From: Photobacterium aquimaris
Lineage (GTDB): Bacteria; Pseudomonadota; Gammaproteobacteria; Enterobacterales; Vibrionaceae
Assembly: GCF_002954455.1 (NCBI RefSeq)
Contig: NZ_MSCC01000003.1
Coordinates: forward strand, 153,900 to 217,899
Reading direction: 5' to 3'
DNA: 64,000 nt
Below, piece after piece: positions 1-64,000 of this stretch (position 1 is the stretch's first letter; each line of letters opens with the position of its first letter). Position numbers and translations under genes: made by a program. The notes beneath the pieces are model-generated. The model was not told the origin of the DNA. It saw only the letters and a program-made list of their open reading frames with translations, and did not search any database.

Positions 1-1257
1 CATCAGGATAGTACCGCCAAATACTGCGGTAGCACCACAAGCATACACACCATAGATACTGTAAAGAACCGCTAATGTACCCACTGTCGCACCTAAGCGG
101 TATTGCTTTGGAGATACCATGTTCTTGCGAAGTAATACTTCAAGACCAGTCATCGATAGGATGTAAGGTACCATGTTAATGAATACTGCAAGGTTCAATA
201 GCGCGTTGAACTGACTGATTAGGTTTGGAGAAATCGTCATTACCGCTAGTAAAATCTCAGCAGCTAGCATGATTAACATACCTGCAATTGGTGCGCCTGC
301 TTTGTTTGTTTTAGCAAAGATTTTAGGGAATAGACCTTCATCTGCTGCCGCTTTAGAAACCTGTGCGTTAGTGAACTGCCAACCAAGTAGTGAGCCGATA
401 CATGCAATAACTGCAGCTAGAGTAACAATGTTACCTACCATAGGGTTAAACATGTGGCTGAATACTAGGCCAAACGGTGCAGTTGATGCTGATAGCTCGG
501 CGTTAGGAATAATACCTTGAATAACACCAGTAGAAGCAATGTAGATAACCGCTGCGAAACCTGTACCAAATAGTACTGCAAGTGGTACGTTACGCTCTGG
601 GTTTTCAACTGCATCAGAGTTAGCACCAGCAGATTCAATACCTAGGAAAGCCCATAAAGTCAGTGCGATACCTGAAGATACAGAGTGCATTGTAGTATCG
701 TGGTGTGGGTTCCATGCGTTCATGAATGTTTGTGGATCGAACCACCACCAACCGATGATAGACAGACCAGCAACTGGAATAATGATACCCCAAACAGTGA
801 ATGCTGAGATTTGACCGGTGATTTTCGCACCGCCAAAGTTAGCTACCATAGTGAAGATAAGGATAGCTACTACACCGAAGAAAGTGTGCACCGGTGTATC
901 AAGCCAAGGCATAAATGGTTTGATGTAACCTAACGCTGAAACGGCAATTGCCACACAGCTAATTACCAAACACACGTAGTAAGTGTAAGAAGAGATGAAG
1001 AAAGATGATTTTCCGTGTGCTTCTTCTGCGTAAGCTGACATACCGCCAGAGCGTTTACAAAATGCACCACATTTAGCGAATGTGTAAGCAATACACATTG
1101 CGCCTAGCGCAGTTACAATCCAAGATAACATTGAAATTGCACCAACTTGCGCCAAGCTTGCTGGTAGCATAATAATACCGGAACCCATCATGTTAACTGC
1201 AACAAGTACAGTTAAGCCAACGAGTCCCATTTTTTTAGTGCCAGTATCTGATGACAT
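1..1257 (-). CDS. potE: Putrescine/ornithine antiporter PotE (3' end cut by window edge)
   Basis: This APC-superfamily inner-membrane transporter exchanges ornithine for putrescine; with ornithine decarboxylase it consumes protons in acid. The 419 visible codons start at an ATG after an AGGT-type ribosome site. The protein opens with the amino-acid permease signature NMMGSGIIMLP and carries GGAKITGQIS, SWNPHH-like NAWNPHH, ENPERNVP and GSLLGWQFTNAQV, which match E. coli PotE much better than the lysine/cadaverine antiporter CadB. About 20 C-terminal residues lie outside the window. In many species speF precedes potE in one operon. Here no speF lies upstream, only a long noncoding region, so potE is either transcribed alone or is first in its unit. 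Confidence 0.9.
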   Translation of the reverse strand, partial: MSSDTGTKKMGLVGLTVLVAVNMMGSGIIMLPASLAQVGAISMLSWIVTALGAMCIAYTFAKCGAFCKRSGGMSAYAEEAHGKSSFFISSYTYYVCLVISCVAIAVSALGYIKPFMPWLDTPVHTFFGVVAILIFTMVANFGGAKITGQISAFTVWGIIIPVAGLSIIGWWWFDPQTFMNAWNPHHDTTMHSVSSGIALTLWAFLGIESAGANSDAVENPERNVPLAVLFGTGFAAVIYIASTGVIQGIIPNAELSASTAPFGLVFSHMFNPMVGNIVTLAAVIACIGSLLGWQFTNAQVSKAAADEGLFPKIFAKTNKAGAPIAGMLIMLAAEILLAVMTISPNLISQFNALLNLAVFINMVPYILSMTGLEVLLRKNMVSPKQYRLGATVGTLAVLYSIYGVYACGATAVFGGTILM

Positions 1258-1905
1258 TATATTTACCTGTGATTAGGAAGGGATATAAACGCTATATGTA
1301 TAGTTTATTTATCGTAATGAAAATAAAGTCATATGAAGTAAATGATGTTAACGAAGAATCACCATTAATTTATTTTTTTGACTGTCTTACGTAACCAAAA
1401 AAATAAGTTAAAGATAAAATTACTTAGTTAATATTACTTAATCACATCACCGTTCAGTTATTTAACGAGTGCTATGATGCTGCTATTTTGATAAAAAAAA
1501 ACCGTAAAACCGCAAAGAAACGTTGCAGATTTAGAGAGTAAATGAAGAACGAGTATCGTTATTCGATCGCTTAATTTCGTCAAAATGAATATTAAATGAA
1601 TAAATAATAATAGTGACAAATTAAATTATGATTAATAACAGTAAGTTGTGATTACCGCCTGATGGGATTTGTTATACAAATGAGGGTGAGAGTGCTATAA
1701 GCATAAAATAGTTATGCATTAATTGTGATGTTACATGTTTTAGGTTGAATAAAGTTTTTTTTTTAATAATGCAACACGAGCGCAGATAATGGCTATTTAG
1801 ACTGAAAAGAACCGTAATAAAGGCAATAATAACAGCCCTGACAGCCTACTGACGCAGTGACATGCATGCATAAGCAGCTATGCTGAAAAGCGGAAATTTG
1901 AATAA
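1258..1905. other. Long AT-rich noncoding region upstream of potE
   Basis: About 650 bases between potE and the slyB terminator contain no open reading frame I can support. The only candidates on the potE strand are mini-ORFs of 5 to 15 codons without a good ribosome site. The segment is very AT-rich and includes an A9 tract near 1493. It presumably holds the potE promoter and an untranslated leader. I could not identify a specific operator. Confidence 0.5.
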
Positions 1906-1932
1906 TAAAAAAGGAGCCGCAGCTCCTTTTGA
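1906..1932 (-). terminator. Terminator of slyB
   Basis: The arms AAAAGGAGC and GCTCCTTTT enclose a CGCA loop. Read on the minus strand, the hairpin ends in a run of Ts just after the slyB stop codon. Confidence 0.85.
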
Positions 1933-1945
1933 TAGAAAATGATGA

Positions 1946-2413
1946 TTAAGTAGGTGTTACTCGTGAAGTGCCATCAGCACTTTCATTAACTTGAACGCGT
2001 TCGCCGGCTTGGAACATTACTTGAGGGTTTACTTGTTGCACAATAGACACGGTACGGCCGCTGTCCATTTTAATGGTTAGATTAACCCCGTTACGTTTTG
2101 TAGCTTGATTACCTGCTTCATTCCCTAAGAAACCACCTAGTAATGCACCACCAATTGAGGCGATTTCTGAACCTTTACCACCACCAACACCGGAACCTAA
2201 AATACCACCAATTGCGCCGCCAGCTAATGTACCAAGACCATTACCGTTACCGTTTAGAGTAACCGCTTGGGTGCGTACAACAGTACCGTAATAGACTTGT
2301 TGCATTTGACGAGCATCATTTACATTGTAGGCATTGCCGTAAGGGTTAGCTGCACAACCTGCAAGACCTAAAGTTGAGGCGATGACGACGACGGCAAGGA
2401 TTTTGGTTTTCAT
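1946..2413 (-). CDS. slyB: SlyB-family outer-membrane lipoprotein
   Basis: This 155-residue protein has a lipoprotein signal peptide with lipobox LAGC (Cys20) and no Asp at +2, which fits outer-membrane sorting. The middle (about residues 58-105) is a glycine-zipper hairpin rich in GGAIGGILG- and GALLGGFLGN-type repeats, the Pfam Gly-zipper 2TM domain. The C-terminal third is the soluble domain with the VSIVQQ and GERVQV elements of E. coli SlyB, which is also 155 residues long. SlyB-like proteins stabilise the outer membrane and are often induced by low Mg2+ or envelope stress; I see no PhoP box here. The gene stands alone with its own terminator. Confidence 0.88.
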   Translation of the reverse strand: MKTKILAVVVIASTLGLAGCAANPYGNAYNVNDARQMQQVYYGTVVRTQAVTLNGNGNGLGTLAGGAIGGILGSGVGGGKGSEIASIGGALLGGFLGNEAGNQATKRNGVNLTIKMDSGRTVSIVQQVNPQVMFQAGERVQVNESADGTSRVTPT

Positions 2414-2544
2414 GGTATAAGCTTCGCTAAAAATACAGTGTATAAAATTGAGTATTGCTAATCTGAGCCTTTTTATTTAGAAAATAAAGCAGTAAATCTG
2501 ATATTACAAAAACAACTATTAGCATGATTTAAGCACTAATGAAC

Positions 2545-3126
2545 TTATTTAGCGTGACCACTTTTGTCGGCATGATAGATTTCAATAAAATGAGTAAAGT
2601 AATCTTGCAGTTGTTGTGCTGCTTGGGGGTGGTGCAGTTGCTTTAATAACTCAATACCCACCTCACAGGTGCAAAGATGACCGGGTTGCTGGTTACGGCG
2701 CAGAGAATAAGATGATGTGTTTTCAGGGATTAATGCGATACGGGGTAATTGATTAAGCCACGGACTTTTACGTACCATTTTACGTGCTTCTTGCCAGGTG
2801 GCATCAATAATAATTAGCAATAGTTTTGTGCTATCGGGGGTTGGTAGCGTTAATGGTGTTGCTAAGTGTTGTTCGTCACTAGGAAAGACTAGCCAAGCTT
2901 GATAACTAGGGTCTTGCAATTGATTCAATAATGCTTGCGGCGGCTGTGTACGGTGCCACATTTCGACGCGACAGCTGGGCAGAGTACGCGTCATTAATAT
3001 GCCTGTATTGGTATCTTTGCTAGATTCACGAGCATGAGTTAGTAGCACAAAATCAGCGGCTGATTGTAATTGTGGTTCCATAGCGCAAATACAATTAAAT
3101 TTAAACCCGCAACGCAGACAAGTCAT
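2545..3126 (-). CDS. DTW-domain tRNA-uridine aminocarboxypropyltransferase
   Basis: The 193-residue protein starts with a cysteine cluster (CLRCGFKFNCIC, probably zinc binding) and carries the hallmark D-x-T-W motif as IIIDATWQEARKM, followed by the family's LR-x-N and CTCE elements near the C-terminus. DTW enzymes such as E. coli TapT (YfiP) transfer the 3-amino-3-carboxypropyl group of SAM to tRNA uridine (acp3U). I chose the ATG at 3126 because the 20 upstream codons look unlike the family and the cysteine motif should be near the N-terminus. Vibrios may carry more than one paralogue, so the exact tRNA position modified is uncertain. Confidence 0.85.
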   Translation of the reverse strand: MTCLRCGFKFNCICAMEPQLQSAADFVLLTHARESSKDTNTGILMTRTLPSCRVEMWHRTQPPQALLNQLQDPSYQAWLVFPSDEQHLATPLTLPTPDSTKLLLIIIDATWQEARKMVRKSPWLNQLPRIALIPENTSSYSLRRNQQPGHLCTCEVGIELLKQLHHPQAAQQLQDYFTHFIEIYHADKSGHAK

Positions 3127-3207
3127 GTTTTTTCTCGTGATCAATGATAAAGGTGGCAGTGTGGCACAACGCCACCTTTGAGTCACGATAGAGAACCATA
3201 ATAGCGA

Positions 3208-3627
3208 TTATTGACGCTGTAGAATTAATCCTTCGACACCGAGCTGATAGGTTTGGCCATCGACGGTTTCTTGTTGAGTGCTAAGTTGTTCACTGTGGGG
3301 ATCATAACTATAAATACGTTCGCTATTGAGTGGTCGTCCTTGGTGAGTGGTCATCGTGACTTTAACAGTGGTTGGGTTAATCGCTTGCCAATGACCGGTT
3401 TCTAATAAATCAGGATCACCATTAGTGTAGGTATAGGTCGTTGTTGCAGCATGATCATCACTTAAGTGAAGATGTGTGGTTAGTCCCATTTCGGTATCAC
3501 TTTTATAATTCCCCACCCATTGTGATTCGGCTGGATCGCTTTTAAACGCAGCCGGAATCCAGCTAGCACAGCCTGATAAGGTAGTTGCTGCTAATAATAG
3601 CGCAAGTGATAAGCGTGGGTATGTCAT
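3208..3627 (-). CDS. Putative lipoprotein of unknown function
   Basis: This 139-residue protein has an export signal and lipobox LSGC (Cys19), so it is probably a lipoprotein. The mature part (WVGNYKSD, LHLSDDHAATTTYTY, GHWQAINPTTVKVTM, LSTQQETVDGQTY) alternates short beta-strands in a way that recalls the small barrel of NlpE/META-type envelope proteins, but I cannot assign a family. It sits 81 bases upstream of the DTW gene on the same strand and may share its transcript. Confidence 0.7.
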   Translation of the reverse strand: MTYPRLSLALLLAATTLSGCASWIPAAFKSDPAESQWVGNYKSDTEMGLTTHLHLSDDHAATTTYTYTNGDPDLLETGHWQAINPTTVKVTMTTHQGRPLNSERIYSYDPHSEQLSTQQETVDGQTYQLGVEGLILQRQ

Positions 3628-3688
3628 TATGTACTCTCTATGATAGGCTCAATTTCTACATTGAAATTAGCACAATTAGGGGAAATCA

Positions 3689-4147
3689 ATGGCGTATTGG
3701 TTATTTAAAACCGAACCAGATACCTTTTCAATAGACACTTTAAAACAACAAAAAGTTTCACCATGGGAAGGGGTTCGTAATTATCAAGCGCGAAATATGC
3801 TCCGCGATGAGATTAAATGCGGCGATCAAGTATTGATTTACCATTCTTCTTGTAAAGATATTGGTGTGGTTGGCATCGCAAAGGTGGTGAAAGAGGCTTA
3901 CCCTGATCATTTTCAATTTGAGCCGACAAGTGCTTATTATGATCCTAAAGCGACCACTGAAAACCCACCGTGGGTGATGGTCGATATTGAATATCAGCAG
4001 CATTTACGCTTAGTTAGTTTAGCACGCATGAAAAAGGCGCCAGAATTAGCAGTAATGCCATTAGTTCAAAGAGGTAACCGGCTGAGTGTGATGCCAGTAA
4101 CGGCTGCTGAGTGGCAACAGATATTAGCGATGACAGGGCAATTTTAA
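3689..4147 (+). CDS. EVE domain-containing protein
   Basis: This 152-residue single-domain protein begins MAYWLFKTEPDTFSIDTL and continues with SPWEGVRNYQARNMLRDEIKCGDQVLIYHSS, the diagnostic N-terminal half of the EVE (PUA-like) fold. VGIAKVVKEAYPD and the W-V-x-V-D-I stretch complete the binding pocket. EVE proteins are thought to bind modified bases in RNA or DNA; eukaryotic relatives are thymocyte nuclear protein 1. The gene is transcribed divergently from the lipoprotein gene and converges on yigL across a strong hairpin. Confidence 0.9.
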   Translation: MAYWLFKTEPDTFSIDTLKQQKVSPWEGVRNYQARNMLRDEIKCGDQVLIYHSSCKDIGVVGIAKVVKEAYPDHFQFEPTSAYYDPKATTENPPWVMVDIEYQQHLRLVSLARMKKAPELAVMPLVQRGNRLSVMPVTAAEWQQILAMTGQF

Positions 4148-4151
4148 TCAA

Positions 4152-4190
4152 AAACAGTGACAATATAGATGGCTATGATTGTCACTGTTT
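4152..4190 (-). terminator. Terminator between the EVE gene and yigL
   Basis: A perfect 13-bp stem (AAACAGTGACAAT with ATTGTCACTGTTT) encloses a 13-base loop. On the minus strand it is followed by TTTTT, fitting termination of yigL. On the plus strand the T run is poor, so it probably also slows transcription from the EVE gene. Confidence 0.8.
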
Positions 4191-4223
4191 GAGTTATTTA
4201 TTGTTAATAAAGCAATATTCAAA

Positions 4224-5027
4224 TTAGCGTGTTAGCAGGTGTTGCTCTAAATAATGAGCAACGGCTTCATCGGCATTTGAACCAATCACTTCATTATTTG
4301 GTAGGGCTAATTTGACCTTTTCATGTGAAGTTCCCATGACCAGCCCTTTACCAGCCATTGCCAACATTTCAGCGTCATTCATACCATCACCAAAGGCGAT
4401 ACAGTCAGTCAGATGATAGCCAAGAGCTTCTGCAACCGATTGAAGTGCATGACCTTTTGATACGCCAGCATCCATCACTTCAAGACACCATGGTGTAGAA
4501 AAGGCAATATTGGCTTTGTCACCAAAATGTGCATTAAAAATTTGTTCCCATTTCACCAATGCCTCATGATCTTCGTCATCGCGGGTAAAGAACACCTTAG
4601 CTACGTTATTGATCGGTGGATTGTTAACATCAAACAAGTGATAACTAAAGCTATCGTGAAATTCTTTTAATTGCTCATTGTCATTATTGAGTAGCCACTG
4701 ATCGCCACGGTACATGTGAATATGTAAGGCCGGATCATCTTTAGCAAGGGCAATTACACCACGAATAACATCAGCACTGAGATTTTGTTGAAAAACAAGC
4801 TCGCCCTGACAGTTATGTACTCGCGCACCATTTGAAGTGATCATATAGGCCGGAATAGCTAATTTTTCACGTATCTCTGCTACATCAATATGATGACGAC
4901 CGGTTGCAAACACGAAATTTATATTTTTCTGGGCAAGGCGTTGTAATACATCGCGCGTAAATGGCGCAATTTTATGGTCGGGATTTAGTAATGTGCCATC
5001 TAAATCTGAAGCAACAATTTGATACAT
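4224..5027 (-). CDS. yigL: HAD-IIB phosphatase YigL (pyridoxal phosphate/sugar phosphatase)
   Basis: The start MYQIVASDLDGTLLNPDH holds the HAD nucleophile motif DxDGTLL. Motif II is in VFATGR, the C2-cap is in the middle, and motif IV is IAFGDGMNDAEMLAMAGKG. The whole sequence aligns with E. coli YigL, a Cof-type phosphatase active on pyridoxal 5'-phosphate and sugar phosphates. The ATG at 5027 matches the E. coli N-terminus and has a GAGAG ribosome site; an ORF start four codons upstream is less likely. The neighbour pldB is on the same strand, as in E. coli (pldB-yigL), supporting orthology. Confidence 0.92.
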   Translation of the reverse strand: MYQIVASDLDGTLLNPDHKIAPFTRDVLQRLAQKNINFVFATGRHHIDVAEIREKLAIPAYMITSNGARVHNCQGELVFQQNLSADVIRGVIALAKDDPALHIHMYRGDQWLLNNDNEQLKEFHDSFSYHLFDVNNPPINNVAKVFFTRDDEDHEALVKWEQIFNAHFGDKANIAFSTPWCLEVMDAGVSKGHALQSVAEALGYHLTDCIAFGDGMNDAEMLAMAGKGLVMGTSHEKVKLALPNNEVIGSNADEAVAHYLEQHLLTR

Positions 5028-5127
5028 GAAGGCTCTCAATAAATAGAAATATAGCGAAAGGTAAGATAACGAGATCTAATGCGAGTCGCTTATATTAAAC
5101 CACTATGAGAGATAAAAAGGGGTTAAT

Positions 5128-5247
5128 ATGACTAATAAGCTTTTCCGCTTTTATTTTTGTGATGGCGTAGTCTTTTTGGTGTTATTTACGCCTTATAAGG
5201 TCGCAAAGTGGTTGCAAATTTCAGTTAGCGCAATATTACGATATTGA
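5128..5247 (+). CDS. Possible 39-residue small membrane protein
   Basis: An ATG follows a strong AAGGGG ribosome site at about 5-base spacing and opens a 39-codon frame beginning MTNKLFRFYFCDGVVFLVLF, which has one hydrophobic segment and a basic N-terminus. The last third overlaps the 3' end of pldB on the opposite strand. I recognise no family. It could be a chance frame. Confidence 0.3.
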   Translation: MTNKLFRFYFCDGVVFLVLFTPYKVAKWLQISVSAILRY

Positions 5248-6161
5248 TCACTTTCAAATAATAATTCGTGACGGGCATCCGTTATGGTGACTAATCGGCT
5301 TTTGGTCGGTATTTGTTGGCAAAAACGAGTGTGGGCTTGATTATCGACAATATGATCAGCACTGCCTTGTAATACCAAGGTTGGGGTGGTGATGTTAGAT
5401 GCTTCGTCAATACAGGCACGAGCGGCTGCAATACTTTGCCAGACCCAACGATTACTTGCTCCTCCTAAGCGAATTTGAGGGTATTGTTGATAAAGGTCTT
5501 TAAACCATTGAAAGCGTATTTCACTGTGTGTCAGTGGGTTATTAACAAATGGTTTGGGGTAATAACAGCGTTGTCCTGGCGCATAAGTAGGTTGGCGATG
5601 AAGATGATCGTTCAGGCGAGCCAGTGGTTCAGCTATAAATCGTAAACTTGGCTTAAGGTGAATACCATGCATTGGTGCGCTTAATACCGCACGGTCAAAA
5701 ATAGTCGAGTAACGGGCAAGGAGTAGGCTACTGATTGTCCCCCCCATTGAATGACCTAATAGATAATGATGTTGGTAGCCTTGTGGTGTCACAATATCGG
5801 TAATAAAGCGATGCAGGTCGGTAACATAATCATCAAATTGGTCGATATAGCCCATTTCAGCATCGGTGATCAATCGTTGTGACATCCCTTGACCACGATG
5901 ATCGAGAGCGTAAATATGGTAGCCTTGATTGATTAAATCAAAAAACAATTCCTGATATTTATAATAGCTCTCAATTCGGCCATTAACGATCACGATGACT
6001 TTATCACTGTGCCCAGGGGTTAAACTTACCCAACTCAATTGGCAATGGTTAGCACCTTGCAATGTGCTTTGATGCCGCTGTTGCCATAATGCAGAAATTG
6101 GACCTGCCATCATAGTATTGAAGCTAGCTTCTTGTGAAAAAGGCAAGGTTGAGTGGGTCAT
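5193..6161 (-). CDS. pldB: Lysophospholipase L2 (alpha/beta hydrolase)
   Basis: This 322-residue serine hydrolase removes the acyl chain from lysophospholipids at the inner membrane. The nucleophile elbow is GHSMGG (in YLLGHSMGGTISSLLL), the oxyanion region is IVNGRIESYYKYQE, the acidic residue lies in LVLQGSADHIVDN and the histidine in DARHELLFE. Length and motifs match E. coli PldB (about 340 residues). It lies upstream of yigL on the same strand, with rhtB divergent, preserving the E. coli rhtB-pldB-yigL neighbourhood apart from orientation. Confidence 0.92.
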   Translation of the reverse strand: MTHSTLPFSQEASFNTMMAGPISALWQQRHQSTLQGANHCQLSWVSLTPGHSDKVIVIVNGRIESYYKYQELFFDLINQGYHIYALDHRGQGMSQRLITDAEMGYIDQFDDYVTDLHRFITDIVTPQGYQHHYLLGHSMGGTISSLLLARYSTIFDRAVLSAPMHGIHLKPSLRFIAEPLARLNDHLHRQPTYAPGQRCYYPKPFVNNPLTHSEIRFQWFKDLYQQYPQIRLGGASNRWVWQSIAAARACIDEASNITTPTLVLQGSADHIVDNQAHTRFCQQIPTKSRLVTITDARHELLFESDQYRNIALTEICNHFATL

Positions 6162-6360
6162 AATGTATCCGAAAGTTGTGAACTACGAGGCAAAGTCTTG
6201 AATGATATTTACGCAGATAAGCTATCTCATTGCTTATTATCATCTTTGCCAGTATACATTATTTATTGAGGGTAGCGTAATCAAGCAATAATTTGCTTGG
6301 GTGCTGGGTTTCAGGGTATAACGACATCTTTTGAGTATTTGAATCGTAAGGGAATATTAA

Positions 6361-6978
6361 ATGAATATTGAGATCTGGCTTGCCTATGTCGTTGCTGCCA
6401 TTGTCTTTAGTTTTGCACCTGGATCTGGCACCGTTAACTCGATCAGTAATGGTATGGTATATGGTTGGCGTAAATCCTTAGCATCAATTGTTGGCTTACA
6501 ATTAGGTATGGCTGTTCACATTATATTGGTGGGGGTTGGGCTTGGCGCATTAGTTGCGCAGTCAACGTTGGCGTTTACATTGATTAAATGGATCGGCGTC
6601 GGGTATTTGGTGTGGCTAGGTATTCAGAAGTGGCGTGAACATAGTACATTAGCGATAGAGGATGTTGATAAGGCAGTCACAAGTAAGTGTTTATTTCAAC
6701 GTGCAGTATTAGTGAACCTTACTAACCCTAAAACGATTGTATTTTTGGTGGCGTTATTTCCACAATTTATTGATACCACTCAACCACAATTACCGCAGCT
6801 ATTAATTTTAGGCTCAACGACACTGATCATTGATGCTGGAGTGATGCTGTTTTATGTCTGCTTAGCGTCTCGTTTTACTGGTTATATTCGCTCAGTAACA
6901 GTAATGACACGTCTTAACCGTATTTTTGGATCGATGTTTATTGGTTGTGGCGCACTGCTTGCTTTAGCTCGTGCATAA
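6361..6978 (+). CDS. rhtB: Homoserine/homoserine lactone efflux protein RhtB (LysE family)
   Basis: This 205-residue LysE/RhtB exporter has about six hydrophobic segments. The family signature FAPGSGTVNSISNGMVYGWRK lies near the N-terminus and NPKTIVFLVALFPQFID in the middle. It exports homoserine, homoserine lactone and perhaps other amino acids. The ATG follows an AAGGGAAT ribosome site. Adjacency to pldB-yigL matches the E. coli locus and favours rhtB over other LysE paralogues. Confidence 0.88.
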   Translation: MNIEIWLAYVVAAIVFSFAPGSGTVNSISNGMVYGWRKSLASIVGLQLGMAVHIILVGVGLGALVAQSTLAFTLIKWIGVGYLVWLGIQKWREHSTLAIEDVDKAVTSKCLFQRAVLVNLTNPKTIVFLVALFPQFIDTTQPQLPQLLILGSTTLIIDAGVMLFYVCLASRFTGYIRSVTVMTRLNRIFGSMFIGCGALLALARA

Positions 6979-7000
6979 AGCTCAACTTCAGCGGATATTA

Positions 7001-7020
7001 TTTATTTCAATTGAAATAAA
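7001..7020. promoter_or_regulatory. Perfect 20-bp palindrome upstream of the EAL-HDOD gene
   Basis: TTTATTTCAA is followed at once by its exact reverse complement TTGAAATAAA, 34 bases before the next start codon. A gapless perfect 10+10 palindrome cannot form a useful RNA hairpin loop without losing base pairs, so a dimeric DNA-binding protein site is more plausible than a terminator. The binding protein is unknown. Confidence 0.5.
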
Positions 7021-7054
7021 CCATTACTCATTGTGATCTAAAGGTATTATTAGC

Positions 7055-8281
7055 ATGTTTTCTTATGTTGCTCGCCAACCTATTTTTAATCGTCGTCAAC
7101 AAACGATTGGTCATGAATTATTATTTCGTGATGGTGAGTATAATGCTTTTCCTAATATTGATGCAGATCAGGCAACCTGTCGGCTTGTGGTTGAAAACTA
7201 TATGGCTATTGGTGATGATTATGCTTATCGCGGTCAACGCAATTTTATTAATTTTCCGCAACATTGTTTAGTTAGTTTAATGCCACTTTTGCTGCCAAAA
7301 AATAAAGTGGTGATTGAAATTCTAGAGACCTGTACGCCTGATGATGAGTTATTTTTAGCGATTAAGCATTTGTATCGCAAGGGCTATATCATTGCTCTCG
7401 ATGATTTTGAGTATGATGTTAGATGGCAGCGTTTCTTTCGCTATGTGCATATTATTAAACTTGATTTACTGATGCTTGGCTTGGAAAAAGCGTGCGATTT
7501 TGTGCGTAATAATCGTCATCTGAACGTGAAATTTTTAGCTGAAAAAGTTGAAACCTATACTGATTTTCAAACCTCGCTCAATGCGGGGTTTGATCTTTTT
7601 CAAGGCTACTACTTTAGTCGTCCTGAACTTGTTAAACGACGTAAAGTTGCGGCCTCTGAATTAACGACTATTCAATTATTACAAGCAATCAGCAGTGAAC
7701 CGGTTAATTTTGCTGATATTGAAAATATTATTAGTCATGACGTTTCACTGTCTTATTTATTGCTGCGCTATGTCAATCAAACCAACCGTAGATTGGTTGA
7801 GCCGATCAGTTCATTTCATCAGGCGTTAGTGTATTTAGGTGAAGAAAAACTGCGAATGTTTGTTGGCGTGGTGGCAACTGCACATGCGGCAGTTAATAAA
7901 CCGAAAGCTTTATATGCCCTATCGTTACAGCGAGCAAAAATGTGCGAAAAATTAGTTGATTGCAGTTCGTTGACACTACCACCGCAACAGGCATTTTTAG
8001 CTGGAATGTTTTCATTATTGGATGCGTTATTAGACTGCTCGTTAGCGGAACTGTTAGTACTGTTAAAGTTACAGCCTAATATTCAAGTGGCATTATTACA
8101 TCGAGAGGGGCAACTAGGGCAAGTATTGAACTTAGTCGATGCCTTTGATAAAGCAGATTGGCAGCAGGTAACGATTGAATGTTGTCGATTAGGAATATCA
8201 GAACAACAAGTACAGCAGAGTTATTTACAAGCGGTAGCATGGGCGGAAAAATGCGTACAAATTAATAATCCACCATCATAA
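7055..8281 (+). CDS. EAL-HDOD domain signalling protein
   Basis: The 408-residue protein starts FSYVARQPIFNRRQQTIGHELLFRD, typical of the YuxH type that pairs an EAL domain (about residues 1-200) with an HDOD domain (about 205-400). The EAL motifs are altered: EIL replaces EAL, ALDDF and IIKLD are kept, AEKVE replaces AEGVE, and QGYYFSRPE is present. Some metal ligands are therefore conserved and others doubtful, so c-di-GMP hydrolysis is possible but not assured. HDOD domains bind partners in signalling. Vibrios have related proteins such as CdgJ that affect motility. No GGDEF domain is present. Confidence 0.88.
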   Translation: MFSYVARQPIFNRRQQTIGHELLFRDGEYNAFPNIDADQATCRLVVENYMAIGDDYAYRGQRNFINFPQHCLVSLMPLLLPKNKVVIEILETCTPDDELFLAIKHLYRKGYIIALDDFEYDVRWQRFFRYVHIIKLDLLMLGLEKACDFVRNNRHLNVKFLAEKVETYTDFQTSLNAGFDLFQGYYFSRPELVKRRKVAASELTTIQLLQAISSEPVNFADIENIISHDVSLSYLLLRYVNQTNRRLVEPISSFHQALVYLGEEKLRMFVGVVATAHAAVNKPKALYALSLQRAKMCEKLVDCSSLTLPPQQAFLAGMFSLLDALLDCSLAELLVLLKLQPNIQVALLHREGQLGQVLNLVDAFDKADWQQVTIECCRLGISEQQVQQSYLQAVAWAEKCVQINNPPS

Positions 8282-8304
8282 AAAAACGGGGCCATAAAGA
8301 CCCC
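8281..8304 (-). terminator. Terminator-like hairpin downstream of dps
   Basis: GGGGCC and GACCCC pair (one G-T pair) around ATAAA. Read on the minus strand the hairpin is followed by G and a long T run. It lies about 120 bases after the dps stop, so the dps transcript would have a structured 3' region. Confidence 0.65.
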
Positions 8305-8353
8305 AAAAGAACCATATAATGTATTGCTGTAGTCAGGCGGGTCGCCTTTAATA

Positions 8354-8411
8354 AATATACTCACATTACATAAGTATATTCTAATCAGTGGATGACTAAT
8401 TCACTGATTAG
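8354..8411. repeat. Two successive inverted repeats after dps
   Basis: AATATACT/AGTATATT (8354-8361 and 8373-8380) and CTAATCAGTG/CACTGATTAG (8381-8390 and 8402-8411) are two perfect, directly adjoining inverted repeats with 11-base loops. The second begins 10 bases after the dps stop codon. Neither is followed by a T run, so they look like RNA structure rather than terminators. Confidence 0.6.
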
Positions 8412-8421
8412 GTATCTGTTA

Positions 8422-8898
8422 TTACTGTAAATAAGCGTTAAGCATCCACAATAATTTTTCTTGTTCGCGAATATAATCGCCCATCAATGCCGCTGTACCT
8501 TCGTCATTCGCATCGCCAGCAGCAATAAGAATTCGGCGCTGTTGGCCAAGTAAGATACTAAAACCATTTACTAAACCTTGCACAGCTTGTAAGCCATCAC
8601 TAATGTTTTGATGTTCTTTGATCTCAGTTGTTGCTAAATAGCAACTAAAGCTATGATTCGGTGTGTAGCCTAAAGTTAAAATACGCTCAGCTAATTCATC
8701 AACTTTGAGCTGAAGATCAGTATAAATCTCTTCAAATTTCAAATGTAATTCGAAAAATTGTTGGCCTTTAATATTCCAATGATAGCCACGACTATTCATA
8801 TAAAATACTTGGTAATTAGCTAATAATTGGTTGAGGTCAGTGGCCAGCGCTTGGGCTTTATCACTGTCAAGACCGATTAAATTGGTTTGGTGAGCCAT
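8422..8898 (-). CDS. dps: Dps-family ferritin-like DNA-protection protein
   Basis: This 158-residue protein has the Dps core: the ferroxidase histidine in SRGYHWNIKG, the acidic partner region KFEEIYTDLQLKVDELAERI, and a final helix with GDYIREQEKLLWMLNAYL. Dps forms a hollow dodecamer that oxidises Fe2+ with H2O2 and stores the iron. The N-terminus (MAHQTNLIGL) is short and lacks the lysine-rich tail of E. coli Dps, so DNA binding is uncertain. It has an AAGGAAT ribosome site. Confidence 0.92.
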   Translation of the reverse strand: MAHQTNLIGLDSDKAQALATDLNQLLANYQVFYMNSRGYHWNIKGQQFFELHLKFEEIYTDLQLKVDELAERILTLGYTPNHSFSCYLATTEIKEHQNISDGLQAVQGLVNGFSILLGQQRRILIAAGDANDEGTAALMGDYIREQEKLLWMLNAYLQ

Positions 8899-9039
8899 GA
8901 TGTATTCCTCATAAATAAGTTAAAAACGAAAAGCTATTCCGTTTTGATGTAGCGAGTATAGATAAAAGCTATTAATAGGTATAACAGTTAACATCTATTA
9001 TAACGATAGCTTTAACCTATTATACTGTGGTGGCATAGA

Positions 9040-9927
9040 TCAGGCTACTAATGACTCGGGATCACAATGTTCACCTTCGCAAGGGATGATGCCACATACT
9101 CGATGGCCAGCTTGCTTACCTTGCAAATAACCTTGTTCTAATTTGTTAAGATTGCGGGTTAAGCGACCAACCTGAAAGTTTTGATTCGGTGCAATTACGG
9201 TAATAGTGCAATCTGATGGCGGATTATTAATAAAATCAAGCGCAGCATTATAGCGACGAGCACGGGTCATTACTGCTGTTGCAAAAGCAGGGTGATCATG
9301 AAACATTGATTTGATTAACCACGGTAATTTGGTGTCGTGTTTATGAAATCCTAATGGCTTGGATAAAATAACAGTAATGTTACGTGCGCCACGACGATAA
9401 GCCTCAATCACAGGAATAGAATCACCGATTCCACCATCACTCATTGCAATGCCATTAACTGTAGGATTATTGCGGTACGCAACAGGTAAAGCGCAGGTCG
9501 CTTCCATTACTGGTGTAATGTTATTGCGAGTTACTTTGATGTATTCAGCTTGACCTGTTTCTAAATTAGTTGTGGTGGCATATAGCGGGATTTGGCGCTG
9601 TTCGTAGTTAACTAAGTTAAGCGGTAAATAACGCGAAGTTGTACGCCATAGCCAGTCAATATCGGTTAAGTGACCGCCATGGGTAAAGCGTGAAAAATTG
9701 ATAAATTGTGGGGCACGTGAATATTGGGTAATAATTTTATGACTGCGGCCATAATTACCACTTAAATAGCCAATGAGATTGGTTGCGCCTGCTGAAACGC
9801 CAATCGCAAAGTCAAACGGCGAATAGTTATTTTCTAAAAATGCATCCAGCACACCACTGGCAAAAATACCGCGCATGGCGCCGCCTTCGACAACCAATGC
9901 ATGAGAAGTGTGTTGAGCTGTATTCAT
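9040..9927 (-). CDS. Patatin-like phospholipase (YjjU/RssA type)
   Basis: This 295-residue patatin has the oxyanion motif GGAMRGIFASGVLD, the Ser nucleophile in IGVSAGATN (G-x-S-x-G) and the catalytic Asp in SDGGIGDSIP. This Ser-Asp dyad marks patatin acyl hydrolases. Overall layout resembles E. coli YjjU, a cytosolic esterase of unclear physiological substrate. There is no signal peptide. It is a single gene flanked by dps and a LysR regulator gene on the same strand. Confidence 0.87.
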   Translation of the reverse strand: MNTAQHTSHALVVEGGAMRGIFASGVLDAFLENNYSPFDFAIGVSAGATNLIGYLSGNYGRSHKIITQYSRAPQFINFSRFTHGGHLTDIDWLWRTTSRYLPLNLVNYEQRQIPLYATTTNLETGQAEYIKVTRNNITPVMEATCALPVAYRNNPTVNGIAMSDGGIGDSIPVIEAYRRGARNITVILSKPLGFHKHDTKLPWLIKSMFHDHPAFATAVMTRARRYNAALDFINNPPSDCTITVIAPNQNFQVGRLTRNLNKLEQGYLQGKQAGHRVCGIIPCEGEHCDPESLVA

Positions 9928-10046
9928 GACATAACCTATTTATTAAACTGCCGTTAACGAAGGTCGCAGCATAAATAGGTTTACGGGTATAAAAAATTCG
10001 ATTTTTCTTATTGTTGTAATAGGCAAAACTTAATCGTTGATTAATG

Positions 10047-10886
10047 CTAGCAAGGGTTATCTTGACTTAGGACCTTAATGCAAGCCGCTAAAGCGGGATT
10101 TAGGGTTTTAGTTGCTGGGTAGCATAATCCTAAACGGCGGAACATACGTGGTCCTTCAAGCGGAACAGTCACTAATTGATTGGCGCTTTCTAGTACACCC
10201 GTTGGTAGAAAAGAGATCCCTAATCCAGCTTGAACTAAATGCATTACTTGGGTTTTGTGTTCCGCTTTAGCTACTAAATTAACTGACAAACCATCACAGG
10301 CTAATAAACCAATTGTTTGTTGATGAGCCTCACAAGGAGGACATTCAATAAAATCGTGCTGGTGTAACTGTTGTGGTGACACGCTGGTTAACTTAGCTAA
10401 CGGGTGGTTGGGTAACATGCACAATACATAATCTTCTTCCCATAACGGTAAAAAAATCTCATCTTCAGCTTTAAACATATCAAGTGTAATACGTGCATCA
10501 GCAGGGCGATCGTGATCAACTAATTCTAATAAAACATTTGGGATCTGCTGTTGCAGCTGCTTAAATATTGCCGCTAATTGGGTTTGGCTAAGATCAGCAA
10601 AGTTAGCTAAAGTCAGTGGTAATTTTTCTGTACGTTGCTGAAATAGTTGTGGCAGCGTATTAACGTCATTGAGCAATCGAATCGCTAATGGATATAAGTA
10701 ATGGGCCTCGTTAGTTAGATTGACGCCTTTTTTGTGGCGAATAAACAGCTGGGTGGCAAGTTCTTGTTCTAATTGCTTGATGCCACTAGATATTGAAGGT
10801 TGTGATACACAGCAGCGTTCGGCGGCTAAGGTAATGTTTTTTTCTTCATAAACCGCAATAAAGAACCGTAATAAGCGTAAATCCAT
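10047..10886 (-). CDS. LysR-type transcriptional regulator
   Basis: MDLRLLRFFIAVYEEKNITLAAERCCVSQPSISSGIKQLEQELATQLFIR is a textbook LysR winged helix-turn-helix (residues 1-60), followed by a substrate-binding domain of about 200 residues. I start at the ATG at 10886, since the 33 upstream codons lie before the usual LysR N-terminus. The 279-residue length is slightly short for the family. It is transcribed away from an SDR gene, the usual layout in which a LysR protein controls its divergent neighbour, so that oxidoreductase is the likely target. The effector is unknown. Confidence 0.88.
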   Translation of the reverse strand: MDLRLLRFFIAVYEEKNITLAAERCCVSQPSISSGIKQLEQELATQLFIRHKKGVNLTNEAHYLYPLAIRLLNDVNTLPQLFQQRTEKLPLTLANFADLSQTQLAAIFKQLQQQIPNVLLELVDHDRPADARITLDMFKAEDEIFLPLWEEDYVLCMLPNHPLAKLTSVSPQQLHQHDFIECPPCEAHQQTIGLLACDGLSVNLVAKAEHKTQVMHLVQAGLGISFLPTGVLESANQLVTVPLEGPRMFRRLGLCYPATKTLNPALAACIKVLSQDNPC

Positions 10887-10997
10887 CAACTGATACTCAC
10901 TTAAAAAAGACCTTATTAGCCTACCACATTGTTGAAACTTATGACGACAGCAAGTTATCCATAGTTTTTTTTGATGATAAGCCAAGGAAATTGATAT

Positions 10998-11013
10998 TTT
11001 TCAGTTATGAAAA
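10998..11013. promoter_or_regulatory. Candidate LysR operator between the LysR and SDR genes
   Basis: TTTTCA-GTTA-TGAAAA is a 16-bp inverted repeat in the shared promoter region, about 80 bases before the SDR start. It contains the T-N11-A spacing typical of LysR sites. The assignment rests on position and symmetry only. Confidence 0.35.
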
Positions 11014-11091
11014 TTCGTTCTATAGTTATTGCCATCAACAGCATCTTAGCTGACTGCATCAAGTGTGCGGTTTATTCTAGAGGAAAAAATT

Positions 11092-11814
11092 ATGTCAAAA
11101 TCTTTAGTCGTAATCACTGGTGCAAGTTCAGGTATTGGTGAAGCCACAGCACGTAAATTATCAGCAGAAGGCTACCCATTATTGCTATTGGCACGCCGTG
11201 TTGAACAAATGGAAGCACTAAATCTACCGAATACATTATGCCGTCAAGTTGATGTGACTGACGTACAAGCGATTGCTGCTGCCGTTGCAGAAGCTGAACA
11301 ACAATTTGGCCCTGTCGATTGCTTGATCAATAACGCTGGTATGATGTTGCTTGGCCTTGCTGATGAGCAGGATCCTGCTGAATGGCAAACCATGTTTAAC
11401 GTTAACGTGATGGGAATGTTGAATGGTATTCATGTCGTGCTTGCGAAAATGAAAGCGCGTAAGAGTGGTACAGTAATTAATATCAGCTCAATAGCGGGCC
11501 GTAAAACATTCCCTAACCATGCTGCTTATTGTGGTACTAAGTTTGCTGTGCATGCAATCACTGAAAACATTCGTGAAGAAGTGGCAGATGATAACGTGCG
11601 TTTTATTACTATTGCTCCAGGTGCAGTAGAAACTGAACTATTGACTCACACGAGTAGTGATGCAATTAAAGCGGGTTACGAAGAGTGGAAACAAGGTATG
11701 GGCGGTGTGATTGCACCACAAGATATCGCCAATGCGATCAGCTATGCTTATAACCAACCACAAAACTTGTGTATTCGTGAAATCGTATTAGCAGCAACGC
11801 GTCAGCAGCCATAA
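11092..11814 (+). CDS. Short-chain dehydrogenase/reductase
   Basis: This 240-residue classical SDR has the cofactor motif TGASSGIGEAT (residues 9-19), NNAG in LINNAGMML, the catalytic Ser in NISSIAG and the YCGTK catalytic Tyr-Lys pair. The Arg in LLARR after beta-2 suggests NADP preference. The ATG at 11092 has an AGAGGAAAAA ribosome site; nine upstream in-frame codons are not part of the fold. Substrate is unknown. It probably answers to the divergent LysR regulator. Confidence 0.88.
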   Translation: MSKSLVVITGASSGIGEATARKLSAEGYPLLLLARRVEQMEALNLPNTLCRQVDVTDVQAIAAAVAEAEQQFGPVDCLINNAGMMLLGLADEQDPAEWQTMFNVNVMGMLNGIHVVLAKMKARKSGTVINISSIAGRKTFPNHAAYCGTKFAVHAITENIREEVADDNVRFITIAPGAVETELLTHTSSDAIKAGYEEWKQGMGGVIAPQDIANAISYAYNQPQNLCIREIVLAATRQQP

Positions 11815-11962
11815 GTCGTTATATCAACGTCATAACAATATAACTAACCAATGAATGATTCTGTTTTATTGGTGATATAGATACTTGTTATGCGCCGACT
11901 GCTATATTCAAAGTAGAGCCCTAAACGATTATGGCTCTACTTTTGTCTATCGGGAGGTGTTG

Positions 11963-12967
11963 GTGAAAAATAAAGTCTGGTTTGTGGATTTACTGCGAGT
12001 GGTTGCAGCGCTGGCAGTGGTAGTGATTCATGTTCTTGGCCCCTATCGAGATCAGATCGGTCAATTACCCGATTGGCAATGGATCAGTGCCATCACCATA
12101 AATAGCCTCAGTCGCTGGGCTGTACCTGTCTTTATCATGATTACGGGCGCATTAATGCTCAGTGATCAGCGTCCTTTTGAGCCAGTCTATTATATTAAGC
12201 GCCGTCTAGGTAAAGTTTTAGTGCCATTTTTAGTATGGTCAGTTTTTTACGCGTTATTTTCAGGCCTAACGACTAGTGGTTTTGATAGCAGCGTTAGTTG
12301 GTCGATACTGAAAAAAATGCCCACTCACGAAACCTATTACCATCTTGGTTTTTTCTATTATTTCATTCCTCTTTATTTACTGATTCCGATTATTCAATGG
12401 TGGGTCCAAAAAGCAGAGCCAGGGCAAGTGAAAGGGGTGATCATGGTATGGTTAGTGATCACGGGCTTATACCTGTTTTATATCGATGGCTTATGGAGTG
12501 AAACCTACTTACTTTATAGCGGCTATTTATTGTTAGGTTACTGCCTGTATCAATATCGTTGGCCAAGTTTGATGGTGTTATTACCGTTAGCAGTGATTGC
12601 GCTAGTGGCGACCGATTATAATGTTATTAGCCATAGTTTTGCGGCAAATGAATATAAGATGGGACGCTGGATGTCGTATAAAACTTTAAATACGGCATTG
12701 GTTGCGGCGACTGTTTTCTTATTGTGTCGTTGGGCGAGTGACAAATTACGCTTATCGACGCGCAATAAATTAGCATGGTTGAGTAAATATAGTCTTGGCG
12801 TGTATTTGATTCATCCGATTTTTTTGTGGCCACTGCGAGAGTATGATCTTTATTTTGCTAACCCTTTAATTGCGATTCCAGTATGGACCGTAATTGCTGC
12901 TAGTTTGGCGTTAGCAACCAGTTGGTTATTAAGCCGTAGTCGTTATTCGGCGTGGTTAGTGCCATAA
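11963..12967 (+). CDS. Acyltransferase 3 family membrane protein
   Basis: The protein opens KNKVWFVDLLRVVAALAVVVIHVLGP, the N-terminal helix and catalytic-type histidine of the acyltransferase-3 (OafA/YrhL) fold, and has about ten membrane helices. I start at the GTG at 11963, which follows a strong GGGAGG ribosome site; 26 upstream codons of the open frame are unlikely to be translated. The result is a 334-residue integral membrane protein. Relatives O-acetylate or succinylate surface polysaccharides. No glycan cluster is nearby, so the acceptor is unknown. Confidence 0.85.
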   Translation: MKNKVWFVDLLRVVAALAVVVIHVLGPYRDQIGQLPDWQWISAITINSLSRWAVPVFIMITGALMLSDQRPFEPVYYIKRRLGKVLVPFLVWSVFYALFSGLTTSGFDSSVSWSILKKMPTHETYYHLGFFYYFIPLYLLIPIIQWWVQKAEPGQVKGVIMVWLVITGLYLFYIDGLWSETYLLYSGYLLLGYCLYQYRWPSLMVLLPLAVIALVATDYNVISHSFAANEYKMGRWMSYKTLNTALVAATVFLLCRWASDKLRLSTRNKLAWLSKYSLGVYLIHPIFLWPLREYDLYFANPLIAIPVWTVIAASLALATSWLLSRSRYSAWLVP

Positions 12968-12979
12968 CTGAAGCTAGTT

Positions 12980-13005
12980 GTTTGCTCACCCATTGGTGAG
13001 CAAAC
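12980..13005. terminator. Bidirectional hairpin between the acyltransferase and DUF2500 genes
   Basis: A perfect 11-bp stem (GTTTGCTCACC with GGTGAGCAAAC) with a CATT loop sits between two convergent genes. T runs are short on both sides, so termination may be partial. Confidence 0.65.
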
Positions 13006-13016
13006 AGAATTGCGGC

Positions 13017-13348
13017 TTATTGACGTTTTAATGCAAAATGAACAAATTGCTGGCCGCGATAAGTCATGGTGCCAATATCTCCGGGATTTAAAGCGTGGTA
13101 ATAATGAATACCAATCATAAATTCTCGTTTAGGCCCACCTGTTAGTGGCTGAACATAAAACCAATATTCCTCATCTTCTTCCCCTGGCTGTGCACCAATA
13201 ATACGGTTAGTTTGTTTATCGAGAATTTGTACTTCAATTTTTTTTCTGGTGCATCAAGACCTAAGATATGGCGGCGATAGTTATAACTAAAATACGCTAA
13301 TGCCAATAAAAATAGCAGGCACAGTACGACAATAATCCATATCGGCAT
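13017..13348 (-). pseudogene. DUF2500 (YhhM-like) gene interrupted by a -1 frameshift at an A8 tract
   Basis: From the ATG at 13348 (AGGAG site seven bases upstream) the first frame reads MPIWIIVVLCLLFLLALAYFSYNYRR, a membrane anchor, then passes the A8 tract (plus-strand T8 at 13238-13245) and ends at 13142 after nonsense-like sequence. One extra A restores a 110-residue protein that continues IEVQILDKQ and ends YHALNPGDIGTMTYRGQQFVHF, clearly the DUF2500 domain (E. coli YhhM: YHALTVGDKGTLSYKGTRFVSF). In E. coli yhhM follows rsmD-yhhL, whose relatives lie 1.8 kb away on the same strand here. The shift may be a sequencing error, a real mutation, or a slippage site. Confidence 0.82.
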
Positions 13349-13534
13349 TCCCAAACTCCTTGGTGGTTAATAAGCTATATTAGATAAATACCGCGCTATT
13401 ATTCACAGCAAATTTCTACATCCCTAGCTATGGATAATAAAATCGTGATCTAAATACAATTATTTTACTAAAACACTATATTGGATTGATAGCTTAGGTA
13501 AGGTAATGATTATTTAATATCGAGGGAGGTGATG

Positions 13535-13897
13535 ATGGATATTGAGCAAGTGATTGATAAATCTCGTCGGCTAGAAGATTTACTGCGCCAACATTATCAT
13601 GCTAAAGGTTCTGATTTAACGCAATTAGTTCACAGTTGTGATAATCGCTTTCCTGATGATATTGTTAATAAACTGAATCAAATTACTGCTATACGCCAGA
13701 AATTAATGATGGATGATACTTCTCTTTCTGCAACAAATGATTATCAGCGTTTTATCGATTTATGTTCGGAGTGTGAGCAGGAGTTAATGCCACGCAGTAG
13801 TCGTTTGGTATGGGGAGTGGCAGTGGTATTGCTTGGTGGTATTACATTAGCTGCATTAGGGTTCTATTTTTATCATTGGCAACACATCACATTATAG
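13535..13897 (+). CDS. Hypothetical protein with a C-terminal membrane anchor
   Basis: The 120-residue product is mostly charged and helical (MDIEQVIDKSRRLEDLLRQHYHAKG) and ends with one hydrophobic segment (LVWGVAVVLLGGITLAALGFYFY) plus a short polar tail, so it is probably a tail-anchored inner-membrane protein facing the cytoplasm. I chose the second ATG at 13535, five bases after GGGAGG; the preceding GTG and ATG are too close to that site. I do not recognise the family. A strong terminator follows. Confidence 0.7.
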   Translation: MDIEQVIDKSRRLEDLLRQHYHAKGSDLTQLVHSCDNRFPDDIVNKLNQITAIRQKLMMDDTSLSATNDYQRFIDLCSECEQELMPRSSRLVWGVAVVLLGGITLAALGFYFYHWQHITL

Positions 13898-13923
13898 CAA
13901 TTAACCAAATTGATAACCCTGAT

Positions 13924-13954
13924 AAAAAATGGCGCCATTAGGCGCTATTTTTTT
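13924..13954. terminator. Bidirectional terminator
   Basis: ATGGCGCC and GGCGCTAT pair around ATTA, with an A run before and a T run after. It serves the 120-residue gene on the plus strand and the 26-codon gene on the minus strand. Confidence 0.85.
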
Positions 13955-13970
13955 GTTTCTTAAATATGGT

Positions 13971-14051
13971 TTAGTAGATTATTGGTAGTGTCATTAAACC
14001 AACAACTACAGCAATCATGACAAGGCCTTGTTTTTGTGAGTGTGTAAGCAT
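13971..14051 (-). CDS. 26-residue membrane mini-protein
   Basis: ATG at 14051 is preceded by AGGAA at nine-base spacing and opens a frame for 26 residues: a polar start (MLTHSQKQG), one hydrophobic helix (LVMIAVVVGLMTLPIIY) and a stop. A promoter-like TTGCCA-N17-TTATCT lies about 45 bases upstream and a bidirectional terminator follows 17 bases after the stop, so the whole transcription unit is visible. I recognise no family. Small single-helix proteins often regulate membrane complexes, but the function here is unknown. Confidence 0.6.
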   Translation of the reverse strand: MLTHSQKQGLVMIAVVVGLMTLPIIY

Positions 14052-14093
14052 ATTTTTGCATTCCTGATGGTGGGTTTTTTATCTTGACAATTA

Positions 14094-14122
14094 AGATAAC
14101 ATTGTTTTGCTGGCGTTGGCAA
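14094..14122 (-). promoter_or_regulatory. Putative sigma-70 promoter of the mini-protein gene
   Basis: On the minus strand TTGCCA and TTATCT are separated by exactly 17 bases, leaving a leader of about 35 bases before the 26-codon frame. Confidence 0.5.
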
Positions 14123-14164
14123 GTTAAGTGGCTATATATCTAGTTTAAAAACATTTTACTTTGT

Positions 14165-14640
14165 CAATAAAAGCTGTTTATCATCATTAAAACAATGTTT
14201 TTATTATTGTTGGATTAATGTTACTTTATTTTTTTGTCGTTATTTTGTTTTTTAACTTGTTGTTTTATTTTGTTGTTTTTTATTTATCTGCTTTTTTAAT
14301 ATCTGCTTTTTTATTTTTTATTATGTTTATTGTTTAAAACGACCAAAAATAGCTAATGTTTGATGGTATGGCTATTTAGTGATTGTTTTTCTTGTTTTAT
14401 ATTTATGGTGGTTATGTTTTTTGTATATAAAATAGTTAAAGTGCTTGTTTTTCATTATGTTGGCGATTTTGTTAGTGTTTTTTTGTGGGGTAATTGATTA
14501 TTGGGTGTTGGTAGGTGTCTTTTGTGTTTGTTTTTTTATTTTTAATGTGTAAGTGTTTGTTTTTTAATTATTTGATTGTTGTGTTTTCCCGTTTTTATAG
14601 GGTTGTTTTTGGGCTGTGTTGTTGATGGTTGTTATTGTTA
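14165..14640. other. T/G-rich, C-poor noncoding tract
   Basis: About 480 bases are dominated by T and G on the plus strand. Row by row, C makes up only 0 to 5 of each 60 bases from 14221 to 14640, and the row at 14521 has none. No reading frame is supportable on either strand. A 13-base unit ATCTGCTTTTTTA occurs twice back to back near 14286-14312. Purpose unknown. Confidence 0.75.
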
Positions 14641-14762
14641 TTGGGCGTTTTCTTACTATGTGAGACTTAACCGCTTACAGTTTCGGTTTAATATTAAAGA
14701 TAGAGGGTTGAATGATGACTGCTATCTTTAATTAATGATAATTCACGTAATGAGGAAGGTGG

Positions 14763-15080
14763 ATGACCGATCAGCAATGGCAATGTTTGTATGGTGCCAG
14801 TAATAGTTTAGAAGCCCATAGCGTTAAAGGCTTATTAGAGAATATGGGAATATCAGTCCGTTTAACTGGTGAGGCATTAGCGGCAGCAGCGGGTGAACTC
14901 CCCATGGGGGTTGTGGAGGTGCAGTTATGGGTAACTGCAGCTCAACGACCACAAGCGTTAGTTATTATTGAAAGCTATTTACGTAATGATTATCGAGATT
15001 GGTATTGTCGTCATTGTGGTGAGCTTAACCAGGGCCAATTTGAACTATGTTGGCAGTGTCAGCACGATAGCGCGGAGTAA
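14763..15080 (+). CDS. DUF2007 protein with C-terminal zinc ribbon
   Basis: This 105-residue protein begins with the DUF2007 (putative signal transducing) fold: WQCLYGASNSLEAHSVKGLLENMGISVRLTGE and VEVQLWVTAAQRPQALVIIESY. It ends with two CxxC pairs (WYCRHCGELN and LCWQCQ), a RanBP2-like or zinc-ribbon module. DUF2007 proteins are thought to be cytosolic regulators or adaptors; their partners are unknown. The ATG has a GAGGAAGGT ribosome site. It stands alone. Confidence 0.82.
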   Translation: MTDQQWQCLYGASNSLEAHSVKGLLENMGISVRLTGEALAAAAGELPMGVVEVQLWVTAAQRPQALVIIESYLRNDYRDWYCRHCGELNQGQFELCWQCQHDSAE

Positions 15081-15100
15081 TAGTGGTGCAGTGTTGGTAG

Positions 15101-15132
15101 TAAAGCGAGCATCAATAATGTTGCTCGCTTTA
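15101..15132. terminator. Bidirectional terminator
   Basis: An 11-bp stem (TAAAGCGAGCA with TGCTCGCTTTA) with a 10-base loop separates the convergent DUF2007 and DUF1145 genes. Confidence 0.7.
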
Positions 15133-15138
15133 TCGGTG

Positions 15139-15405
15139 TTACATCATGTGCTTGCGACGAATATCAAGCAGTGCGAAGATACCAAAAATTAAAATTGACC
15201 AATGCTCCCAACGCGACATATTGATTTTATCGCCAAACGCACCCACAAAAATAAGCATTTGTAAGCCGTGCATCATGAACAGAAATGCGGTCATGATATA
15301 AAGCGCAATTGCTGAAACCCCAGGAAAAGGGTGAACGATATTAATGAACAATATTAACCATACTAAGGCTATCGCTATTTTGGCAGTAATGATCAGTGCT
15401 TTCAT
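15139..15405 (-). CDS. DUF1145 family membrane protein (YhhL-like)
   Basis: The 88-residue protein has three hydrophobic segments (IAIALVWLILFINIV, ALYIMTAFLFMMHGLQMLIFVG, WSILIFGIFALLDI) in the DUF1145 pattern. Its ATG overlaps the rsmD stop by four bases, so the two are translationally coupled, exactly as yhhL follows rsmD in E. coli. Function is unknown. Confidence 0.85.
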   Translation of the reverse strand: MKALIITAKIAIALVWLILFINIVHPFPGVSAIALYIMTAFLFMMHGLQMLIFVGAFGDKINMSRWEHWSILIFGIFALLDIRRKHMM

Positions 15406-16007
15406 GGTTCCTCTCTAGCAAATAAGCGGTAGCAGACTTGGCCAGCGCTTTTTTCGCGATGTAAATGCCAGTGGCTAGGGATTGCCAACTGACCTAATTC
15501 CTTTTCAGCTTCAATATAAATCATTGCATGTGGTGTTAACCAGCCATTATTTTCTAACGCTGTGATAACATCTTGAATAAGATCTTTTCGAAACGGAGGA
15601 TCAATAAAAACAATATCGTGCGGCGTACCTGTTTGTGACAAAAAGCGTAAGCTATCACTGTTAATGACGGTAGCATTGGTTGCTTTTACAGTATTGAGAT
15701 TTACTGTTAGTTGCACGGCAGCTGTTTTATCAAGCTCAAGCATAGTAACGCTTTCGGCACCACGTGAAAGCGCTTCAAAACTTAAGCCACCGCTGCCAGT
15801 AAAGAGGTCAAGGCATTTAGATTGATAAATGTCTTGCGCTAACCAGTTGAAAAGTGTTTCTTTGACACGGTCAGTGGTTGGGCGGAGTCCTTCGACATCA
15901 TGAACGGGTAATTTGCGTCCACGCCATTGTCCGCTGATGATTCTAACGAACCCACCAGGACGATTATTTTGTGTTTTGCGAGTTGTTTGCTGTCTTCGCT
16001 GCGTCAT
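15402..16007 (-). CDS. rsmD: 16S rRNA (guanine966-N2)-methyltransferase RsmD
   Basis: This 201-residue Rossmann methyltransferase has RIISGQWRGRKLPV and LRPTTDRVKETLFNWL at the N-terminus, SAM motif I as CLDLFTGSGGLSFEALSRGA, and the catalytic DPPF motif as IVFIDPPFRKD. It methylates N2 of G966 of 16S rRNA. It is divergent from ftsY across about 85 bases, as in E. coli. Confidence 0.93.
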   Translation of the reverse strand: MTQRRQQTTRKTQNNRPGGFVRIISGQWRGRKLPVHDVEGLRPTTDRVKETLFNWLAQDIYQSKCLDLFTGSGGLSFEALSRGAESVTMLELDKTAAVQLTVNLNTVKATNATVINSDSLRFLSQTGTPHDIVFIDPPFRKDLIQDVITALENNGWLTPHAMIYIEAEKELGQLAIPSHWHLHREKSAGQVCYRLFAREEP

Positions 16008-16091
16008 AGATTTTTTTGACCGTTAAGAAAATGATAGTATACACCTGTTTTTAGGCCGTAAATTGTACCAATCAAGCGCTAGGATTTGCCA

Positions 16092-17498
16092 ATGGCAGAA
16101 AAAAAGAAACGCGGACTATTTTCATGGCTAGGATTTAGCTCTGAAGATAACGACGCATCAAAGGAACAAGCTACTGAACAATCAGTAGTTGATGGCTCGG
16201 TTGATAGCCCAAAATCAACACATTCCTCTGACGATGAGGGGGTAAAAGCCAATCATAATCATGACATTGAGCTCGACACGCCCATCGAGTCGGAATTAAT
16301 TGCTGAAACTAATGATCGCCAATTGGCTGCAACGTTGCAAGAAAATGATCATCAAAACGATACTATTGTTACCGATAGTGGTGTTGATGACCTAAATACC
16401 GACGTTGAAGAAAATAAAAAGTCAGAAAATACTGAGGATAATGATGAAGGTGAGTCATCACTAACAAACAATGCCGATATTGCTGATAAAGCCAATGTTA
16501 GTGATGATACTATCACTGTGGATGATGAGGCTAACACAGCAGTTGTAACTGCTGTTGAGCAAGAAAAGCCAAAATCAGAAGGCTTTTTTAGTCGTTTAAT
16601 GCGTGGTTTAAAACGCACTAAAACCAATTTTGGTGCTGGTTTCTTTGGTTTATTCCGTGGCAAGCAAATTGATGATGAATTATTTGAAGAGTTGGAAGAA
16701 CAACTCTTAATTGCCGATGTGGGAATGGATACCACACTGAAGATCATTAATAACCTCACCGACAAAGCATCACGTCGTGATTTAAATGATGGTGAAGCAC
16801 TTTACGGCTTATTGAAAGATGAGCTAGGTGAAATGTTGGCTAAAGTTGAACAACCACTAGTGGTTGATATGACCAAAAAGCCATATGTTATTTTAATGGT
16901 TGGTGTTAACGGTGTCGGTAAAACTACCACCATCGGTAAATTAGCTAAACAATTCCAGGCAGAAGGTAAATCAGTGATGCTCGCGGCGGGTGATACTTTC
17001 CGTGCTGCGGCTGTTGAACAACTGCAAGTCTGGGGGGAGCGTAATAATGTTCCAGTGATCGCTCAGCATACCGGTGCTGATAGCGCATCAGTTATTTTTG
17101 ATGCGATTGAATCAGCAAAAGCCAAAAATGTTGATGTTGTTATTGTTGACACCGCAGGGCGTTTGCAAAACAAAGGCAACTTGATGGAAGAGTTGCGTAA
17201 GATCGTGCGGGTGATGCAGAAAGTTGATATAGAAGCACCGCATGAAATTATGCTGACAGTGGATGCCGGCACTGGTCAAAATGCCATTAGTCAGGCAAAA
17301 CTATTTAGTGAAGTGGCGCCAGTATCAGGGATCACCATTACTAAATTAGATGGTACCGCTAAAGGTGGTGTTATTTTTGCAATTGCTGATCAATTTAATA
17401 TTCCAATTCGTTATATTGGTATTGGTGAAGGCATTGATGATTTACGACCGTTTGCGGCCGATGAGTTTATAGAAGCGTTATTTAGCAGCGAGGAATAA
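16092..17498 (+). CDS. ftsY: Signal recognition particle receptor FtsY
   Basis: The 468-residue SRP receptor GTPase brings ribosome-SRP complexes to the inner membrane. It has the long acidic A domain (about residues 15-165, rich in Asp/Glu), then the N domain and the G domain. GTPase motifs are GVNGVGKTTTIGKLA (G1, near residue 270), DTFRAAA, DTAGRLQNKG and TKLDGTAKGG. The basic start MAEKKKRGLFSWLGF fits the membrane-binding helix. The ATG at 16092 gives that N-terminus. It is first in ftsY-ftsE-ftsX. Confidence 0.96.
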   Translation: MAEKKKRGLFSWLGFSSEDNDASKEQATEQSVVDGSVDSPKSTHSSDDEGVKANHNHDIELDTPIESELIAETNDRQLAATLQENDHQNDTIVTDSGVDDLNTDVEENKKSENTEDNDEGESSLTNNADIADKANVSDDTITVDDEANTAVVTAVEQEKPKSEGFFSRLMRGLKRTKTNFGAGFFGLFRGKQIDDELFEELEEQLLIADVGMDTTLKIINNLTDKASRRDLNDGEALYGLLKDELGEMLAKVEQPLVVDMTKKPYVILMVGVNGVGKTTTIGKLAKQFQAEGKSVMLAAGDTFRAAAVEQLQVWGERNNVPVIAQHTGADSASVIFDAIESAKAKNVDVVIVDTAGRLQNKGNLMEELRKIVRVMQKVDIEAPHEIMLTVDAGTGQNAISQAKLFSEVAPVSGITITKLDGTAKGGVIFAIADQFNIPIRYIGIGEGIDDLRPFAADEFIEALFSSEE

Positions 17499-17502
17499 TA
17501 AA

Positions 17503-18171
17503 GTGATTCGATTTCAGCAGGTAAGCAAAGCTTATCGTGGTGGTAGGCAAGCCCTACAAAAAGTAGATTTTCACCTAAAACCAGCAGATATGGCTTTTCT
17601 TACTGGTCACTCTGGGGCCGGTAAAAGTACGCTGCTGAAATTAATTTGTGCCCTTGAGCGTCCGAGTGACGGCAAGATTTGGTTCAATGGTCACGATATT
17701 ACTCGTTTGCCACATAAGCAAATTCCATTTTTGCGCCGTAATATTGGTATTATTTTTCAAGATCATAAGCTGTTAATGGATCGCAGTGTTTTCGATAATA
17801 TTGCTCTACCATTACGGGTTGAACAAATGAATGAACATGATATCAAACGTCGTGTGAGTGCTTCTTTGGATAAAGTTGGATTATTGGATAAGGCAAAATG
17901 TTTGCCTATCCAATTATCTGGCGGTGAACAACAGCGCGTTGGCATTGCCCGCGCTATTGTCAATAAACCGATGTTATTGTTGGCCGATGAGCCAACCGGT
18001 AATCTTGATGCTGAGTTATCACAACAAATATTACGTTTGTTTGAAGAATTTAATCGGGTTGGTGTCGCAGTATTAATGGCAACCCATGATACATCATTGC
18101 TGGCCAGCCGTGATTATCGTCGTTTAGACCTACATAAAGGTAATTTAAGGGAGCTGGCACATGGCGCGTAA
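17503..18171 (+). CDS. ftsE: Cell-division ABC ATPase FtsE
   Basis: The 222-residue ABC ATPase has Walker A GHSGAGKSTLLK, signature LSGGEQQRVGIARA, Walker B LLLADEPTGNLD and the H-loop MATHD. FtsE drives FtsX to activate septal peptidoglycan hydrolases through EnvC. It starts with GTG four bases after the ftsY stop, with the ribosome site (GAGGAA) inside the end of ftsY, and its end overlaps ftsX by 11 bases, so the three genes are coupled. Confidence 0.96.
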   Translation: MIRFQQVSKAYRGGRQALQKVDFHLKPADMAFLTGHSGAGKSTLLKLICALERPSDGKIWFNGHDITRLPHKQIPFLRRNIGIIFQDHKLLMDRSVFDNIALPLRVEQMNEHDIKRRVSASLDKVGLLDKAKCLPIQLSGGEQQRVGIARAIVNKPMLLLADEPTGNLDAELSQQILRLFEEFNRVGVAVLMATHDTSLLASRDYRRLDLHKGNLRELAHGA

Positions 18172-19093
18172 ATCTATTGGCTTTTTTGCAATTCATCGCC
18201 AGCAAGCAAGTTCAGCATTAAAAGACATGTTTCGTCGTCCTTTAGGTAATTTTTTAACTTTAGCGGTATTGGCTGTCGCGTTAACTTTGCCATGTACGTT
18301 TTACTTAATGGCAAAAAACATTACAGCTGTGGCGGATGCATGGCAAAACCCAAGCCAGATCACTTTGTATTTAAAGCATAATACTAGTAATGATGATGGC
18401 CAGGCGTTGGCAGATAAAATTAAAAATTGGTCACAAGTTAATAGTGTTAAATACATTACAGCTGAGCAGGGCTTAGAGCAATTCCGTCAAAACGGCGGCT
18501 TTGAAAAAGCGCTGAGCTTGTTTGATGAGCAAAATAATCCGCTACCTGCAGTAGTGATTGTTGAACCTAATAATGACTGGCAAACAACGGCAAAAGCCAA
18601 TGAACTAGCGCAAAAATTGGGTCAACAGAACCACGTTGCTGAAGTGCGTCTCGATAAAGACTGGTTACAACGCCTAGCTGCAATTCAACAATTAGCCGTT
18701 GCCTTGGCACTGTTAATGTCGGGCTTAATGCTGTTTGCGGTATTTTTAATTGTCGGCAACACCTTACGTTTACAAGTGTTAAGTCATAAAGACGAAATCC
18801 AAGTGATGAAGATGGTTGGCGCAACAGATAGCTATATTTTACGACCTTATCTTTATGTTGGTGTTTGGTATGGCTTGATTGCGGCATTAATTGCCTGGGG
18901 ATTAACTCAAGGTGTCACACTGTTATTAGGTGATGCGGTTGCCAAATTATCTGATTTGTATGGCAGTCATTTTAGAATGTTGGGTTTAAATTGGGATGAA
19001 AGTCTGATCATGGTTATGGTAGCAACCTTCCTTGGCTTAATGGCTGCTCGTCTTGCTGCTGGACGCCATTTACGTGAAATTAAACCTGTATAA
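18161..19093 (+). CDS. ftsX: Cell-division protein FtsX
   Basis: The 310-residue membrane partner of FtsE has a cytoplasmic N-terminus, a first helix (FLTLAVLAVALTLPCTFYLM), a periplasmic loop of about 130 residues that contacts EnvC, and three C-terminal helices. The conserved stretch HKDEIQVMKMVGATDSYILRPYLY between helices 2 and 3 is an FtsX signature. Its ATG lies inside the ftsE end. Confidence 0.95.
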   Translation: MARKSIGFFAIHRQQASSALKDMFRRPLGNFLTLAVLAVALTLPCTFYLMAKNITAVADAWQNPSQITLYLKHNTSNDDGQALADKIKNWSQVNSVKYITAEQGLEQFRQNGGFEKALSLFDEQNNPLPAVVIVEPNNDWQTTAKANELAQKLGQQNHVAEVRLDKDWLQRLAAIQQLAVALALLMSGLMLFAVFLIVGNTLRLQVLSHKDEIQVMKMVGATDSYILRPYLYVGVWYGLIAALIAWGLTQGVTLLLGDAVAKLSDLYGSHFRMLGLNWDESLIMVMVATFLGLMAARLAAGRHLREIKPV

Positions 19094-19271
19094 CGATTAT
19101 TGTTCATAGTTTTAAAACAGTATGATAAGAAAAAGTGATGCTTATAAGCATATATATTTGCGCTTCGACTTGCATTTGAACTATGTTTACAGGCATCATT
19201 GTCGGTTCACACAACGATAGCATGTGCTCAATAACCGTTGTGATCGCACAAAAATTACACGAGGTTTTCGA

Positions 19272-20132
19272 ATGTCAAATGAGATGTCGAAATTAGTTCT
19301 AGTTTCGGCGGATAGTCTTGAAAGTTATATTCAGACTGTAAACCGTTATCCAATGCTAACGCCTGAGCGTGAGAAAGAGTTGGCTGAAGCGCTGCACTAT
19401 GACGGCGATATTAACGCGGCAAAAGCGTTAGTGATGTCCCATTTGCGATTCGTGGTACACATTGCTCGTGGTTATTCTGGCTATGGATTACCGATTGCTG
19501 ACTTGATCCAAGAAGGCAATATTGGCTTGATGAAGGCTGTTAAGCGTTTTAATCCTGAAGTTGGCGTGCGGTTAGTGTCTTTTGCTGTTCATTGGATCAA
19601 AGCTGAGATCCATGAGTATGTGTTACGAAATTGGCGCATAGTAAAAGTCGCCACCACTAAAGCACAGCGTAAATTATTTTTTAATTTGCGTAAGTCAAAA
19701 AAGCGCTTAGGTTGGTTTAATAACGATGAAGTAAACATGGTTGCTGAACAGTTAGGTGTTGAACCTGCTGAAGTACGTGAGATGGAATCACGTTTAGCGG
19801 CGCAAGATCCAACGTTTGAAATGCAAAATGATGATGATGAACGTGATTCAACTCCGATGGCTCCCGCTTATTTCCTTGAAGATAAAGGCTCAGATGTTGC
19901 CTTGAGTTATGAAGAAAATAATTGGGAAAATCATGCTAATAATCGTCTGTCACAAGCATTGGCCAGTTTAGATGAGCGTAGCCAACACATTGTTCGTTCA
20001 CGTTGGTTAGATGATCAAAAATCAACTCTGCAAGATTTAGCCGACAATTATGGGGTATCAGCTGAGCGTATTCGTCAGTTAGAAAAAAACGCCATGAAAA
20101 AGTTAAAAGAAGCGGTGGGTGATTTTTACTGA
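19272..20132 (+). CDS. rpoH: Heat-shock sigma factor RpoH (sigma-32)
   Basis: The 286-residue sigma factor has region 2 ([49 protein letters not shown]), the sigma-32 hallmark RpoH box [11 protein letters not shown], and region 4 ending in [20 protein letters not shown]. It directs transcription of chaperone and protease genes. The ATG at 19272 (site ACGAGG) gives the family N-terminus; 16 upstream codons are excluded. The 178-base gap after ftsX contains a TGAACT element that loosely resembles a sigma-E -35 box, as at E. coli rpoH P3, but the matching -10 is poor. Confidence 0.96.
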
Positions 20133-20157
20133 TAGATCACTGGTGTTAATGATTGAG

Positions 20158-20183
20158 AAACCGACCTTAGTGTCGGTTTTTTT
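20158..20183 (+). terminator. rpoH terminator
   Basis: AAACCGAC and GTCGGTTT enclose CTTAGT and are followed by a T7 run, 25 bases after the rpoH stop. Confidence 0.9.
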
Positions 20184-20671
20184 ATAGCTGTTGATCGTCC
20201 TCACTACTGGCAGATAATCCCCATGGTTGGTGAGTGAGTTATCTGCATGATTTTATGTGTTATAAGTCACGTTTGTGTATAGATATGTGTATGTTTAATC
20301 AACTTATCCACAGCTTATATTAGGATCCGATCTACATGTAGTGGATCTTTTTATTAGCAACCACATTATCAACGCAATCCACAGGCTTTTCCACAACTGA
20401 TTACTTTGTATTCGCTATGGTAGTGTTATCAGCGACAAGTCCTTGTCGCGATTGAAGTGTTGTCCTTAATGAGGGCGATTATATTGTGGATAAAACCCTA
20501 TTTTTTTGGGGGAAGATACCCAAGTTAAGCTAAGGTACAATGATCGTAAATGCATTATTTTGGCGAACCCAGTGTCAGGATCATGTGATGGCGATCCGTT
20601 GTCATTGCTGAGCGCAATCGTGGCTGCTGGCATAACTTATTGTCTTTATAGGATCATTAAAAGGAAATAAT
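20184..20671. other. Noncoding region with DnaA-box-like sites and clustered GATC
   Basis: Two exact DnaA boxes TTATCCACA occur at 20304-20312 (plus) and 20485-20493 (minus). A one-mismatch copy TTTTCCACA lies at 20387-20395 and a weaker CAATCCACA at 20375-20383. I count eight GATC sites in 488 bases, where about two would be expected by chance. No reading frame is supportable. The 3' part must also hold the glpE promoter. This resembles a DnaA-titration or regulatory locus more than a replication origin, since no AT-rich unwinding element or origin-linked genes are present. Confidence 0.55.
20322..20353 (+). terminator. Possible terminator inside the rpoH-glpE gap
   Basis: GATCC and GGATC pair around an imperfect inner stem (CTA/TAG), followed by TTTTT on the plus strand. 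No gene ends here, so it may end a small RNA or be coincidental with GATC clustering. Confidence 0.35.
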
Positions 20672-20992
20672 ATGGAACAGTTTCAACATCTTTCAGTTCA
20701 CGATGCGCAGCAGTTATTACAGCACCCTGAGGCGGTGCTGGTCGATATTCGTGATCCTCAATCTTATGCTGCCGCGCATGCTGAAAGGGCATTTCATTTA
20801 ACCAATGACACCATGGTGGCATTTATGGATGAGGTCGATTTTGAACAGCCAGTATTAGTGATGTGTTATCACGGTGTCAGCAGTCAAGGGGCTGCGCAGT
20901 ATTTGGCAAATCAAGGCTATGAGCAAGTGTATAGTGTTGATGGTGGCTTTGAGGCTTGGCGTCGTGAAGCATTACCTATGGTACAAGCTTAG
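20672..20992 (+). CDS. glpE: Thiosulfate sulfurtransferase GlpE
   Basis: This 106-residue single-domain rhodanese has the persulfide-forming cysteine in [15 protein letters not shown] and the conserved [20 protein letters not shown] near the start. GlpE moves sulfur from thiosulfate to cyanide or thiols. The gene has a strong AAAAGGAAA site and starts the glpE-glpG-glpR group, as in E. coli. Confidence 0.93.
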
Positions 20993-21100
20993 TTAAGTTT
21001 GCCATTGATAAAATAAGTAATAAACAGCGGGTGGTTACTATTGATGTAACTACAACGGGTGTTTAATACTTAAAAGTTCTTATCTATAAGAGTGATAACT

Positions 21101-21940
21101 ATGCATCGCTTAGCTGAATTTTATAACCCTCGTCATGCGCAAGCATTTATTGATTATATGGCTTCACGGGGTATTGAACTGACTTTAGCGCCAGAGCCTG
21201 AGGGTAAATTTGCGTTATGGTTGCAAGATAGCCAATACTTGATTGAAGCTGAAGCTGAATTGAATGCGTTTATTGCTGATCCTAATAATAGCAAATACCA
21301 AGAAGCATCATGGCAAGTAGCAGAAAGTCGTACCGCAAAATTTGATTACTCGAGCCCAAGCTTGATCTCTATGGTCAAAGCACAAGCAGGACCATTTACA
21401 CTGACGGTGATGGTGGTATCGCTAGTACTTTATGGTCTGTGGTTACTTGGATTTGAATCGCTACTGTTTGATTGGTTTCATTTTCCATTTATGAATGGTG
21501 ATCAGTGGCAGTTATGGCGCTACTTCAGCCATGCATTACTGCATTTTTCCGCTTTGCATGTGATTTTTAACTGTCTATGGTGGTGGCTATTAGGTGGACA
21601 AATTGAGCGTCATAGTGGTTCAGCTAAACTAGTACAACTGTTTCTTATCTCATCATTGATTTCTGGTTTTGGTCAATTTTGGCTGGATGGGCCTAATTTT
21701 GGCGGTTTATCTGGCGTCGTTTATGCTTTATTAGGTTATATTTGGTGGATGGGCTGGCTAGCGCCACAGCGTGGGTTAGTGATTGCTCGCTCTTACGTGG
21801 TGTTTATGTTGGTGTGGCTTATCATTGGTTTTGCAGAGCCTGCTGGGATTGCGATTGCGAATATGGCTCATCTAATGGGACTGTTAACCGGTTGTGCGAT
21901 TGCTTTAATCGATGCCAAATTTATCAAGCCTAAAGCATAG
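21101..21940 (+). CDS. glpG: Rhomboid intramembrane serine protease GlpG
   Basis: The 279-residue protein has a cytoplasmic N-domain (NPRHAQAFIDYMASRGIELTL) and six membrane helices. The rhomboid elements are HALLHFSALHVIFNCLWWWLLGGQIE, the catalytic Ser in GGLSGVVYALLGY, and the catalytic His in NMAHLMGLLTG. I chose the ATG at 21101, which matches E. coli GlpG, rather than the GTG nine bases earlier. A terminator after it separates glpEG from glpR. Confidence 0.94.
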   Translation: MHRLAEFYNPRHAQAFIDYMASRGIELTLAPEPEGKFALWLQDSQYLIEAEAELNAFIADPNNSKYQEASWQVAESRTAKFDYSSPSLISMVKAQAGPFTLTVMVVSLVLYGLWLLGFESLLFDWFHFPFMNGDQWQLWRYFSHALLHFSALHVIFNCLWWWLLGGQIERHSGSAKLVQLFLISSLISGFGQFWLDGPNFGGLSGVVYALLGYIWWMGWLAPQRGLVIARSYVVFMLVWLIIGFAEPAGIAIANMAHLMGLLTGCAIALIDAKFIKPKA

Positions 21941-22111
21941 TTTTTTCGCGTTAAATCCTCAAACGACCGTAATGATGATTGGCGATTTTCTTTTTTATTA
22001 TTTATCACCATGGCTGGTGAAAAGAAGGCCTATCAGCAACAGTAACTTGAGTTACAGCAACAAAGTGGCTGATTAAGTTTGGCTTCTTAGTAAAGCTGTG
22101 AGTAATATAAA

Positions 22112-22141
22112 AAGGCTTCGCATTGGCGAAGCCTTGTTTTT
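22112..22141 (+). terminator. glpEG terminator
   Basis: A perfect 10-bp stem (AAGGCTTCGC with GCGAAGCCTT) with loop ATTG, followed by GTTTTTATT. Confidence 0.85.
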
Positions 22142-22191
22142 ATTACCTTTCATTGCTGAGTATGGCAGGTATAGATAGGAGCTTTCCAGCC

Positions 22192-22953
22192 GTGAAGCAA
22201 AGTAAACGTCATCAAGAAATTATTGATTTAGTCATGAGCCAGGGATACGTCAGTACCGACGATCTTGTGGCACGATTTAACGTCAGTCCGCAAACTATTC
22301 GTCGTGATCTTAATGAGCTGGCTGATGAAAATAAAATTCGTCGTCATCATGGTGGGGCGACGATCCCTTCCAGCTCAGTCAATACTGCTTATAGCACTCG
22401 CCAAGTATTACAGTTGGAACAAAAAGATCGCATTGCTCAAGCATTAGTGAGGCATATTCCCGATGGTGCAACGTTATTTATTGATATTGGTACCACACCA
22501 GAGGCAGTTGCGCGCGCATTAATGAACCACAACGACTTACGGATTGTGACCAATAATCTTAATGTCGCTAGTTTGTTGATGGCTAAAGAAGATTTTCGGG
22601 TTATTTTGGCTGGTGGTGAGGTTCGCAATCGTGATGGTGGCATTGTTGGTGAAGCGACGCTTGATTTTGTGTCACAGTTTCGATTGGATTTCGGCATTTT
22701 AGGCATCAGTGGCATTGATCTTGACGGCTCACTGCTAGATTTTGATTACCATGAAGTACGGGTTAAACAAGCGATCATTGAAAATAGCCGTTGTGTAATG
22801 CTTGGTGTGGATCATACCAAGTTTGGTCGCAATGCGATGGTGAACTTAGGCAATATTAGTCAAGTTGATATGTTATTTACCGATCAGTTACCACCTGCAA
22901 GTTTGCTTGAACAGTTACAGCAAAATGAAACCCATTTTGAGGTGGTGGTGTAA
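22192..22953 (+). CDS. glpR: Glycerol-3-phosphate regulon repressor GlpR (DeoR family)
   Basis: The 253-residue repressor begins KQSKRHQEIIDLVMSQGYVSTDDLVARFNVSPQTIRRDLNELA, the DeoR helix-turn-helix, and closely follows E. coli GlpR throughout (IDIGTTPEAVARAL, ILAGGEVRNRDGGIVGEATLDF). Glycerol-3-phosphate releases it from glp operators. The open frame extends 23 codons upstream, but the GTG at 22192 matches the E. coli start, and AGGAG lies ten bases before it. The upstream extension would run through the glpEG terminator. Confidence 0.95.
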   Translation: MKQSKRHQEIIDLVMSQGYVSTDDLVARFNVSPQTIRRDLNELADENKIRRHHGGATIPSSSVNTAYSTRQVLQLEQKDRIAQALVRHIPDGATLFIDIGTTPEAVARALMNHNDLRIVTNNLNVASLLMAKEDFRVILAGGEVRNRDGGIVGEATLDFVSQFRLDFGILGISGIDLDGSLLDFDYHEVRVKQAIIENSRCVMLGVDHTKFGRNAMVNLGNISQVDMLFTDQLPPASLLEQLQQNETHFEVVV

Positions 22954-22986
22954 ACCCTCATCAAGATTGGCACTGATACTTATTAC

Positions 22987-23015
22987 GGGCTTCTGTTATA
23001 GAAGCCCATTTTTTT
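22987..23015 (+). terminator. glpR terminator
   Basis: GGGCTTCT and AGAAGCCC enclose GTTAT and are followed by A and T7. Confidence 0.9.
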
Positions 23016-23123
23016 ATCCGCAATTGCAGTAAAAGCCAAATTTGCGCTAATGATCAAACTTATGTCACAACAATCTTAACCGGTGCTGGATTAGATCAAT
23101 ATATACGCTATTATCACACTATA

Positions 23124-23153
23124 TGTTTCGAACGAGCGTTTAAGGTTCGTTTT
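23124..23153. promoter_or_regulatory. Candidate GlpR operator upstream of glpD
   Basis: The segment starts TTTCGAACGA and ends with GGTTCGTT, giving a CGAAC/GTTCG inverted repeat. The TTCG/CGAA cores resemble GlpR half-sites. It sits 30 to 60 bases before the glpD start, where a repressor of glpD would act. The match to the E. coli consensus is partial. Confidence 0.4.
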
Positions 23154-23182
23154 GTTATGTTATTTGGATGGATGTGAACATA

Positions 23183-24691
23183 ATGACAGTACCATTAAAC
23201 AACCTCGACAATAGTCAAATTTTGGATCTCATCGTAATTGGTGGTGGTATTAATGGTACTGGTATTGCGGCTGATGCTGCGGGCCGCGGACTGAGCGTCG
23301 GTCTTTATGAGGCGAATGATTTTGCTTCTGCGACATCATCAGCAAGTTCAAAGTTGATCCATGGTGGATTACGTTATCTTGAGCATTATGAGTTTCGATT
23401 AGTAGCTGAAGCTTTGGCAGAGCGTGAAGTATTATTAAAAAAGGCCCCTCATATTGCTAAGCCAATGCGTTTTCGGCTACCACACCAACCTCATTTGCGT
23501 CCTGCATGGATGATTCGAGCAGGATTATTTTTATATGATCATCTTGGTAAACGTACCACTTTACCAGCCAGTAAAGGATTATCGTTTGGCGCTGAAACAG
23601 TACTGGTGCCAACCATAAAGCAAGGCTTTGAATATTCTGATTGTTGGGTTGATGATGCGCGGTTAGTGATTTTAAATGCTATGGAAGCGGCGAGTCATGG
23701 TGCTGAAGTGCGTAATCGTTGCCGAGTTGAAAAAGCTGAGCGTGAAGGCGATATATGGCGGGTGACCATTAAAGAAGTGTTAACTGGAATAACTTTTCAG
23801 CGCTGTGCGCATGGGTTGGTTAATGCAACCGGACCGTGGGTGAAATCATTTTATGATCATAGTACTGACTTAACATCGCCACGTAATATTCGGTTAATTA
23901 AAGGCTCACATATTGTGGTACCGCGGGTTCATGATCAACCTCAAGCTTATATTCTTCAGAACGAAGATAATCGTATTGTGTTTGTGATTCCGTATTTAGA
24001 TCGCTTCTCTGTTATTGGCACCACTGATGTTGAATATCATGGTGATCCGCGCGATGTCGCGATTGATGATCAGGAAATTGATTACTTACTTGAGGTGTAT
24101 AACAACCATTTCGTTCATCAATGTCAACGTGACGATGTGGTATGGAGTTGGAGTGGTGTAAGGCCATTATGTGATGATGAATCGGACTCACCACAGGCTG
24201 TGACTCGTGACTATACGCTCGAGCTTGAACAACAAGCCGATGAAGCACCATTATTGTCGGTGTTTGGTGGCAAGCTAACCACTTACCGTAAGTTAGCTGA
24301 ATCTGCTTTGGCAAAATTGGCTCCTTTTTACACCAAGATGGGCTCGCCATGGACCAAAGACAGTTATTTACCCGGTGGTAGCGCTGATTTTGATGGCGAT
24401 AAGTTAGCTGCATGCTTACAGCTACAATATCCGTGGTTAGACGAATTCACCTGCCAGCGTATGGCACATAATTATGGTTCGTGTGTTGATATACTCTTTG
24501 CTGATATTAATGATGAAGTAGATATGGGACAACATTTTGGGGAGGGGGTTTATCAGTGTGAACTTGATTACCTGATTGCCCATGAGTTTGTCCAGACTGC
24601 CACTGATGCTTTATGGCGACGGAGTAAGTTAGGCTTGTATTTAACCACAGCCCAGCAACAGTTAATTGGTGACTATATTACTGATCGCTAA
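23183..24691 (+). CDS. glpD: Aerobic glycerol-3-phosphate dehydrogenase GlpD
   Basis: This 502-residue flavoprotein oxidises glycerol 3-phosphate to dihydroxyacetone phosphate at the inner membrane and passes electrons to ubiquinone. The FAD-binding motif is LIVIGGGINGTGIAADAAGRG, followed by SSKLIHGGLRYLEHYEFRLV. SVFGGKLTTYRKLAE lies in the C-terminal half. E. coli GlpD has 501 residues, supporting the ATG at 23183 over one five codons earlier. glpR lies just upstream. Confidence 0.96.
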   Translation: MTVPLNNLDNSQILDLIVIGGGINGTGIAADAAGRGLSVGLYEANDFASATSSASSKLIHGGLRYLEHYEFRLVAEALAEREVLLKKAPHIAKPMRFRLPHQPHLRPAWMIRAGLFLYDHLGKRTTLPASKGLSFGAETVLVPTIKQGFEYSDCWVDDARLVILNAMEAASHGAEVRNRCRVEKAEREGDIWRVTIKEVLTGITFQRCAHGLVNATGPWVKSFYDHSTDLTSPRNIRLIKGSHIVVPRVHDQPQAYILQNEDNRIVFVIPYLDRFSVIGTTDVEYHGDPRDVAIDDQEIDYLLEVYNNHFVHQCQRDDVVWSWSGVRPLCDDESDSPQAVTRDYTLELEQQADEAPLLSVFGGKLTTYRKLAESALAKLAPFYTKMGSPWTKDSYLPGGSADFDGDKLAACLQLQYPWLDEFTCQRMAHNYGSCVDILFADINDEVDMGQHFGEGVYQCELDYLIAHEFVQTATDALWRRSKLGLYLTTAQQQLIGDYITDR

Positions 24692-24742
24692 ACTCAAATG
24701 GCAATTGCCGCAGCCTAATAATTGTTGATAACTATATTGACC

Positions 24743-24768
24743 AAAAAGCGCCGCTAGGCGCTTTTTTT
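24743..24768. terminator. Bidirectional terminator between glpD and the FliL-like gene
   Basis: AAAAAGCGCC and GGCGCTTTTT pair around GCTA, with A and T runs on the two sides. Confidence 0.88.
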
Positions 24769-24778
24769 GTGGCTGCAA

Positions 24779-25198
24779 TTACTGATATAAGTATTTAGTA
24801 AATAACAGCTCATTGATCGCAGCATGGCCTGTTTCTGCAACTAATAGTTGGTTGATTTTTTGTTTACTTAATTGGCGAATTTTTTCTCGCCTAGTCAATG
24901 ATTTTATTTGTTGCTCTGACTGTTGGCTGATGATGCTAATAATGGTATCGCGAATTAAAGGGGCATGATGTTCAATATTGATGAGTTGGCTATTATCAGT
25001 GATCATTAAGTCAACTTGGAGCCGAATATAGCCGAGTCGATTACCGTCAATGACATAGTTAGTGGTGATATCTGGCGCTAAGGTGTAGTAGGTAATATTT
25101 GACTGAGTCGCACTATTTGGTGGCGGTTTTGCATAAGTGGTTGGCGAGATTAATGTTATCGCCATCAATAAACGCGCTATAAAAACAGTTTTTTTCAT
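24779..25198 (-). CDS. FliL-like protein
   Basis: The 139-residue protein has a signal peptide or short anchor (MKKTVFIARLLMAITLISPTTYA) and a FliL-type domain: YYTLAPDITTNYVIDGNRLGYIRLQVDLMITD, then the HHAPLIRDTIISIISQQSEQQIKSLTRREKIR element and a C-terminal FTKYLYQ. FliL proteins bind flagellar stators, but no flagellar gene is near. A FliL-like gene next to ubiC is common in vibrios and may be a paralogue with another role. I start at the ATG at 25198, which gives the cleaner signal sequence. Confidence 0.8.
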   Translation of the reverse strand: MKKTVFIARLLMAITLISPTTYAKPPPNSATQSNITYYTLAPDITTNYVIDGNRLGYIRLQVDLMITDNSQLINIEHHAPLIRDTIISIISQQSEQQIKSLTRREKIRQLSKQKINQLLVAETGHAAINELLFTKYLYQ

Positions 25199-25370
25199 GA
25201 TTATACTCATGCAGTTAGGGACATTTAGGCTTAACAAGGTGTAATCTACTAAGGTAAACGATATTCGAACTCATAACCTCTTGCTACAATAGCAGATCAA
25301 TATGGTAATAAATTAACCGCTTTCAACCAAGTATTTTGATCACGTATATGTTAATTTTGTAGTATAAAAA

Positions 25371-25913
25371 ATGTCTGAATTCAATCAGTTGTACAGTCCT
25401 TTGATTCAGGGTGCTAAATGGCACTCGGTTCAATCATGGGCATTAGAGCAAACTTCGCATGGAGCTTGGTTGCTAGAGTCTGAATCATTGTCACGTCGTT
25501 TGGCACAATATTGCCAACACTTTACGGTGACGGTATTAGCACAAACAATTATCAGTAATGATCACTTATCCATGATGGAACGGGAACTGATTGGTGATAG
25601 TGATTGCTTAGAGCGAAAAGTGATACTTTATGGTGATCAACAGCCGTGGGTGTTTGCACGCACATTGATTCCGATGACAACTTTAAGTGGTAAGGAACAA
25701 GATCTTGTCGATCTTGGCAATAGTCCATTAGGTTATCGTGTTTTTAATACTAAAAATTCACGCCGCGATGCACTAGAAGTGGCCAATCTCGGCACTCAAC
25801 AGCAGCCACGATGGGCGCGTCGTTCTCGATTATGGATCAATGATAAGCCAATGCTGGTGGCAGAATTATTTTTAACTCAATCACCAGTATATGCTAAGGA
25901 AAATGGATGTTAG
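25371..25913 (+). CDS. ubiC: Chorismate pyruvate-lyase UbiC
   Basis: This 180-residue cytosolic enzyme makes 4-hydroxybenzoate and pyruvate from chorismate, the first committed step of ubiquinone synthesis. Family elements include the product-binding arginine regions [29 protein letters not shown] and LGYRVFN, and [21 protein letters not shown] at the C-terminus. The length is slightly above E. coli UbiC. It overlaps ubiA by seven bases, giving a coupled ubiC-ubiA operon. Confidence 0.93.
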
Positions 25914-26770
25914 AAATCACCAAAGCCAGAGCCTTTTGGCAGTTAGCTCGCTTTGATCGTCCGATCGGCAGTTTATTATTATTATGGCCAACGTTATGGG
26001 CATTATTTTTAGCAGCAGATGATTTACCTAAAACTGATGTGTTGCTGGTATTTGTGCTTGGAGTGGTGTTTATGCGCGCCGCAGGATGTGTGATCAATGA
26101 TTTTGCAGATCGTAATGTCGATGGTCATGTAAAACGTACTGCAAACCGACCAATGCCATCAGGAAAAGTATCTGAACGAGAAGCATTAGGATTATTCAGC
26201 TTATTGGTATTAGTGTCTTTTTTACTTGTACTAACCATGAATACTCTCACTATCATGTTATCAGTGGTAGCGGTGATACTGGCTGCGGCTTATCCATTTA
26301 TGAAGCGTTATACCCATTTACCACAATTGGTATTAGGAGCTGCATTTGGGTGGTCAATTCCAATGGCTTATGCCGCTCAATCCGGTGCATTACCTGCTGT
26401 GGCATGGTTATTATTTGTGGCTAATATTTTGTGGACGATTGCCTACGATACGCTATATGCGATGGTCGATCGTGATGATGATCTTAAAGTCGGGATTAAA
26501 TCGACAGCGATTCTTTTTGGCCGGTTTGATAAATTAATTGTTGGATTATTACAGCTAGCAACGATTATGTTACTGATTATTGTTGGCGGAATGTTACAGC
26601 TTAGTCAATGTTATTATTGGGCGCTATTATTGGCATCGGCATTGTTTGTTTATCAACAAATGTTGATTCAAAGTCGCCAGCGAGAACAATGCTTTAAAGC
26701 ATTTTTAAATAATAATTACGTTGGTATGGTGATTTTTATCGGTATTAGCTTGAGTGTGTTATGGCAATAG
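25907..26770 (+). CDS. ubiA: 4-Hydroxybenzoate octaprenyltransferase UbiA
   Basis: The 287-residue membrane prenyltransferase adds the polyprenyl tail to 4-hydroxybenzoate. Both aspartate-rich motifs are present: [23 protein letters not shown] and [40 protein letters not shown] marks the N-terminus. About eight membrane helices are seen. The ATG lies inside the ubiC end. Confidence 0.96.
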
Positions 26771-26822
26771 CATTGATAGCTAAATTTATTGATGTTAAGT
26801 GTTGATAATAAGATTTAAGCAT

Positions 26823-26849
26823 AAAAAAAGCGCCTAACGGCGCTTTTTT
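26823..26849. terminator. Bidirectional terminator between ubiA and plsB
   Basis: AAAAAAGCGCC and GGCGCTTTTTT pair around TAAC between the two convergent genes. Confidence 0.9.
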
Positions 26850-26860
26850 GTTGCTGATAA

Positions 26861-29299
26861 TTAGTCGTTAGTTAACTCTTCATCAGGGTGCATCACTGCT
26901 TGAATGGTTAATCTTACTTCTGGTGAAATCAATGAAGTTAGCAACCCAGCCAGTTGCTCGACGGGGGCTGTTACTGCGTGGCACTCATTGTTGAGATAGC
27001 CTTCACTACGCAGAGTTTTAACGAGTGTACTAAATACACCTTTATCAAAGAACTCTGGTGCATTAATGCCATGTAAACGACTTAAACGTTGTGCCAGAAC
27101 TTGACTGTGTTGCTCTAAATCTGTTTTTGGCAATTGTGGATCAGCATTTAATAATGTCAGTGCAATAGCATAACGCTGCAAGGTTTCAGTAATGGTGCGT
27201 GCTAATAGTTGTAATGGACCAATACGGGCATTATTAATCGCAATAGTTTCATTATTAACCAGCAGCAATCGTTGGCGCACGAGTTCAGCAATTAAACGAT
27301 CAATTTCTTGTGGTAACTGTTCATTATCAAAGCGTAAGAATAACTCTGCTTTTAGGAATGGATATAGTAACTCGACCTGCTGATGAATCTCTGTGCGGGT
27401 TAAAGATTGCTGTTGTACCACGATGTGAGCAATCAATGATGGCAGCGCAAATAAATGGATAATATTGTTGCGATAGTAGGTCATTAAGATTGATTGTTCA
27501 CGATCAAGCGAAATGATTTCACCTAACACATCACGCTCAACCAAAAACTTATCCATGGTAATTGCATGATCGACCATCTGGGTCGCGTTATCTTTTGGCG
27601 TGGTGCAATGTTTTGAATACGGCGCATTACGTAGTAATTCAAGGTAACATTCAATTTGTTGTTCTAATGAGCTACGACTTAATGCGCGTTGACGCGATGA
27701 CAGTAGTGCTAGAGCACATAGCGTCAGGGCATTAGTTGCGGCAGCATCATTAATATGTGTCATCATTTTAACCGCTAAATCATTCACCACCGGTGATAAC
27801 CAACCTGGACGTGGTGGTTCGATTGGGTTGATGTCTTGATGCCAATTAGGCACGTTATCATTTAAATACTGGTTCAGTGATAATGGCTCACCAAAGTTAA
27901 CGTAACCTTTGCCAAAGTTGCGTAATTTACGCAGAGTACGCAGCACTTGGCCAACATTTTCTTTTTCTTTGCGCTTGCCTTGCAGTTCTTTGGCATAGGT
28001 ACCGACTTCCATTACATGCTCATAACCAATGTAAACTGGCACTAAGGTTACCGGGCGATTCAAGCCACGTAACATCGCCTGAATTGTCATTGATAGCATG
28101 CCCGTTTTGGCAGGAAGTAAGCGGCCTGTACGTGAGCGTCCACCTTCACTGAAATATTCAACTGAATAACCTTTAGCAAATAACTGCGCTAGATATTCAC
28201 GGAAAACGGTTGAATAAAGGCGGTCACCTTTAAAACTACGACGAATAAAGAATGCACCACCACGGCGGAAAATAGGTCCGGCAGGAAAGAAGTTAAGATT
28301 AATACCTGCAGCAATATGCGGTGGTACTAAGCCTTCTTGGTACAAAACATAAGACAGTAGCAAGTAATCCATGTGGCTACGGTGACAAGGCACATACACA
28401 ATTTCATGACCATCTTGCGCTAAACGACGAATACGCTGCGCATTGGTAATACTCAGACCTTGGTAGAGTTTGTTCCACAACCAACCTAAGAAACGCTCAC
28501 CATTTTTAATTAATGGATAAGAAAAATCAGCTGCAATTTCTTCCATCATTGCAATTGCTTCACGACGAACTTTTTCTACTGGTACTTGGCGGCTTAATGC
28601 TTCTTCTTGTACCACTTTATCAATCGCTTTTGATGCTAATAAGCGTTTGAAAAGTTGTTTACGATCTGGCAATCGTGGTCCTGATGTCGCGAGTAATTGA
28701 CGTGAAAAGTGAATCTTAGCCACTCGCGCTAATTTTTGTGCAATCGCATCATCAGTACCGTGGTTATCAGCCATATAGCGTAAAGATACCGGAGTACTCA
28801 AACGGACTAAGCAATCTCGACCATGACCTAAAATAGCCCAGGTTTTTTTAGGGCCATTTAGAGGGCGTAAAATAGGCTTAGTTTTTGATTCTTTACCCGG
28901 TGCTCGACCCCATAAAATCGACGCAGGGATCAACTGAATATTTAATTCGCTATCTTGTTTATGTAATTCTAATAAATCACAAAATAGCGTAATTGAATCT
29001 TGTGGAAGCCCGGCTTTATTGCCAAAAATACTTGGGCTTTCAGCAACGCAAACACAACGTGGAAATGATTGGCCATTAATGTCTAACGGCGATAGTGGAT
29101 CAGGTAAACCTGATGCTAGCGCACTGCTACGTAGAGTTAATAGATCAGTATTAGAACGGTACGGCAATATATAGACGATTGGGCGTGCTAAATCGAGTTC
29201 TAAATCAGCAACTGGATCAGATGGAATCGAATGAGGTTTTACCAACAAAGAAAGTGGCAATTTTAATAATTGTTGATAGATTTTCTGCCCGCTTGACAT
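26861..29299 (-). CDS. plsB: Glycerol-3-phosphate 1-O-acyltransferase PlsB
   Basis: The 812-residue membrane enzyme makes lysophosphatidic acid from glycerol 3-phosphate and acyl-ACP or acyl-CoA. The acyltransferase blocks are [15 protein letters not shown] (HX4D, block I), [12 protein letters not shown] (II), [19 protein letters not shown] (III) and [16 protein letters not shown] (IV). E. coli PlsB has 807 residues. I start at the ATG at 29299 ([16 protein letters not shown]), as 12 upstream codons are unlike the family. It is divergent from lexA, as in E. coli. Confidence 0.95.
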
Positions 29300-29607
29300 A
29301 GATATAATTAGCCTCTGAACCTTAATACACTGCACAATAGCAGAAAAAAAACGCTTTCATGCAGGAGATATGCGGTAAATAAGAGCTAAAATACCACTTT
29401 TTTGACTAAGTCATGGTTTATTTTTATGACAACTTTTGGATTGAAAAACGATCTGGCATGACCAGTTAATGAAAGATGATTGATTCTGTTGGAATTATTG
29501 CTACAAATAATAGCATTATATTTTTTTAATCCAAGTGACTGAATGGCTTTGAATTCCTAGTCAAATTGCTGTTTTCGTAAACAATTGGCTTTTATTGTCT
29601 TTGAACA
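29300..29607. other. plsB-lexA intergenic region
   Basis: About 310 AT-rich bases between divergent plsB and lexA. Apart from the lexA SOS boxes at its end I find no gene and no strong hairpin. It must contain both promoters. Confidence 0.5.
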
Positions 29608-29623
29608 CTGGATATACTCACAG
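29608..29623 (+). promoter_or_regulatory. LexA SOS box 1
   Basis: CTGGATATACTCACAG fits the CTG-N10-CAG SOS consensus with an AT-rich core and contains a TATACT -10-like element, so LexA bound here would block its own promoter. Confidence 0.9.
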
Positions 29624-29626
29624 CAA

Positions 29627-29642
29627 CTGTATAAAAAGACAG
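29627..29642 (+). promoter_or_regulatory. LexA SOS box 2
   Basis: CTGTATAAAAAGACAG is a second CTG-N10-CAG site, starting 19 bases after the first and ending eight bases before the lexA start. The tandem layout matches E. coli lexA. Confidence 0.88.
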
Positions 29643-29649
29643 GTGACTC

Positions 29650-30270
29650 ATGAAGCCGTTAACGCCGCGACAACAACAAGTCTTTGATCTTATCAAAGCA
29701 AAGATTGATGACTGTGGAATGCCACCAACACGTGCCGAAATCGCTCGTGAACTTGGTTTCCGTTCTGCCAATGCGGCAGAAGAACATTTAAAAGCTTTAG
29801 CCCGTAAAGGTGTACTAGAAATAATTCCTGGTGCCTCTCGTGGGATTCGGTTATTAATTGCCGACGATATAACAGAAGAAAAAGGCTTACCGTTAATTGG
29901 TCGTGTGGCCGCAGGTGAACCTATTTTAGCCCAAGAGCATGTTGAAGCGCATTATGAGGTTGATCCAACCTTGTTTAAACCACGCGCCGATTTCTTATTG
30001 CGTGTAAATGGTATGAGCATGAAAAACATCGGCATTATGGATGGTGATTTGCTGGCGGTACATAAAACTCAAGATGTACACAATGGTCAGGTCGTTGTTG
30101 CTCGTGTTGATGATGAAGTCACTGTTAAACGACTTGATAAGCAAGGCATAAAAGTGCTGCTTCATGCTGAAAACGAAGAATTTTCACCGATTGAAGTGAA
30201 TTTAGAACACCAGAGCTTAACCATTGAAGGTATTGCTGTTGGCGTGATTCGTAACGCGGATTGGATGTAA
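29650..30270 (+). CDS. lexA: SOS repressor LexA
   Basis: The 206-residue repressor has the winged-helix DNA-binding domain ([42 protein letters not shown]), the self-cleavage Ala-Gly in GRVAAGEPI, the catalytic Ser in [11 protein letters not shown] and the catalytic Lys in VTVKRLD. Two SOS boxes precede it, showing autoregulation. In E. coli dinF follows lexA directly. Here the cox cluster lies between them. Confidence 0.97.
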
Positions 30271-30306
30271 CTATCCGCTAACGACAGATTGAGTAGACAC
30301 CAAACA

Positions 30307-30335
30307 AGCGTAGCGCATTAGCTGCGCTTTTTTTT
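30307..30335 (+). terminator. lexA terminator
   Basis: AGCGTAGC pairs with GCTGCGCT (one T-G pair) around GCATTA, followed by a T8 run. Confidence 0.88.
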
Positions 30336-30551
30336 GTCTCGTAAAATGATTTATGACTATTTTGTTACTTATATCATTGGCTTATCTAGTGAATTGTTAG
30401 TAATTATTTATTGGTGATTTTTTGCGCTATTGCTGTTTAGTGCCTAAGTTAAATGTAGAGGAATGTTATTTTAGCTTTGCTGCGGGCGGGTGAATTTGTC
30501 GCGGTATGTGCAGGGTAAGGCAAGCTGTAGTCGACAAAGGAGGTCAGAACG

Positions 30552-31688
30552 ATGGTACGTAAACTGATCGGCAGTAGTGGGTTAATCCTATTTTCAGCAC
30601 CACTGCTAGGTGAAACCATACAACTTAATATGACACCAGGCGTTACGGCAATAAGCCAAGATGTTTTTGGTTTACATATGACGATTCTGTATATCTGCAT
30701 TGCTATCGGGGTAGTGGTGTTTGGAGCCATGTTTTGGTCTATTTTTCACCATCGAAAATCAAAGGGTGCTGTTGCTGCTTCTTTTCATGAAAGCACCAAA
30801 GTTGAAATTATTTGGACAATAATTCCGTTTGTTATTTTGATTTTGATGGCCATTCCTGCCACTAAAACATTATTAGCCATGGAAGATCCGTCTAAATCAG
30901 ATCTCACCATTCAAGTTACCGGTTCCCAGTGGAAATGGCATTACCGCTATTTTGATCAAGATGTTGAATTTTATTCGCACCTTGCCACGAGTGCTGCTCA
31001 AATTGACAACCTGCGACCTAAACGGGCTAATTATTTATTAGAAGTTGATTACCCCTTAGTGGTACCAATCGGTAAAAAAATCCGCTTTTTAATTACTTCG
31101 CAAGACGTGATCCACTCATGGTGGGTACCAGCGTTTGCAGTCAAAAAAGACGCTAACCCCGGCTTTATTAATGAAGCATGGACGCGTATTGATGAGCCGG
31201 GTATTTATCGCGGTCAGTGTGCTGAGCTGTGCGGTAAAGATCATGGTTTTATGCCAATTGTAGTGATTGCAAAACCACAAGCCGAATACGATCAATGGCT
31301 GCAGCAAACGCAAGCGACACAACGCCAAGCACGAGAGCAAGAACAACAATTATTGGATATGGTGATGCCCATGGATGAACTGATGGCGTTGGGTGAAAAA
31401 ACCTATAACAGTCGTTGTGCAATGTGTCACCAAGCCAATGGCGAAGGGATCCCTGGTGCATTTCCAGCATTAGCCGGACAGGGAATGTCGATTGATCCCA
31501 AGCAAAAAACTGAGCATATCAAGATTGTGGTTCATGGTAGTACGGGCACCGCAATGCAAGCATTTGGTCCGCAATTAAGCCTGAAAGAATTAGCTGCGGT
31601 GATTACCTATGAGCGAAATGCTTGGGGAAACAATACCAAAGAAACCGTACAAGCTGCAGATATTGAGGCGATTAAAAAAGGCCAGTAG
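30552..31688 (+). CDS. ctaC: Cytochrome c oxidase subunit II with fused cytochrome c domain
   Basis: The 378-residue protein has a signal peptide, two membrane helices, a cupredoxin domain and a C-terminal cytochrome c domain. The CuA ligands are in HSWWVPAF and CAELCGKDHGFM; the heme site is RCAMCHQANGEG (CxxCH). The fusion of a heme c domain marks a caa3-type subunit. The ATG has an AAAGGAGG site, one of the best in the window. It heads the oxidase cluster. Confidence 0.94.
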   Translation: MVRKLIGSSGLILFSAPLLGETIQLNMTPGVTAISQDVFGLHMTILYICIAIGVVVFGAMFWSIFHHRKSKGAVAASFHESTKVEIIWTIIPFVILILMAIPATKTLLAMEDPSKSDLTIQVTGSQWKWHYRYFDQDVEFYSHLATSAAQIDNLRPKRANYLLEVDYPLVVPIGKKIRFLITSQDVIHSWWVPAFAVKKDANPGFINEAWTRIDEPGIYRGQCAELCGKDHGFMPIVVIAKPQAEYDQWLQQTQATQRQAREQEQQLLDMVMPMDELMALGEKTYNSRCAMCHQANGEGIPGAFPALAGQGMSIDPKQKTEHIKIVVHGSTGTAMQAFGPQLSLKELAAVITYERNAWGNNTKETVQAADIEAIKKGQ

Positions 31689-31706
31689 TAATAAGGAATG
31701 ACGAGC

Positions 31707-33296
31707 ATGACGGAGATAGTGCACCAGCAACCAGCCATAGAACACCATGACCATCATCCGCCAAAGGGGCTTAAGCGGTGGTTATTTACAACGAATCATA
31801 AAGATATTGGATCGTTGTATCTATTGTTTAGCCTATCAATGTTTTTTATTGGCGGGGCGATGGCAATGGTGATTCGAGCGGAGTTATTTCAGCCCGGATT
31901 ACAATTGGTTGAACCGAACTTTTTTAATCAAATGACCACAGTTCATGGTTTGATTATGGTGTTTGGTGCGGTAATGCCAGCATTTACAGGGCTTGCTAAT
32001 TGGATGATTCCATTGATGATTGGCGCGCCAGATATGGCATTGCCACGGATGAATAATTGGAGTTTTTGGATTCTACCGTTTGCGTTTAGCTTGTTATTAG
32101 CATCATTGTTTATGGAAGGTGGTGGCCCTAATTTCGGGTGGACATTCTATGCGCCATTGTCGACCACCTATAGCCCAGCAAGTACTGGTTTATTTGTGTT
32201 TGCGATTCATATTATGGGCATCAGTTCAATCATGGGCGCAATTAATGTGGTGGTGACCATTATTAATATGCGCGCTCCCGGTATGACTTATATGAAAATG
32301 CCGTTGTTTGTATGGACATGGCTAATCACCGCTTTTCTATTAATTGCCGTTATGCCTGTATTAGCCGGTGCTGTCACCATGGTATTAACCGATAAATATT
32401 TCGGTACCAGTTTCTTTGATGCCGCCGGTGGTGGCGATCCAGTGATGTTCCAACATATATTTTGGTTTTTTGGTCATCCTGAAGTTTACATTATGATTTT
32501 GCCGAGTTTCGGTATCATATCGGCAATTATCCCTGCATTTTCGCGTAAAAAACTCTTTGGTTATAGTTCGATGGTGTATGCCACCGCCTCGATTGCTGGA
32601 TTGAGTTTTTTGGTGTGGGCGCATCATATGTTTACCACTGGTATGCCGGTTGCTGCTGAACTTTTCTTTATGTATTGCACCATGCTGATCTCGGTGCCAA
32701 CAGGAGTAAAAGTGTTTAATTGGGTTGCGACCATGTGGCGTGGCTCGCTGACGTTTGAAGTGCCGATGCTATTTGCGATTGCGTTTATTGTGTTATTTAC
32801 CATTGGTGGTTTTTCAGGGCTAATGTTAGCCATTACTCCGGCAGATTTTCAATATCACGACACCTATTTTGTGGTGGCCCATTTCCATTATGTATTGGTG
32901 TCAGGCGCGATTTTTTCAATTATGGCAGCAGCCTATTATTGGTTGCCTAAATGGACTGGGCATATGTTCAATGAACGGTTAGCGCAGTGGCATTTTTGGT
33001 GCTCATTAATTTCAGTCAATATTCTGTTTTTCCCAATGCACTTTCTTGGGCTTGCTGGTATGCCACGTCGTATTCCTGATTATGCGCTGCAGTTTGCTGA
33101 TATTAATGCGGTGGTGAGCGTCGGTGGATTTTTATTTGGCTTGTCACAATTGTTATTTGTTGTTGTGGTGGTGAAGTGCATTCGAGGTGGGGAAAAAGCG
33201 GCCTCAAAACCTTGGGAAGGGGCTGAAGGTTTAGAGTGGACAGTGCCATCTCCGGCGCCATATCACACCTTTTCAACCCCGCCTAAAATTGATTAG
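31707..33296 (+). CDS. ctaD: Cytochrome c oxidase subunit I
   Basis: The 529-residue heme-copper oxidase core has twelve helices. Ligand motifs are MTTVHGLIMVFGA (heme a His), WFFGHPEVYIMILP (CuB His and the cross-linked Tyr), WAHHMFTTG (CuB His pair) and HDTYFVVAHFHYVL (heme a3 and heme a His). The glutamate in GHPEVY and the D-channel sequence mark an A-type aa3 oxidase. I start at the ATG at 31707, nine bases after AAGGA; the ATG at 31698 abuts that site. Confidence 0.96.
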   Translation: MTEIVHQQPAIEHHDHHPPKGLKRWLFTTNHKDIGSLYLLFSLSMFFIGGAMAMVIRAELFQPGLQLVEPNFFNQMTTVHGLIMVFGAVMPAFTGLANWMIPLMIGAPDMALPRMNNWSFWILPFAFSLLLASLFMEGGGPNFGWTFYAPLSTTYSPASTGLFVFAIHIMGISSIMGAINVVVTIINMRAPGMTYMKMPLFVWTWLITAFLLIAVMPVLAGAVTMVLTDKYFGTSFFDAAGGGDPVMFQHIFWFFGHPEVYIMILPSFGIISAIIPAFSRKKLFGYSSMVYATASIAGLSFLVWAHHMFTTGMPVAAELFFMYCTMLISVPTGVKVFNWVATMWRGSLTFEVPMLFAIAFIVLFTIGGFSGLMLAITPADFQYHDTYFVVAHFHYVLVSGAIFSIMAAAYYWLPKWTGHMFNERLAQWHFWCSLISVNILFFPMHFLGLAGMPRRIPDYALQFADINAVVSVGGFLFGLSQLLFVVVVVKCIRGGEKAASKPWEGAEGLEWTVPSPAPYHTFSTPPKID

Positions 33297-33307
33297 CAGA
33301 GGTTGAT

Positions 33308-33886
33308 ATGGATTCGCAATCAAAACGTTCGGTAATTGGATTGGTATTTGCAGCCATAGCAATGTTTGGGTTCGCGTTTGCGTTAGTGCCTTTATATGAC
33401 GTGTTTTGTGATATTACCGGTATTAATGGCAAAACGGCGACAACGCCAACAGCGGCGAGCGATAGGGTTGATCGAAGTCGAACCGTGACGGTGGAGTTTG
33501 TTGCTTATATTAATCCTGATGTGAAGTGGCAATTTACACCACAGGTGACGCAAGTGAATGTTCATCCTGGAGAGACAAAAATCATTAACTACTTGGCTAA
33601 AAACCTTAATACCCAAGCATCTATCGGCCAAGCTGTACCGTCTGTAACCCCAGGGCTTGCTGCGCAATATTTTAATAAAATTGAATGTTTTTGTTTTAAC
33701 CATCAACCATTATCAGCGGGTCAAGAGGCTGAGTTGCCGCTAGTATTTTATGTTGATCCTGATCTGCCGCGTGATATTAAAGTTCTTACATTGGCATACA
33801 CCCTTTATGACGTAAGTGCTACTGCGCAACCCCTTACTCAACCTAATGAGCAAGTGAATGAGGTGAAAAATGTCGAACTCTTATGA
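33308..33886 (+). CDS. ctaG: Cytochrome c oxidase assembly protein CtaG (Cox11)
   Basis: The 192-residue copper chaperone inserts CuB into subunit I. It has one N-terminal helix (VIGLVFAAIAMFGFAFALVPLYDVFC) and a periplasmic beta-domain with the copper-binding motif ECFCFNHQPL and DPDLP near the end. It overlaps ctaE by 17 bases. Confidence 0.94.
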   Translation: MDSQSKRSVIGLVFAAIAMFGFAFALVPLYDVFCDITGINGKTATTPTAASDRVDRSRTVTVEFVAYINPDVKWQFTPQVTQVNVHPGETKIINYLAKNLNTQASIGQAVPSVTPGLAAQYFNKIECFCFNHQPLSAGQEAELPLVFYVDPDLPRDIKVLTLAYTLYDVSATAQPLTQPNEQVNEVKNVELL

Positions 33887-34772
33887 TGACTCTAAGCAAT
33901 CTACGCTAGCAAGTTCTGATGAATACTATGTTCCAGCGGCTAGTGGTTGGCCTATTTTAGGTGCGGTGGCATTATTTTTAATTGCCTTAGGTGCAGGGGC
34001 GATTGTCGGCGATTTATTAGCAGGGCAAGGACCATGGATTTTATTAACCGGGGTTGGGTTAATTTTAATCATGCTAACTGGCTGGTTTCGCGATGTGATC
34101 ATCGAATCAATGGGCGGCTTATACAGTACTCAAATGGATCGCTCGTTTCGACAAGGTATGAGTTGGTTTATTTTCTCGGAAGTGATGTTCTTTGGTGCAT
34201 TTTTTGGGGCGTTATTTTATATACGAATGATTGCTGTACCTTGGCTCGGTGGCGCCAGTAATAATGCCATGACCAACATTGTATTATGGCCGCATTTTGT
34301 CGCTGATTGGCCACTAGTTGTTACTCCTGATGGTACTGAAACCCAAGCAATGGGGCCAATTGGATTACCTTTATATAACACCATTATTCTGCTCACTTCA
34401 TCTATCACACTGCATGTTGCTCATCTGGCTTTAGAGAACAATCAACGGCGTCGATTAAGTCTATTTTTATTAGTCACGGTGTTCCTCGGTGGGGTGTTTG
34501 TTTATCTTCAAGCGGTGGAATATATCCATGCCTATCGTGATCTTAACTTACGTCTCGAGAGTGGTGTTTATGGTAACACCTTCTTTATGTTAACCGGCTT
34601 TCACGGTGTCCATGTCACCTTAGGCGCAATTTTATTATTCATCGTTTGGTGCCGAGTTTTAAAAGGACACTTTACCCCTCAGCATCATTTTGCTTTTCAA
34701 GCAGGTGCTTGGTATTGGCATTTTGTGGATGTGGTGTGGCTATGCTTATTCGTGTTTGTTTACATTTTATAG
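33870..34772 (+). CDS. ctaE: Cytochrome c oxidase subunit III
   Basis: The 300-residue membrane subunit has seven helices, with the SWFIFSEVMFFGAFFGALFY and TGFHGVHVTLGAILL signatures and a C-terminal AFQAGAWYWHFVDVVWLCLFVFVYIL. It stabilises subunit I and is thought to aid proton uptake. It starts within the end of ctaG. Confidence 0.95.
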   Translation: MSNSYDDSKQSTLASSDEYYVPAASGWPILGAVALFLIALGAGAIVGDLLAGQGPWILLTGVGLILIMLTGWFRDVIIESMGGLYSTQMDRSFRQGMSWFIFSEVMFFGAFFGALFYIRMIAVPWLGGASNNAMTNIVLWPHFVADWPLVVTPDGTETQAMGPIGLPLYNTIILLTSSITLHVAHLALENNQRRRLSLFLLVTVFLGGVFVYLQAVEYIHAYRDLNLRLESGVYGNTFFMLTGFHGVHVTLGAILLFIVWCRVLKGHFTPQHHFAFQAGAWYWHFVDVVWLCLFVFVYIL

Positions 34773-34842
34773 CCCATTAAGCGCGATCTTAAGTGGCTCA
34801 ACAAAATAGTAGTTCTAACCAAAGTGAGTAAAGCAAGGGTGG

Positions 34843-35055
34843 TTAGAGCGTATAAGGTTCAGGGTTAGGTTGAATAATACCGGTCATTAAAGCAATAACG
34901 AGTAATCCAAACAAAATGACCGCAATCAATAATCGTCGTCCAAGATAATGCGATAGCGGTCGTGATGATTGCGCTTTTAACATCAGTGGCAGAGCACGAA
35001 ATAGATAAATAATCATTAGCAGTAATAAGACGATAAATAACAATTTAATTAGCAT
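34843..35055 (-). CDS. DUF2909 twin-transmembrane protein
   Basis: The 70-residue protein has two hydrophobic helices (LLFIVLLLLMIIYLFRALPLML and LLIAVILFGLLVIALMTG) and ends NPEPYTL, matching the DUF2909 family found in proteobacterial cox clusters. It lies on the strand opposite to all other genes of this cluster, between ctaE and the SURF1 gene, with its own GAGGAGC site. Function is unknown; a role in oxidase assembly is inferred from position only. Confidence 0.82.
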   Translation of the reverse strand: MLIKLLFIVLLLLMIIYLFRALPLMLKAQSSRPLSHYLGRRLLIAVILFGLLVIALMTGIIQPNPEPYTL

Positions 35056-35124
35056 GTTAGATGCTCCTCAAGTGGCTATTTAAAGCATAGCGGGTTCTAA
35101 CTGTTAGCGATAAAAGGATACTTA

Positions 35125-35808
35125 ATGATGCGATCTATCGCTTTTATTATGTTTACCATAGCCGTTGTTGCTTTGTTATTAAAACTGGGGTGGTGGCAAA
35201 TGAGCCGCGCCAATGAAAAGCAGCAGTTACAATCCCAAGTAACAACGCGCCAGCAAACGATGTTGGTTGATTTAGCCAATCTGCCGCTGCAACCGCTATG
35301 GCATAGCATTACCATTGAAGGTGAATTTGATAATAGTCGCCCGATCTTATTAGATAACCAGCTTTACCGTGGTCGCCCGGGCTACCATCTTTACTTGCCT
35401 TTTGTGAGCCAGCAACAACGGGTATTAGTTAATCTCGGTTGGATTGCCTCTCCACCATATCGAAATATACTGCCGACGTTACCGACCTTTGATGGTCGTC
35501 AAATTATTACTGGTGTGGTTGCTCCAGCGCAGCAGTTATTACAATTTAAGCCGGATAATGCTGATAATCAATGGCCATTACGAGTGCAAAATATTGAATT
35601 AATTTGGCTAACTCAACAGTTACAACAACCACTATTACCGTGGATCATTCAAATATCACCCTCAAGTCCTATCGCATTAACGCAAACATGGCAGCCGGTC
35701 GTGATGGGACCAAAGAAACATTATGGCTATGCAATGCAGTGGTTTTTACTCGCTATTGCAGTAGTTTTTATGTCTTTATTATGGCTACGCAGGGAGCAAG
35801 CTGTATGA
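35125..35808 (+). CDS. SURF1-family oxidase assembly protein
   Basis: The 227-residue protein has the SURF1 layout: an N-terminal helix (SIAFIMFTIAVVALLLKLGWWQ), the GWWQ-x-x-RA-x-EK motif, a periplasmic domain with GEFDNSRPILLDNQLYRGRPGYHLYLPF and VLVNLGWIA, and a C-terminal helix after KKHYGYAMQWF. SURF1 helps insert heme A into subunit I. Its stop overlaps the next start by ATGA. Confidence 0.9.
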   Translation: MMRSIAFIMFTIAVVALLLKLGWWQMSRANEKQQLQSQVTTRQQTMLVDLANLPLQPLWHSITIEGEFDNSRPILLDNQLYRGRPGYHLYLPFVSQQQRVLVNLGWIASPPYRNILPTLPTFDGRQIITGVVAPAQQLLQFKPDNADNQWPLRVQNIELIWLTQQLQQPLLPWIIQISPSSPIALTQTWQPVVMGPKKHYGYAMQWFLLAIAVVFMSLLWLRREQAV

Positions 35809-36338
35809 AAAAATATCAGGTGTTATTGGTCGTTGCTGTGGTGTTTATCGTGCCAATTATTGCGGCTAAATTGATGTTACACCAGCAATGGTACCAAGGG
35901 GGAGTAACCAATAGAGGTCAACTATTGCAACCTGTAGTAACCGTTGCTGAATTTGCGCTACCGCAGACATGGCAACTAATTTATCAGCTTCCTGCGCGTT
36001 GTGATGCGCGTTGCCAAGGCGCGTTATTTAATTTGCGTCAAGTGCCACAAGCAGCCGGAGCTGATAGTCATCGGCTGCAGAGTGTCGTATTGGTCAGTAG
36101 TGATAATAGCGCTGCAGCATTGTTGCTGCAGGGATTAGATCAGCGCCAAATAGATACTTCGCTGCAGCAACAGTTAGCGCAATTAGAATATGGTTTGGCA
36201 ACTATTTATATCGCTGATCCTCACGGTAATATGCTAATGGCTTATCCATTGGTGATGGGTGAACAACAGATATTACGTCAAGGGAAAGATGTTTTGCGTG
36301 ATTTAAAACGGTTACTAAAAGTCTCAAAAATAGGTTAA
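35805..36338 (+). CDS. Membrane-anchored thioredoxin-like protein with Cys-x3-Cys motif (cox cluster)
   Basis: The 177-residue protein has an N-terminal helix (VLLVVAVVFIVPIIAAKLML) and a periplasmic domain with QLIYQLPARCDARCQGALFNLRQV. The CDARC motif has the Cys-x3-Cys spacing of SCO1/SenC copper chaperones, and VVLVSSDN and the late IYIADPHGNMLMAY fit a degenerate thioredoxin fold. The usual SCO histidine is not obvious. The ATG at 35805 overlaps the SURF1 stop. No other SCO gene is present in the cluster, so this may supply CuA copper or thiol reduction. Confidence 0.72.
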   Translation: MKKYQVLLVVAVVFIVPIIAAKLMLHQQWYQGGVTNRGQLLQPVVTVAEFALPQTWQLIYQLPARCDARCQGALFNLRQVPQAAGADSHRLQSVVLVSSDNSAAALLLQGLDQRQIDTSLQQQLAQLEYGLATIYIADPHGNMLMAYPLVMGEQQILRQGKDVLRDLKRLLKVSKIG

Positions 36339-36367
36339 GTCATTGCTGTCATTAGGGAGGATAACGA

Positions 36368-37405
36368 ATGATTACTACCACTAATAATGATCGATATTTC
36401 TTTTTTTTAGTCAGCTTTAGTTGTGTCTTGTCCGTTGCTGTTGTGGCTCTTGGAGCGTTTACTCGGCTAACGGAAGCGGGGCTAGGTTGTCCAGATTGGC
36501 CGGGTTGTTATGGTTTTTTTACCGTACCTCAAACCGCACTTGAGCAACAAACGGCCGCCACATTTTTTCCTCAAGCATCGTTAGAACCTCAAAAAGCATG
36601 GAATGAAATGCTGCATCGCTATATTGCAGGTAGTTTAGGTTTATTCATTGCTGCTATTAATATTATGGCGTGGCGAAAACCATCGCGACCGAAACTATTA
36701 CCATCATTGTTATTATGTATGGTGGTTGTACAAGCCTTGTTAGGTATGTGGACCGTGACGTTAGTATTGATGCCTGCCGTAGTAATGGCGCACTTATTAG
36801 GTGGCTTTAGTATTGTAAGTTTGTTGTGGTTATTACGGTTACAACTTCAGTCGCCACCCTCAATTATAACCAATATTGCAGCCAAAACCTTACGTCGGTT
36901 ACAAATAGCGGCGATCATCAGTGTTGTGGTGGTGTTTTTTCAAATCGCTTTAGGTGGATGGACTGCGGCTAACTATGCCGCATTGGTGTGTAGTCAATTG
37001 CCGATTTGTGAAGCCAATTGGCAACAATTGTTTGATGCAAAGGCTTTTTTATTAGTACAACCCCCGCATGATAGTTACCAATACGGTGTGCTTGATTATG
37101 GCCAACGGGTGTCTATTCATGTGGTACATCGCATTGGCGCCATGATTACTACGGTAGTGGTATTAACCATGGCATGGTTATGTTGGCGACAGCACTCATT
37201 GCGACGTTATAGCTTTGGGTTAGTACTGTTGTTGTTAGTGCAAATTGCACTCGGAGTGACAAATGTGGTGGCCAGTTTACCGCTAGCAGTCGCTGTTGCT
37301 CATAATGTTACTGGTTTAGGGTTGTTGGTGATGATGGTGAGTGTGAGTTATCGAGTGGGGTCTCGATGGTCACGCACTATAGCGCAGCCATTACCGCAGG
37401 AGTAA
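36368..37405 (+). CDS. ctaA: Heme A synthase CtaA (COX15)
   Basis: The 345-residue membrane enzyme oxidises heme O to heme A. It has eight helices with the family signatures [56 protein letters not shown] and HVVHRIGAM, including the heme-binding histidines. The ribosome site AGGGAGG lies just upstream. Confidence 0.95.
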
Positions 37406-37409
37406 TCAT

Positions 37410-38330
37410 ATGGATAAATTACAATGGCCTGAACGCAGCCGTGGTGTGACATTAACTACTGCGGTGTGGCGAGATTATTTAACCATGACAAAGCCTAAAG
37501 TGGTGGCAATGTTATTGCTGACGGCATTGGTTGGAATGTGTCTTGCGGTGCCAACAGTACCCACGCTCAAAGTGGTGGTGTTTGGGTTAGCAGGGATTGG
37601 CTTACAATCAGCTGCTGCCGCGGTATTTAATCATGTGCTTGATCGGCGCTTTGATGCTCAAATGGCACGTACTTACCATCGCCCATTAGCAAAAGGGCGC
37701 ATCGCAACTGTCAATGCGGTGTTGTTTGCAAGTGTCTTAATGGTGTCAGGATTTCTTTTACTGTGGCAGCTAAACCCACTTACGGCATGGTTAACAATGG
37801 CGAGTTTAGTCGGTTATGCGCTGGTGTATACAGTATGGTTAAAACATGCTACTCCGCAGAATATTGTCATTGGCGGTTTAGCTGGAGCAGCACCGCCATT
37901 GTTAGGTTGGGTAGCTGTGACAGGCAGTGTCAATCCTCATGCATTGTTATTAGTGATGCTGGTCTTTGTATGGACCCCTCCTCATTTTTGGGCGTTAGCA
38001 ATTCACCGTCGCGATGATTACGCTAAAGCAGGGATACCGATGTTACCCGTTACTCATGGGATTGAATACACCAAAACCATGGTGCTGTTTTATACCTTAT
38101 TGTTGTTTGCAGTTGGGTTATTACCATGGTTAACAGGCATGAGTGGAGGGATTTATTTAATTGGCAGTAGCTTGTTAAATCTTGGTTTTATTGGTTATGC
38201 CATTAAGCTGAAATTTTTTGATAACGCAGGCCATGCATGGGCAACATTTAACTATTCAATCTGGCATATATTAGCCTTGTTTGTGGTGCTATTAGTTGAT
38301 CATTGGTGGTTAGCGTTTATACCTGGTTAG
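37410..38330 (+). CDS. ctaB: Protoheme IX farnesyltransferase (heme O synthase)
   Basis: The 306-residue UbiA-superfamily enzyme converts heme B to heme O. It has [19 protein letters not shown] near the start, the prenyl-binding motif [24 protein letters not shown] and [31 protein letters not shown]. It follows ctaA by four bases. Together ctaA and ctaB supply heme A for subunit I. Confidence 0.95.
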
Positions 38331-38431
38331 TATTACTTCACTGGCTGAGCCTTTGTTATCGTAATCAGCCTGTTGTCACTGTTCTCAAATGGTAAACTTG
38401 TTCCTTATTTTAGAAAGCTAAAGGGAACTCT

Positions 38432-39772
38432 GTGTTTGCTGCATTAAAAGATAAATCACTTCATTATCAGGTTTTCGCGTTAGCGCTGCCGATGGTGCTA
38501 TCTAATATTACTGTGCCATTGCTGGGATTGGTCGATGCTGCTGTTATCGGTCATCTTGATCAATCATGGTATTTAGGTGGTGTTGCTGTGGGTGGCACCA
38601 TGATCAATGTGACATTTTGGTTACTTGGTTTTTTACGGATGGCAACCACAGGTATTACTGCTCAGGCACAAGGTAGTGCTAACAAAGATGCCCAAGCGGT
38701 CATTTTTGTGCAAGGTGTGGCACTTGCATTGTTATTTGGTGCGGTATTAGTGGCATTACATCAGCCTGTAAGTCAGCTCATTTTTCATTTTAGTAGCGCT
38801 GGCAGTGAGGTGAAATTATATGCGAACCAGTATTTCTCGACCCGTATTTGGGGCGCACCAGCGGCTTTAGCTAATTTAGTGATCATGGGTTGGTTGTTGG
38901 GCATGCAAAATGCCAAATTGCCAATGTGGTTACTTATTGCAACGAACGTCGTCAATATAGTGCTAGATTTAGTGTTTGTACTGGGTTTGGGGTGGAAAGT
39001 GCAAGGTGCGGCGGTAGCATCCGTCATTGCTGATTACAGTGGCATGATATTGGGCTTATGGTTTGTCGCTCAGCAATGGTTGCGTTTAGGTTTACCGCCA
39101 CTAAAACAAAAACTCACCAGTATCCGTCATGGTATGGGGCGGTTACTAAAGCTTAATCGCGACATCTTTTTACGCAGTTTATGTTTGCAAGCGACATTTA
39201 CCTTTATGACCTTTCAAGGGGCGCATTTAGGCGATAATGTGGTGGCAGCCAATGCGGTATTAATGAGTTTTTTAATGCTGGTTTCCTATGCGATGGATGG
39301 TTTTGCTTATGCTATGGAAGCCTTAGTAGGTAAAGCGATCGGGGCTGGAAATAAAGGGCAACTTGAGCGTTATTTGGTTGGGACAACATTTTGGAGTTTA
39401 TTAATTTCATTAGGGTTAACCGCTATTTTTGCTCTGTTTGGTACTCAAATCGTTGCAATTATTTCTGATATTCCCGCAGTTCAACAACAAGCTGATAATT
39501 ATTTGCCGTGGTTGACTGCTGTGCCGCTAGTCGCGATGTGGTGCTTTTTATTGGATGGCGTATTTATCGGTGCGACGCGTGGTAAAGATATGCGCAATAG
39601 CATGTTTTTAGCAACCAGCGGATTTTTTGTGATTTGGTGGTCAATGAGCAGTTATGGTAATCATGCTTTATGGGTGGCGATGGTGGGTTTTATGGCGTTG
39701 CGAGGGGCGATATTAGCAGTGATATTTATTTCGCAATGGCGGAAAAACATATTTTTACCACACACTTTATAA
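38432..39772 (+). CDS. dinF: DinF-type MATE efflux transporter
   Basis: The 446-residue, twelve-helix MATE transporter begins VFALALPMVLSNITVPLLGLVDAAVIGHLDQ, close to E. coli DinF, and contains LRMATTGITAQAQG. It starts at a GTG with an AAGGGA site. In E. coli dinF is the second gene of the lexA operon. Here it lies 8 kb from lexA with the cox cluster between, and I see no SOS box before it, so SOS control may be lost. The substrate is unknown. Confidence 0.86.
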   Translation: MFAALKDKSLHYQVFALALPMVLSNITVPLLGLVDAAVIGHLDQSWYLGGVAVGGTMINVTFWLLGFLRMATTGITAQAQGSANKDAQAVIFVQGVALALLFGAVLVALHQPVSQLIFHFSSAGSEVKLYANQYFSTRIWGAPAALANLVIMGWLLGMQNAKLPMWLLIATNVVNIVLDLVFVLGLGWKVQGAAVASVIADYSGMILGLWFVAQQWLRLGLPPLKQKLTSIRHGMGRLLKLNRDIFLRSLCLQATFTFMTFQGAHLGDNVVAANAVLMSFLMLVSYAMDGFAYAMEALVGKAIGAGNKGQLERYLVGTTFWSLLISLGLTAIFALFGTQIVAIISDIPAVQQQADNYLPWLTAVPLVAMWCFLLDGVFIGATRGKDMRNSMFLATSGFFVIWWSMSSYGNHALWVAMVGFMALRGAILAVIFISQWRKNIFLPHTL

Positions 39773-39884
39773 ACAACTAGTTATCATTTTCGCGAATAAG
39801 GCTGATGATTTTTTATACAAAAAAGGCTTTCAATCGTGATTATGATTTGTTTAAATGCGTTCACTTATTATCCAGGTGGTGCAA

Positions 39885-40274
39885 ATGACAAACAAGATTA
39901 TAGGTTATTTATTGTTGATAGTGAGTTTAACTTTCAGCGTTCATAGTTATGCCAGCAGTTTTAAAAAATTGAATGTTACCGCAACAGCATATAATTCCGT
40001 GCGAGCACAAACAGATTCTAGTCCTAATATTGCAGCTTGGGGAGATCGTTTAAAGCCGGGCATGAAAGCTATCGCTGTTTCTCGAGATTTACTTAAAATG
40101 GGGCTAAAGCGTGGCTCTAAAGTTAAAATATCTGGTTTACCTGGCGAATATGTGGTGCTGGATAAAATGAACCGCCGCTGGAATCGTAAAATTGATATCT
40201 ATATGGGTAAAGATGTTAGAGCCGCTAAAAAATGGGGTAAACGTCGAGTAACAATCACTGTTGTTAGAGCATAA
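39885..40274 (+). CDS. 3D-domain periplasmic protein (first of a tandem pair)
   Basis: The 129-residue protein has a signal peptide (IGYLLLIVSLTFSVHSYA) and a 3D domain, a double-psi barrel named for three conserved aspartates. It shows VTATAYNSVRAQT, AWGDRLKPGMKAIAVSRDLL, LPGEYVVLDKMNRRW and KIDIYMGKD. 3D domains occur in MltA-type lytic transglycosylases, so a cell-wall role is plausible, but the protein lacks the rest of MltA. The start is the ATG at 39885, following AGGTGG. Confidence 0.82.
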   Translation: MTNKIIGYLLLIVSLTFSVHSYASSFKKLNVTATAYNSVRAQTDSSPNIAAWGDRLKPGMKAIAVSRDLLKMGLKRGSKVKISGLPGEYVVLDKMNRRWNRKIDIYMGKDVRAAKKWGKRRVTITVVRA

Positions 40275-40370
40275 TTCTATTTATTGTTGGTATTGATAGG
40301 CAATAAACATATTATTGATGGCAGGTTTTTGGTCTAATACAGTGCTTTGACTCTCAAGGCATCGTAGAAA

Positions 40371-40751
40371 ATGAAAAAATCGATTTGTTTTGTCGTGTTT
40401 TTGTCACTGCTTTTTAGCTTTCCTAGCTATGCTCATTCGATAAAAACATTACGGGTTACTGCAACAGCTTACAATTCTGTACGGGCGCAAACCAATCATC
40501 AACCTAATCTGACAGCTTGGGGTGTACGGTTAAAGCCCGGCATGAAAGCTGTGGCAATATCACGAGACTTACTCCATAAAGGACTTAAAAAGGGCTCTCG
40601 AATTAAAATTCAAGGCTTAACTGGCGAGTATACAGTGCTAGATAAAATGCACCGTCGTTGGCGTAATAAGATCGATATTTATATGGGCAATGATGTAAAA
40701 GCTGCTCGTAAATGGGGAAAGCGTACGGTTACTATTCAAATCCTAAATTGA
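40371..40751 (+). CDS. 3D-domain periplasmic protein (second of a tandem pair)
   Basis: This 126-residue protein is a close paralogue of its upstream neighbour. After a different signal peptide (SICFVVFLSLLFSFPSYA), nearly the whole 3D domain is shared (VTATAYNSVRAQT, RLKPGMKAVAISRDLL, GEYTVLDKMHRRW, NKIDIYMG). The pair arose by tandem duplication. The ribosome site is weak, so it may be expressed from the same transcript at a lower level. Confidence 0.82.
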   Translation: MKKSICFVVFLSLLFSFPSYAHSIKTLRVTATAYNSVRAQTNHQPNLTAWGVRLKPGMKAVAISRDLLHKGLKKGSRIKIQGLTGEYTVLDKMHRRWRNKIDIYMGNDVKAARKWGKRTVTIQILN

Positions 40752-40763
40752 TTGTTCAATAAT

Positions 40764-40793
40764 AAAAAAGCCGCATTTTAATGCGGCTTTTTT
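40764..40793 (+). terminator. Terminator after the 3D-domain pair
   Basis: AGCCGCAT and ATGCGGCT pair around TTTA, with A and T runs on both sides, so it also serves nfuA on the minus strand. Confidence 0.9.
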
Positions 40794-40823
40794 GCTATTT
40801 GCTGCAATTGTGGTTCTACATCA

Positions 40824-41402
40824 TTAATAATAAGAGTGATCGCCACGAGCGTGATCAGTAATATCACGTGCGCCAGTTAATTCGCCTTCAAATTGCACTA
40901 ATAGCTCTTTCTCGATGCCTTCTTTTAGTGTCACATCAACCATAGAACAACCATTACAACCACCGCCGAATTGTAGAATAGCAACGCCATCTTCAGTGAT
41001 TTCAGACAAGGACACGTTACCGCCATGGCCTGCAAGTTGTGGGTTAATTTGAGTTTGAAGAACGTAATCAACACGCTCAATCAATGATGCATCATCGGCA
41101 ACTTTACGCACTTTAGCGTTAGGCGCTTTTAATGTTAGCTGTGAGCCCATTTTATCAGTGACAAAATCGATTTCAGCGTCATCTAGGAAAGGAAGGCTTA
41201 ATTCGTCGATAAAAGCAGAAAATAGCTCAAGTTTCATTTCCGTATCACTTGCTTCAACCGCTTCTGGTGGGCAGTAGGATACGCCACATTCAGCACTTTG
41301 GGTGCCTGGGTTTACAACAAAAACACGGATATTAGTACCCTCAGGCTGCTGGGCAAGAAGTTTGCCGAAGTGCTGCTGAGCGCTTTCAGTAATAGTGATC
41401 AT
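40824..41402 (-). CDS. nfuA: Fe/S biogenesis protein NfuA
   Basis: The 192-residue Fe-S carrier has a degenerate A-type domain ([26 protein letters not shown]) and a C-terminal NifU domain with the cluster-binding CNGC in [20 protein letters not shown]. It delivers 4Fe-4S clusters under oxidative or iron stress. The ATG at 41402 ([16 protein letters not shown]) matches E. coli. It lies next to gntX and bioH as in E. coli. Confidence 0.96.
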
Positions 41403-41464
41403 GGACACGATGTAATACCTGACTTATTTAGTAAGTTTTATTCATTCTACTCTTTGTGAGTCAT

Positions 41465-41491
41465 TGTCGCATCTTTAAAGCGACATTTTTT
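41465..41491 (+). terminator. Terminator-like hairpin between nfuA and gntX
   Basis: TGTCGC and GCGACA enclose a nine-base loop and are followed by T6 on the plus strand. Both flanking genes run on the minus strand, so its role is unclear. Confidence 0.35.
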
Positions 41492-41537
41492 ATTTGACCA
41501 CGTTTTATTAATTAATGCGCGTCTTTTTTATACAAGA

Positions 41538-42248
41538 TTAATTAAGTGATTGTTCAGTATGACATAGCGTATAAATATCCACACGCTTAACGCCGCGCTG
41601 CAGCAGTAATTGCGTCAATTGATCGACTGTGGCACCAGTGGTGACGACATCGTCAATGATCGCGACATGATCTGGTAAGCTGCAAGAGTGTAATTTAAAA
41701 GCATGTTTAAGATTGTGGCGCCGTTGAATTTTGGTTAGTTGTTGCTGAGACGGGGTGTGGCGCAGTCGTTGAAAAGCATGTTGATTTACTTGGCTATTTA
41801 AAATAGTAGCTAATACTAATGCCAGTTGCTGGCTTTGATTAAACCCGCGCAGGCAATAGCGTCGCCAATGGAGTGGAACGGGTAATAATAGTGGGGCAGG
41901 ATCAGTAATTTGGTGAGCGAGTTGCTGTGCCAGTGGTTGAGCTAACCAAAACTTACCATAAAATTTAAATTGATGGATCAGTTGCTGTAATGGCGGCCGA
42001 TATTCACCTAAACGATAGAAGCGGTGCCATCGCGGTGGATTACTCAGGCAGCGACCACAATTGGTAACGGTACTTAACATGGTGGTACCACAATGTTGGC
42101 AATAGGGCAGAGTTGGAAAGTGGCTAATACAATGGTTGCACCAATACTGTTCAGTGTGAGTGAGTGGCAGTTGGCACAGAGAACAATGTTTAAACAATAA
42201 TCGATGGTATAAATTATCTCGCCATGATGGCACTCTATTTGGCATCAT
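41538..42248 (-). CDS. gntX: ComF/GntX family phosphoribosyltransferase-like protein
   Basis: The 236-residue protein has an N-terminal double zinc finger (CSLCQLPL, CNHC, CQHCG, CGRCL), then LIHQFKFYGK and a PRTase domain with VPLHWRRYCLRGFNQSQQLA and the PRPP loop VAIIDDVVTTGATV. ComF relatives act in DNA uptake in competent vibrios; E. coli GntX has the same position beside bioH. The start (ATG at 42248) has a weak ribosome site, and a nearby in-frame ATG is possible. Confidence 0.88.
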   Translation of the reverse strand: MMPNRVPSWRDNLYHRLLFKHCSLCQLPLTHTEQYWCNHCISHFPTLPYCQHCGTTMLSTVTNCGRCLSNPPRWHRFYRLGEYRPPLQQLIHQFKFYGKFWLAQPLAQQLAHQITDPAPLLLPVPLHWRRYCLRGFNQSQQLALVLATILNSQVNQHAFQRLRHTPSQQQLTKIQRRHNLKHAFKLHSCSLPDHVAIIDDVVTTGATVDQLTQLLLQRGVKRVDIYTLCHTEQSLN

Positions 42249-42283
42249 TATCACTCATAAACAATCGATGCAGAGAATTATAA

Positions 42284-43048
42284 ATGACACCACAGCTTAA
42301 TTGGTATAGTGAAGGTCAAGGGCCTGATCTGGTTCTCATTCATGGATGGGGAATGAATGTCGGCGTATGGCAAGATGTGATCCCGATGCTAAGTCAACAT
42401 TATTGTGTCCATTGGTGTGATCTACCAGGTTATGGTGATAATGGTGCTATTAGTGCGGCTTCATTAACTGACATCGTTGAGCGGTTATTAGACCAAGCAC
42501 CGCCAACTGCGGTATGGTTAGGCTGGTCATTAGGTGGAGTGATTGCGACACAAGCGGCACTAACAGCACCCTCAAGGGTGACCAAATTGATCACCGTTGC
42601 CAGTTCGCCATGTTTTATGTCACGAACGGATTGGAACGGTATTCAACCACGGGTACTGGCTAATTTTCAAACCCAACTAGTGACTGATTTTGCCATTACT
42701 ATTGAACGGTTTCTGGTGTTGCAGGGCTTAGGTTGTCGCACTGCAAAGGAAGATATTCGACAATTGAAAGCGGCAGTATTATCAAGACCACAGCCACAAT
42801 TAGCCGCGTTAACCCTTGGGTTGGAATTATTAGAAAATGTTGATTTACGGCCGTCATTAGCAGAATTGTCACAGCCGTGGTTACGTTTATATGGACGTTT
42901 AGATGCGTTAGTGCCGATTAAAACTGAGCCAGTATTAAGCGCCCAACATCCTCACTCAAAAAGTTATGTTTTTACTGATGCATCACATGCACCGTTTATT
43001 TCTCATTTGGATGAGTTTATTGCTGTTGTGAGTGATTTTATTGGCTAA
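42284..43048 (+). CDS. bioH: Pimeloyl-ACP methyl ester carboxylesterase BioH
   Basis: The 254-residue alpha/beta hydrolase cuts the methyl ester of pimeloyl-ACP, ending the BioC-BioH route to biotin's side chain. The nucleophile is in WLGWSLGGVIATQAAL, the first strand LVLIHGWGMNVGVWQ is typical of BioH, the Asp lies in LYGRLDALVP and the His in DASHAPFIS. It is divergent from gntX across 35 bases. Confidence 0.94.
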   Translation: MTPQLNWYSEGQGPDLVLIHGWGMNVGVWQDVIPMLSQHYCVHWCDLPGYGDNGAISAASLTDIVERLLDQAPPTAVWLGWSLGGVIATQAALTAPSRVTKLITVASSPCFMSRTDWNGIQPRVLANFQTQLVTDFAITIERFLVLQGLGCRTAKEDIRQLKAAVLSRPQPQLAALTLGLELLENVDLRPSLAELSQPWLRLYGRLDALVPIKTEPVLSAQHPHSKSYVFTDASHAPFISHLDEFIAVVSDFIG

Positions 43049-43181
43049 CTGCTGAAGCGGAATACGATAGGTAAGAGGGTTACGTAATGATTATTAAGGT
43101 AAATAATTGTCGTAGACGGTCGATATAGTGCCTAGGATGTTATAACGCGACTTTTTGTATAGCAACGGTGGTTTTTTCAAG

Positions 43182-43640
43182 ATGGTGATTGCTCCATTAC
43201 AATCAAGTGTGCCAGCATTAGCGACAACCACTAATCCATTAACGGATCAAGTGGCGCGAGATAATCGTGTGCGTGAAAAAATCATACCAGTGGTTGAGAG
43301 TAGTGCCGCGACAGCAGAAAAATCCCTGACGGCAGAAGAAAAGCAACGGAATAAGCCCAGTTGGGATGCCAGTGAACACCCTGATTATTCGCAATCACAG
43401 GCGAAATTATTTGAGGGCTATCAGCTGCAATTAGCTCAAATTGTACGAGTGTTATCGTTGGATAATTACATTGCGCCAGCTACGGAGCTCGGTTATTCGA
43501 TGCACATTGAATTGCCACGAGAGTTGTTAGCGCAGCTAGCCTTGATCAGTGATAGTGAGCGTACCAAAGGAGTGGTCAGTCATCATTATGCTCAAGCAGC
43601 ACTGCCTAATCCACCGACGCAGTATTTGAAGGTTATTTAA
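43182..43640 (+). CDS. Conserved-looking hypothetical protein
   Basis: The 152-residue product has no signal peptide or membrane segment. Its N-terminal half is low in hydrophobic residues and looks disordered (PLTDQVARDNRVREKIIPVVES, TAEEKQRNKPSWD). The C-terminal half holds helical stretches (YQLQLAQIVRVLSLDNYI, LPRELLAQLALIS). I recognise no family. I start at the ATG at 43182, since nine upstream codons lack a ribosome site. It is convergent with tex. Confidence 0.6.
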   Translation: MVIAPLQSSVPALATTTNPLTDQVARDNRVREKIIPVVESSAATAEKSLTAEEKQRNKPSWDASEHPDYSQSQAKLFEGYQLQLAQIVRVLSLDNYIAPATELGYSMHIELPRELLAQLALISDSERTKGVVSHHYAQAALPNPPTQYLKVI

Positions 43641-43645
43641 ACTCA

Positions 43646-43668
43646 CAGCCAGACGGGGAGTCTGACTG
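43646..43668. terminator. Hairpin between the unknown gene and tex
   Basis: CAG-C-CAGAC and GTCTG-A-CTG pair around GGGGA, with one internal mismatch, between two convergent genes. No T run follows. Confidence 0.4.
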
Positions 43669-43704
43669 CGAGTATGTAGCTTATTCTTTAGCGCTTAATT
43701 GTGA

Positions 43705-46041
43705 TTATTTTTTCTTAGCATTGGCAAACGCAGCCGCAAAAGCACCGCCCATAGGTGGGTTGTTTTTGGGTGATGCTGGTGGAGTATGTTGACGTGTTTG
43801 CTGTGATGATGGTTGCTGGCGAGGTGCCGCAGTGTTGGTGGCTTGGCGAGATGGTTTTTCTTGACCAGGCTCATCACTTAAACGCATCGTCATTGCAATA
43901 CGTTTACGCTGAACATCGACTTCCATCACTTTAACTTTTACCACATCACCAGCTTTAACCACTTCACGTGGATCTGAAATAAATTTATCAGATAGGGCAG
44001 AGATATGGATCAAACCATCTTGGTGCACACCAACGTCAACAAAAGCACCAAAGTTAGTCACGTTAGTGATCACGCCTTCTAAGACCATACCTGGAATCAA
44101 ATCTTTTACTTCGTTGACGCCATCAGCAAAGGTTGCTGTTTTAAATTCAGGGCGAGGATCTCGACCAGGTTTATCAAGCTCGCTAATGATGTCGGTTACC
44201 GTTGGCACGCCAAAATTAGTATCGGTATAGTCAGCCGCTTTTAAGCTGCGTAGGAACTCAGTGTTGCCAATAATAGCATCAACAGGTTTATTGTTAGCTG
44301 CTGAAATGGCTTTCACTACCGCGTAAGATTCAGGGTGAACCGCAGAGCCATCAAGTGGGTTTTTGCCGTTCATTATTCGCAAGAATCCAGCACACTGCTC
44401 AAACGCTTTTGGCCCTAAACGCGCCACTTTTTTAAGCGCAGTACGGCTATCAAAGCGGCCATTTTCATCGCGATAATTAACAATATTTTGTGCAATGGTA
44501 GTATTTAAGCCAGCAACGCGCGTGAGTAGTGCTGCAGATGCTGTATTGACATCAACACCAACGGCGTTTACACAGTCTTCGACTACCACGTCCAAACGTT
44601 TAGCCAGCATGCTTTGACTAACATCATGCTGGTATTGACCAACACCGATTGATTTCGGATCGATTTTAACCAGCTCCGCTAGCGGGTCTTGCAGACGACG
44701 ACCAATTGAAACTGCACCACGAATAGAGACATCCAGATTTGGAAATTCTTTCGCTGCCAGTTCTGATGCTGAGTAAACAGATGCGCCCGCTTCACTGACC
44801 ATCACACTTTGTACTTTAAGCTGATTGTCTTTAATCAGTTTAGTGACAAATGCATCTGTTTCACGTGAAGCAGTGCCGTTACCAATCGCAATTAAGTTGA
44901 CGTTATGTTTATTAATTAACGCCACGACTGTTTTGGTGGATTCGACAATTTTGTTATGTGGCTGGTGCGGATAGATAGTGGCGGTATCTAATACTTTACC
45001 GGTTTCATCAACCACCGCAATTTTACTACCAGTACGTAAACCGGGATCGAGCGCCAGTGTGACACGAGGTCCTGCTGGAGCTGCCATCAGTAAGTCATGG
45101 AGGTTATCGGCAAATACTTGAATGGCACCATCTTCGGCTTTTTCACGTAAAATACCCATCAGTTCAGTTTCCATGTGCATTAAAATTTTAATGCGCCATG
45201 CCCAGCTGATCACTTGTTTGCGCCATGCATCTGCAGCTTGAGTACCTAAACTAACGTGGTAATGTTCAGCAATAATCACTTCACAATATGAACTACGAAC
45301 AGTTTGTTCGGTATTAGGATCAGCGTTGAGTGACAGTTGTAAAAAGCCTTCATTACGACCACGGAATAATGCCAGAGCGCGGTGCGATGGAATGTTTTTT
45401 ATCTGCTCGTTATAGTCGAAATAATCTTTAAATTTGGCGCCGTCATGCTCTTTACCTTCAATGATACGTGAAGTAAGTTCGGCGTGAGTATTTAACTGGC
45501 GGCGAATTTTTTCAAGCAATGCCGCATCTTCAGCAAAGCGCTCCATCAGAATAGCGCGCGCACCATCAAGCACGGCTTTGCTATCCACAAAACCTTGCTC
45601 AGGATTTAGGTATTGTAGTGCTGTTTCTTCTGGTGAATGCTGTGGTTGATCCCATAGCAACTCTGCGAGTGGTTCAATGCCAGCCTCAATCGCAATCTGC
45701 CCCTTAGTGCGGCGTTTTTGTTTATAAGGCAGGTAGAGATCTTCAAGGCGGGTTTTACTGTCAGCACTATTAATCTCAGCTGCCAATGCTGGTGTCAGTT
45801 TACCTTGTTCCGTGATTGATTTTATAATCACCTGACGGCGGCTATCGAGTTCACGCAGGTAGCTTAAACGTGATTCTAAATGACGTAGTTGGGTGTCATC
45901 CAATTCGCCAGTGACTTCTTTACGGTAACGGGCAATAAAAGGCACCGTATTACCGTCATCAAGTAGGGTAACTGCAGCATTCACTTGTTCAGTGCGCACA
46001 TTCAGTTCTGTGGCAATCTGTTGGTTGATAGCGTTGCTCAT
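43705..46041 (-). CDS. tex: Tex family S1 RNA-binding protein
   Basis: The 778-residue protein has the Tex layout: an N-terminal helical region ([25 protein letters not shown]), a YqgF-type RNase-like domain with [24 protein letters not shown], helix-hairpin-helix units ([22 protein letters not shown]) and a C-terminal S1 domain ([32 protein letters not shown]), then a Pro/Gln/Ala-rich tail. Tex binds nucleic acids and affects transcription. It precedes greB-ompR-envZ as in E. coli. Confidence 0.95.
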
Positions 46042-46140
46042 CCGTTGATATCTCTTGTTGATCGTTAAGCTTCCATTCTACGGCTGAATCTTGAACTGGC
46101 AAGTCAACCGCGGTGAAGAGTGTGTCAGGCTGTATTAGCG

Positions 46141-46617
46141 CTATTGGGTTTGATAACGAATATGATTAATAAACCACATCTTTTTACCTAGCGGTGTTGT
46201 TACCACGGTATCGTCGTCCACTTGTTTGCTGAGCAATGCCCGTGCCATCGGTGAATCTATGGAAATGTAATCATTGCGGCCATAGATTTCATCTGGACCT
46301 ACAATGCGAAATGTCTTTTGTTCTCCAGCTTCATTTTCAATCTCAACCCAAGCACCAAAGAACACCTTGCCGTCTTGCTGAGGCGAATAATCAATGACTT
46401 TAACCGCTTCTAAGCGTTTACGTAAAAATCGTACTCGGCGGTCAATTTCACGCAGCCGCTTTTTATTATATTGGTAATCCGCATTTTCACTGCGATCACC
46501 TAAGCTTGCAGCCCAAGTTACTTTTTTGGTGACTTCTGGACGTTCTTCACGCCATAAGTAATTGAGTTCTTGTTCTAATTTATCAAAACCTTCACGGGTG
46601 ATTAAGTTAGTTCTCAT
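46141..46617 (-). CDS. greB: Transcription elongation factor GreB
   Basis: The 158-residue factor rescues backtracked RNA polymerase by stimulating RNA cleavage. The coiled-coil tip holds SLGDRSENADYQYNKKRLREIDRRVRFLRKRLE with the acidic pair needed for cleavage, and the C-terminal FKBP-like domain has FFGAWVEIENEAGE and YISIDSPMARALL. ELNYLWREERPEVTKKV marks GreB rather than GreA. I start at the ATG at 46617 to match E. coli. Confidence 0.95.
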   Translation of the reverse strand: MRTNLITREGFDKLEQELNYLWREERPEVTKKVTWAASLGDRSENADYQYNKKRLREIDRRVRFLRKRLEAVKVIDYSPQQDGKVFFGAWVEIENEAGEQKTFRIVGPDEIYGRNDYISIDSPMARALLSKQVDDDTVVTTPLGKKMWFINHIRYQTQ

Positions 46618-47033
46618 CATTATTCTCAAGCGATTGTTTGGCATTGTTCTATCATTGCTGGGTCAAAATAGAAAGTCGGATGATAATAAATTGCGACCTC
46701 TCAATAGTGGCGGGTTGATGATGTCGATACGTTGTAGCAGATAGTGTCAAAGGTGAAATGTCATGGTGTTGATATAGCAAATTAATCTCTCAAGTAAAAG
46801 AGTATTCAGAGTTGAATCTCCATGCTATAAAGACATACTAAAACAGTAGCGATTGAATATTTGCGTGATGTTAATAACCTAATCATGAGACTAATTAGCA
46901 TGTTATAATTTATTTCTGGTGATGATTGTTATGTATCGATAATTATCGCTATTGTTTGTTAAATAAAGCGTTAGTTATTACGACTCGCGTACACTTAGTA
47001 ACAACTTGCTATCGTGATCGATGAAGGTGAAAA
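46618..47033. other. greB-ompR intergenic region
   Basis: About 415 AT-rich bases between divergent greB and ompR contain their promoters. I find no gene or strong terminator. A TATCGATAATTATCG inverted repeat lies near 46937, of unknown meaning. Confidence 0.5.
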
Positions 47034-47753
47034 ATGCAGGAAAATTATAAGATATTAGTGGTCGATGACGACATGCGTTTACGAGCGTTGCTTGAGCGTT
47101 ATCTTTCTGAGCAAGGATTTCAGGTACGCAGTGTTGCTAATGGCGAGCAAATGGATCGTTTACTGGCGCGTGAAACATTTCACCTAATGGTATTAGATTT
47201 AATGTTACCTGGTGAAGATGGCTTATCTATCTGTCGTCGCCTACGTAATGCTAACAACATGCTACCTATTTTAATGCTGACAGCAAAAGGCGATGAAGTT
47301 GATCGTATTGTTGGCCTTGAAGTCGGTGCCGATGATTATCTGCCAAAGCCATTTAATCCACGTGAATTATTAGCGCGTATTCGTGCGGTATTACGTCGTC
47401 AAACGATTGAAGCACCTGGCGCACCTAGTGTCTCAAGTAAAGTGATTGAGTTTGGTGAGTTCCGTCTTAATCTTGGCACCCGTGAAATGTTCCGTGGCGA
47501 TGCACCAATGCCACTGACATCAGGTGAGTTTGCGGTATTAAAAGCCCTGGTTACCAATGCGCGTGAGCCAATGTCACGTGATAAGTTAATGAATATGGCG
47601 CGAGGTCGTGAATATTCAGCGATGGAACGTTCGATTGATGTGCAGATTTCACGTTTACGCCGTATGGTAGAAGAAGATCCGAGTCGCCCTCGTTATATTC
47701 AAACGGTATGGGGTTTAGGGTATGTCTTCGTACCTGATGGTCGTGAGGCGTAA
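47034..47753 (+). CDS. ompR: Osmolarity response regulator OmpR
   Basis: The 239-residue response regulator has a receiver domain with the acidic pair VVDDD, the phosphorylated Asp in LMVLDLMLPGEDG, and the switch LTAKG and PKPF. The C-terminal winged helix ends RYIQTVWGLGYVFVPDG. It controls porins and osmotic or acid responses. envZ follows after three bases. Confidence 0.96.
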   Translation: MQENYKILVVDDDMRLRALLERYLSEQGFQVRSVANGEQMDRLLARETFHLMVLDLMLPGEDGLSICRRLRNANNMLPILMLTAKGDEVDRIVGLEVGADDYLPKPFNPRELLARIRAVLRRQTIEAPGAPSVSSKVIEFGEFRLNLGTREMFRGDAPMPLTSGEFAVLKALVTNAREPMSRDKLMNMARGREYSAMERSIDVQISRLRRMVEEDPSRPRYIQTVWGLGYVFVPDGREA

Positions 47754-47756
47754 GCC

Positions 47757-49091
47757 ATGCGGTTATCGCCCAAAAGTACCTTTGCGCGAACACTGATATT
47801 ATTAGCTGGCTTGTTAATCGCAAGCCAGATTTTTTCATATCTCACCATAGTGAATTACGCGCTACTGCCAAGTATTCAGCAATTTAATCGTATTTTAGCT
47901 TACGAAGTTAAGTTGATGTTGAAAGAAGATATTAAGATGGCTGACGGCCAAACGATTTATCTTGATCGACCTATTCGACGTAAGTTACTTGAAGAACTTG
48001 GAGTGACGTTACATGCGCCTAATTCTCCAGGTGCTGAAGAATTTAATGACGCCACTCATATTAGTTATTTGAGTGAAGAAATGTCGCGTGAATTACATTC
48101 ACCAACCGACGTACGGTTATTGCTTGGCACTCATAGCTATGTGCTGTGGATGAAAACCGATGCGATGCCAAACTTTTTGATGCGTATTCCGTTATCTGAA
48201 TTACAAGAAGATGATTTCGCGCCGTTATTTCGTTATAGCTTAATTATTGCTTTCTTAGTGATTGCTGGCGGTTGGTTATTTATTCGCATTCAAAATCGGC
48301 CGTTAGTTGAACTCGAACAAGCCGCATTGCAAGTTGGGCGTGGTGAAACACCGCCGCAGTTACCTGAACAAGGTGCCTCTGAAATTCGCTCTGTGACCAA
48401 AGCTTTTAATCAAATGTCACAAGGCATCAAACAGCTTGAAGATGATCGCGCCTTATTAATGGCGGGGGTAAGTCATGACTTGCGGACTCCATTAACTCGT
48501 ATTCGACTTGCAACTGAAATGATGTCGCCAGAAGACAGTTATTTAGCAGAATCGATGATCACGGATACTGAAGAATGTAACGCTATCATTAGTCAGTTTA
48601 TGGATTATTTAAAATCGACTAAAAAACAAGATGAAGAAGATATTGATCTGAACTTATTGTTAGAAGATGTCGCACATACTGAAGGCAGTTATGGCAATGT
48701 TATTGAACAGCAATTAACGCCAGTACCGGGGACGATTTCAGCTAACGCGGTAGCCCTTAAACGCGCGGTAGCTAACTTGGTGATAAATGCGCAACGCTAC
48801 GGTAATGGTTGGGTGAGAATATCCAGCGGTGCTTCGGTTGATCGTAAATCAGCTTGGTTTTGCGTTGAAGATGATGGTCCTGGGATTGAACCCAATCAAG
48901 TCACTAAAATGTTTCAGCCATTAACCCGTGGTGATTCTGCCCGTGGTAGTGAAACCGAAGGTACAGGGCTTGGTTTAGCAATTGTGAAGCGAATTATCGA
49001 TCAAAATGAAGGGGCTATTTCAGTGCGTAATCGCAGTGAAGGTGGACTAAGAGTGGAGATCAGTTTGCCATTACATAAGCTCAAACCGTGA
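47757..49091 (+). CDS. envZ: Osmosensor histidine kinase EnvZ
   Basis: The 444-residue kinase has two membrane helices flanking a periplasmic domain of about 110 residues, a HAMP linker ([18 protein letters not shown]), the H-box [20 protein letters not shown]-box [10 protein letters not shown] and G-boxes EDDGPGIE and [12 protein letters not shown]. It phosphorylates and dephosphorylates OmpR. The two genes form one operon. Confidence 0.95.
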
Positions 49092-49128
49092 TGGTTTAAC
49101 TTCGCTTTGCTGTGAAATCATGCTCAAT

Positions 49129-49168
49129 AAAAAGCCCGCTCTCAGTTGATAATGAGACGGGCTTTTTT
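49129..49168. terminator. Bidirectional terminator between envZ and xanP
   Basis: AAAAAGCCCG-C-TCTCA and TGAGA-CGGGCTTTTT form a long stem, with T runs on both strands. Confidence 0.88.
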
Positions 49169-49183
49169 TAATGATGGTGATAA

Positions 49184-50593
49184 TTAGTGTTGAGTGATCT
49201 TTGCTTCATCAATCAGTTCAACGGCATCAGCATTATCATCAGGCAAAATGATATTTAATAAAATTGCGGTAATACCGCCAGCAGCCATGCCAGAAGATAA
49301 AATACTTTTTACAATCTCAGGCAGGAATTGCAAAATTTCAGGTTTTTGCGCAATCCCTAATCCCATTGAGAACGACAGGGCCATGATTAGAATGGCACGA
49401 CGATCAAGGTGGCAGCGTGAGATGATTCGAATTCCCGATGCGGCAATGGTGCCAAACATCACAATAGTTGCACCGCCTAATACCGGCTCTGGAATCAGTT
49501 GTACTAAGTTAGCGACATCAGGGAATAATCCTAATAGCACCAACATGCCTGCGACAAAATAACCAATGTAGCGACTTGCAACACCTGTCAGCTGAATGAT
49601 GCCATTGTTTTGGCTAAAGGTTGAATTGGGAAAGCTATTAAATACCGCAGCCATTGCTGAGTTAAGTCCATCTGCGAGCACGCCACCCTTGATACGCTTC
49701 ATATACAGCGGCCCTTTGACTGGTTGCTCTGAGGTCTCTGAGGTTGCAGTAATATCACCGATAGCTTCCAATGACGTAACTGCAAATACAATCATCAACG
49801 GTACCAATAATCCCCAATCAAAACTGAGCCCATATTGCATTGGCATTGGTATCGCAATTAGGGGGTTGGTAGTGGCGATATCGGTTTTTATCATTCCTAA
49901 CAGCCACGCCAGTAATGTACCTGCAGCCATGGCAATAACAATCGATGATACTCGTAAGTAAGGATTTTTAACGCGGTTCAGCAACACAATAAACCCTAAT
50001 ACTGTGCCTGCTAGCATCAGATTATCAAGGCTACCAAAACTACCGTCGGCAATCGCACTATAACCACCACCAATAGACGTTAGGCCTATCTGAATTAAGG
50101 TTAAACCGATTAATGTCACTACAATGCCAGACACTAACGGGGTAATAATACGTTGCGCATGTTGCAAAATACGTGAAATAAATACTTCAGTGAAAGCGGC
50201 AAAAATGATGGTACCAAAAATGGCTGCCATCATGGTTTGAGTGTCAGCACCACCGGCTTTAAGTGCTAAGCCAGCACCTATAATCGGACCTAAGAAATTA
50301 AAACTGGTACCTTGAATTGACAATAATCCCGAACCAATAGGGCCAAAGGTTTTAATTTGAATAAATGAAGCAATCCCTGATGCTAATAATGACATACTAA
50401 CAATCGTGTTAGTGTCACTGGCGGGTAATCCTAGAGATTGACAAATAATTAATGATGGCGTGATCACTGCGACAAACATCGCCAGTAAATGTTGGGTAGC
50501 TGCAAATAAGGTTTGGGGTAGCGGCGGTCTATCATCTAAACGATAAATAAGATCAGAGTTTTTTGGCGTTGCACTGGTGTGATGCTGGGTCAT
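49184..50593 (-). CDS. xanP: Xanthine permease XanP (NCS2 family)
   Basis: The 469-residue proton symporter has about fourteen helices. Start [35 protein letters not shown] and the motifs [48 protein letters not shown] and [18 protein letters not shown] closely follow E. coli XanP, more than XanQ or UraA. xanP also lies near recG in E. coli. A PurR-like box lies about 170 bases upstream. Confidence 0.9.
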
Positions 50594-50757
50594 TGTTCGA
50601 TCCTAACCGGTTCTCTGGTATCCATTATTCGCGCTGAGTGGGCGAATGTTTGTGTAATTGGTGGTGATCTGTGATTGCTGTTAGTCAGAACCAAATCAAC
50701 ACTGGCAGAGAGTGAAGTAGTGAAATTTTGCCGCTATTGTAATTATCTTTCTAAAAA

Positions 50758-50773
50758 TAGCAATCGTTTGCTT
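50758..50773. promoter_or_regulatory. Candidate PurR box upstream of xanP
   Basis: AGCAATCGTTTGCT, read on the minus strand as AGCAAACGATTGCT, keeps the GCAAACG-TTGC core of the PurR operator. Its place before a purine-base permease supports the call. No purine-riboswitch core was found here. Confidence 0.55.
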
Positions 50774-50823
50774 TTAGTGGGTTGATTTGATTAATTAATG
50801 GCTACTGATTAGGGGTAAGCAAC

Positions 50824-50855
50824 GCGGTTATTAGCGTTAGGCTGCAATAACCGCG
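50824..50855 (-). terminator. Hairpin just after recG
   Basis: A perfect 10-bp stem (CGCGGTTATT with AATAACCGCG) with a 12-base loop starts 12 bases after the recG stop on the minus strand. No T run follows, so it may protect the 3' end or terminate only partly. Confidence 0.45.
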
Positions 50856-50867
50856 ATAGTATAGATG

Positions 50868-52949
50868 CTAGGCGTTAGAATAATTTTCACGTTGGCCTAT
50901 CCAGCGGTCGATAATCGCTGCAGCATTATCAGGATATTGGTCGTGAATATAACGCGCGAGTTTTTGTACTTGAGGAATTAAGTATTGATCGCGAATTAAA
51001 TCAGCCACTTTAAAATCGGCAATACCCGTTTGTTTAGTGCCAAGTAATTCACCAGGACCTCTAATTTCAAGATCGCGCTGCGCAATCACAAACCCATCGC
51101 TGCTTTCTCGTAACACCGCTAAGCGTTTTTGAGCGGTTTTGGTGAGTGGCGCATGGTAAAGCAATACACAATGACTGGCGATTTGGCCGCGACCGACTCG
51201 TCCTCGTAACTGGTGTAACTGCGCTAACCCAAGCCGCTCTGGGTTTTCAATCACCATTAAACTGGCATTGGGAACATCAACCCCAACTTCGATAACGGTA
51301 GTTGCGACTAATAAATCAATCTCACCTGCTTTAAAACTTGCCATAATTGCTTGTTTTTCTTTGGGCTTCATTCGACCGTGAACCAAACCAACCTTGAGGT
51401 CGGGTAATAGACGGGTCAGTTCATCGGCGGTATCTGATGCTGCTTGAGCTTCTAATACTTCTGATTCATCAATCAAGGTGCAAACCCAATAGGTTTGGCG
51501 ACCTTCTTGCTGACATGCAGCGCGAATACGCTCAATAATTTGCGGACGACGGCTATCAGGCAGCGCAACGGTTTGAATTGGCGTTCGCCCTGGTGGTAAC
51601 TCATCGATCACCGAGGTATCCATATCGGCATAAGCTGTCATCGCAAGGGTGCGTGGAATCGGGGTAGCCGTCATCACTAATTGATGCGGGTAATAACCGC
51701 TTGCAGCACCTTTTTCTCGCAGATCTAACCGCTGATGGACACCAAAACGGTGTTGTTCATCGATAATAATTAGCGCAAGGTTCTGAAATACTACTTGGTC
51801 TTGAAACAAAGCATGAGTACCGACCACCATTTTTGCGTCACCATTGGCAATGCGAACCAGTTCTTTTTCTCGCGCTTTACCTTTGAGCTTGCCTGCCATC
51901 CAACCGACTTCAATCCCCATTGGGTTGAGCCACTGAGCAAAGTTGAGCGCATGTTGCTCGGCTAATAATTCGGTCGGTGCCATTAATGCCACTTGATAAC
52001 CGTGCTCAATGGCGCGTAAAGCAGCAAGCGCGGCCACCAGAGTTTTTCCCGAACCAACATCCCCTTGTACTAGGCGCATCATTGGCTGCGGTTGTGCAAG
52101 ATCGGCCTCAATATCAGCCACAACCCGTTGCTGCGCGCCTGTTGGTGTAAACGGTAGGCTGGCGAGTAGTTGTTGCTTGAGAGTATATTGTGGTGCTAAG
52201 GACCAACTTTGATGTTGTTGCCCTTTACTTCGCAGTGCCAGCATTGATAAATTTTGGGCTAATAACTCTTCTAAAATTAACCGCTTTTGGGCTGGATGTT
52301 TACCAGCATCAAATTGTTCTAACGAAATATCAGCCGTGGGACGATGCATCAATTGTAACGCTTGAGCGAGAGTCATTTGCTGATCATAAAGACCCGTAGG
52401 GAGTAACTCGGTAACCGCCGACTTTGCAAGTAAAGCGAGTGCTTGATCGGTTAAATTACGCAATGTGGCTTGGCGTAAACCGTCGGTAGTGGGGTAAACC
52501 GGCGTTAACGTTTCTTCAACGCTAAGCTCTGTTGGCTCAGAAAAAAGGCGGTAATCGGGATGAATGATTTCAAGCCCAAACTGGCTGCCTTTAATTTCAC
52601 CATAGGCTTTTACTTGCTTACCTTGGCTAAAGCTATTTTTCATCGCGGCATTAAAATTAAAAAACTTTAAGGTGACAGATCCTGTGGTATCACCAATTTT
52701 TACCGTTAGCATTTTGCGTTTGCCAAATTGAATGCTGCAATGGCTAACTTCGCCTTGAATCGTTAAAAATTGACCGGGCGCAACCCGATTAATTGGCCAA
52801 ATGCGGGTACGATCCTCATAACGAAGTGGCAAGTGAAACAGCACATCTTGAACGTTATTAAGTCCAATTTTATGGAGTTTTTCTGCCATTTTGGCGCCAA
52901 CACCAGCCAGTTCAGTGAGGGCGATAGTGTTGAGGAGTTGTCCGCTCAT
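50868..52949 (-). CDS. recG: ATP-dependent DNA helicase RecG
   Basis: The 693-residue helicase remodels stalled replication forks and Holliday junctions. It has the wedge OB-fold near the N-terminus (PLRYEDRTRIWPI, GEVSHCSIQFGKRKMLTV), Walker A RLVQGDVGSGKTLVA, DEQH box LIIIDEQHRFGVHQR, motif III VMTATPIPRTLA and motif VI HQLRGRVGRGQIASHCVL. It ends the gmk-rpoZ-spoT-trmH-recG series, two bases after trmH. Confidence 0.97.
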   Translation of the reverse strand: MSGQLLNTIALTELAGVGAKMAEKLHKIGLNNVQDVLFHLPLRYEDRTRIWPINRVAPGQFLTIQGEVSHCSIQFGKRKMLTVKIGDTTGSVTLKFFNFNAAMKNSFSQGKQVKAYGEIKGSQFGLEIIHPDYRLFSEPTELSVEETLTPVYPTTDGLRQATLRNLTDQALALLAKSAVTELLPTGLYDQQMTLAQALQLMHRPTADISLEQFDAGKHPAQKRLILEELLAQNLSMLALRSKGQQHQSWSLAPQYTLKQQLLASLPFTPTGAQQRVVADIEADLAQPQPMMRLVQGDVGSGKTLVAALAALRAIEHGYQVALMAPTELLAEQHALNFAQWLNPMGIEVGWMAGKLKGKAREKELVRIANGDAKMVVGTHALFQDQVVFQNLALIIIDEQHRFGVHQRLDLREKGAASGYYPHQLVMTATPIPRTLAMTAYADMDTSVIDELPPGRTPIQTVALPDSRRPQIIERIRAACQQEGRQTYWVCTLIDESEVLEAQAASDTADELTRLLPDLKVGLVHGRMKPKEKQAIMASFKAGEIDLLVATTVIEVGVDVPNASLMVIENPERLGLAQLHQLRGRVGRGQIASHCVLLYHAPLTKTAQKRLAVLRESSDGFVIAQRDLEIRGPGELLGTKQTGIADFKVADLIRDQYLIPQVQKLARYIHDQYPDNAAAIIDRWIGQRENYSNA

Positions 52950-52951
52950 GG

Positions 52952-53680
52952 TTAGTCCTTGTTAGTTACGCTAGTTGCGACTGGGCTTTTGACCTTTTTG
53001 GCTTGCATCGCTGCCCACCACTGCTCGTCGGCAACAATCTGGCCTTGATCATCTAATTGCGGGTACGGTAAATTTTTCTGTTTAGCGACATTGGCTAATA
53101 CCGGATGCCCACGTTCAAATAGAATACGATTTACCACACTAGCATCAAGTAAAGTGGTCGTGCGATCATACATGCCCGCATTTTGACGTTGGCGTTGTGC
53201 TTCGTAGAGAATGAGTGCACTGGCGACAGAAACATTGAGAGATTGCACCATGCCGACCATGGGAATAATAATATCTTGATCAGCCAATGCTAATGCTTCA
53301 GCGGTGATACCATTTTTTTCACCACCGAGAATAATCGCGGTTGGTTTGGTGTAATCGACTTCACGAAAATCAACCGCAGAGGCGGATAAATTGGTCGCAA
53401 GAACTTGCATGCCTTGTGCTTTAAGGGCGCTAATCGCTTCAACCATGGTATCGTGAGTTTCAAGCTCGACCCAGTTACGGGCACCTGCTGAAGTATGACT
53501 CAGTACTTTCATGGCTTCTTTGGGCCATACTGCATGCACTTTATGGACGCCAACCGCATCAGCGGTACGAATAATAGCGGAGACATTGTTGGGTTTGTGG
53601 ACCTCTTCCATACATACGGTGAGGTCGGGTTGACGAGTAGCTAATACTTGATGGATACGTTGAAAGCGATCAGGAGTCAT
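52952..53680 (-). CDS. trmH: tRNA (guanosine18-2'-O)-methyltransferase TrmH
   Basis: This 242-residue SPOUT methyltransferase modifies G18 of tRNA. It starts MTPDRFQRIHQVLATRQPDLTVCMEEVHKPNNVSAIIRTADAVGV and has the knot motifs ILGGEKNGIT and IPMVGMVQSLNVSVASALILYEAQRQRQ. I use the ATG at 53680, which has an AGGAG site and matches E. coli; the 32 upstream codons lie across a terminator-like hairpin. Confidence 0.95.
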   Translation of the reverse strand: MTPDRFQRIHQVLATRQPDLTVCMEEVHKPNNVSAIIRTADAVGVHKVHAVWPKEAMKVLSHTSAGARNWVELETHDTMVEAISALKAQGMQVLATNLSASAVDFREVDYTKPTAIILGGEKNGITAEALALADQDIIIPMVGMVQSLNVSVASALILYEAQRQRQNAGMYDRTTTLLDASVVNRILFERGHPVLANVAKQKNLPYPQLDDQGQIVADEQWWAAMQAKKVKSPVATSVTNKD

Positions 53681-53746
53681 ACGGTTTAAGCCATTGGCAA
53701 TAATAACAATGATCCCATAATAATATGGATTGATTGCCAAATACAC

Positions 53747-53770
53747 AAAACGCCCATTAGCGGGCGTTTT
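53747..53770. terminator. Terminator-like hairpin between spoT and trmH
   Basis: AAAACGCCC and GGGCGTTTT pair around ATTAGC. In the direction of the operon it is followed by GTGTATT after TTTT, so it may reduce read-through from spoT into trmH-recG. Confidence 0.65.
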
Positions 53771-53805
53771 ATTCATAGTATTAACAGTAGATTAAATGGC
53801 TGCAG

Positions 53806-55908
53806 TTAATTTTTTTGGCGAGCAACCCGCACCACATCTGGCATAATACGAATACGACGCATGATATTGGCCAAGTGGACACGGCTCTTGGTGGTCAAAC
53901 GGACGGTGATCGTATACAGACGGCCGTCTTTTTCTTCAGTCGCTAAACCTTGAATATTAGAGCCTGTTGCTGCAATTGTGTTGGTTAAGTCTGCCAGTAC
54001 ACCTTGGTGATTTTGCATATCGACTTTGAGGTTGGTGACAAACTCTTGCTCAAAATCTTCACTCCATTCAACCGCCATGTACTTATCGGGTTCTTTACGG
54101 TAACCACGAATATTGGCACATTCTTCACGGTGAATAACCAAGCCTTTACCAGGACTGACATGAGCAACAATCGGGTCGCCATGGATTGGATGACAACAGT
54201 TGGCAAACGTCAGCAAAATACCGTCGGCACCTTGAATCGGTAAGCGGCGATCACTGTTTTTGGCTGTGAGTTCATCGGCATTACCCAATAATCGGCGTGC
54301 GATAACCACACTCATCAGCTCACCTAAACCGATTTCCGTTAATAAATCATCAACGGTTTCAAGTTTAAGATCAGTTAATACTTTAGTAATGTTTTCAGCG
54401 GCAATGGCCTGCATACTGACACCACCTAAGGCATGATTAAGCAAGCGACGCCCAAGGGTAATCGATTCATCACGGCGCATCGTTTTTAGCACCTGACGTA
54501 CTTTCGTGCGTGCGCGTGAAGTAACCACATAGTTAAGCCATGCCGCATTAGGTCGTGCACCAGGTGCGCTAATAATATCGATGGTTTGACCATTTTTCAG
54601 TGGCTTACTTAATGGGTAAGGCTGGCGATCGACACGAGATCCAACACAAGTATTACCAATATCGGTGTGCACGGCATAAGCAAAATCAACCGCCGTTGCG
54701 CCCACAGGTAATTCGACAATGCGACCTTTAGGGGTAAAAACGTAAATTTCATCAGGGAAAAGATCAGATTTAACGTTTTCAATAAACTCAAACGAGCTAC
54801 CTGCACTTTGTTGAAGTTCTAGTAGGCTTTGCATCCAACGTTGAGCTTTAACTTGGGCGGTAGTCCCTGGAGTTTCACCGTCTTTGTAAGTCCAATGTGC
54901 AGCCACACCTTTATCCGCCATCTGATCCATGTCTTCAGTACGAATTTGAACTTCAACCGGTACCCCATGAGGGCCAACCAGTGAAGTATGTAGCGATTGA
55001 TAGCCATTGGCTTTTGGAATCGCAATATAGTCTTTCATGCGACTTGGGCGTGGTTTATACAGGTTGTGCACCTGACCCAAAACGCGGTAACAAGTATCAA
55101 GATCATCGACTAAGACACGGAATGCGTAGATATCCATGATTGAATGGAAGCGCTGTTCTTTATTCTTCATCTTGTTATAGATGGAGTATAAGTTCTTTTC
55201 GCGACCAGATACTTCTGCTGCTATTCCCGCATCATTAAGGCGACCCTCAATTTCTGCGTGAATTTTATTAATCATTTCTTTGCGGTTGCCACGGGCTGCT
55301 GCGACGACTTGTTTTAGGACGCGGTAGCGGTTGGGATATAACGCTTCAAAGCCAAGCTCTTCAAGTTCAGATTTGATGTTATGGATGCCAAGACGGTGGG
55401 CAAGCGGAGAGAATATTTCAAGGGTTTCACGAGCAATGCGGCGGCGTTTATCAGGACGTAGTGCCCCTAGCGTACGCATATTGTGAGTACGATCGGCAAG
55501 TTTGATCAGAATAACGCGAATATCGTGCGCCATTGCCATGATCATTTTACGGAAATTTTCAGCTTGCGCTTCTTTGCGATCGCGGAATTTGAGTTTATCG
55601 AGTTTAGAGACGCCATCAACCAATTCGGCAACAGTATCGCCAAAGCGGCAGGCTAGATCCTCTTTAGTGACCTCGGTATCTTCAATCACATCGTGCAGCA
55701 ACGCTGCCATTAGTGTTTCAATGTCGAGACGCATTTCTGCCAGAATACGAGCAACCGCAACTGGGTGGATAATATAAGGCTCGCCTGTTGAACGAGTTTG
55801 GCCTTCATGGGCGTCGCGAGCAACAAGATAAGCCTGTCGAAGCACCTCAATTTGAGACTTCGACAGGTACTTGGTTGCGACTTCTTTCAGGCTATCAAAA
55901 AGATACAA
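53806..55908 (-). CDS. spoT: Bifunctional (p)ppGpp synthetase/hydrolase SpoT
   Basis: The 700-residue stringent-response enzyme has an intact hydrolase HD domain (YIIHPVAVARILAEM and ALLHDVIEDTEVTKEDL), the synthetase domain (REKNLYSIYNKMKNKEQRF, PSRMKDYIAIPKANGYQSLHTSL), a TGS domain (DLFPDEIYVFTPKGRIVELPVGATAVDFAYAVHTDIG) and a C-terminal ACT domain. The complete HD motif separates it from RelA. It sits in the gmk-rpoZ-spoT operon. Confidence 0.97.
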   Translation of the reverse strand: MYLFDSLKEVATKYLSKSQIEVLRQAYLVARDAHEGQTRSTGEPYIIHPVAVARILAEMRLDIETLMAALLHDVIEDTEVTKEDLACRFGDTVAELVDGVSKLDKLKFRDRKEAQAENFRKMIMAMAHDIRVILIKLADRTHNMRTLGALRPDKRRRIARETLEIFSPLAHRLGIHNIKSELEELGFEALYPNRYRVLKQVVAAARGNRKEMINKIHAEIEGRLNDAGIAAEVSGREKNLYSIYNKMKNKEQRFHSIMDIYAFRVLVDDLDTCYRVLGQVHNLYKPRPSRMKDYIAIPKANGYQSLHTSLVGPHGVPVEVQIRTEDMDQMADKGVAAHWTYKDGETPGTTAQVKAQRWMQSLLELQQSAGSSFEFIENVKSDLFPDEIYVFTPKGRIVELPVGATAVDFAYAVHTDIGNTCVGSRVDRQPYPLSKPLKNGQTIDIISAPGARPNAAWLNYVVTSRARTKVRQVLKTMRRDESITLGRRLLNHALGGVSMQAIAAENITKVLTDLKLETVDDLLTEIGLGELMSVVIARRLLGNADELTAKNSDRRLPIQGADGILLTFANCCHPIHGDPIVAHVSPGKGLVIHREECANIRGYRKEPDKYMAVEWSEDFEQEFVTNLKVDMQNHQGVLADLTNTIAATGSNIQGLATEEKDGRLYTITVRLTTKSRVHLANIMRRIRIMPDVVRVARQKN

Positions 55909-55923
55909 TGCCTGGTTTCCTGA

Positions 55924-56202
55924 TTAACGGTGATGGTCGCCAGCAATCGCACTAACAGCGGCTAATTCAGCTGCTTCTTGCTCTTGCAGTTCCTGACGCT
56001 CGCGAGCATCAAGGATATCTTTAGTAATTAGGCCTTCTTCGATTTCACGAAGTGCAATTACTGTGTATTTGTCGTTTTCTTCAGGAACCAATGGATCCTT
56101 ACCGCCGGTTTGCATTTGACGTGCGCGGCGAGCAGCAATTTGGATCAGATCGAAACGGTTGCCAATTTTATCAACAGCGTCTTGAACGGTTACGCGTGCC
56201 AT
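55924..56202 (-). CDS. rpoZ: RNA polymerase omega subunit RpoZ
   Basis: The 92-residue protein begins [29 protein letters not shown] and continues [17 protein letters not shown], the omega signature. It helps assemble beta' and mediates ppGpp binding. A GGAG site precedes the ATG. It lies between gmk and spoT, joining ppGpp synthesis and response. Confidence 0.96.
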
Positions 56203-56253
56203 GGAGGACTCCAGTGGTTATTAAATTAGGAATAGAAAATTGTACAAAATAAC

Positions 56254-56883
<630 letters not shown>

Positions 56884-57043
56884 CTATTTTCACTCAGTGA
56901 TAGAAGGGCGCGAAGATTATCACGATCTGCGCATAATTGAAATTAGCTGATTGCTTGAAAATTCATCTTTTTTACGGAGTCAATACAACCTAAGCCTAGC
57001 TGGCTTTATTGAGATTTCATAATCAGACGACATTTTCAAACAA

Positions 57044-57075
57044 CTTTCCAAGTTAAATAGCATTAACTTGGAAAG
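57044..57075 (-). terminator. yicC terminator
   Basis: A perfect 13-bp stem (CTTTCCAAGTTAA with TTAACTTGGAAAG) with a six-base loop starts 17 bases after the yicC stop, followed by TTGTTTG. Confidence 0.7.
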
Positions 57076-57091
57076 CGTGAGTAGGGATTAT

Positions 57092-57955
57092 TTACTCAAT
57101 GTTTTGGATTTGCTCGCGCATTTGCTCGATCAATACTTTCAGTTCAACCGCTGATGCTGTTACGTCTGTATTAATTGATTTTGATGCCAATGTGTTTGAT
57201 TCACGGTTAAATTCTTGCATCATAAAATCAAGACGACGACCACATGCGCCACCTTTAGCGAGAATTTTATTGGTTTCTTTTACATGTGAATCAAGGCGAT
57301 CAAGCTCTTCGGCAACATCACTTTTTTGCGCCAGCATGATCAGTTCTTGTTCTAGGCGATTGCTGTCTAGATCCACTTTAGCTTCATCAAGACGCGACAT
57401 AATACGCTCACGTTGCCACACCATAATTTGTGGCATTAAAGTGCGCACTTTGATCGCTTCTGTTGAAATCGCAGCTAAACGTTGGTCGATCAACTGCTTC
57501 ATGTTGTCGCCTTCGCTAGCACGTGCTGCAATAAAATCATCCATAGCAAGCTCAAAGCCTGCAAGTAGATCTTTATTTATCACGTCTAAATCTTGTTCGG
57601 GTGCTTCCATCACGCCCGGCCAGTTAAGCACTTGGAATGGGCCAATATTACCTTCACCTGCCGTTTCTGTTACCCAACGCGCCGCATGAATGACTTGTTT
57701 AGCCAAGGCTTCATTGATGGTGAGTTCAGTATTGGCAGCGGTGTTAGCTTCATAACGAAGATTACATTCAACTTTACCGCGTGCTAGACGTTTACGAAAA
57801 CGCTCACGCAATACCGGCTCAAGGCTACGGAATTGTTCAGGCATACGAATGTAAGTTTCAAGATAACGTTGGTTTACTGAGCGGATTTCCCACACAGCAG
57901 TGCCCCAGTCGCCTTTTATTTCGCGACGAGCATAAGCAGTCATACTATGGATCAT
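57092..57955 (-). CDS. yicC: YicC-family endoribonuclease
   Basis: The 287-residue protein begins [40 protein letters not shown] and ends [44 protein letters not shown], the two conserved ends of YicC. YicC proteins are hexameric endoribonucleases implicated in sRNA (RyhB) decay. It is divergent from rph across 257 bases, as in E. coli. Confidence 0.94.
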
Positions 57956-58212
57956 TGGCTTGTGGCCCTTTGGTTATGATGGTCGCGACGGCTAAACTTA
58001 GCGTATTGCACGGTAAGTCTGATCTTTTAATTACAATAGAGGTGCGTCGTAACCGAGTTTTATTATTATATGCGAGATCACAGGTTGTGGGCTACTGCTG
58101 TAAATGCAAAACAAGGTTGAATCTATCATTTAAGCGATGGTTTTCTCGTGCACTGGGATTGAGATGTCGCTATAATCGCCGGTTAATATCATCCAGCCAA
58201 AGGGAAATCCCG

Positions 58213-58929
58213 ATGCGTCCAAGCGGAAGAAGTGCCACTCAGGTACGTCCAATCACTATTACTCGTAACTATACAGCCCATGCTGAAGGTTCAGTATTGG
58301 TTGAATTTGGCAACACCAAAGTAATTTGTACTGCCAGTGTTGAAGAAAATGTGCCGCGTTGGCTTAAAGGTAAAGGCCAAGGTTGGGTGACTGCAGAATA
58401 TGGTATGTTGCCACGCGCCACGCATACTCGTAATCGCCGTGAAGCGGCTAGCGGTAAGCAAGGCGGTCGCACTATGGAAATTCAACGTCTGATTGCGCGT
58501 AGTTTACGTGCTGCGGTTGATTTGAAAGTGCTTGGCGAGCAAATGATCACTGTTGATTGTGATGTGATTCAAGCAGATGGTGGCACACGTACAGCCTCTA
58601 TCACCGGCGCAATGGTGGCATTGGTCGATGCAATCAATTATATGCTTGAAAAAGGCATGATCAAGAAAAGCCCACTTAAAGGCATGGTTGCTGCAGTGTC
58701 GGTTGGTATCTATAAAGGCGAGCCAATTTGCGATCTTGAGTATCTTGAAGATTCCGCCGCTGAAACCGACATGAATGTGGTGATGACCGAAGACGGCAAG
58801 ATGATTGAGATTCAAGGTACTGCTGAGGGTGAGGCGTTTAGCCATGAAGAGTTGCTGGCAATGCTAGCGCTGGCGAAAGACGGCATAACCGATATTATAT
58901 CGATGCAGAAACAAGCCTTAGAAAACTAA
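58213..58929 (+). CDS. rph: Ribonuclease PH (intact)
   Basis: The 238-residue phosphorolytic exoribonuclease trims tRNA 3' ends. It begins [45 protein letters not shown] and has [22 protein letters not shown]-like sequence plus [17 protein letters not shown]. Unlike the frameshifted rph of E. coli K-12, this reading frame is complete. An open frame reaches 144 codons further upstream through the promoter region and yicC; the ATG at 58213 with AGGGAAAT is the true start. Confidence 0.96.
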
Positions 58930-58934
58930 TTGTT

Positions 58935-58963
58935 AGCGGTTCCTATTGGAGCCGCTTTTTTTT
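58935..58963 (+). terminator. Terminator or attenuator between rph and pyrE
   Basis: AGCGGTTCC and GGAGCCGCT pair (one T-G pair) around TATT and are followed by T9, starting five bases after the rph stop. In E. coli the same position holds the UTP-sensitive pyrE attenuator that depends on ribosomes reaching the end of rph. Confidence 0.85.
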
Positions 58964-59088
58964 ATCTGAAATTTATTGGTTAGAGGAATAATCATTGATT
59001 TCAGCGGCAACAATTTTACCACTGAGATGGGTAAAGGTTGCTTCTATCTTCAACATTGTAAAACACGAAAGTCGTTTAAGGAGCCACA

Positions 59089-59730
59089 ATGAAAGCATAT
59101 CAGCGTCAGTTCATCGAATTTGCCCTAGAAAAAGGCGTATTAAAGTTTGGTGAGTTTACTCTGAAATCGGGTCGTAAAAGTCCGTATTTCTTTAACGCGG
59201 GATTATTTAATACTGGTCGTGATCTTGCGCGTCTAGGCCGCTTTTATGCTGCTGCATTGGTTGACGCTAAAATTGAGTTTGATGTGTTATTTGGCCCTGC
59301 GTACAAAGGGATCCCAATTGCAACCACCACCGCGGTAGCATTGGCCGATCACCATGATATTGATACGCCATATTGCTTTAACCGTAAAGAAGCTAAAAAC
59401 CACGGCGAAGGTGGCAACTTAGTTGGTAGCGAACTTGAAGGCCGCATTATGTTAGTTGATGATGTGATCACCGCAGGTACCGCAATTCGTGAATCAATGG
59501 AAATTATTAAAGCCAACGGTGCTGATTTAGCTGGCGTATTAGTGGCGATTGATCGTCAAGAAAAAGGCCAAGGCGAATTATCTGCGATTCAAGAAGTCGA
59601 GCGTGATTTTGGTTGCGCGGTGATTTCAATTGTCTCGTTAGGTGATGTAGTGACTTATTTAAGTGAGCAAGCGGGCATGGAGCAGCATTTAGCCGCTGTT
59701 ACTGCGTACCGAACTCAATACGGTGTGTAG
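59089..59730 (+). CDS. pyrE: Orotate phosphoribosyltransferase PyrE
   Basis: The 213-residue enzyme joins orotate and PRPP to make OMP. It shows [55 protein letters not shown] and the PRPP loop [18 protein letters not shown]. Length matches E. coli (213). AGGAGCC is the ribosome site. It is probably controlled by the upstream hairpin. Confidence 0.97.
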
Positions 59731-59755
59731 TTAGCTTAAATCACTAACGAGTAAT

Positions 59756-59790
59756 AAAAAAGCGAGTCTCGATTGAGGCTCGCTTTTTTT
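59756..59790. terminator. Bidirectional terminator between pyrE and slmA
   Basis: AGCGAGTCTC and GAGGCTCGCT pair (one T-G pair) around GATT, with A and T runs on either side. Confidence 0.9.
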
Positions 59791-59828
59791 ATGACGCTGT
59801 TGATGGATTAAATCAATGCTGAGTTTAA

Positions 59829-60419
59829 CTAATCTAGTTGGCCGCTAAGCAGTTGCCAGTAATCATCAAAGTTTTCAGTTGGCTTATATTTAAAGCTTGA
59901 ACGAACATAACGACTTAAGCTGCCTTCGACTTGGCCTAGTAACTGGGCGGCTAAAATGGATTCATCAATAGGGAAGCCTTTGCCTTCACGTAATTTACGT
60001 TCTTTAAGAATTTGACGTAATTGTGATTCAATACGTTCAAATAACTGATTAATGCGTGACTGTAAGCGATCTTGTTCAAACATCAATGCGTGACCGGTCA
60101 TGATACGGCTCAAACCGGGATTACGCTCACCAAACATTAATATCAGTTGTAGCACCATTCGCAGGCGAGTAAGGGTATCTTTTTCATCGTCAAGAATGCG
60201 GTTAATACGGGTAGTAATTGAATCTTCGATAAATTCAATCAGGCCTTCAAACATCCGTGCTTTACTTGGGAAGTGGCGATAGAGTGCAGCTTCCGAGACT
60301 CCAACATTAGCCGCCAGCATTTTGGTGGTAATACGTTGGCTTCCTTGATTTGATTCCAACATATGAGCAAGACACTGAAGTATCTCTTCGCGGCGATTGC
60401 TTTTTTTGGTGCCAGCCAT
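59829..60419 (-). CDS. slmA: Nucleoid occlusion factor SlmA (TetR family)
   Basis: The 196-residue protein has a TetR-type helix-turn-helix ([48 protein letters not shown]) and the conserved SlmA C-terminal domain ([38 protein letters not shown]). SlmA binds chromosomal sites and blocks FtsZ over the nucleoid. Position between pyrE and dut matches E. coli. Confidence 0.96.
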
Positions 60420-60535
60420 GAATTATCGTTCCTTTGCAAAATGAGACTGTCCATGGACAGCGTGAAACCCGCTTATCTTAGCGATGCCATTGCGTCGTGA
60501 AAAGCACTGGATGATAAATGTATGCAGTTTATCAG

Positions 60536-60568
60536 TAAAAAAAGCGCAACCCTCAATAGTTGCGCTTT
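60536..60568 (-). terminator. dut terminator
   Basis: AAAGCGCAAC and GTTGCGCTTT pair around an eight-base loop. On the minus strand the stem is followed by T7, about 85 bases after the dut stop. Confidence 0.82.
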
Positions 60569-60652
60569 GTGTTTGATCGTTATCGGTTATTTTAGCATCA
60601 AAATAAATTCATGCGCTAAAAGGATAAATGCTATTTATTGATGGTAATAAAC

Positions 60653-61111
60653 TTATTGACGACCTGAGTGACCAAAACCACCTTCACCGCGAAGACTTGC
60701 GTCATCAAAATCAGTCACAATATTAAATTGTGCTTGTACCACCGGTACAAAAACTAATTGCGCAATACGATCACCGGGCTCAATGGTAAAGGTAGTGTCG
60801 CCACGGTTCCAGACAGATACCATCAGTTGGCCTTGATAATCTGAGTCGATTAAACCAACAAGATTACCTAACACAATACCATGCTTATGACCTAGCCCTG
60901 AGCGCGGTAAAATCGTTGCTGCAAGATTTGAATCGCCAATATGAATCGCTAAGCCTGTCGGCACGAGGTGAGTTTCTCCTGGTGCTACGGTTAATGCTTG
61001 ATCAAGACACGCACGTAAATCAAGCCCAGCAGAGCCTGTGGTTGCATAAGTGGGTAATGGAAACTCGGTTCCAACACGAGGGTCAAGAATTTTAAGATCG
61101 ATAGTGTTCAT
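60653..61111 (-). CDS. dut: dUTP diphosphatase Dut
   Basis: The 152-residue trimeric enzyme converts dUTP to dUMP. The five motifs are visible: [10 protein letters not shown] (I), [10 protein letters not shown] (II), [20 protein letters not shown] (III), [13 protein letters not shown] (IV) and [12 protein letters not shown] (V). It lies nine bases after coaBC on the same strand. Confidence 0.97.
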
Positions 61112-61120
61112 AATAATGCT

Positions 61121-62335
61121 CTAGTGCGTGGCGTGTTGATAAAGGGCTACAATTTCAGTTACTAATTGTTGTCCAAGGTCAGATTTAGTGGTTAATGGTA
61201 AGGCTTTATCACCATTAGGCCAGTATAAATGGAGTGCATTGGTGTCGCTATTAAAGCCTTGTCCTTGTACTGAAACGTCATTAGCACAAATAAGATCAAG
61301 CTTCTTGGTGGCGAGTTTGCCACGCGCATAGTGCTCGACATCCTGAGTTTCAGCGGCAAAGCCAACCGTAAATGGACGCTGGTTAGTTAGCGCAGCAATA
61401 GCAGCAACGATATCAGGGTTTTTCACCAGTTGAATGGTCATTGTTTCGTTGTCTGATTGTTTTTTCATTTTTTGTTCAGCAATTTGCGCAGGGCGGAAAT
61501 CAGCCACTGCGGCACAGGCGATAAATATCTCATTTTTTACCGCGTAAGCTAACGCAGCTTGCTGCATTTCGATAGCGCTACTGACATCAACTCGTGTTAC
61601 ATCTACTGGTGTTGTTAGACTTACTGGGCCACTGATTAAGGTCACATTAGCGCCGCGTTTAGCCGCAGCCTCTGCAATAGCAAACCCCATTTTACCCGAG
61701 CTGTAATTACTTAAATAACGCACTGGATCTATCGCTTCACGAGTCGGGCCTGCAGTGATGACGATATTTAATCCTGCCAAATCAGGTTGTAGAAAGAAAT
61801 CCTCGCAATGGTTTACCAGTTGCATAGGTTCAAGCATTCGCCCTGGACCAACATCACCACAAGCCTGTTCACCACTAGCAGGTCCCCATAACCTAAACCC
61901 ACGGCGCTGAAGCGTAAGTAGATTCTCTTGAGTCGCAACGTTGCGGTACATTTGCTGGTTCATTGCCGGTGCAACAGCGATAGGTGCGTCAGTGGCTAAA
62001 CACAGTGTTGAGAGTAAATCATTACCCATCCCAGCACTGATGCGAGCAATTAAGTCAGCTGTTGCTGGCGCGAGTAAAACCAGATCAGCCCATTTAGCCA
62101 GTTCAATATGACCCATTGATGCCTCGGCAGAAGGGTCTAATAAGCTACTTGAAACAGGATTTCCCGATACCGCTTGCATGGTTAGTGGTGTAATGAATTC
62201 TTGTGCTGCGGTGGTCATTACAACTTGAACTTGTGCGCCGCGTTCAATTAAGCGACGTGTAAGTTCTGCACATTTGTAGGCAGCGATACCGCCGCTAATG
62301 CCGAGAAGGATTTTTTTTCCTGCCAGTGTTTGCAT
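61121..62335 (-). CDS. coaBC: Bifunctional CoaBC (phosphopantothenoylcysteine synthetase/decarboxylase)
   Basis: The 404-residue enzyme makes 4'-phosphopantetheine for coenzyme A in two steps. The N-terminal flavin decarboxylase (about 1-185) starts [23 protein letters not shown] and has [10 protein letters not shown] and [15 protein letters not shown]. The C-terminal synthetase (about 190-404) has [25 protein letters not shown] and AVADFRPA, with [11 protein letters not shown]. It forms an operon with dut, as in E. coli. Confidence 0.96.
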
Positions 62336-62571
62336 GGTTTTGCCTGTGTCTGGAAGCCAATAAATTTTGCTGACACGATAGCATCAAATGTACTAACGAT
62401 CATCGCTTGCAGTGATGGTTAGTTTTTTTATCAGTGATCTTGCCGAGGTTTTATGATTGTAAATCGACATATCAGCCCTAAAAATTGTCGATGATTTCAA
62501 AAAACGCTACAGGGTAGGTTGTGTAAAAAGTGATGGCTGTTTTGCTAGTGGTATACCAATAAGGAGACAGT

Positions 62572-63246
62572 ATGTCGCTTAAGCAATTGCCATTAGCATC
62601 GCGTCCGCGAGAAAAATTATTATCTCACGGCTGTGAGTCGCTCACAGATGCTGAATTATTAGCCATTTTTTTACGTACGGGTGTCAAAGGAATGAATGCG
62701 TTGGAATTGGCTACGTATTTATTGCAAGAATTTGGATCATTACGTGCTTTGCTGGCTGCAGATAAAGAAACTTTTTGTGAGGTTAAAGGCTTAGGGCCAG
62801 CAAAATTTGCTCTTTTGCAGGCCGTTTTAGCGATGGGGGAACGATATTTAGAAGAAATTTTAAAAAAAGATAACGCGCTCACAAATCCACAAAATACACG
62901 CAAATATCTGGTCAAAAAATTACGGCATAAACAGCGCGAAGCCTTTTATATCCTATTCCTAGACAACCAACACCGAGTGATTACTGGAGAGGTTTTATTT
63001 GAAGGAACGCTTGATTGTGCGAGCGTCTATCCGCGTGAAGTTGTAAAAAGATCGTTAGAACTTAATGCAGCGGCGTTAATTTTAGCGCATAATCACCCAT
63101 CAGGCGTTGCTGAACCTAGTCAGGCTGACCATCGAATAACCCGCAAGATCAGCGATTCGCTGGCTTTAGTCGATATTCGTGTTCTGGATCATTTTGTTGT
63201 CGGTGAGGGAGAAGTTATTTCCTTTGCTGAGCGCGGTTGGCTATAA
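62572..63246 (+). CDS. radC: RadC/YicR family JAB protein
   Basis: The 224-residue protein has an N-terminal helix-hairpin-helix region ([49 protein letters not shown]) and a JAMM metalloprotease-like domain with [27 protein letters not shown]. The E-x-n-HxH-x7-S-x2-D ligands look complete. The true function is unsettled; the old DNA-repair assignment was withdrawn. It precedes rpmBG as in E. coli. Confidence 0.92.
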
Positions 63247-63293
63247 AATAGACAATTTTCGACAAAAAAAGTGAGAAAGGATCTGCTCGGGAC

Positions 63294-63322
63294 TTGAGCA
63301 ACTGGTTTTGACTTAGTATAAT
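63294..63322 (+). promoter_or_regulatory. Sigma-70 promoter of rpmB-rpmG
   Basis: TTGAGC and TATAAT are separated by exactly 17 bases, with a GC-rich GCGCG just after, typical of a strong growth-regulated ribosomal promoter. The start is expected near 63330. Confidence 0.8.
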
Positions 63323-63348
63323 GCGCGACCTTTGATAGCTGTGGTTAT

Positions 63349-63369
63349 ATGTAAAATTGAATTTTACAT
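63349..63369 (+). promoter_or_regulatory. Hairpin in the rpmB 5' untranslated region
   Basis: ATGTAAAAT and ATTTTACAT form a perfect nine-bp stem with loop TGA, about 20 bases into the predicted transcript and 48 before the rpmB start. AT-rich, so only moderately stable. It might serve mRNA stability or autogenous control. Confidence 0.45.
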
Positions 63370-63417
63370 TAAATTTCCATGGTAGATATCGAGCGAAACG
63401 ATTTGGAGAAGACAGTA

Positions 63418-63654
63418 ATGTCCCGAGTATGCCAAGTAACTGGTAAGCGTCCTGTAACGGGTAACAACCGTTCACACGCACGTAATGCCACCAAGCGTCG
63501 TTTTCTGCCGAACCTGCAAACTCATCGTTTCTGGGTAGAAAGCGAAAAACGCTTCGTTAAACTACGTCTTACTGCTAAAGGTATGCGTATCATTGATAAG
63601 AAAGGTATTGATGCCGTTCTTGCAGAGATGCGTGTCCGCGGCGAGAACGTTTAG
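63418..63654 (+). CDS. rpmB: 50S ribosomal protein L28
   Basis: The 78-residue protein [33 protein letters not shown]...[10 protein letters not shown] is a typical L28. The ATG at 63418 gives the standard N-terminus, preceded by GGAGAAGACAG; 13 upstream in-frame codons are leader. rpmG follows after 13 bases. Confidence 0.97.
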
Positions 63655-63667
63655 AGGAATTTGAACA

Positions 63668-63835
63668 ATGGCTAAAGGCATTCGTGAGAAGATCCGTCTA
63701 GTATCATCAGCTGGTACAGGCCACTTCTACACTACCGACAAGAACAAGCGCAACATGCCAGGCAAATTTGAGATCAAGAAATTTGATCCAGTAGTTCGCC
63801 AGCACGTGCTTTACAAAGAAGCTAAAATCAAGTAA
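63668..63835 (+). CDS. rpmG: 50S ribosomal protein L33
   Basis: The 55-residue protein [22 protein letters not shown]...[19 protein letters not shown] has the exact length of E. coli L33 and is the cysteine-free, zinc-independent type. It has a GAGGAAT site. In E. coli mutM follows; here the sequence ends before any clear mutM start. Confidence 0.97.
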
Positions 63836-63856
63836 TTGGTTTTATCAATCTTTGAT

Positions 63857-63883
63857 AAAAACCCAGCCTAGCTGGGTTTTTTT
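63857..63883 (+). terminator. rpmG terminator
   Basis: AAACCCAGC and GCTGGGTTT pair around CTA, followed by T7, 22 bases after the rpmG stop. Confidence 0.92.
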
Positions 63884-63900
63884 ATATTTAAAATTCAGTC

Positions 63901-63954
63901 TGCTTTCCCTGCTTTCCCTGCTTTCCCTGCTTTCCCTGCTTTCCCTGCTTTCCC
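63901..63954. repeat. Six perfect 9-bp tandem repeats
   Basis: The unit TGCTTTCCC is repeated six times without any mismatch (54 bases), just past the rpmG terminator, and a partial TG follows. It is pyrimidine-rich on the plus strand. No reading frame was found through it. Copy number may vary among strains. Confidence 0.95.
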
Positions 63955-64000
63955 TGTATACTCTGTTAGACACTGCTATAATTGGCTGTTGCTGCCGTTA

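What the first reader, a model, noticed from the sequence alone, without database searches (positions are those of the whole stretch)
13971..14122. Complete transcription unit for an unrecognised 26-residue membrane mini-protein
Seen: promoter-like TTGCCA-N17-TTATCT, AGGAA site, 26-codon frame with one hydrophobic helix, and a terminator 17 bases after the stop. All parts are in order and spacing. It borders the T/G-rich tract. Such mini-proteins are usually missed by annotation and can regulate membrane complexes.
Basis: partly seen in the sequence, partly recalled or inferred. Interest (0 to 1): 0.6.

Follow-up and report, generated by a model that had tools for sequence, protein, structure and literature searches.

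The report
Conserved 26-residue Vibrionaceae membrane protein
A tiny gene that standard annotation seems to miss encodes a 26-amino-acid membrane protein kept almost unchanged across many Vibrio and Photobacterium species, and in the cholera bacterium its transcript has probably been filed as a small RNA rather than as a protein gene.

Summary
The minus-strand frame 13971-14051 (MLTHSQKQGLVMIAVVVGLMTLPIIY) is found at E<=1e-3 in 244 of 296 Vibrionaceae genomes, and in 3 more by profile. No convincing match was found outside the family. Promoter (119 of 130), ribosome-binding site (121 of 130) and terminator (128 of 130) are conserved. No Pfam, NCBIfam, PADLOC, Rfam or PDB family matches. In V. 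cholerae the corresponding gene position and strand (VC0142/VC0143) is listed as an sRNA linked to ToxT, Fur and IHF, with a CRP peak nearby (PMC3136459, PMC11288032, PMC6050953; passages); that match is by gene order only. Most likely mechanism: a single-pass inner-membrane protein that packs against a larger membrane complex through an A14-xxx-G18 face; the partner is unknown. Class: new member of a known kind. A strongly T/G-biased tract upstream is conserved in composition and unexplained.

The parts
14117..14122 (-). -35 element (TTGCCA here; TTGATC or TTGCCT in most relatives)
   Evidence: TTG invariant in the alignment of 20 chosen loci; 119 of 130 distinct loci have TTG, spacer and extended -10, 118 of them with an 18-base spacer
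14093..14101 (-). extended -10 element TG-T-TATCTT (TG-C-TATTCT in most Vibrio)
14085..14085 (-). likely transcription start (A of a conserved CA); inferred from position only
   Evidence: Conserved CA 7-8 bases after the -10
14061..14065 (-). Shine-Dalgarno sequence AGGAA (AGGAG in most relatives)
   Evidence: Sequence; AGGA, GGAG or GAGG within 20 bases of the start in 121 of 130 loci
13971..14051 (-). 26-codon gene, MLTHSQKQGLVMIAVVVGLMTLPIIY, stop codon included
   Evidence: conservation; codon test
13924..13953 (.). intrinsic terminator-like inverted repeat, usable on both strands (end of the mini-gene and of the convergent gene)
   Evidence: on 20 chosen loci 24 cells with changes on both sides, 98.5% of 200 cells paired, 0 of 500 shuffles as high
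13529..13897 (+). convergent neighbour: 122-aa protein with one C-terminal hydrophobic segment, beside the mini-gene in 20 of 20 context loci; weak DUF4145-like match in a Vibrio orthologue only
   Evidence: also present without the mini-gene, so a syntenic neighbour rather than an obligate partner
14130..14660 (.). tract without a recognised gene, T/G-rich on the + strand, between the mini-gene promoter and the divergent DUF2007 gene

Best explanation
It is a genuine protein gene with its own sigma-70 promoter, ribosome-binding site and terminator. The product is a 26-residue single-pass inner-membrane protein. A short polar N-terminus (M-x-[TS]-x-SQ[KR]Q), probably cytoplasmic by the positive-inside rule, is followed by one hydrophobic helix (about residues 9-26). 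The helix keeps a small-xxx-small face (A14-xxx-G18) and ends in LP-x-x-Y. The most likely mechanism is that the helix packs laterally against a larger inner-membrane complex and stabilises it or tunes its activity, as known small membrane proteins do, with expression set by a regulated promoter (in V. cholerae probably linked to iron, carbon and virulence regulators). Shown here: conserved frame, coding-type selection, conserved transcription signals, family-limited distribution. Taken from passages of papers on V. cholerae and matched by gene order only: that a transcript exists and its links to regulators. Inferred: translation, membrane insertion, topology, packing, the existence of a partner complex. 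Unknown: which complex.
For: Frame in 244 of 296 family genomes at E<=1e-3, in 9 of 13 genera, and 3 more by profile. pN/pS 0.094 over 49 pairs and 0.099 over 68 pairs, bootstrap 95% 0.073-0.125. Fourteen invariant columns in 21 chosen variants, among them S5 Q6 K7 Q8 G9 L10 A14 G18 P23 Y26; a wider set of 136 rows shows rare exceptions at several of these. Hydropathy of the best 17-residue window 2.60. Promoter, SD and terminator conserved. The window's transcription unit matches by DNA in 100 of 100 relatives' loci, against 18 for the convergent gene, 15 for DUF2007 and 14 for the tract. Synonymous divergence (pS) is 0.385 times that of the convergent neighbour (95% 0.31-0.47), while rpsL is lower still (0.120 against 0.381 for the mini-gene in the same 15 genome pairs), as expected of a well-expressed protein gene. 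V. cholerae sRNA reads 134505-134394 between VC0142 and VC0143, minus strand if start > end means that; up in an ihfA deletion, log2 3.94.
Against: No peptide, ribosome-profiling or localisation data were available. No partner is known and no guilt-by-association points to one: the always-adjacent convergent gene is also present in 27 of the 32 genomes searched (of 49 family genomes that lack the mini-gene or have only a doubtful match). Several lineages lack it (the sampled genomes of genera g26, g27, g30, g33, some of g36, and one incomplete same-genus genome, G013), so it is not universally required. The V. cholerae match is by gene order and strand; no V. cholerae sequence was read here, and the reported 112-nt read span is shorter than the roughly 160-nt transcript predicted here. 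The hydrophobic segment is short (about 18 residues).
Confidence: 0.6

Rival explanations
1. The unit is a regulatory sRNA, as listed in V. cholerae, and the frame is incidental.
For: It is listed as an sRNA between VC0142 and VC0143; a short discrete unit with a strong terminator; synonymous sites are more constrained than in the neighbour; modest fold stability, z -1.78, with the terminator the firmest helix.
Against: Substitution pattern 254/67/9 at codon positions 3/1/2 and pN/pS 0.099. SD and ATG conserved. No Rfam match in the window. The synonymous constraint is weaker than that of rpsL, so codon bias suffices to explain it.
Confidence: 0.03
2. Dual-function RNA: the transcript both encodes the protein and acts as a base-pairing or protein-binding regulatory RNA.
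For: Synonymous divergence 0.385 times that of the neighbour; several codons strongly fixed (CTT at Leu10 in 101 of 136 rows and TAC at Tyr26 in 112 of 136); prior recovery as an sRNA.
Against: A ribosomal protein gene is even more constrained in the same genome pairs. The 5' UTR is little conserved outside the promoter and SD. No RNA target is known.
Confidence: 0.15
3. A type I toxin-like hydrophobic peptide that depolarises the membrane when over-produced.
For: Length and hydrophobicity are in the range of such toxins (recalled, no call).
Against: One clear copy per genome, in a fixed chromosomal neighbourhood, found in one family only. No match in 72,556 plasmid or 50,697 phage records. 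The strongly conserved polar N-terminus is more than insertion alone needs. An antisense antitoxin RNA was not specifically sought.
Confidence: 0.1
4. A regulatory leader peptide whose translation controls a downstream gene.
For: Short frame with its own SD near a strong hairpin.
Against: The hairpin is a covarying terminator at the end of the unit and the next gene downstream is convergent, so no adjacent gene in the same direction is there to be controlled. The amino-acid sequence is conserved throughout, without runs of one regulatory residue.
Confidence: 0.02

Closest known systems
Single-transmembrane accessory or regulatory small proteins of Enterobacteria (AcrZ, CydX, MgtS, KdpF and the like; recalled class)
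   Same: Under 50 residues, one hydrophobic helix, short polar N-terminus, chromosomal, strongly conserved within a family
   Different: No sequence family match; partner unknown; stands alone between a convergent and a divergent gene
V. cholerae VC0142/VC0143 intergenic sRNA (PMC3136459, PMC11288032) and tag VC0142a (PMC6050953); passages read
   Same: Same gene neighbourhood by order, same strand (divergent from VC0143), similar size; very probably the orthologous transcript
   Different: Described as an sRNA; no protein product is mentioned in the passages read. Identity not proved by sequence here
Type I toxin peptides such as IbsC, ShoB, TisB (recalled)
   Same: Size and hydrophobicity
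   Different: One clear copy at a fixed locus with a conserved polar motif; no plasmid or phage match; antisense RNA not sought
Photosystem I subunit VIII (6vpv chain I)
   Same: Chance-level 14-residue resemblance of a hydrophobic helix
   Different: E 0.52 in the PDB sequence search; not a homologue by this evidence

Membership tests
Small single-transmembrane regulatory/accessory proteins (functional class) | Product under about 50 residues under protein-level selection | tested here: met
   26 aa; pN/pS 0.094 and 0.099. Selection tested; translation itself not
Small single-transmembrane regulatory/accessory proteins (functional class) | One hydrophobic membrane-spanning helix | tested here: met
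   17-residue hydropathy up to 2.60 in the window and 2.29 in a Vibrio variant. Prediction, not localisation
Small single-transmembrane regulatory/accessory proteins (functional class) | Binds and modulates a larger membrane complex | not testable with these tools
   No partner data; an A14-xxx-G18 face is conserved but does not prove it
Any curated protein family | Match to a Pfam, NCBIfam, PHROGs or PADLOC model | tested here: not met
   0 families at E<=1 in NCBIfam (window protein) and Pfam (window protein and a Vibrio variant), 0 in PADLOC (both); one PHROG at E 0.11 for the window protein
Known structured or regulatory RNA family | Match to an Rfam model at gathering score | tested here: not met
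   0 matches in the window
Non-coding sRNA | No coding-type substitution pattern in the transcript | tested here: not met
   Positions 3/1/2 = 254/67/9
Type I toxin | Antisense RNA antitoxin over the toxin mRNA | not tested
   Only a generic promoter scan was made, at chance level
Type I toxin | Patchy, mobile or multicopy distribution (usual, not universal; recalled) | tested here: not met
   One clear copy per genome, family-restricted, no plasmid or phage match; some lineages of the family do lack it
V. cholerae VC0142/VC0143 sRNA locus | Same position and strand: between the convergent gene and a divergent gene, near ftsY | tested here: inconclusive
   Geometry agrees, but no V. cholerae sequence was read, the CRP-site 16-mer of N16961 was in 0 of 244 loci, and the VC numbering near ftsY is recalled (one search did not anchor it)

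The most novel reading that the evidence does not exclude
A Vibrionaceae-wide membrane microprotein, carried in V. cholerae lists as an sRNA responding to ToxT, Fur, IHF and CRP, is a conserved controller of a core inner-membrane complex. Its promoter sits beside a conserved strand-asymmetric T/G-rich tract that is most pronounced where the gene is present and may be its regulatory region.
Probability: 0.35. Interest if true: 0.75.

Novelty: new member of a known kind. Interest (0 to 1): 0.6.

Why it matters
A 26-residue protein kept with pN/pS near 0.1 across most of a bacterial family, with promoter and terminator, should have a definite job, yet no family library searched has it. If the V. 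cholerae locus is the same, published ToxT, Fur, IHF and CRP data on an 'sRNA' can be re-read as regulation of a protein, and a start-codon mutation tests it directly. It also shows how reading raw sequence can recover genes below annotation length limits.

Tried and rejected
Rejected: sRNA only (codon test); leader peptide (convergent downstream gene, covarying terminator); plasmid or phage origin; obligate partnership with the convergent gene (present in 27 of 32 searched family genomes without a clear mini-gene); a solved complex containing it (one chance hit at E 0.52, none).

Led nowhere: looking for a shared promoter element elsewhere in Vibrio genomes. My first pattern had the spacer wrong by one base. 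The corrected one found the mini-gene's own promoter in 6 of 6 genomes (0 to 2 mismatches); with it, 25 sites in all against 24 for the reversed control pattern. A search for a diverged mini-frame within 350 bases downstream of the convergent gene in 27 loci from genomes without a clear mini-gene: L208 could not be placed, L192 had only 109 bases; small hydrophobic frames turned up in 9 of the 26 placed, none like the mini-protein by eye (a first script, placed the gene wrongly and is not used). The V. cholerae CRP-site 16-mer was in 0 of 244 loci and in 18 of 329 family genomes, not shown to be beside the mini-gene; it was absent from L064 at up to 3 mismatches. An order-wide profile search gave no convincing match outside the family, best E 0.00167 in 394 genomes. 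Papers on Fur ChIP-seq, differential RNA-seq and sRNAPredict in V. cholerae are not held. Literature searches for Vibrio small proteins listed no paper that appears to concern this peptide (listings and abstract starts; 0 papers with the peptide letters). The supplement of PMC10903887, which may list intergenic candidates, could not be read (passages of its main text only). The last paper search, meant to anchor VC numbering at rpoH and ftsY, found nothing useful.

Rows dropped: of 179 loci held, 130 were kept for searches left out as duplicate regions or cut flanks. One search's codon test used the 98 distinct frames among the 119 rows with a 26-codon frame and a standard start. In one search, 181 loci with both genes gave 136 distinct rows and 68 pairs; sequences under 2% apart in the neighbour were not paired, and rows whose start was mis-set stayed in. 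In one search, 1 of 101 candidates was left out (L153, under 700 bases upstream; checked). In one search, 313 windows with N were dropped (one search had counted them wrongly as extreme). One search printed the wrong strand for minus-strand hits; the right translations are.

Full report
What was checked. The finding lies on the minus strand. Reading 14122 down to 13924 gives TTGCCA, an 18-base spacer, an extended -10 (TG-T-TATCTT), a conserved CA near 14085 that is a plausible start, AGGAA at 14065-14061, ATG at 14051, 26 codons, TAA at 13973-13971, and an inverted repeat from 13953 to 13924. Alone, the promoter would not count: the scan found 12 such sites where shuffles give 11.0.

Conservation. 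A protein search found the frame in 35 of 60 genomes at E<=10: the window's own genome and 34 of the other 35 of its genus, none of 24 from other families of the order. In the family, 249 of 296 genomes matched at E<=10; five of those are weak (G160, G163, G193, G277, G290), leaving 244 at E<=1e-3, in 9 of 13 genera. Sixteen or so genomes have a second match; the three listed are at E 0.7-1, the others were not listed, so 'single copy' means one clear copy. A profile of 21 variants recovers G163, G277 and G290 and not G160 or G193; among the 47 genomes without a match it gives only one weak hit (G209, E 0.039), in a 56-residue frame on another contig. The sampled genomes of genera g26, g27, g30 and g33, some of g36 and the incomplete same-genus genome G013 lack it. 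In 26 placed loci holding the convergent gene from genomes without a clear mini-gene I saw no diverged frame in its place; one more locus could not be placed and one of the 26 had little downstream sequence. Divergent but recognisable versions exist in some Vibrio genomes. Across 394 genomes of the order the best match outside the family has E 0.00167, as expected by chance in that many searches. The named scan kept 80 loci, all labelled Photobacterium or Vibrio, out of 160 confirmed stretches, which is why I call the family Vibrionaceae.

Codon test. In 49 independent closest pairs of distinct frames, differences fall 188/49/5 on codon positions 3/1/2, pN/pS 0.094. Paired instead by divergence of the neighbour gene, 68 pairs give 254/67/9, pN/pS 0.099, bootstrap 95% 0.073-0.125. 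This is protein-level purifying selection. Synonymous divergence is lower than in the convergent neighbour (0.199 against 0.519, ratio 0.385, 95% 0.31-0.47), which could mean RNA-level constraint, but ribosomal rpsL is lower again (0.120 against 0.381 for the mini-gene in 15 pairs from 30 genomes). Codon bias in a well-expressed gene is therefore enough to explain it, and a dual function is left open at 0.15.

Transcription unit. In 130 distinct loci, 119 have TTG, a spacer and an extended -10, 118 of them with exactly 18 bases; 121 have a Shine-Dalgarno core; 128 have a stem with T-run, and the two misses run into N. On an alignment of 20 chosen loci the terminator stem is paired in 98.5% of 200 cells with 24 cells changed on both sides, 0 of 500 shuffles as high; the count of further pair types is not above shuffles (462 of 500 as high), and the stem was drawn from these sequences. 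The window's unit matches by DNA in 100 of 100 relatives' loci (some of which represent the same genome), the convergent gene in 18, DUF2007 in 15 and the tract in 14.

The protein. Fourteen columns are invariant in 21 chosen variants: S5 Q6 K7 Q8 G9 L10 M12 I13 A14 G18 M20 L22 P23 Y26; in the wider set of 136 rows rare exceptions occur at several of them, and Arg replaces Lys at position 7 in a group of rows. The 17-residue hydropathy reaches 2.60. A14-xxx-G18 is a small-xxx-small face, which in general knowledge favours helix packing; this is inference. No family in Pfam, NCBIfam or PADLOC, a PHROG only at E 0.11, and no convincing solved structure. No plasmid or phage match.

Context. In 20 of 20 context loci the mini-gene is convergent with the same 122-aa-type gene, and 18 of the 20 also hold rsmD. 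The convergent gene's Vibrio orthologue has only a weak DUF4145 match (E 0.04, below cut-off) and 11 of 13 aligned orthologues carry an RNKxxH string that the window copy lacks. It exists without the mini-gene in 27 of 32 searched genomes, so it is a neighbour, not a proven partner.

Literature. From passages only: PMC3136459 Table 1 lists sRNA reads 134505-134394 between VC0142 and VC0143 with a nearby ToxT pull-down region, 134659-134803; I take start > end as minus strand. PMC11288032 states that this intergenic region was reported to encode an sRNA, with Fur and ToxT sites, and that it rises in an ihfA deletion (log2 3.94), with VC0143 rising too (5.22). PMC6050953 Table 1 has a CRP peak at 134815 written VC0142a<>VC0143, regulated 'Yes' (part of one section read). 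Passages of three other papers mention VC0143 alone, as iron-linked or repressed in biofilm (PMC7600106, PMC5816637, PMC9201469). Strand, a gene on each side with VC0143 divergent, and similar length agree with the mini-gene; that VC0142 is the convergent gene and the numbering towards ftsY are from memory and order, and no V. cholerae sequence was available. I put the identity at about 0.85. No paper found mentions a peptide there, within the licences held.

Mechanism. The best-supported account is a single-pass inner-membrane protein acting by lateral packing on a larger complex. Conserved polar N-terminus, helix face and C-terminal LP-x-x-Y argue for specific contacts rather than bulk membrane effects. 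The partner is unknown. Toxin, leader and RNA-only accounts are worse for the reasons given under rivals.

An unexplained companion. The 450 bases from 100 to 550 upstream of the start, read on the strand divergent from the mini-gene, have T+G 0.576-0.742 (mean 0.666) in 100 of 100 loci examined (window included). In the window, the tract is the most extreme of 8,495 N-free 450-base windows from about 450 kb of this genome (0.784; mean 0.516, sd 0.041); only one other place, near 21401, departs from 0.5 by 0.15 or more. It diverges faster than its flanking genes, yet keeps its composition. In 26 loci with the convergent gene from genomes without a clear mini-gene, a comparable stretch (150 to 600 bases after the gene) has 0.50-0.65 and long open frames in many; the ranges overlap, so the link between tract and gene is a tendency, not a rule.

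Noticed in passing
14130-14660: Tract strongly T/G-rich on the + strand (up to 0.784 in 450 bases); the same strand bias lies upstream of the mini-gene in 100 of 100 loci examined, though the sequence itself diverges quickly. Function unknown; in V. cholerae the corresponding intergenic region is where ToxT, Fur, CRP and IHF effects are reported.
   Followed up: partly
14147-14203: A block around TAAAAACATTTTA...CAATAAAAGC...TTAAAACAATGTTTT at the edge of the tract is better conserved than the rest among four Photobacterium sequences; possibly a binding site or a second promoter.
   Followed up: no
13040-13354: DUF2500-like gene appears shortened: the frame here is 70 aa, relatives match it over only part of its length, and the L064 orthologue is 109 aa; a T-run lies near where the similarity ends. 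Could be a frameshift or a sequencing error.
   Followed up: no
13529-13897: Convergent gene: 11 of 13 aligned orthologues carry RNKxxH (HEPN-like by resemblance, recalled) and there is a C-terminal hydrophobic segment; the window copy has RQKLMMD instead. Only a weak DUF4145 match in one orthologue.
   Followed up: partly
L180-L186: Divergent versions of the mini-protein in some Vibrio genomes, for example MTTSQRQGLVLIAVMVGLMTLPMIS (L180), MFSSSQKQGLVIIALILGFVTALPMIY (L183) and MTQSQVKGLVMIVLTIGFMSIPALV (L185), with hairpin-like sequence after the frame.
   Followed up: partly
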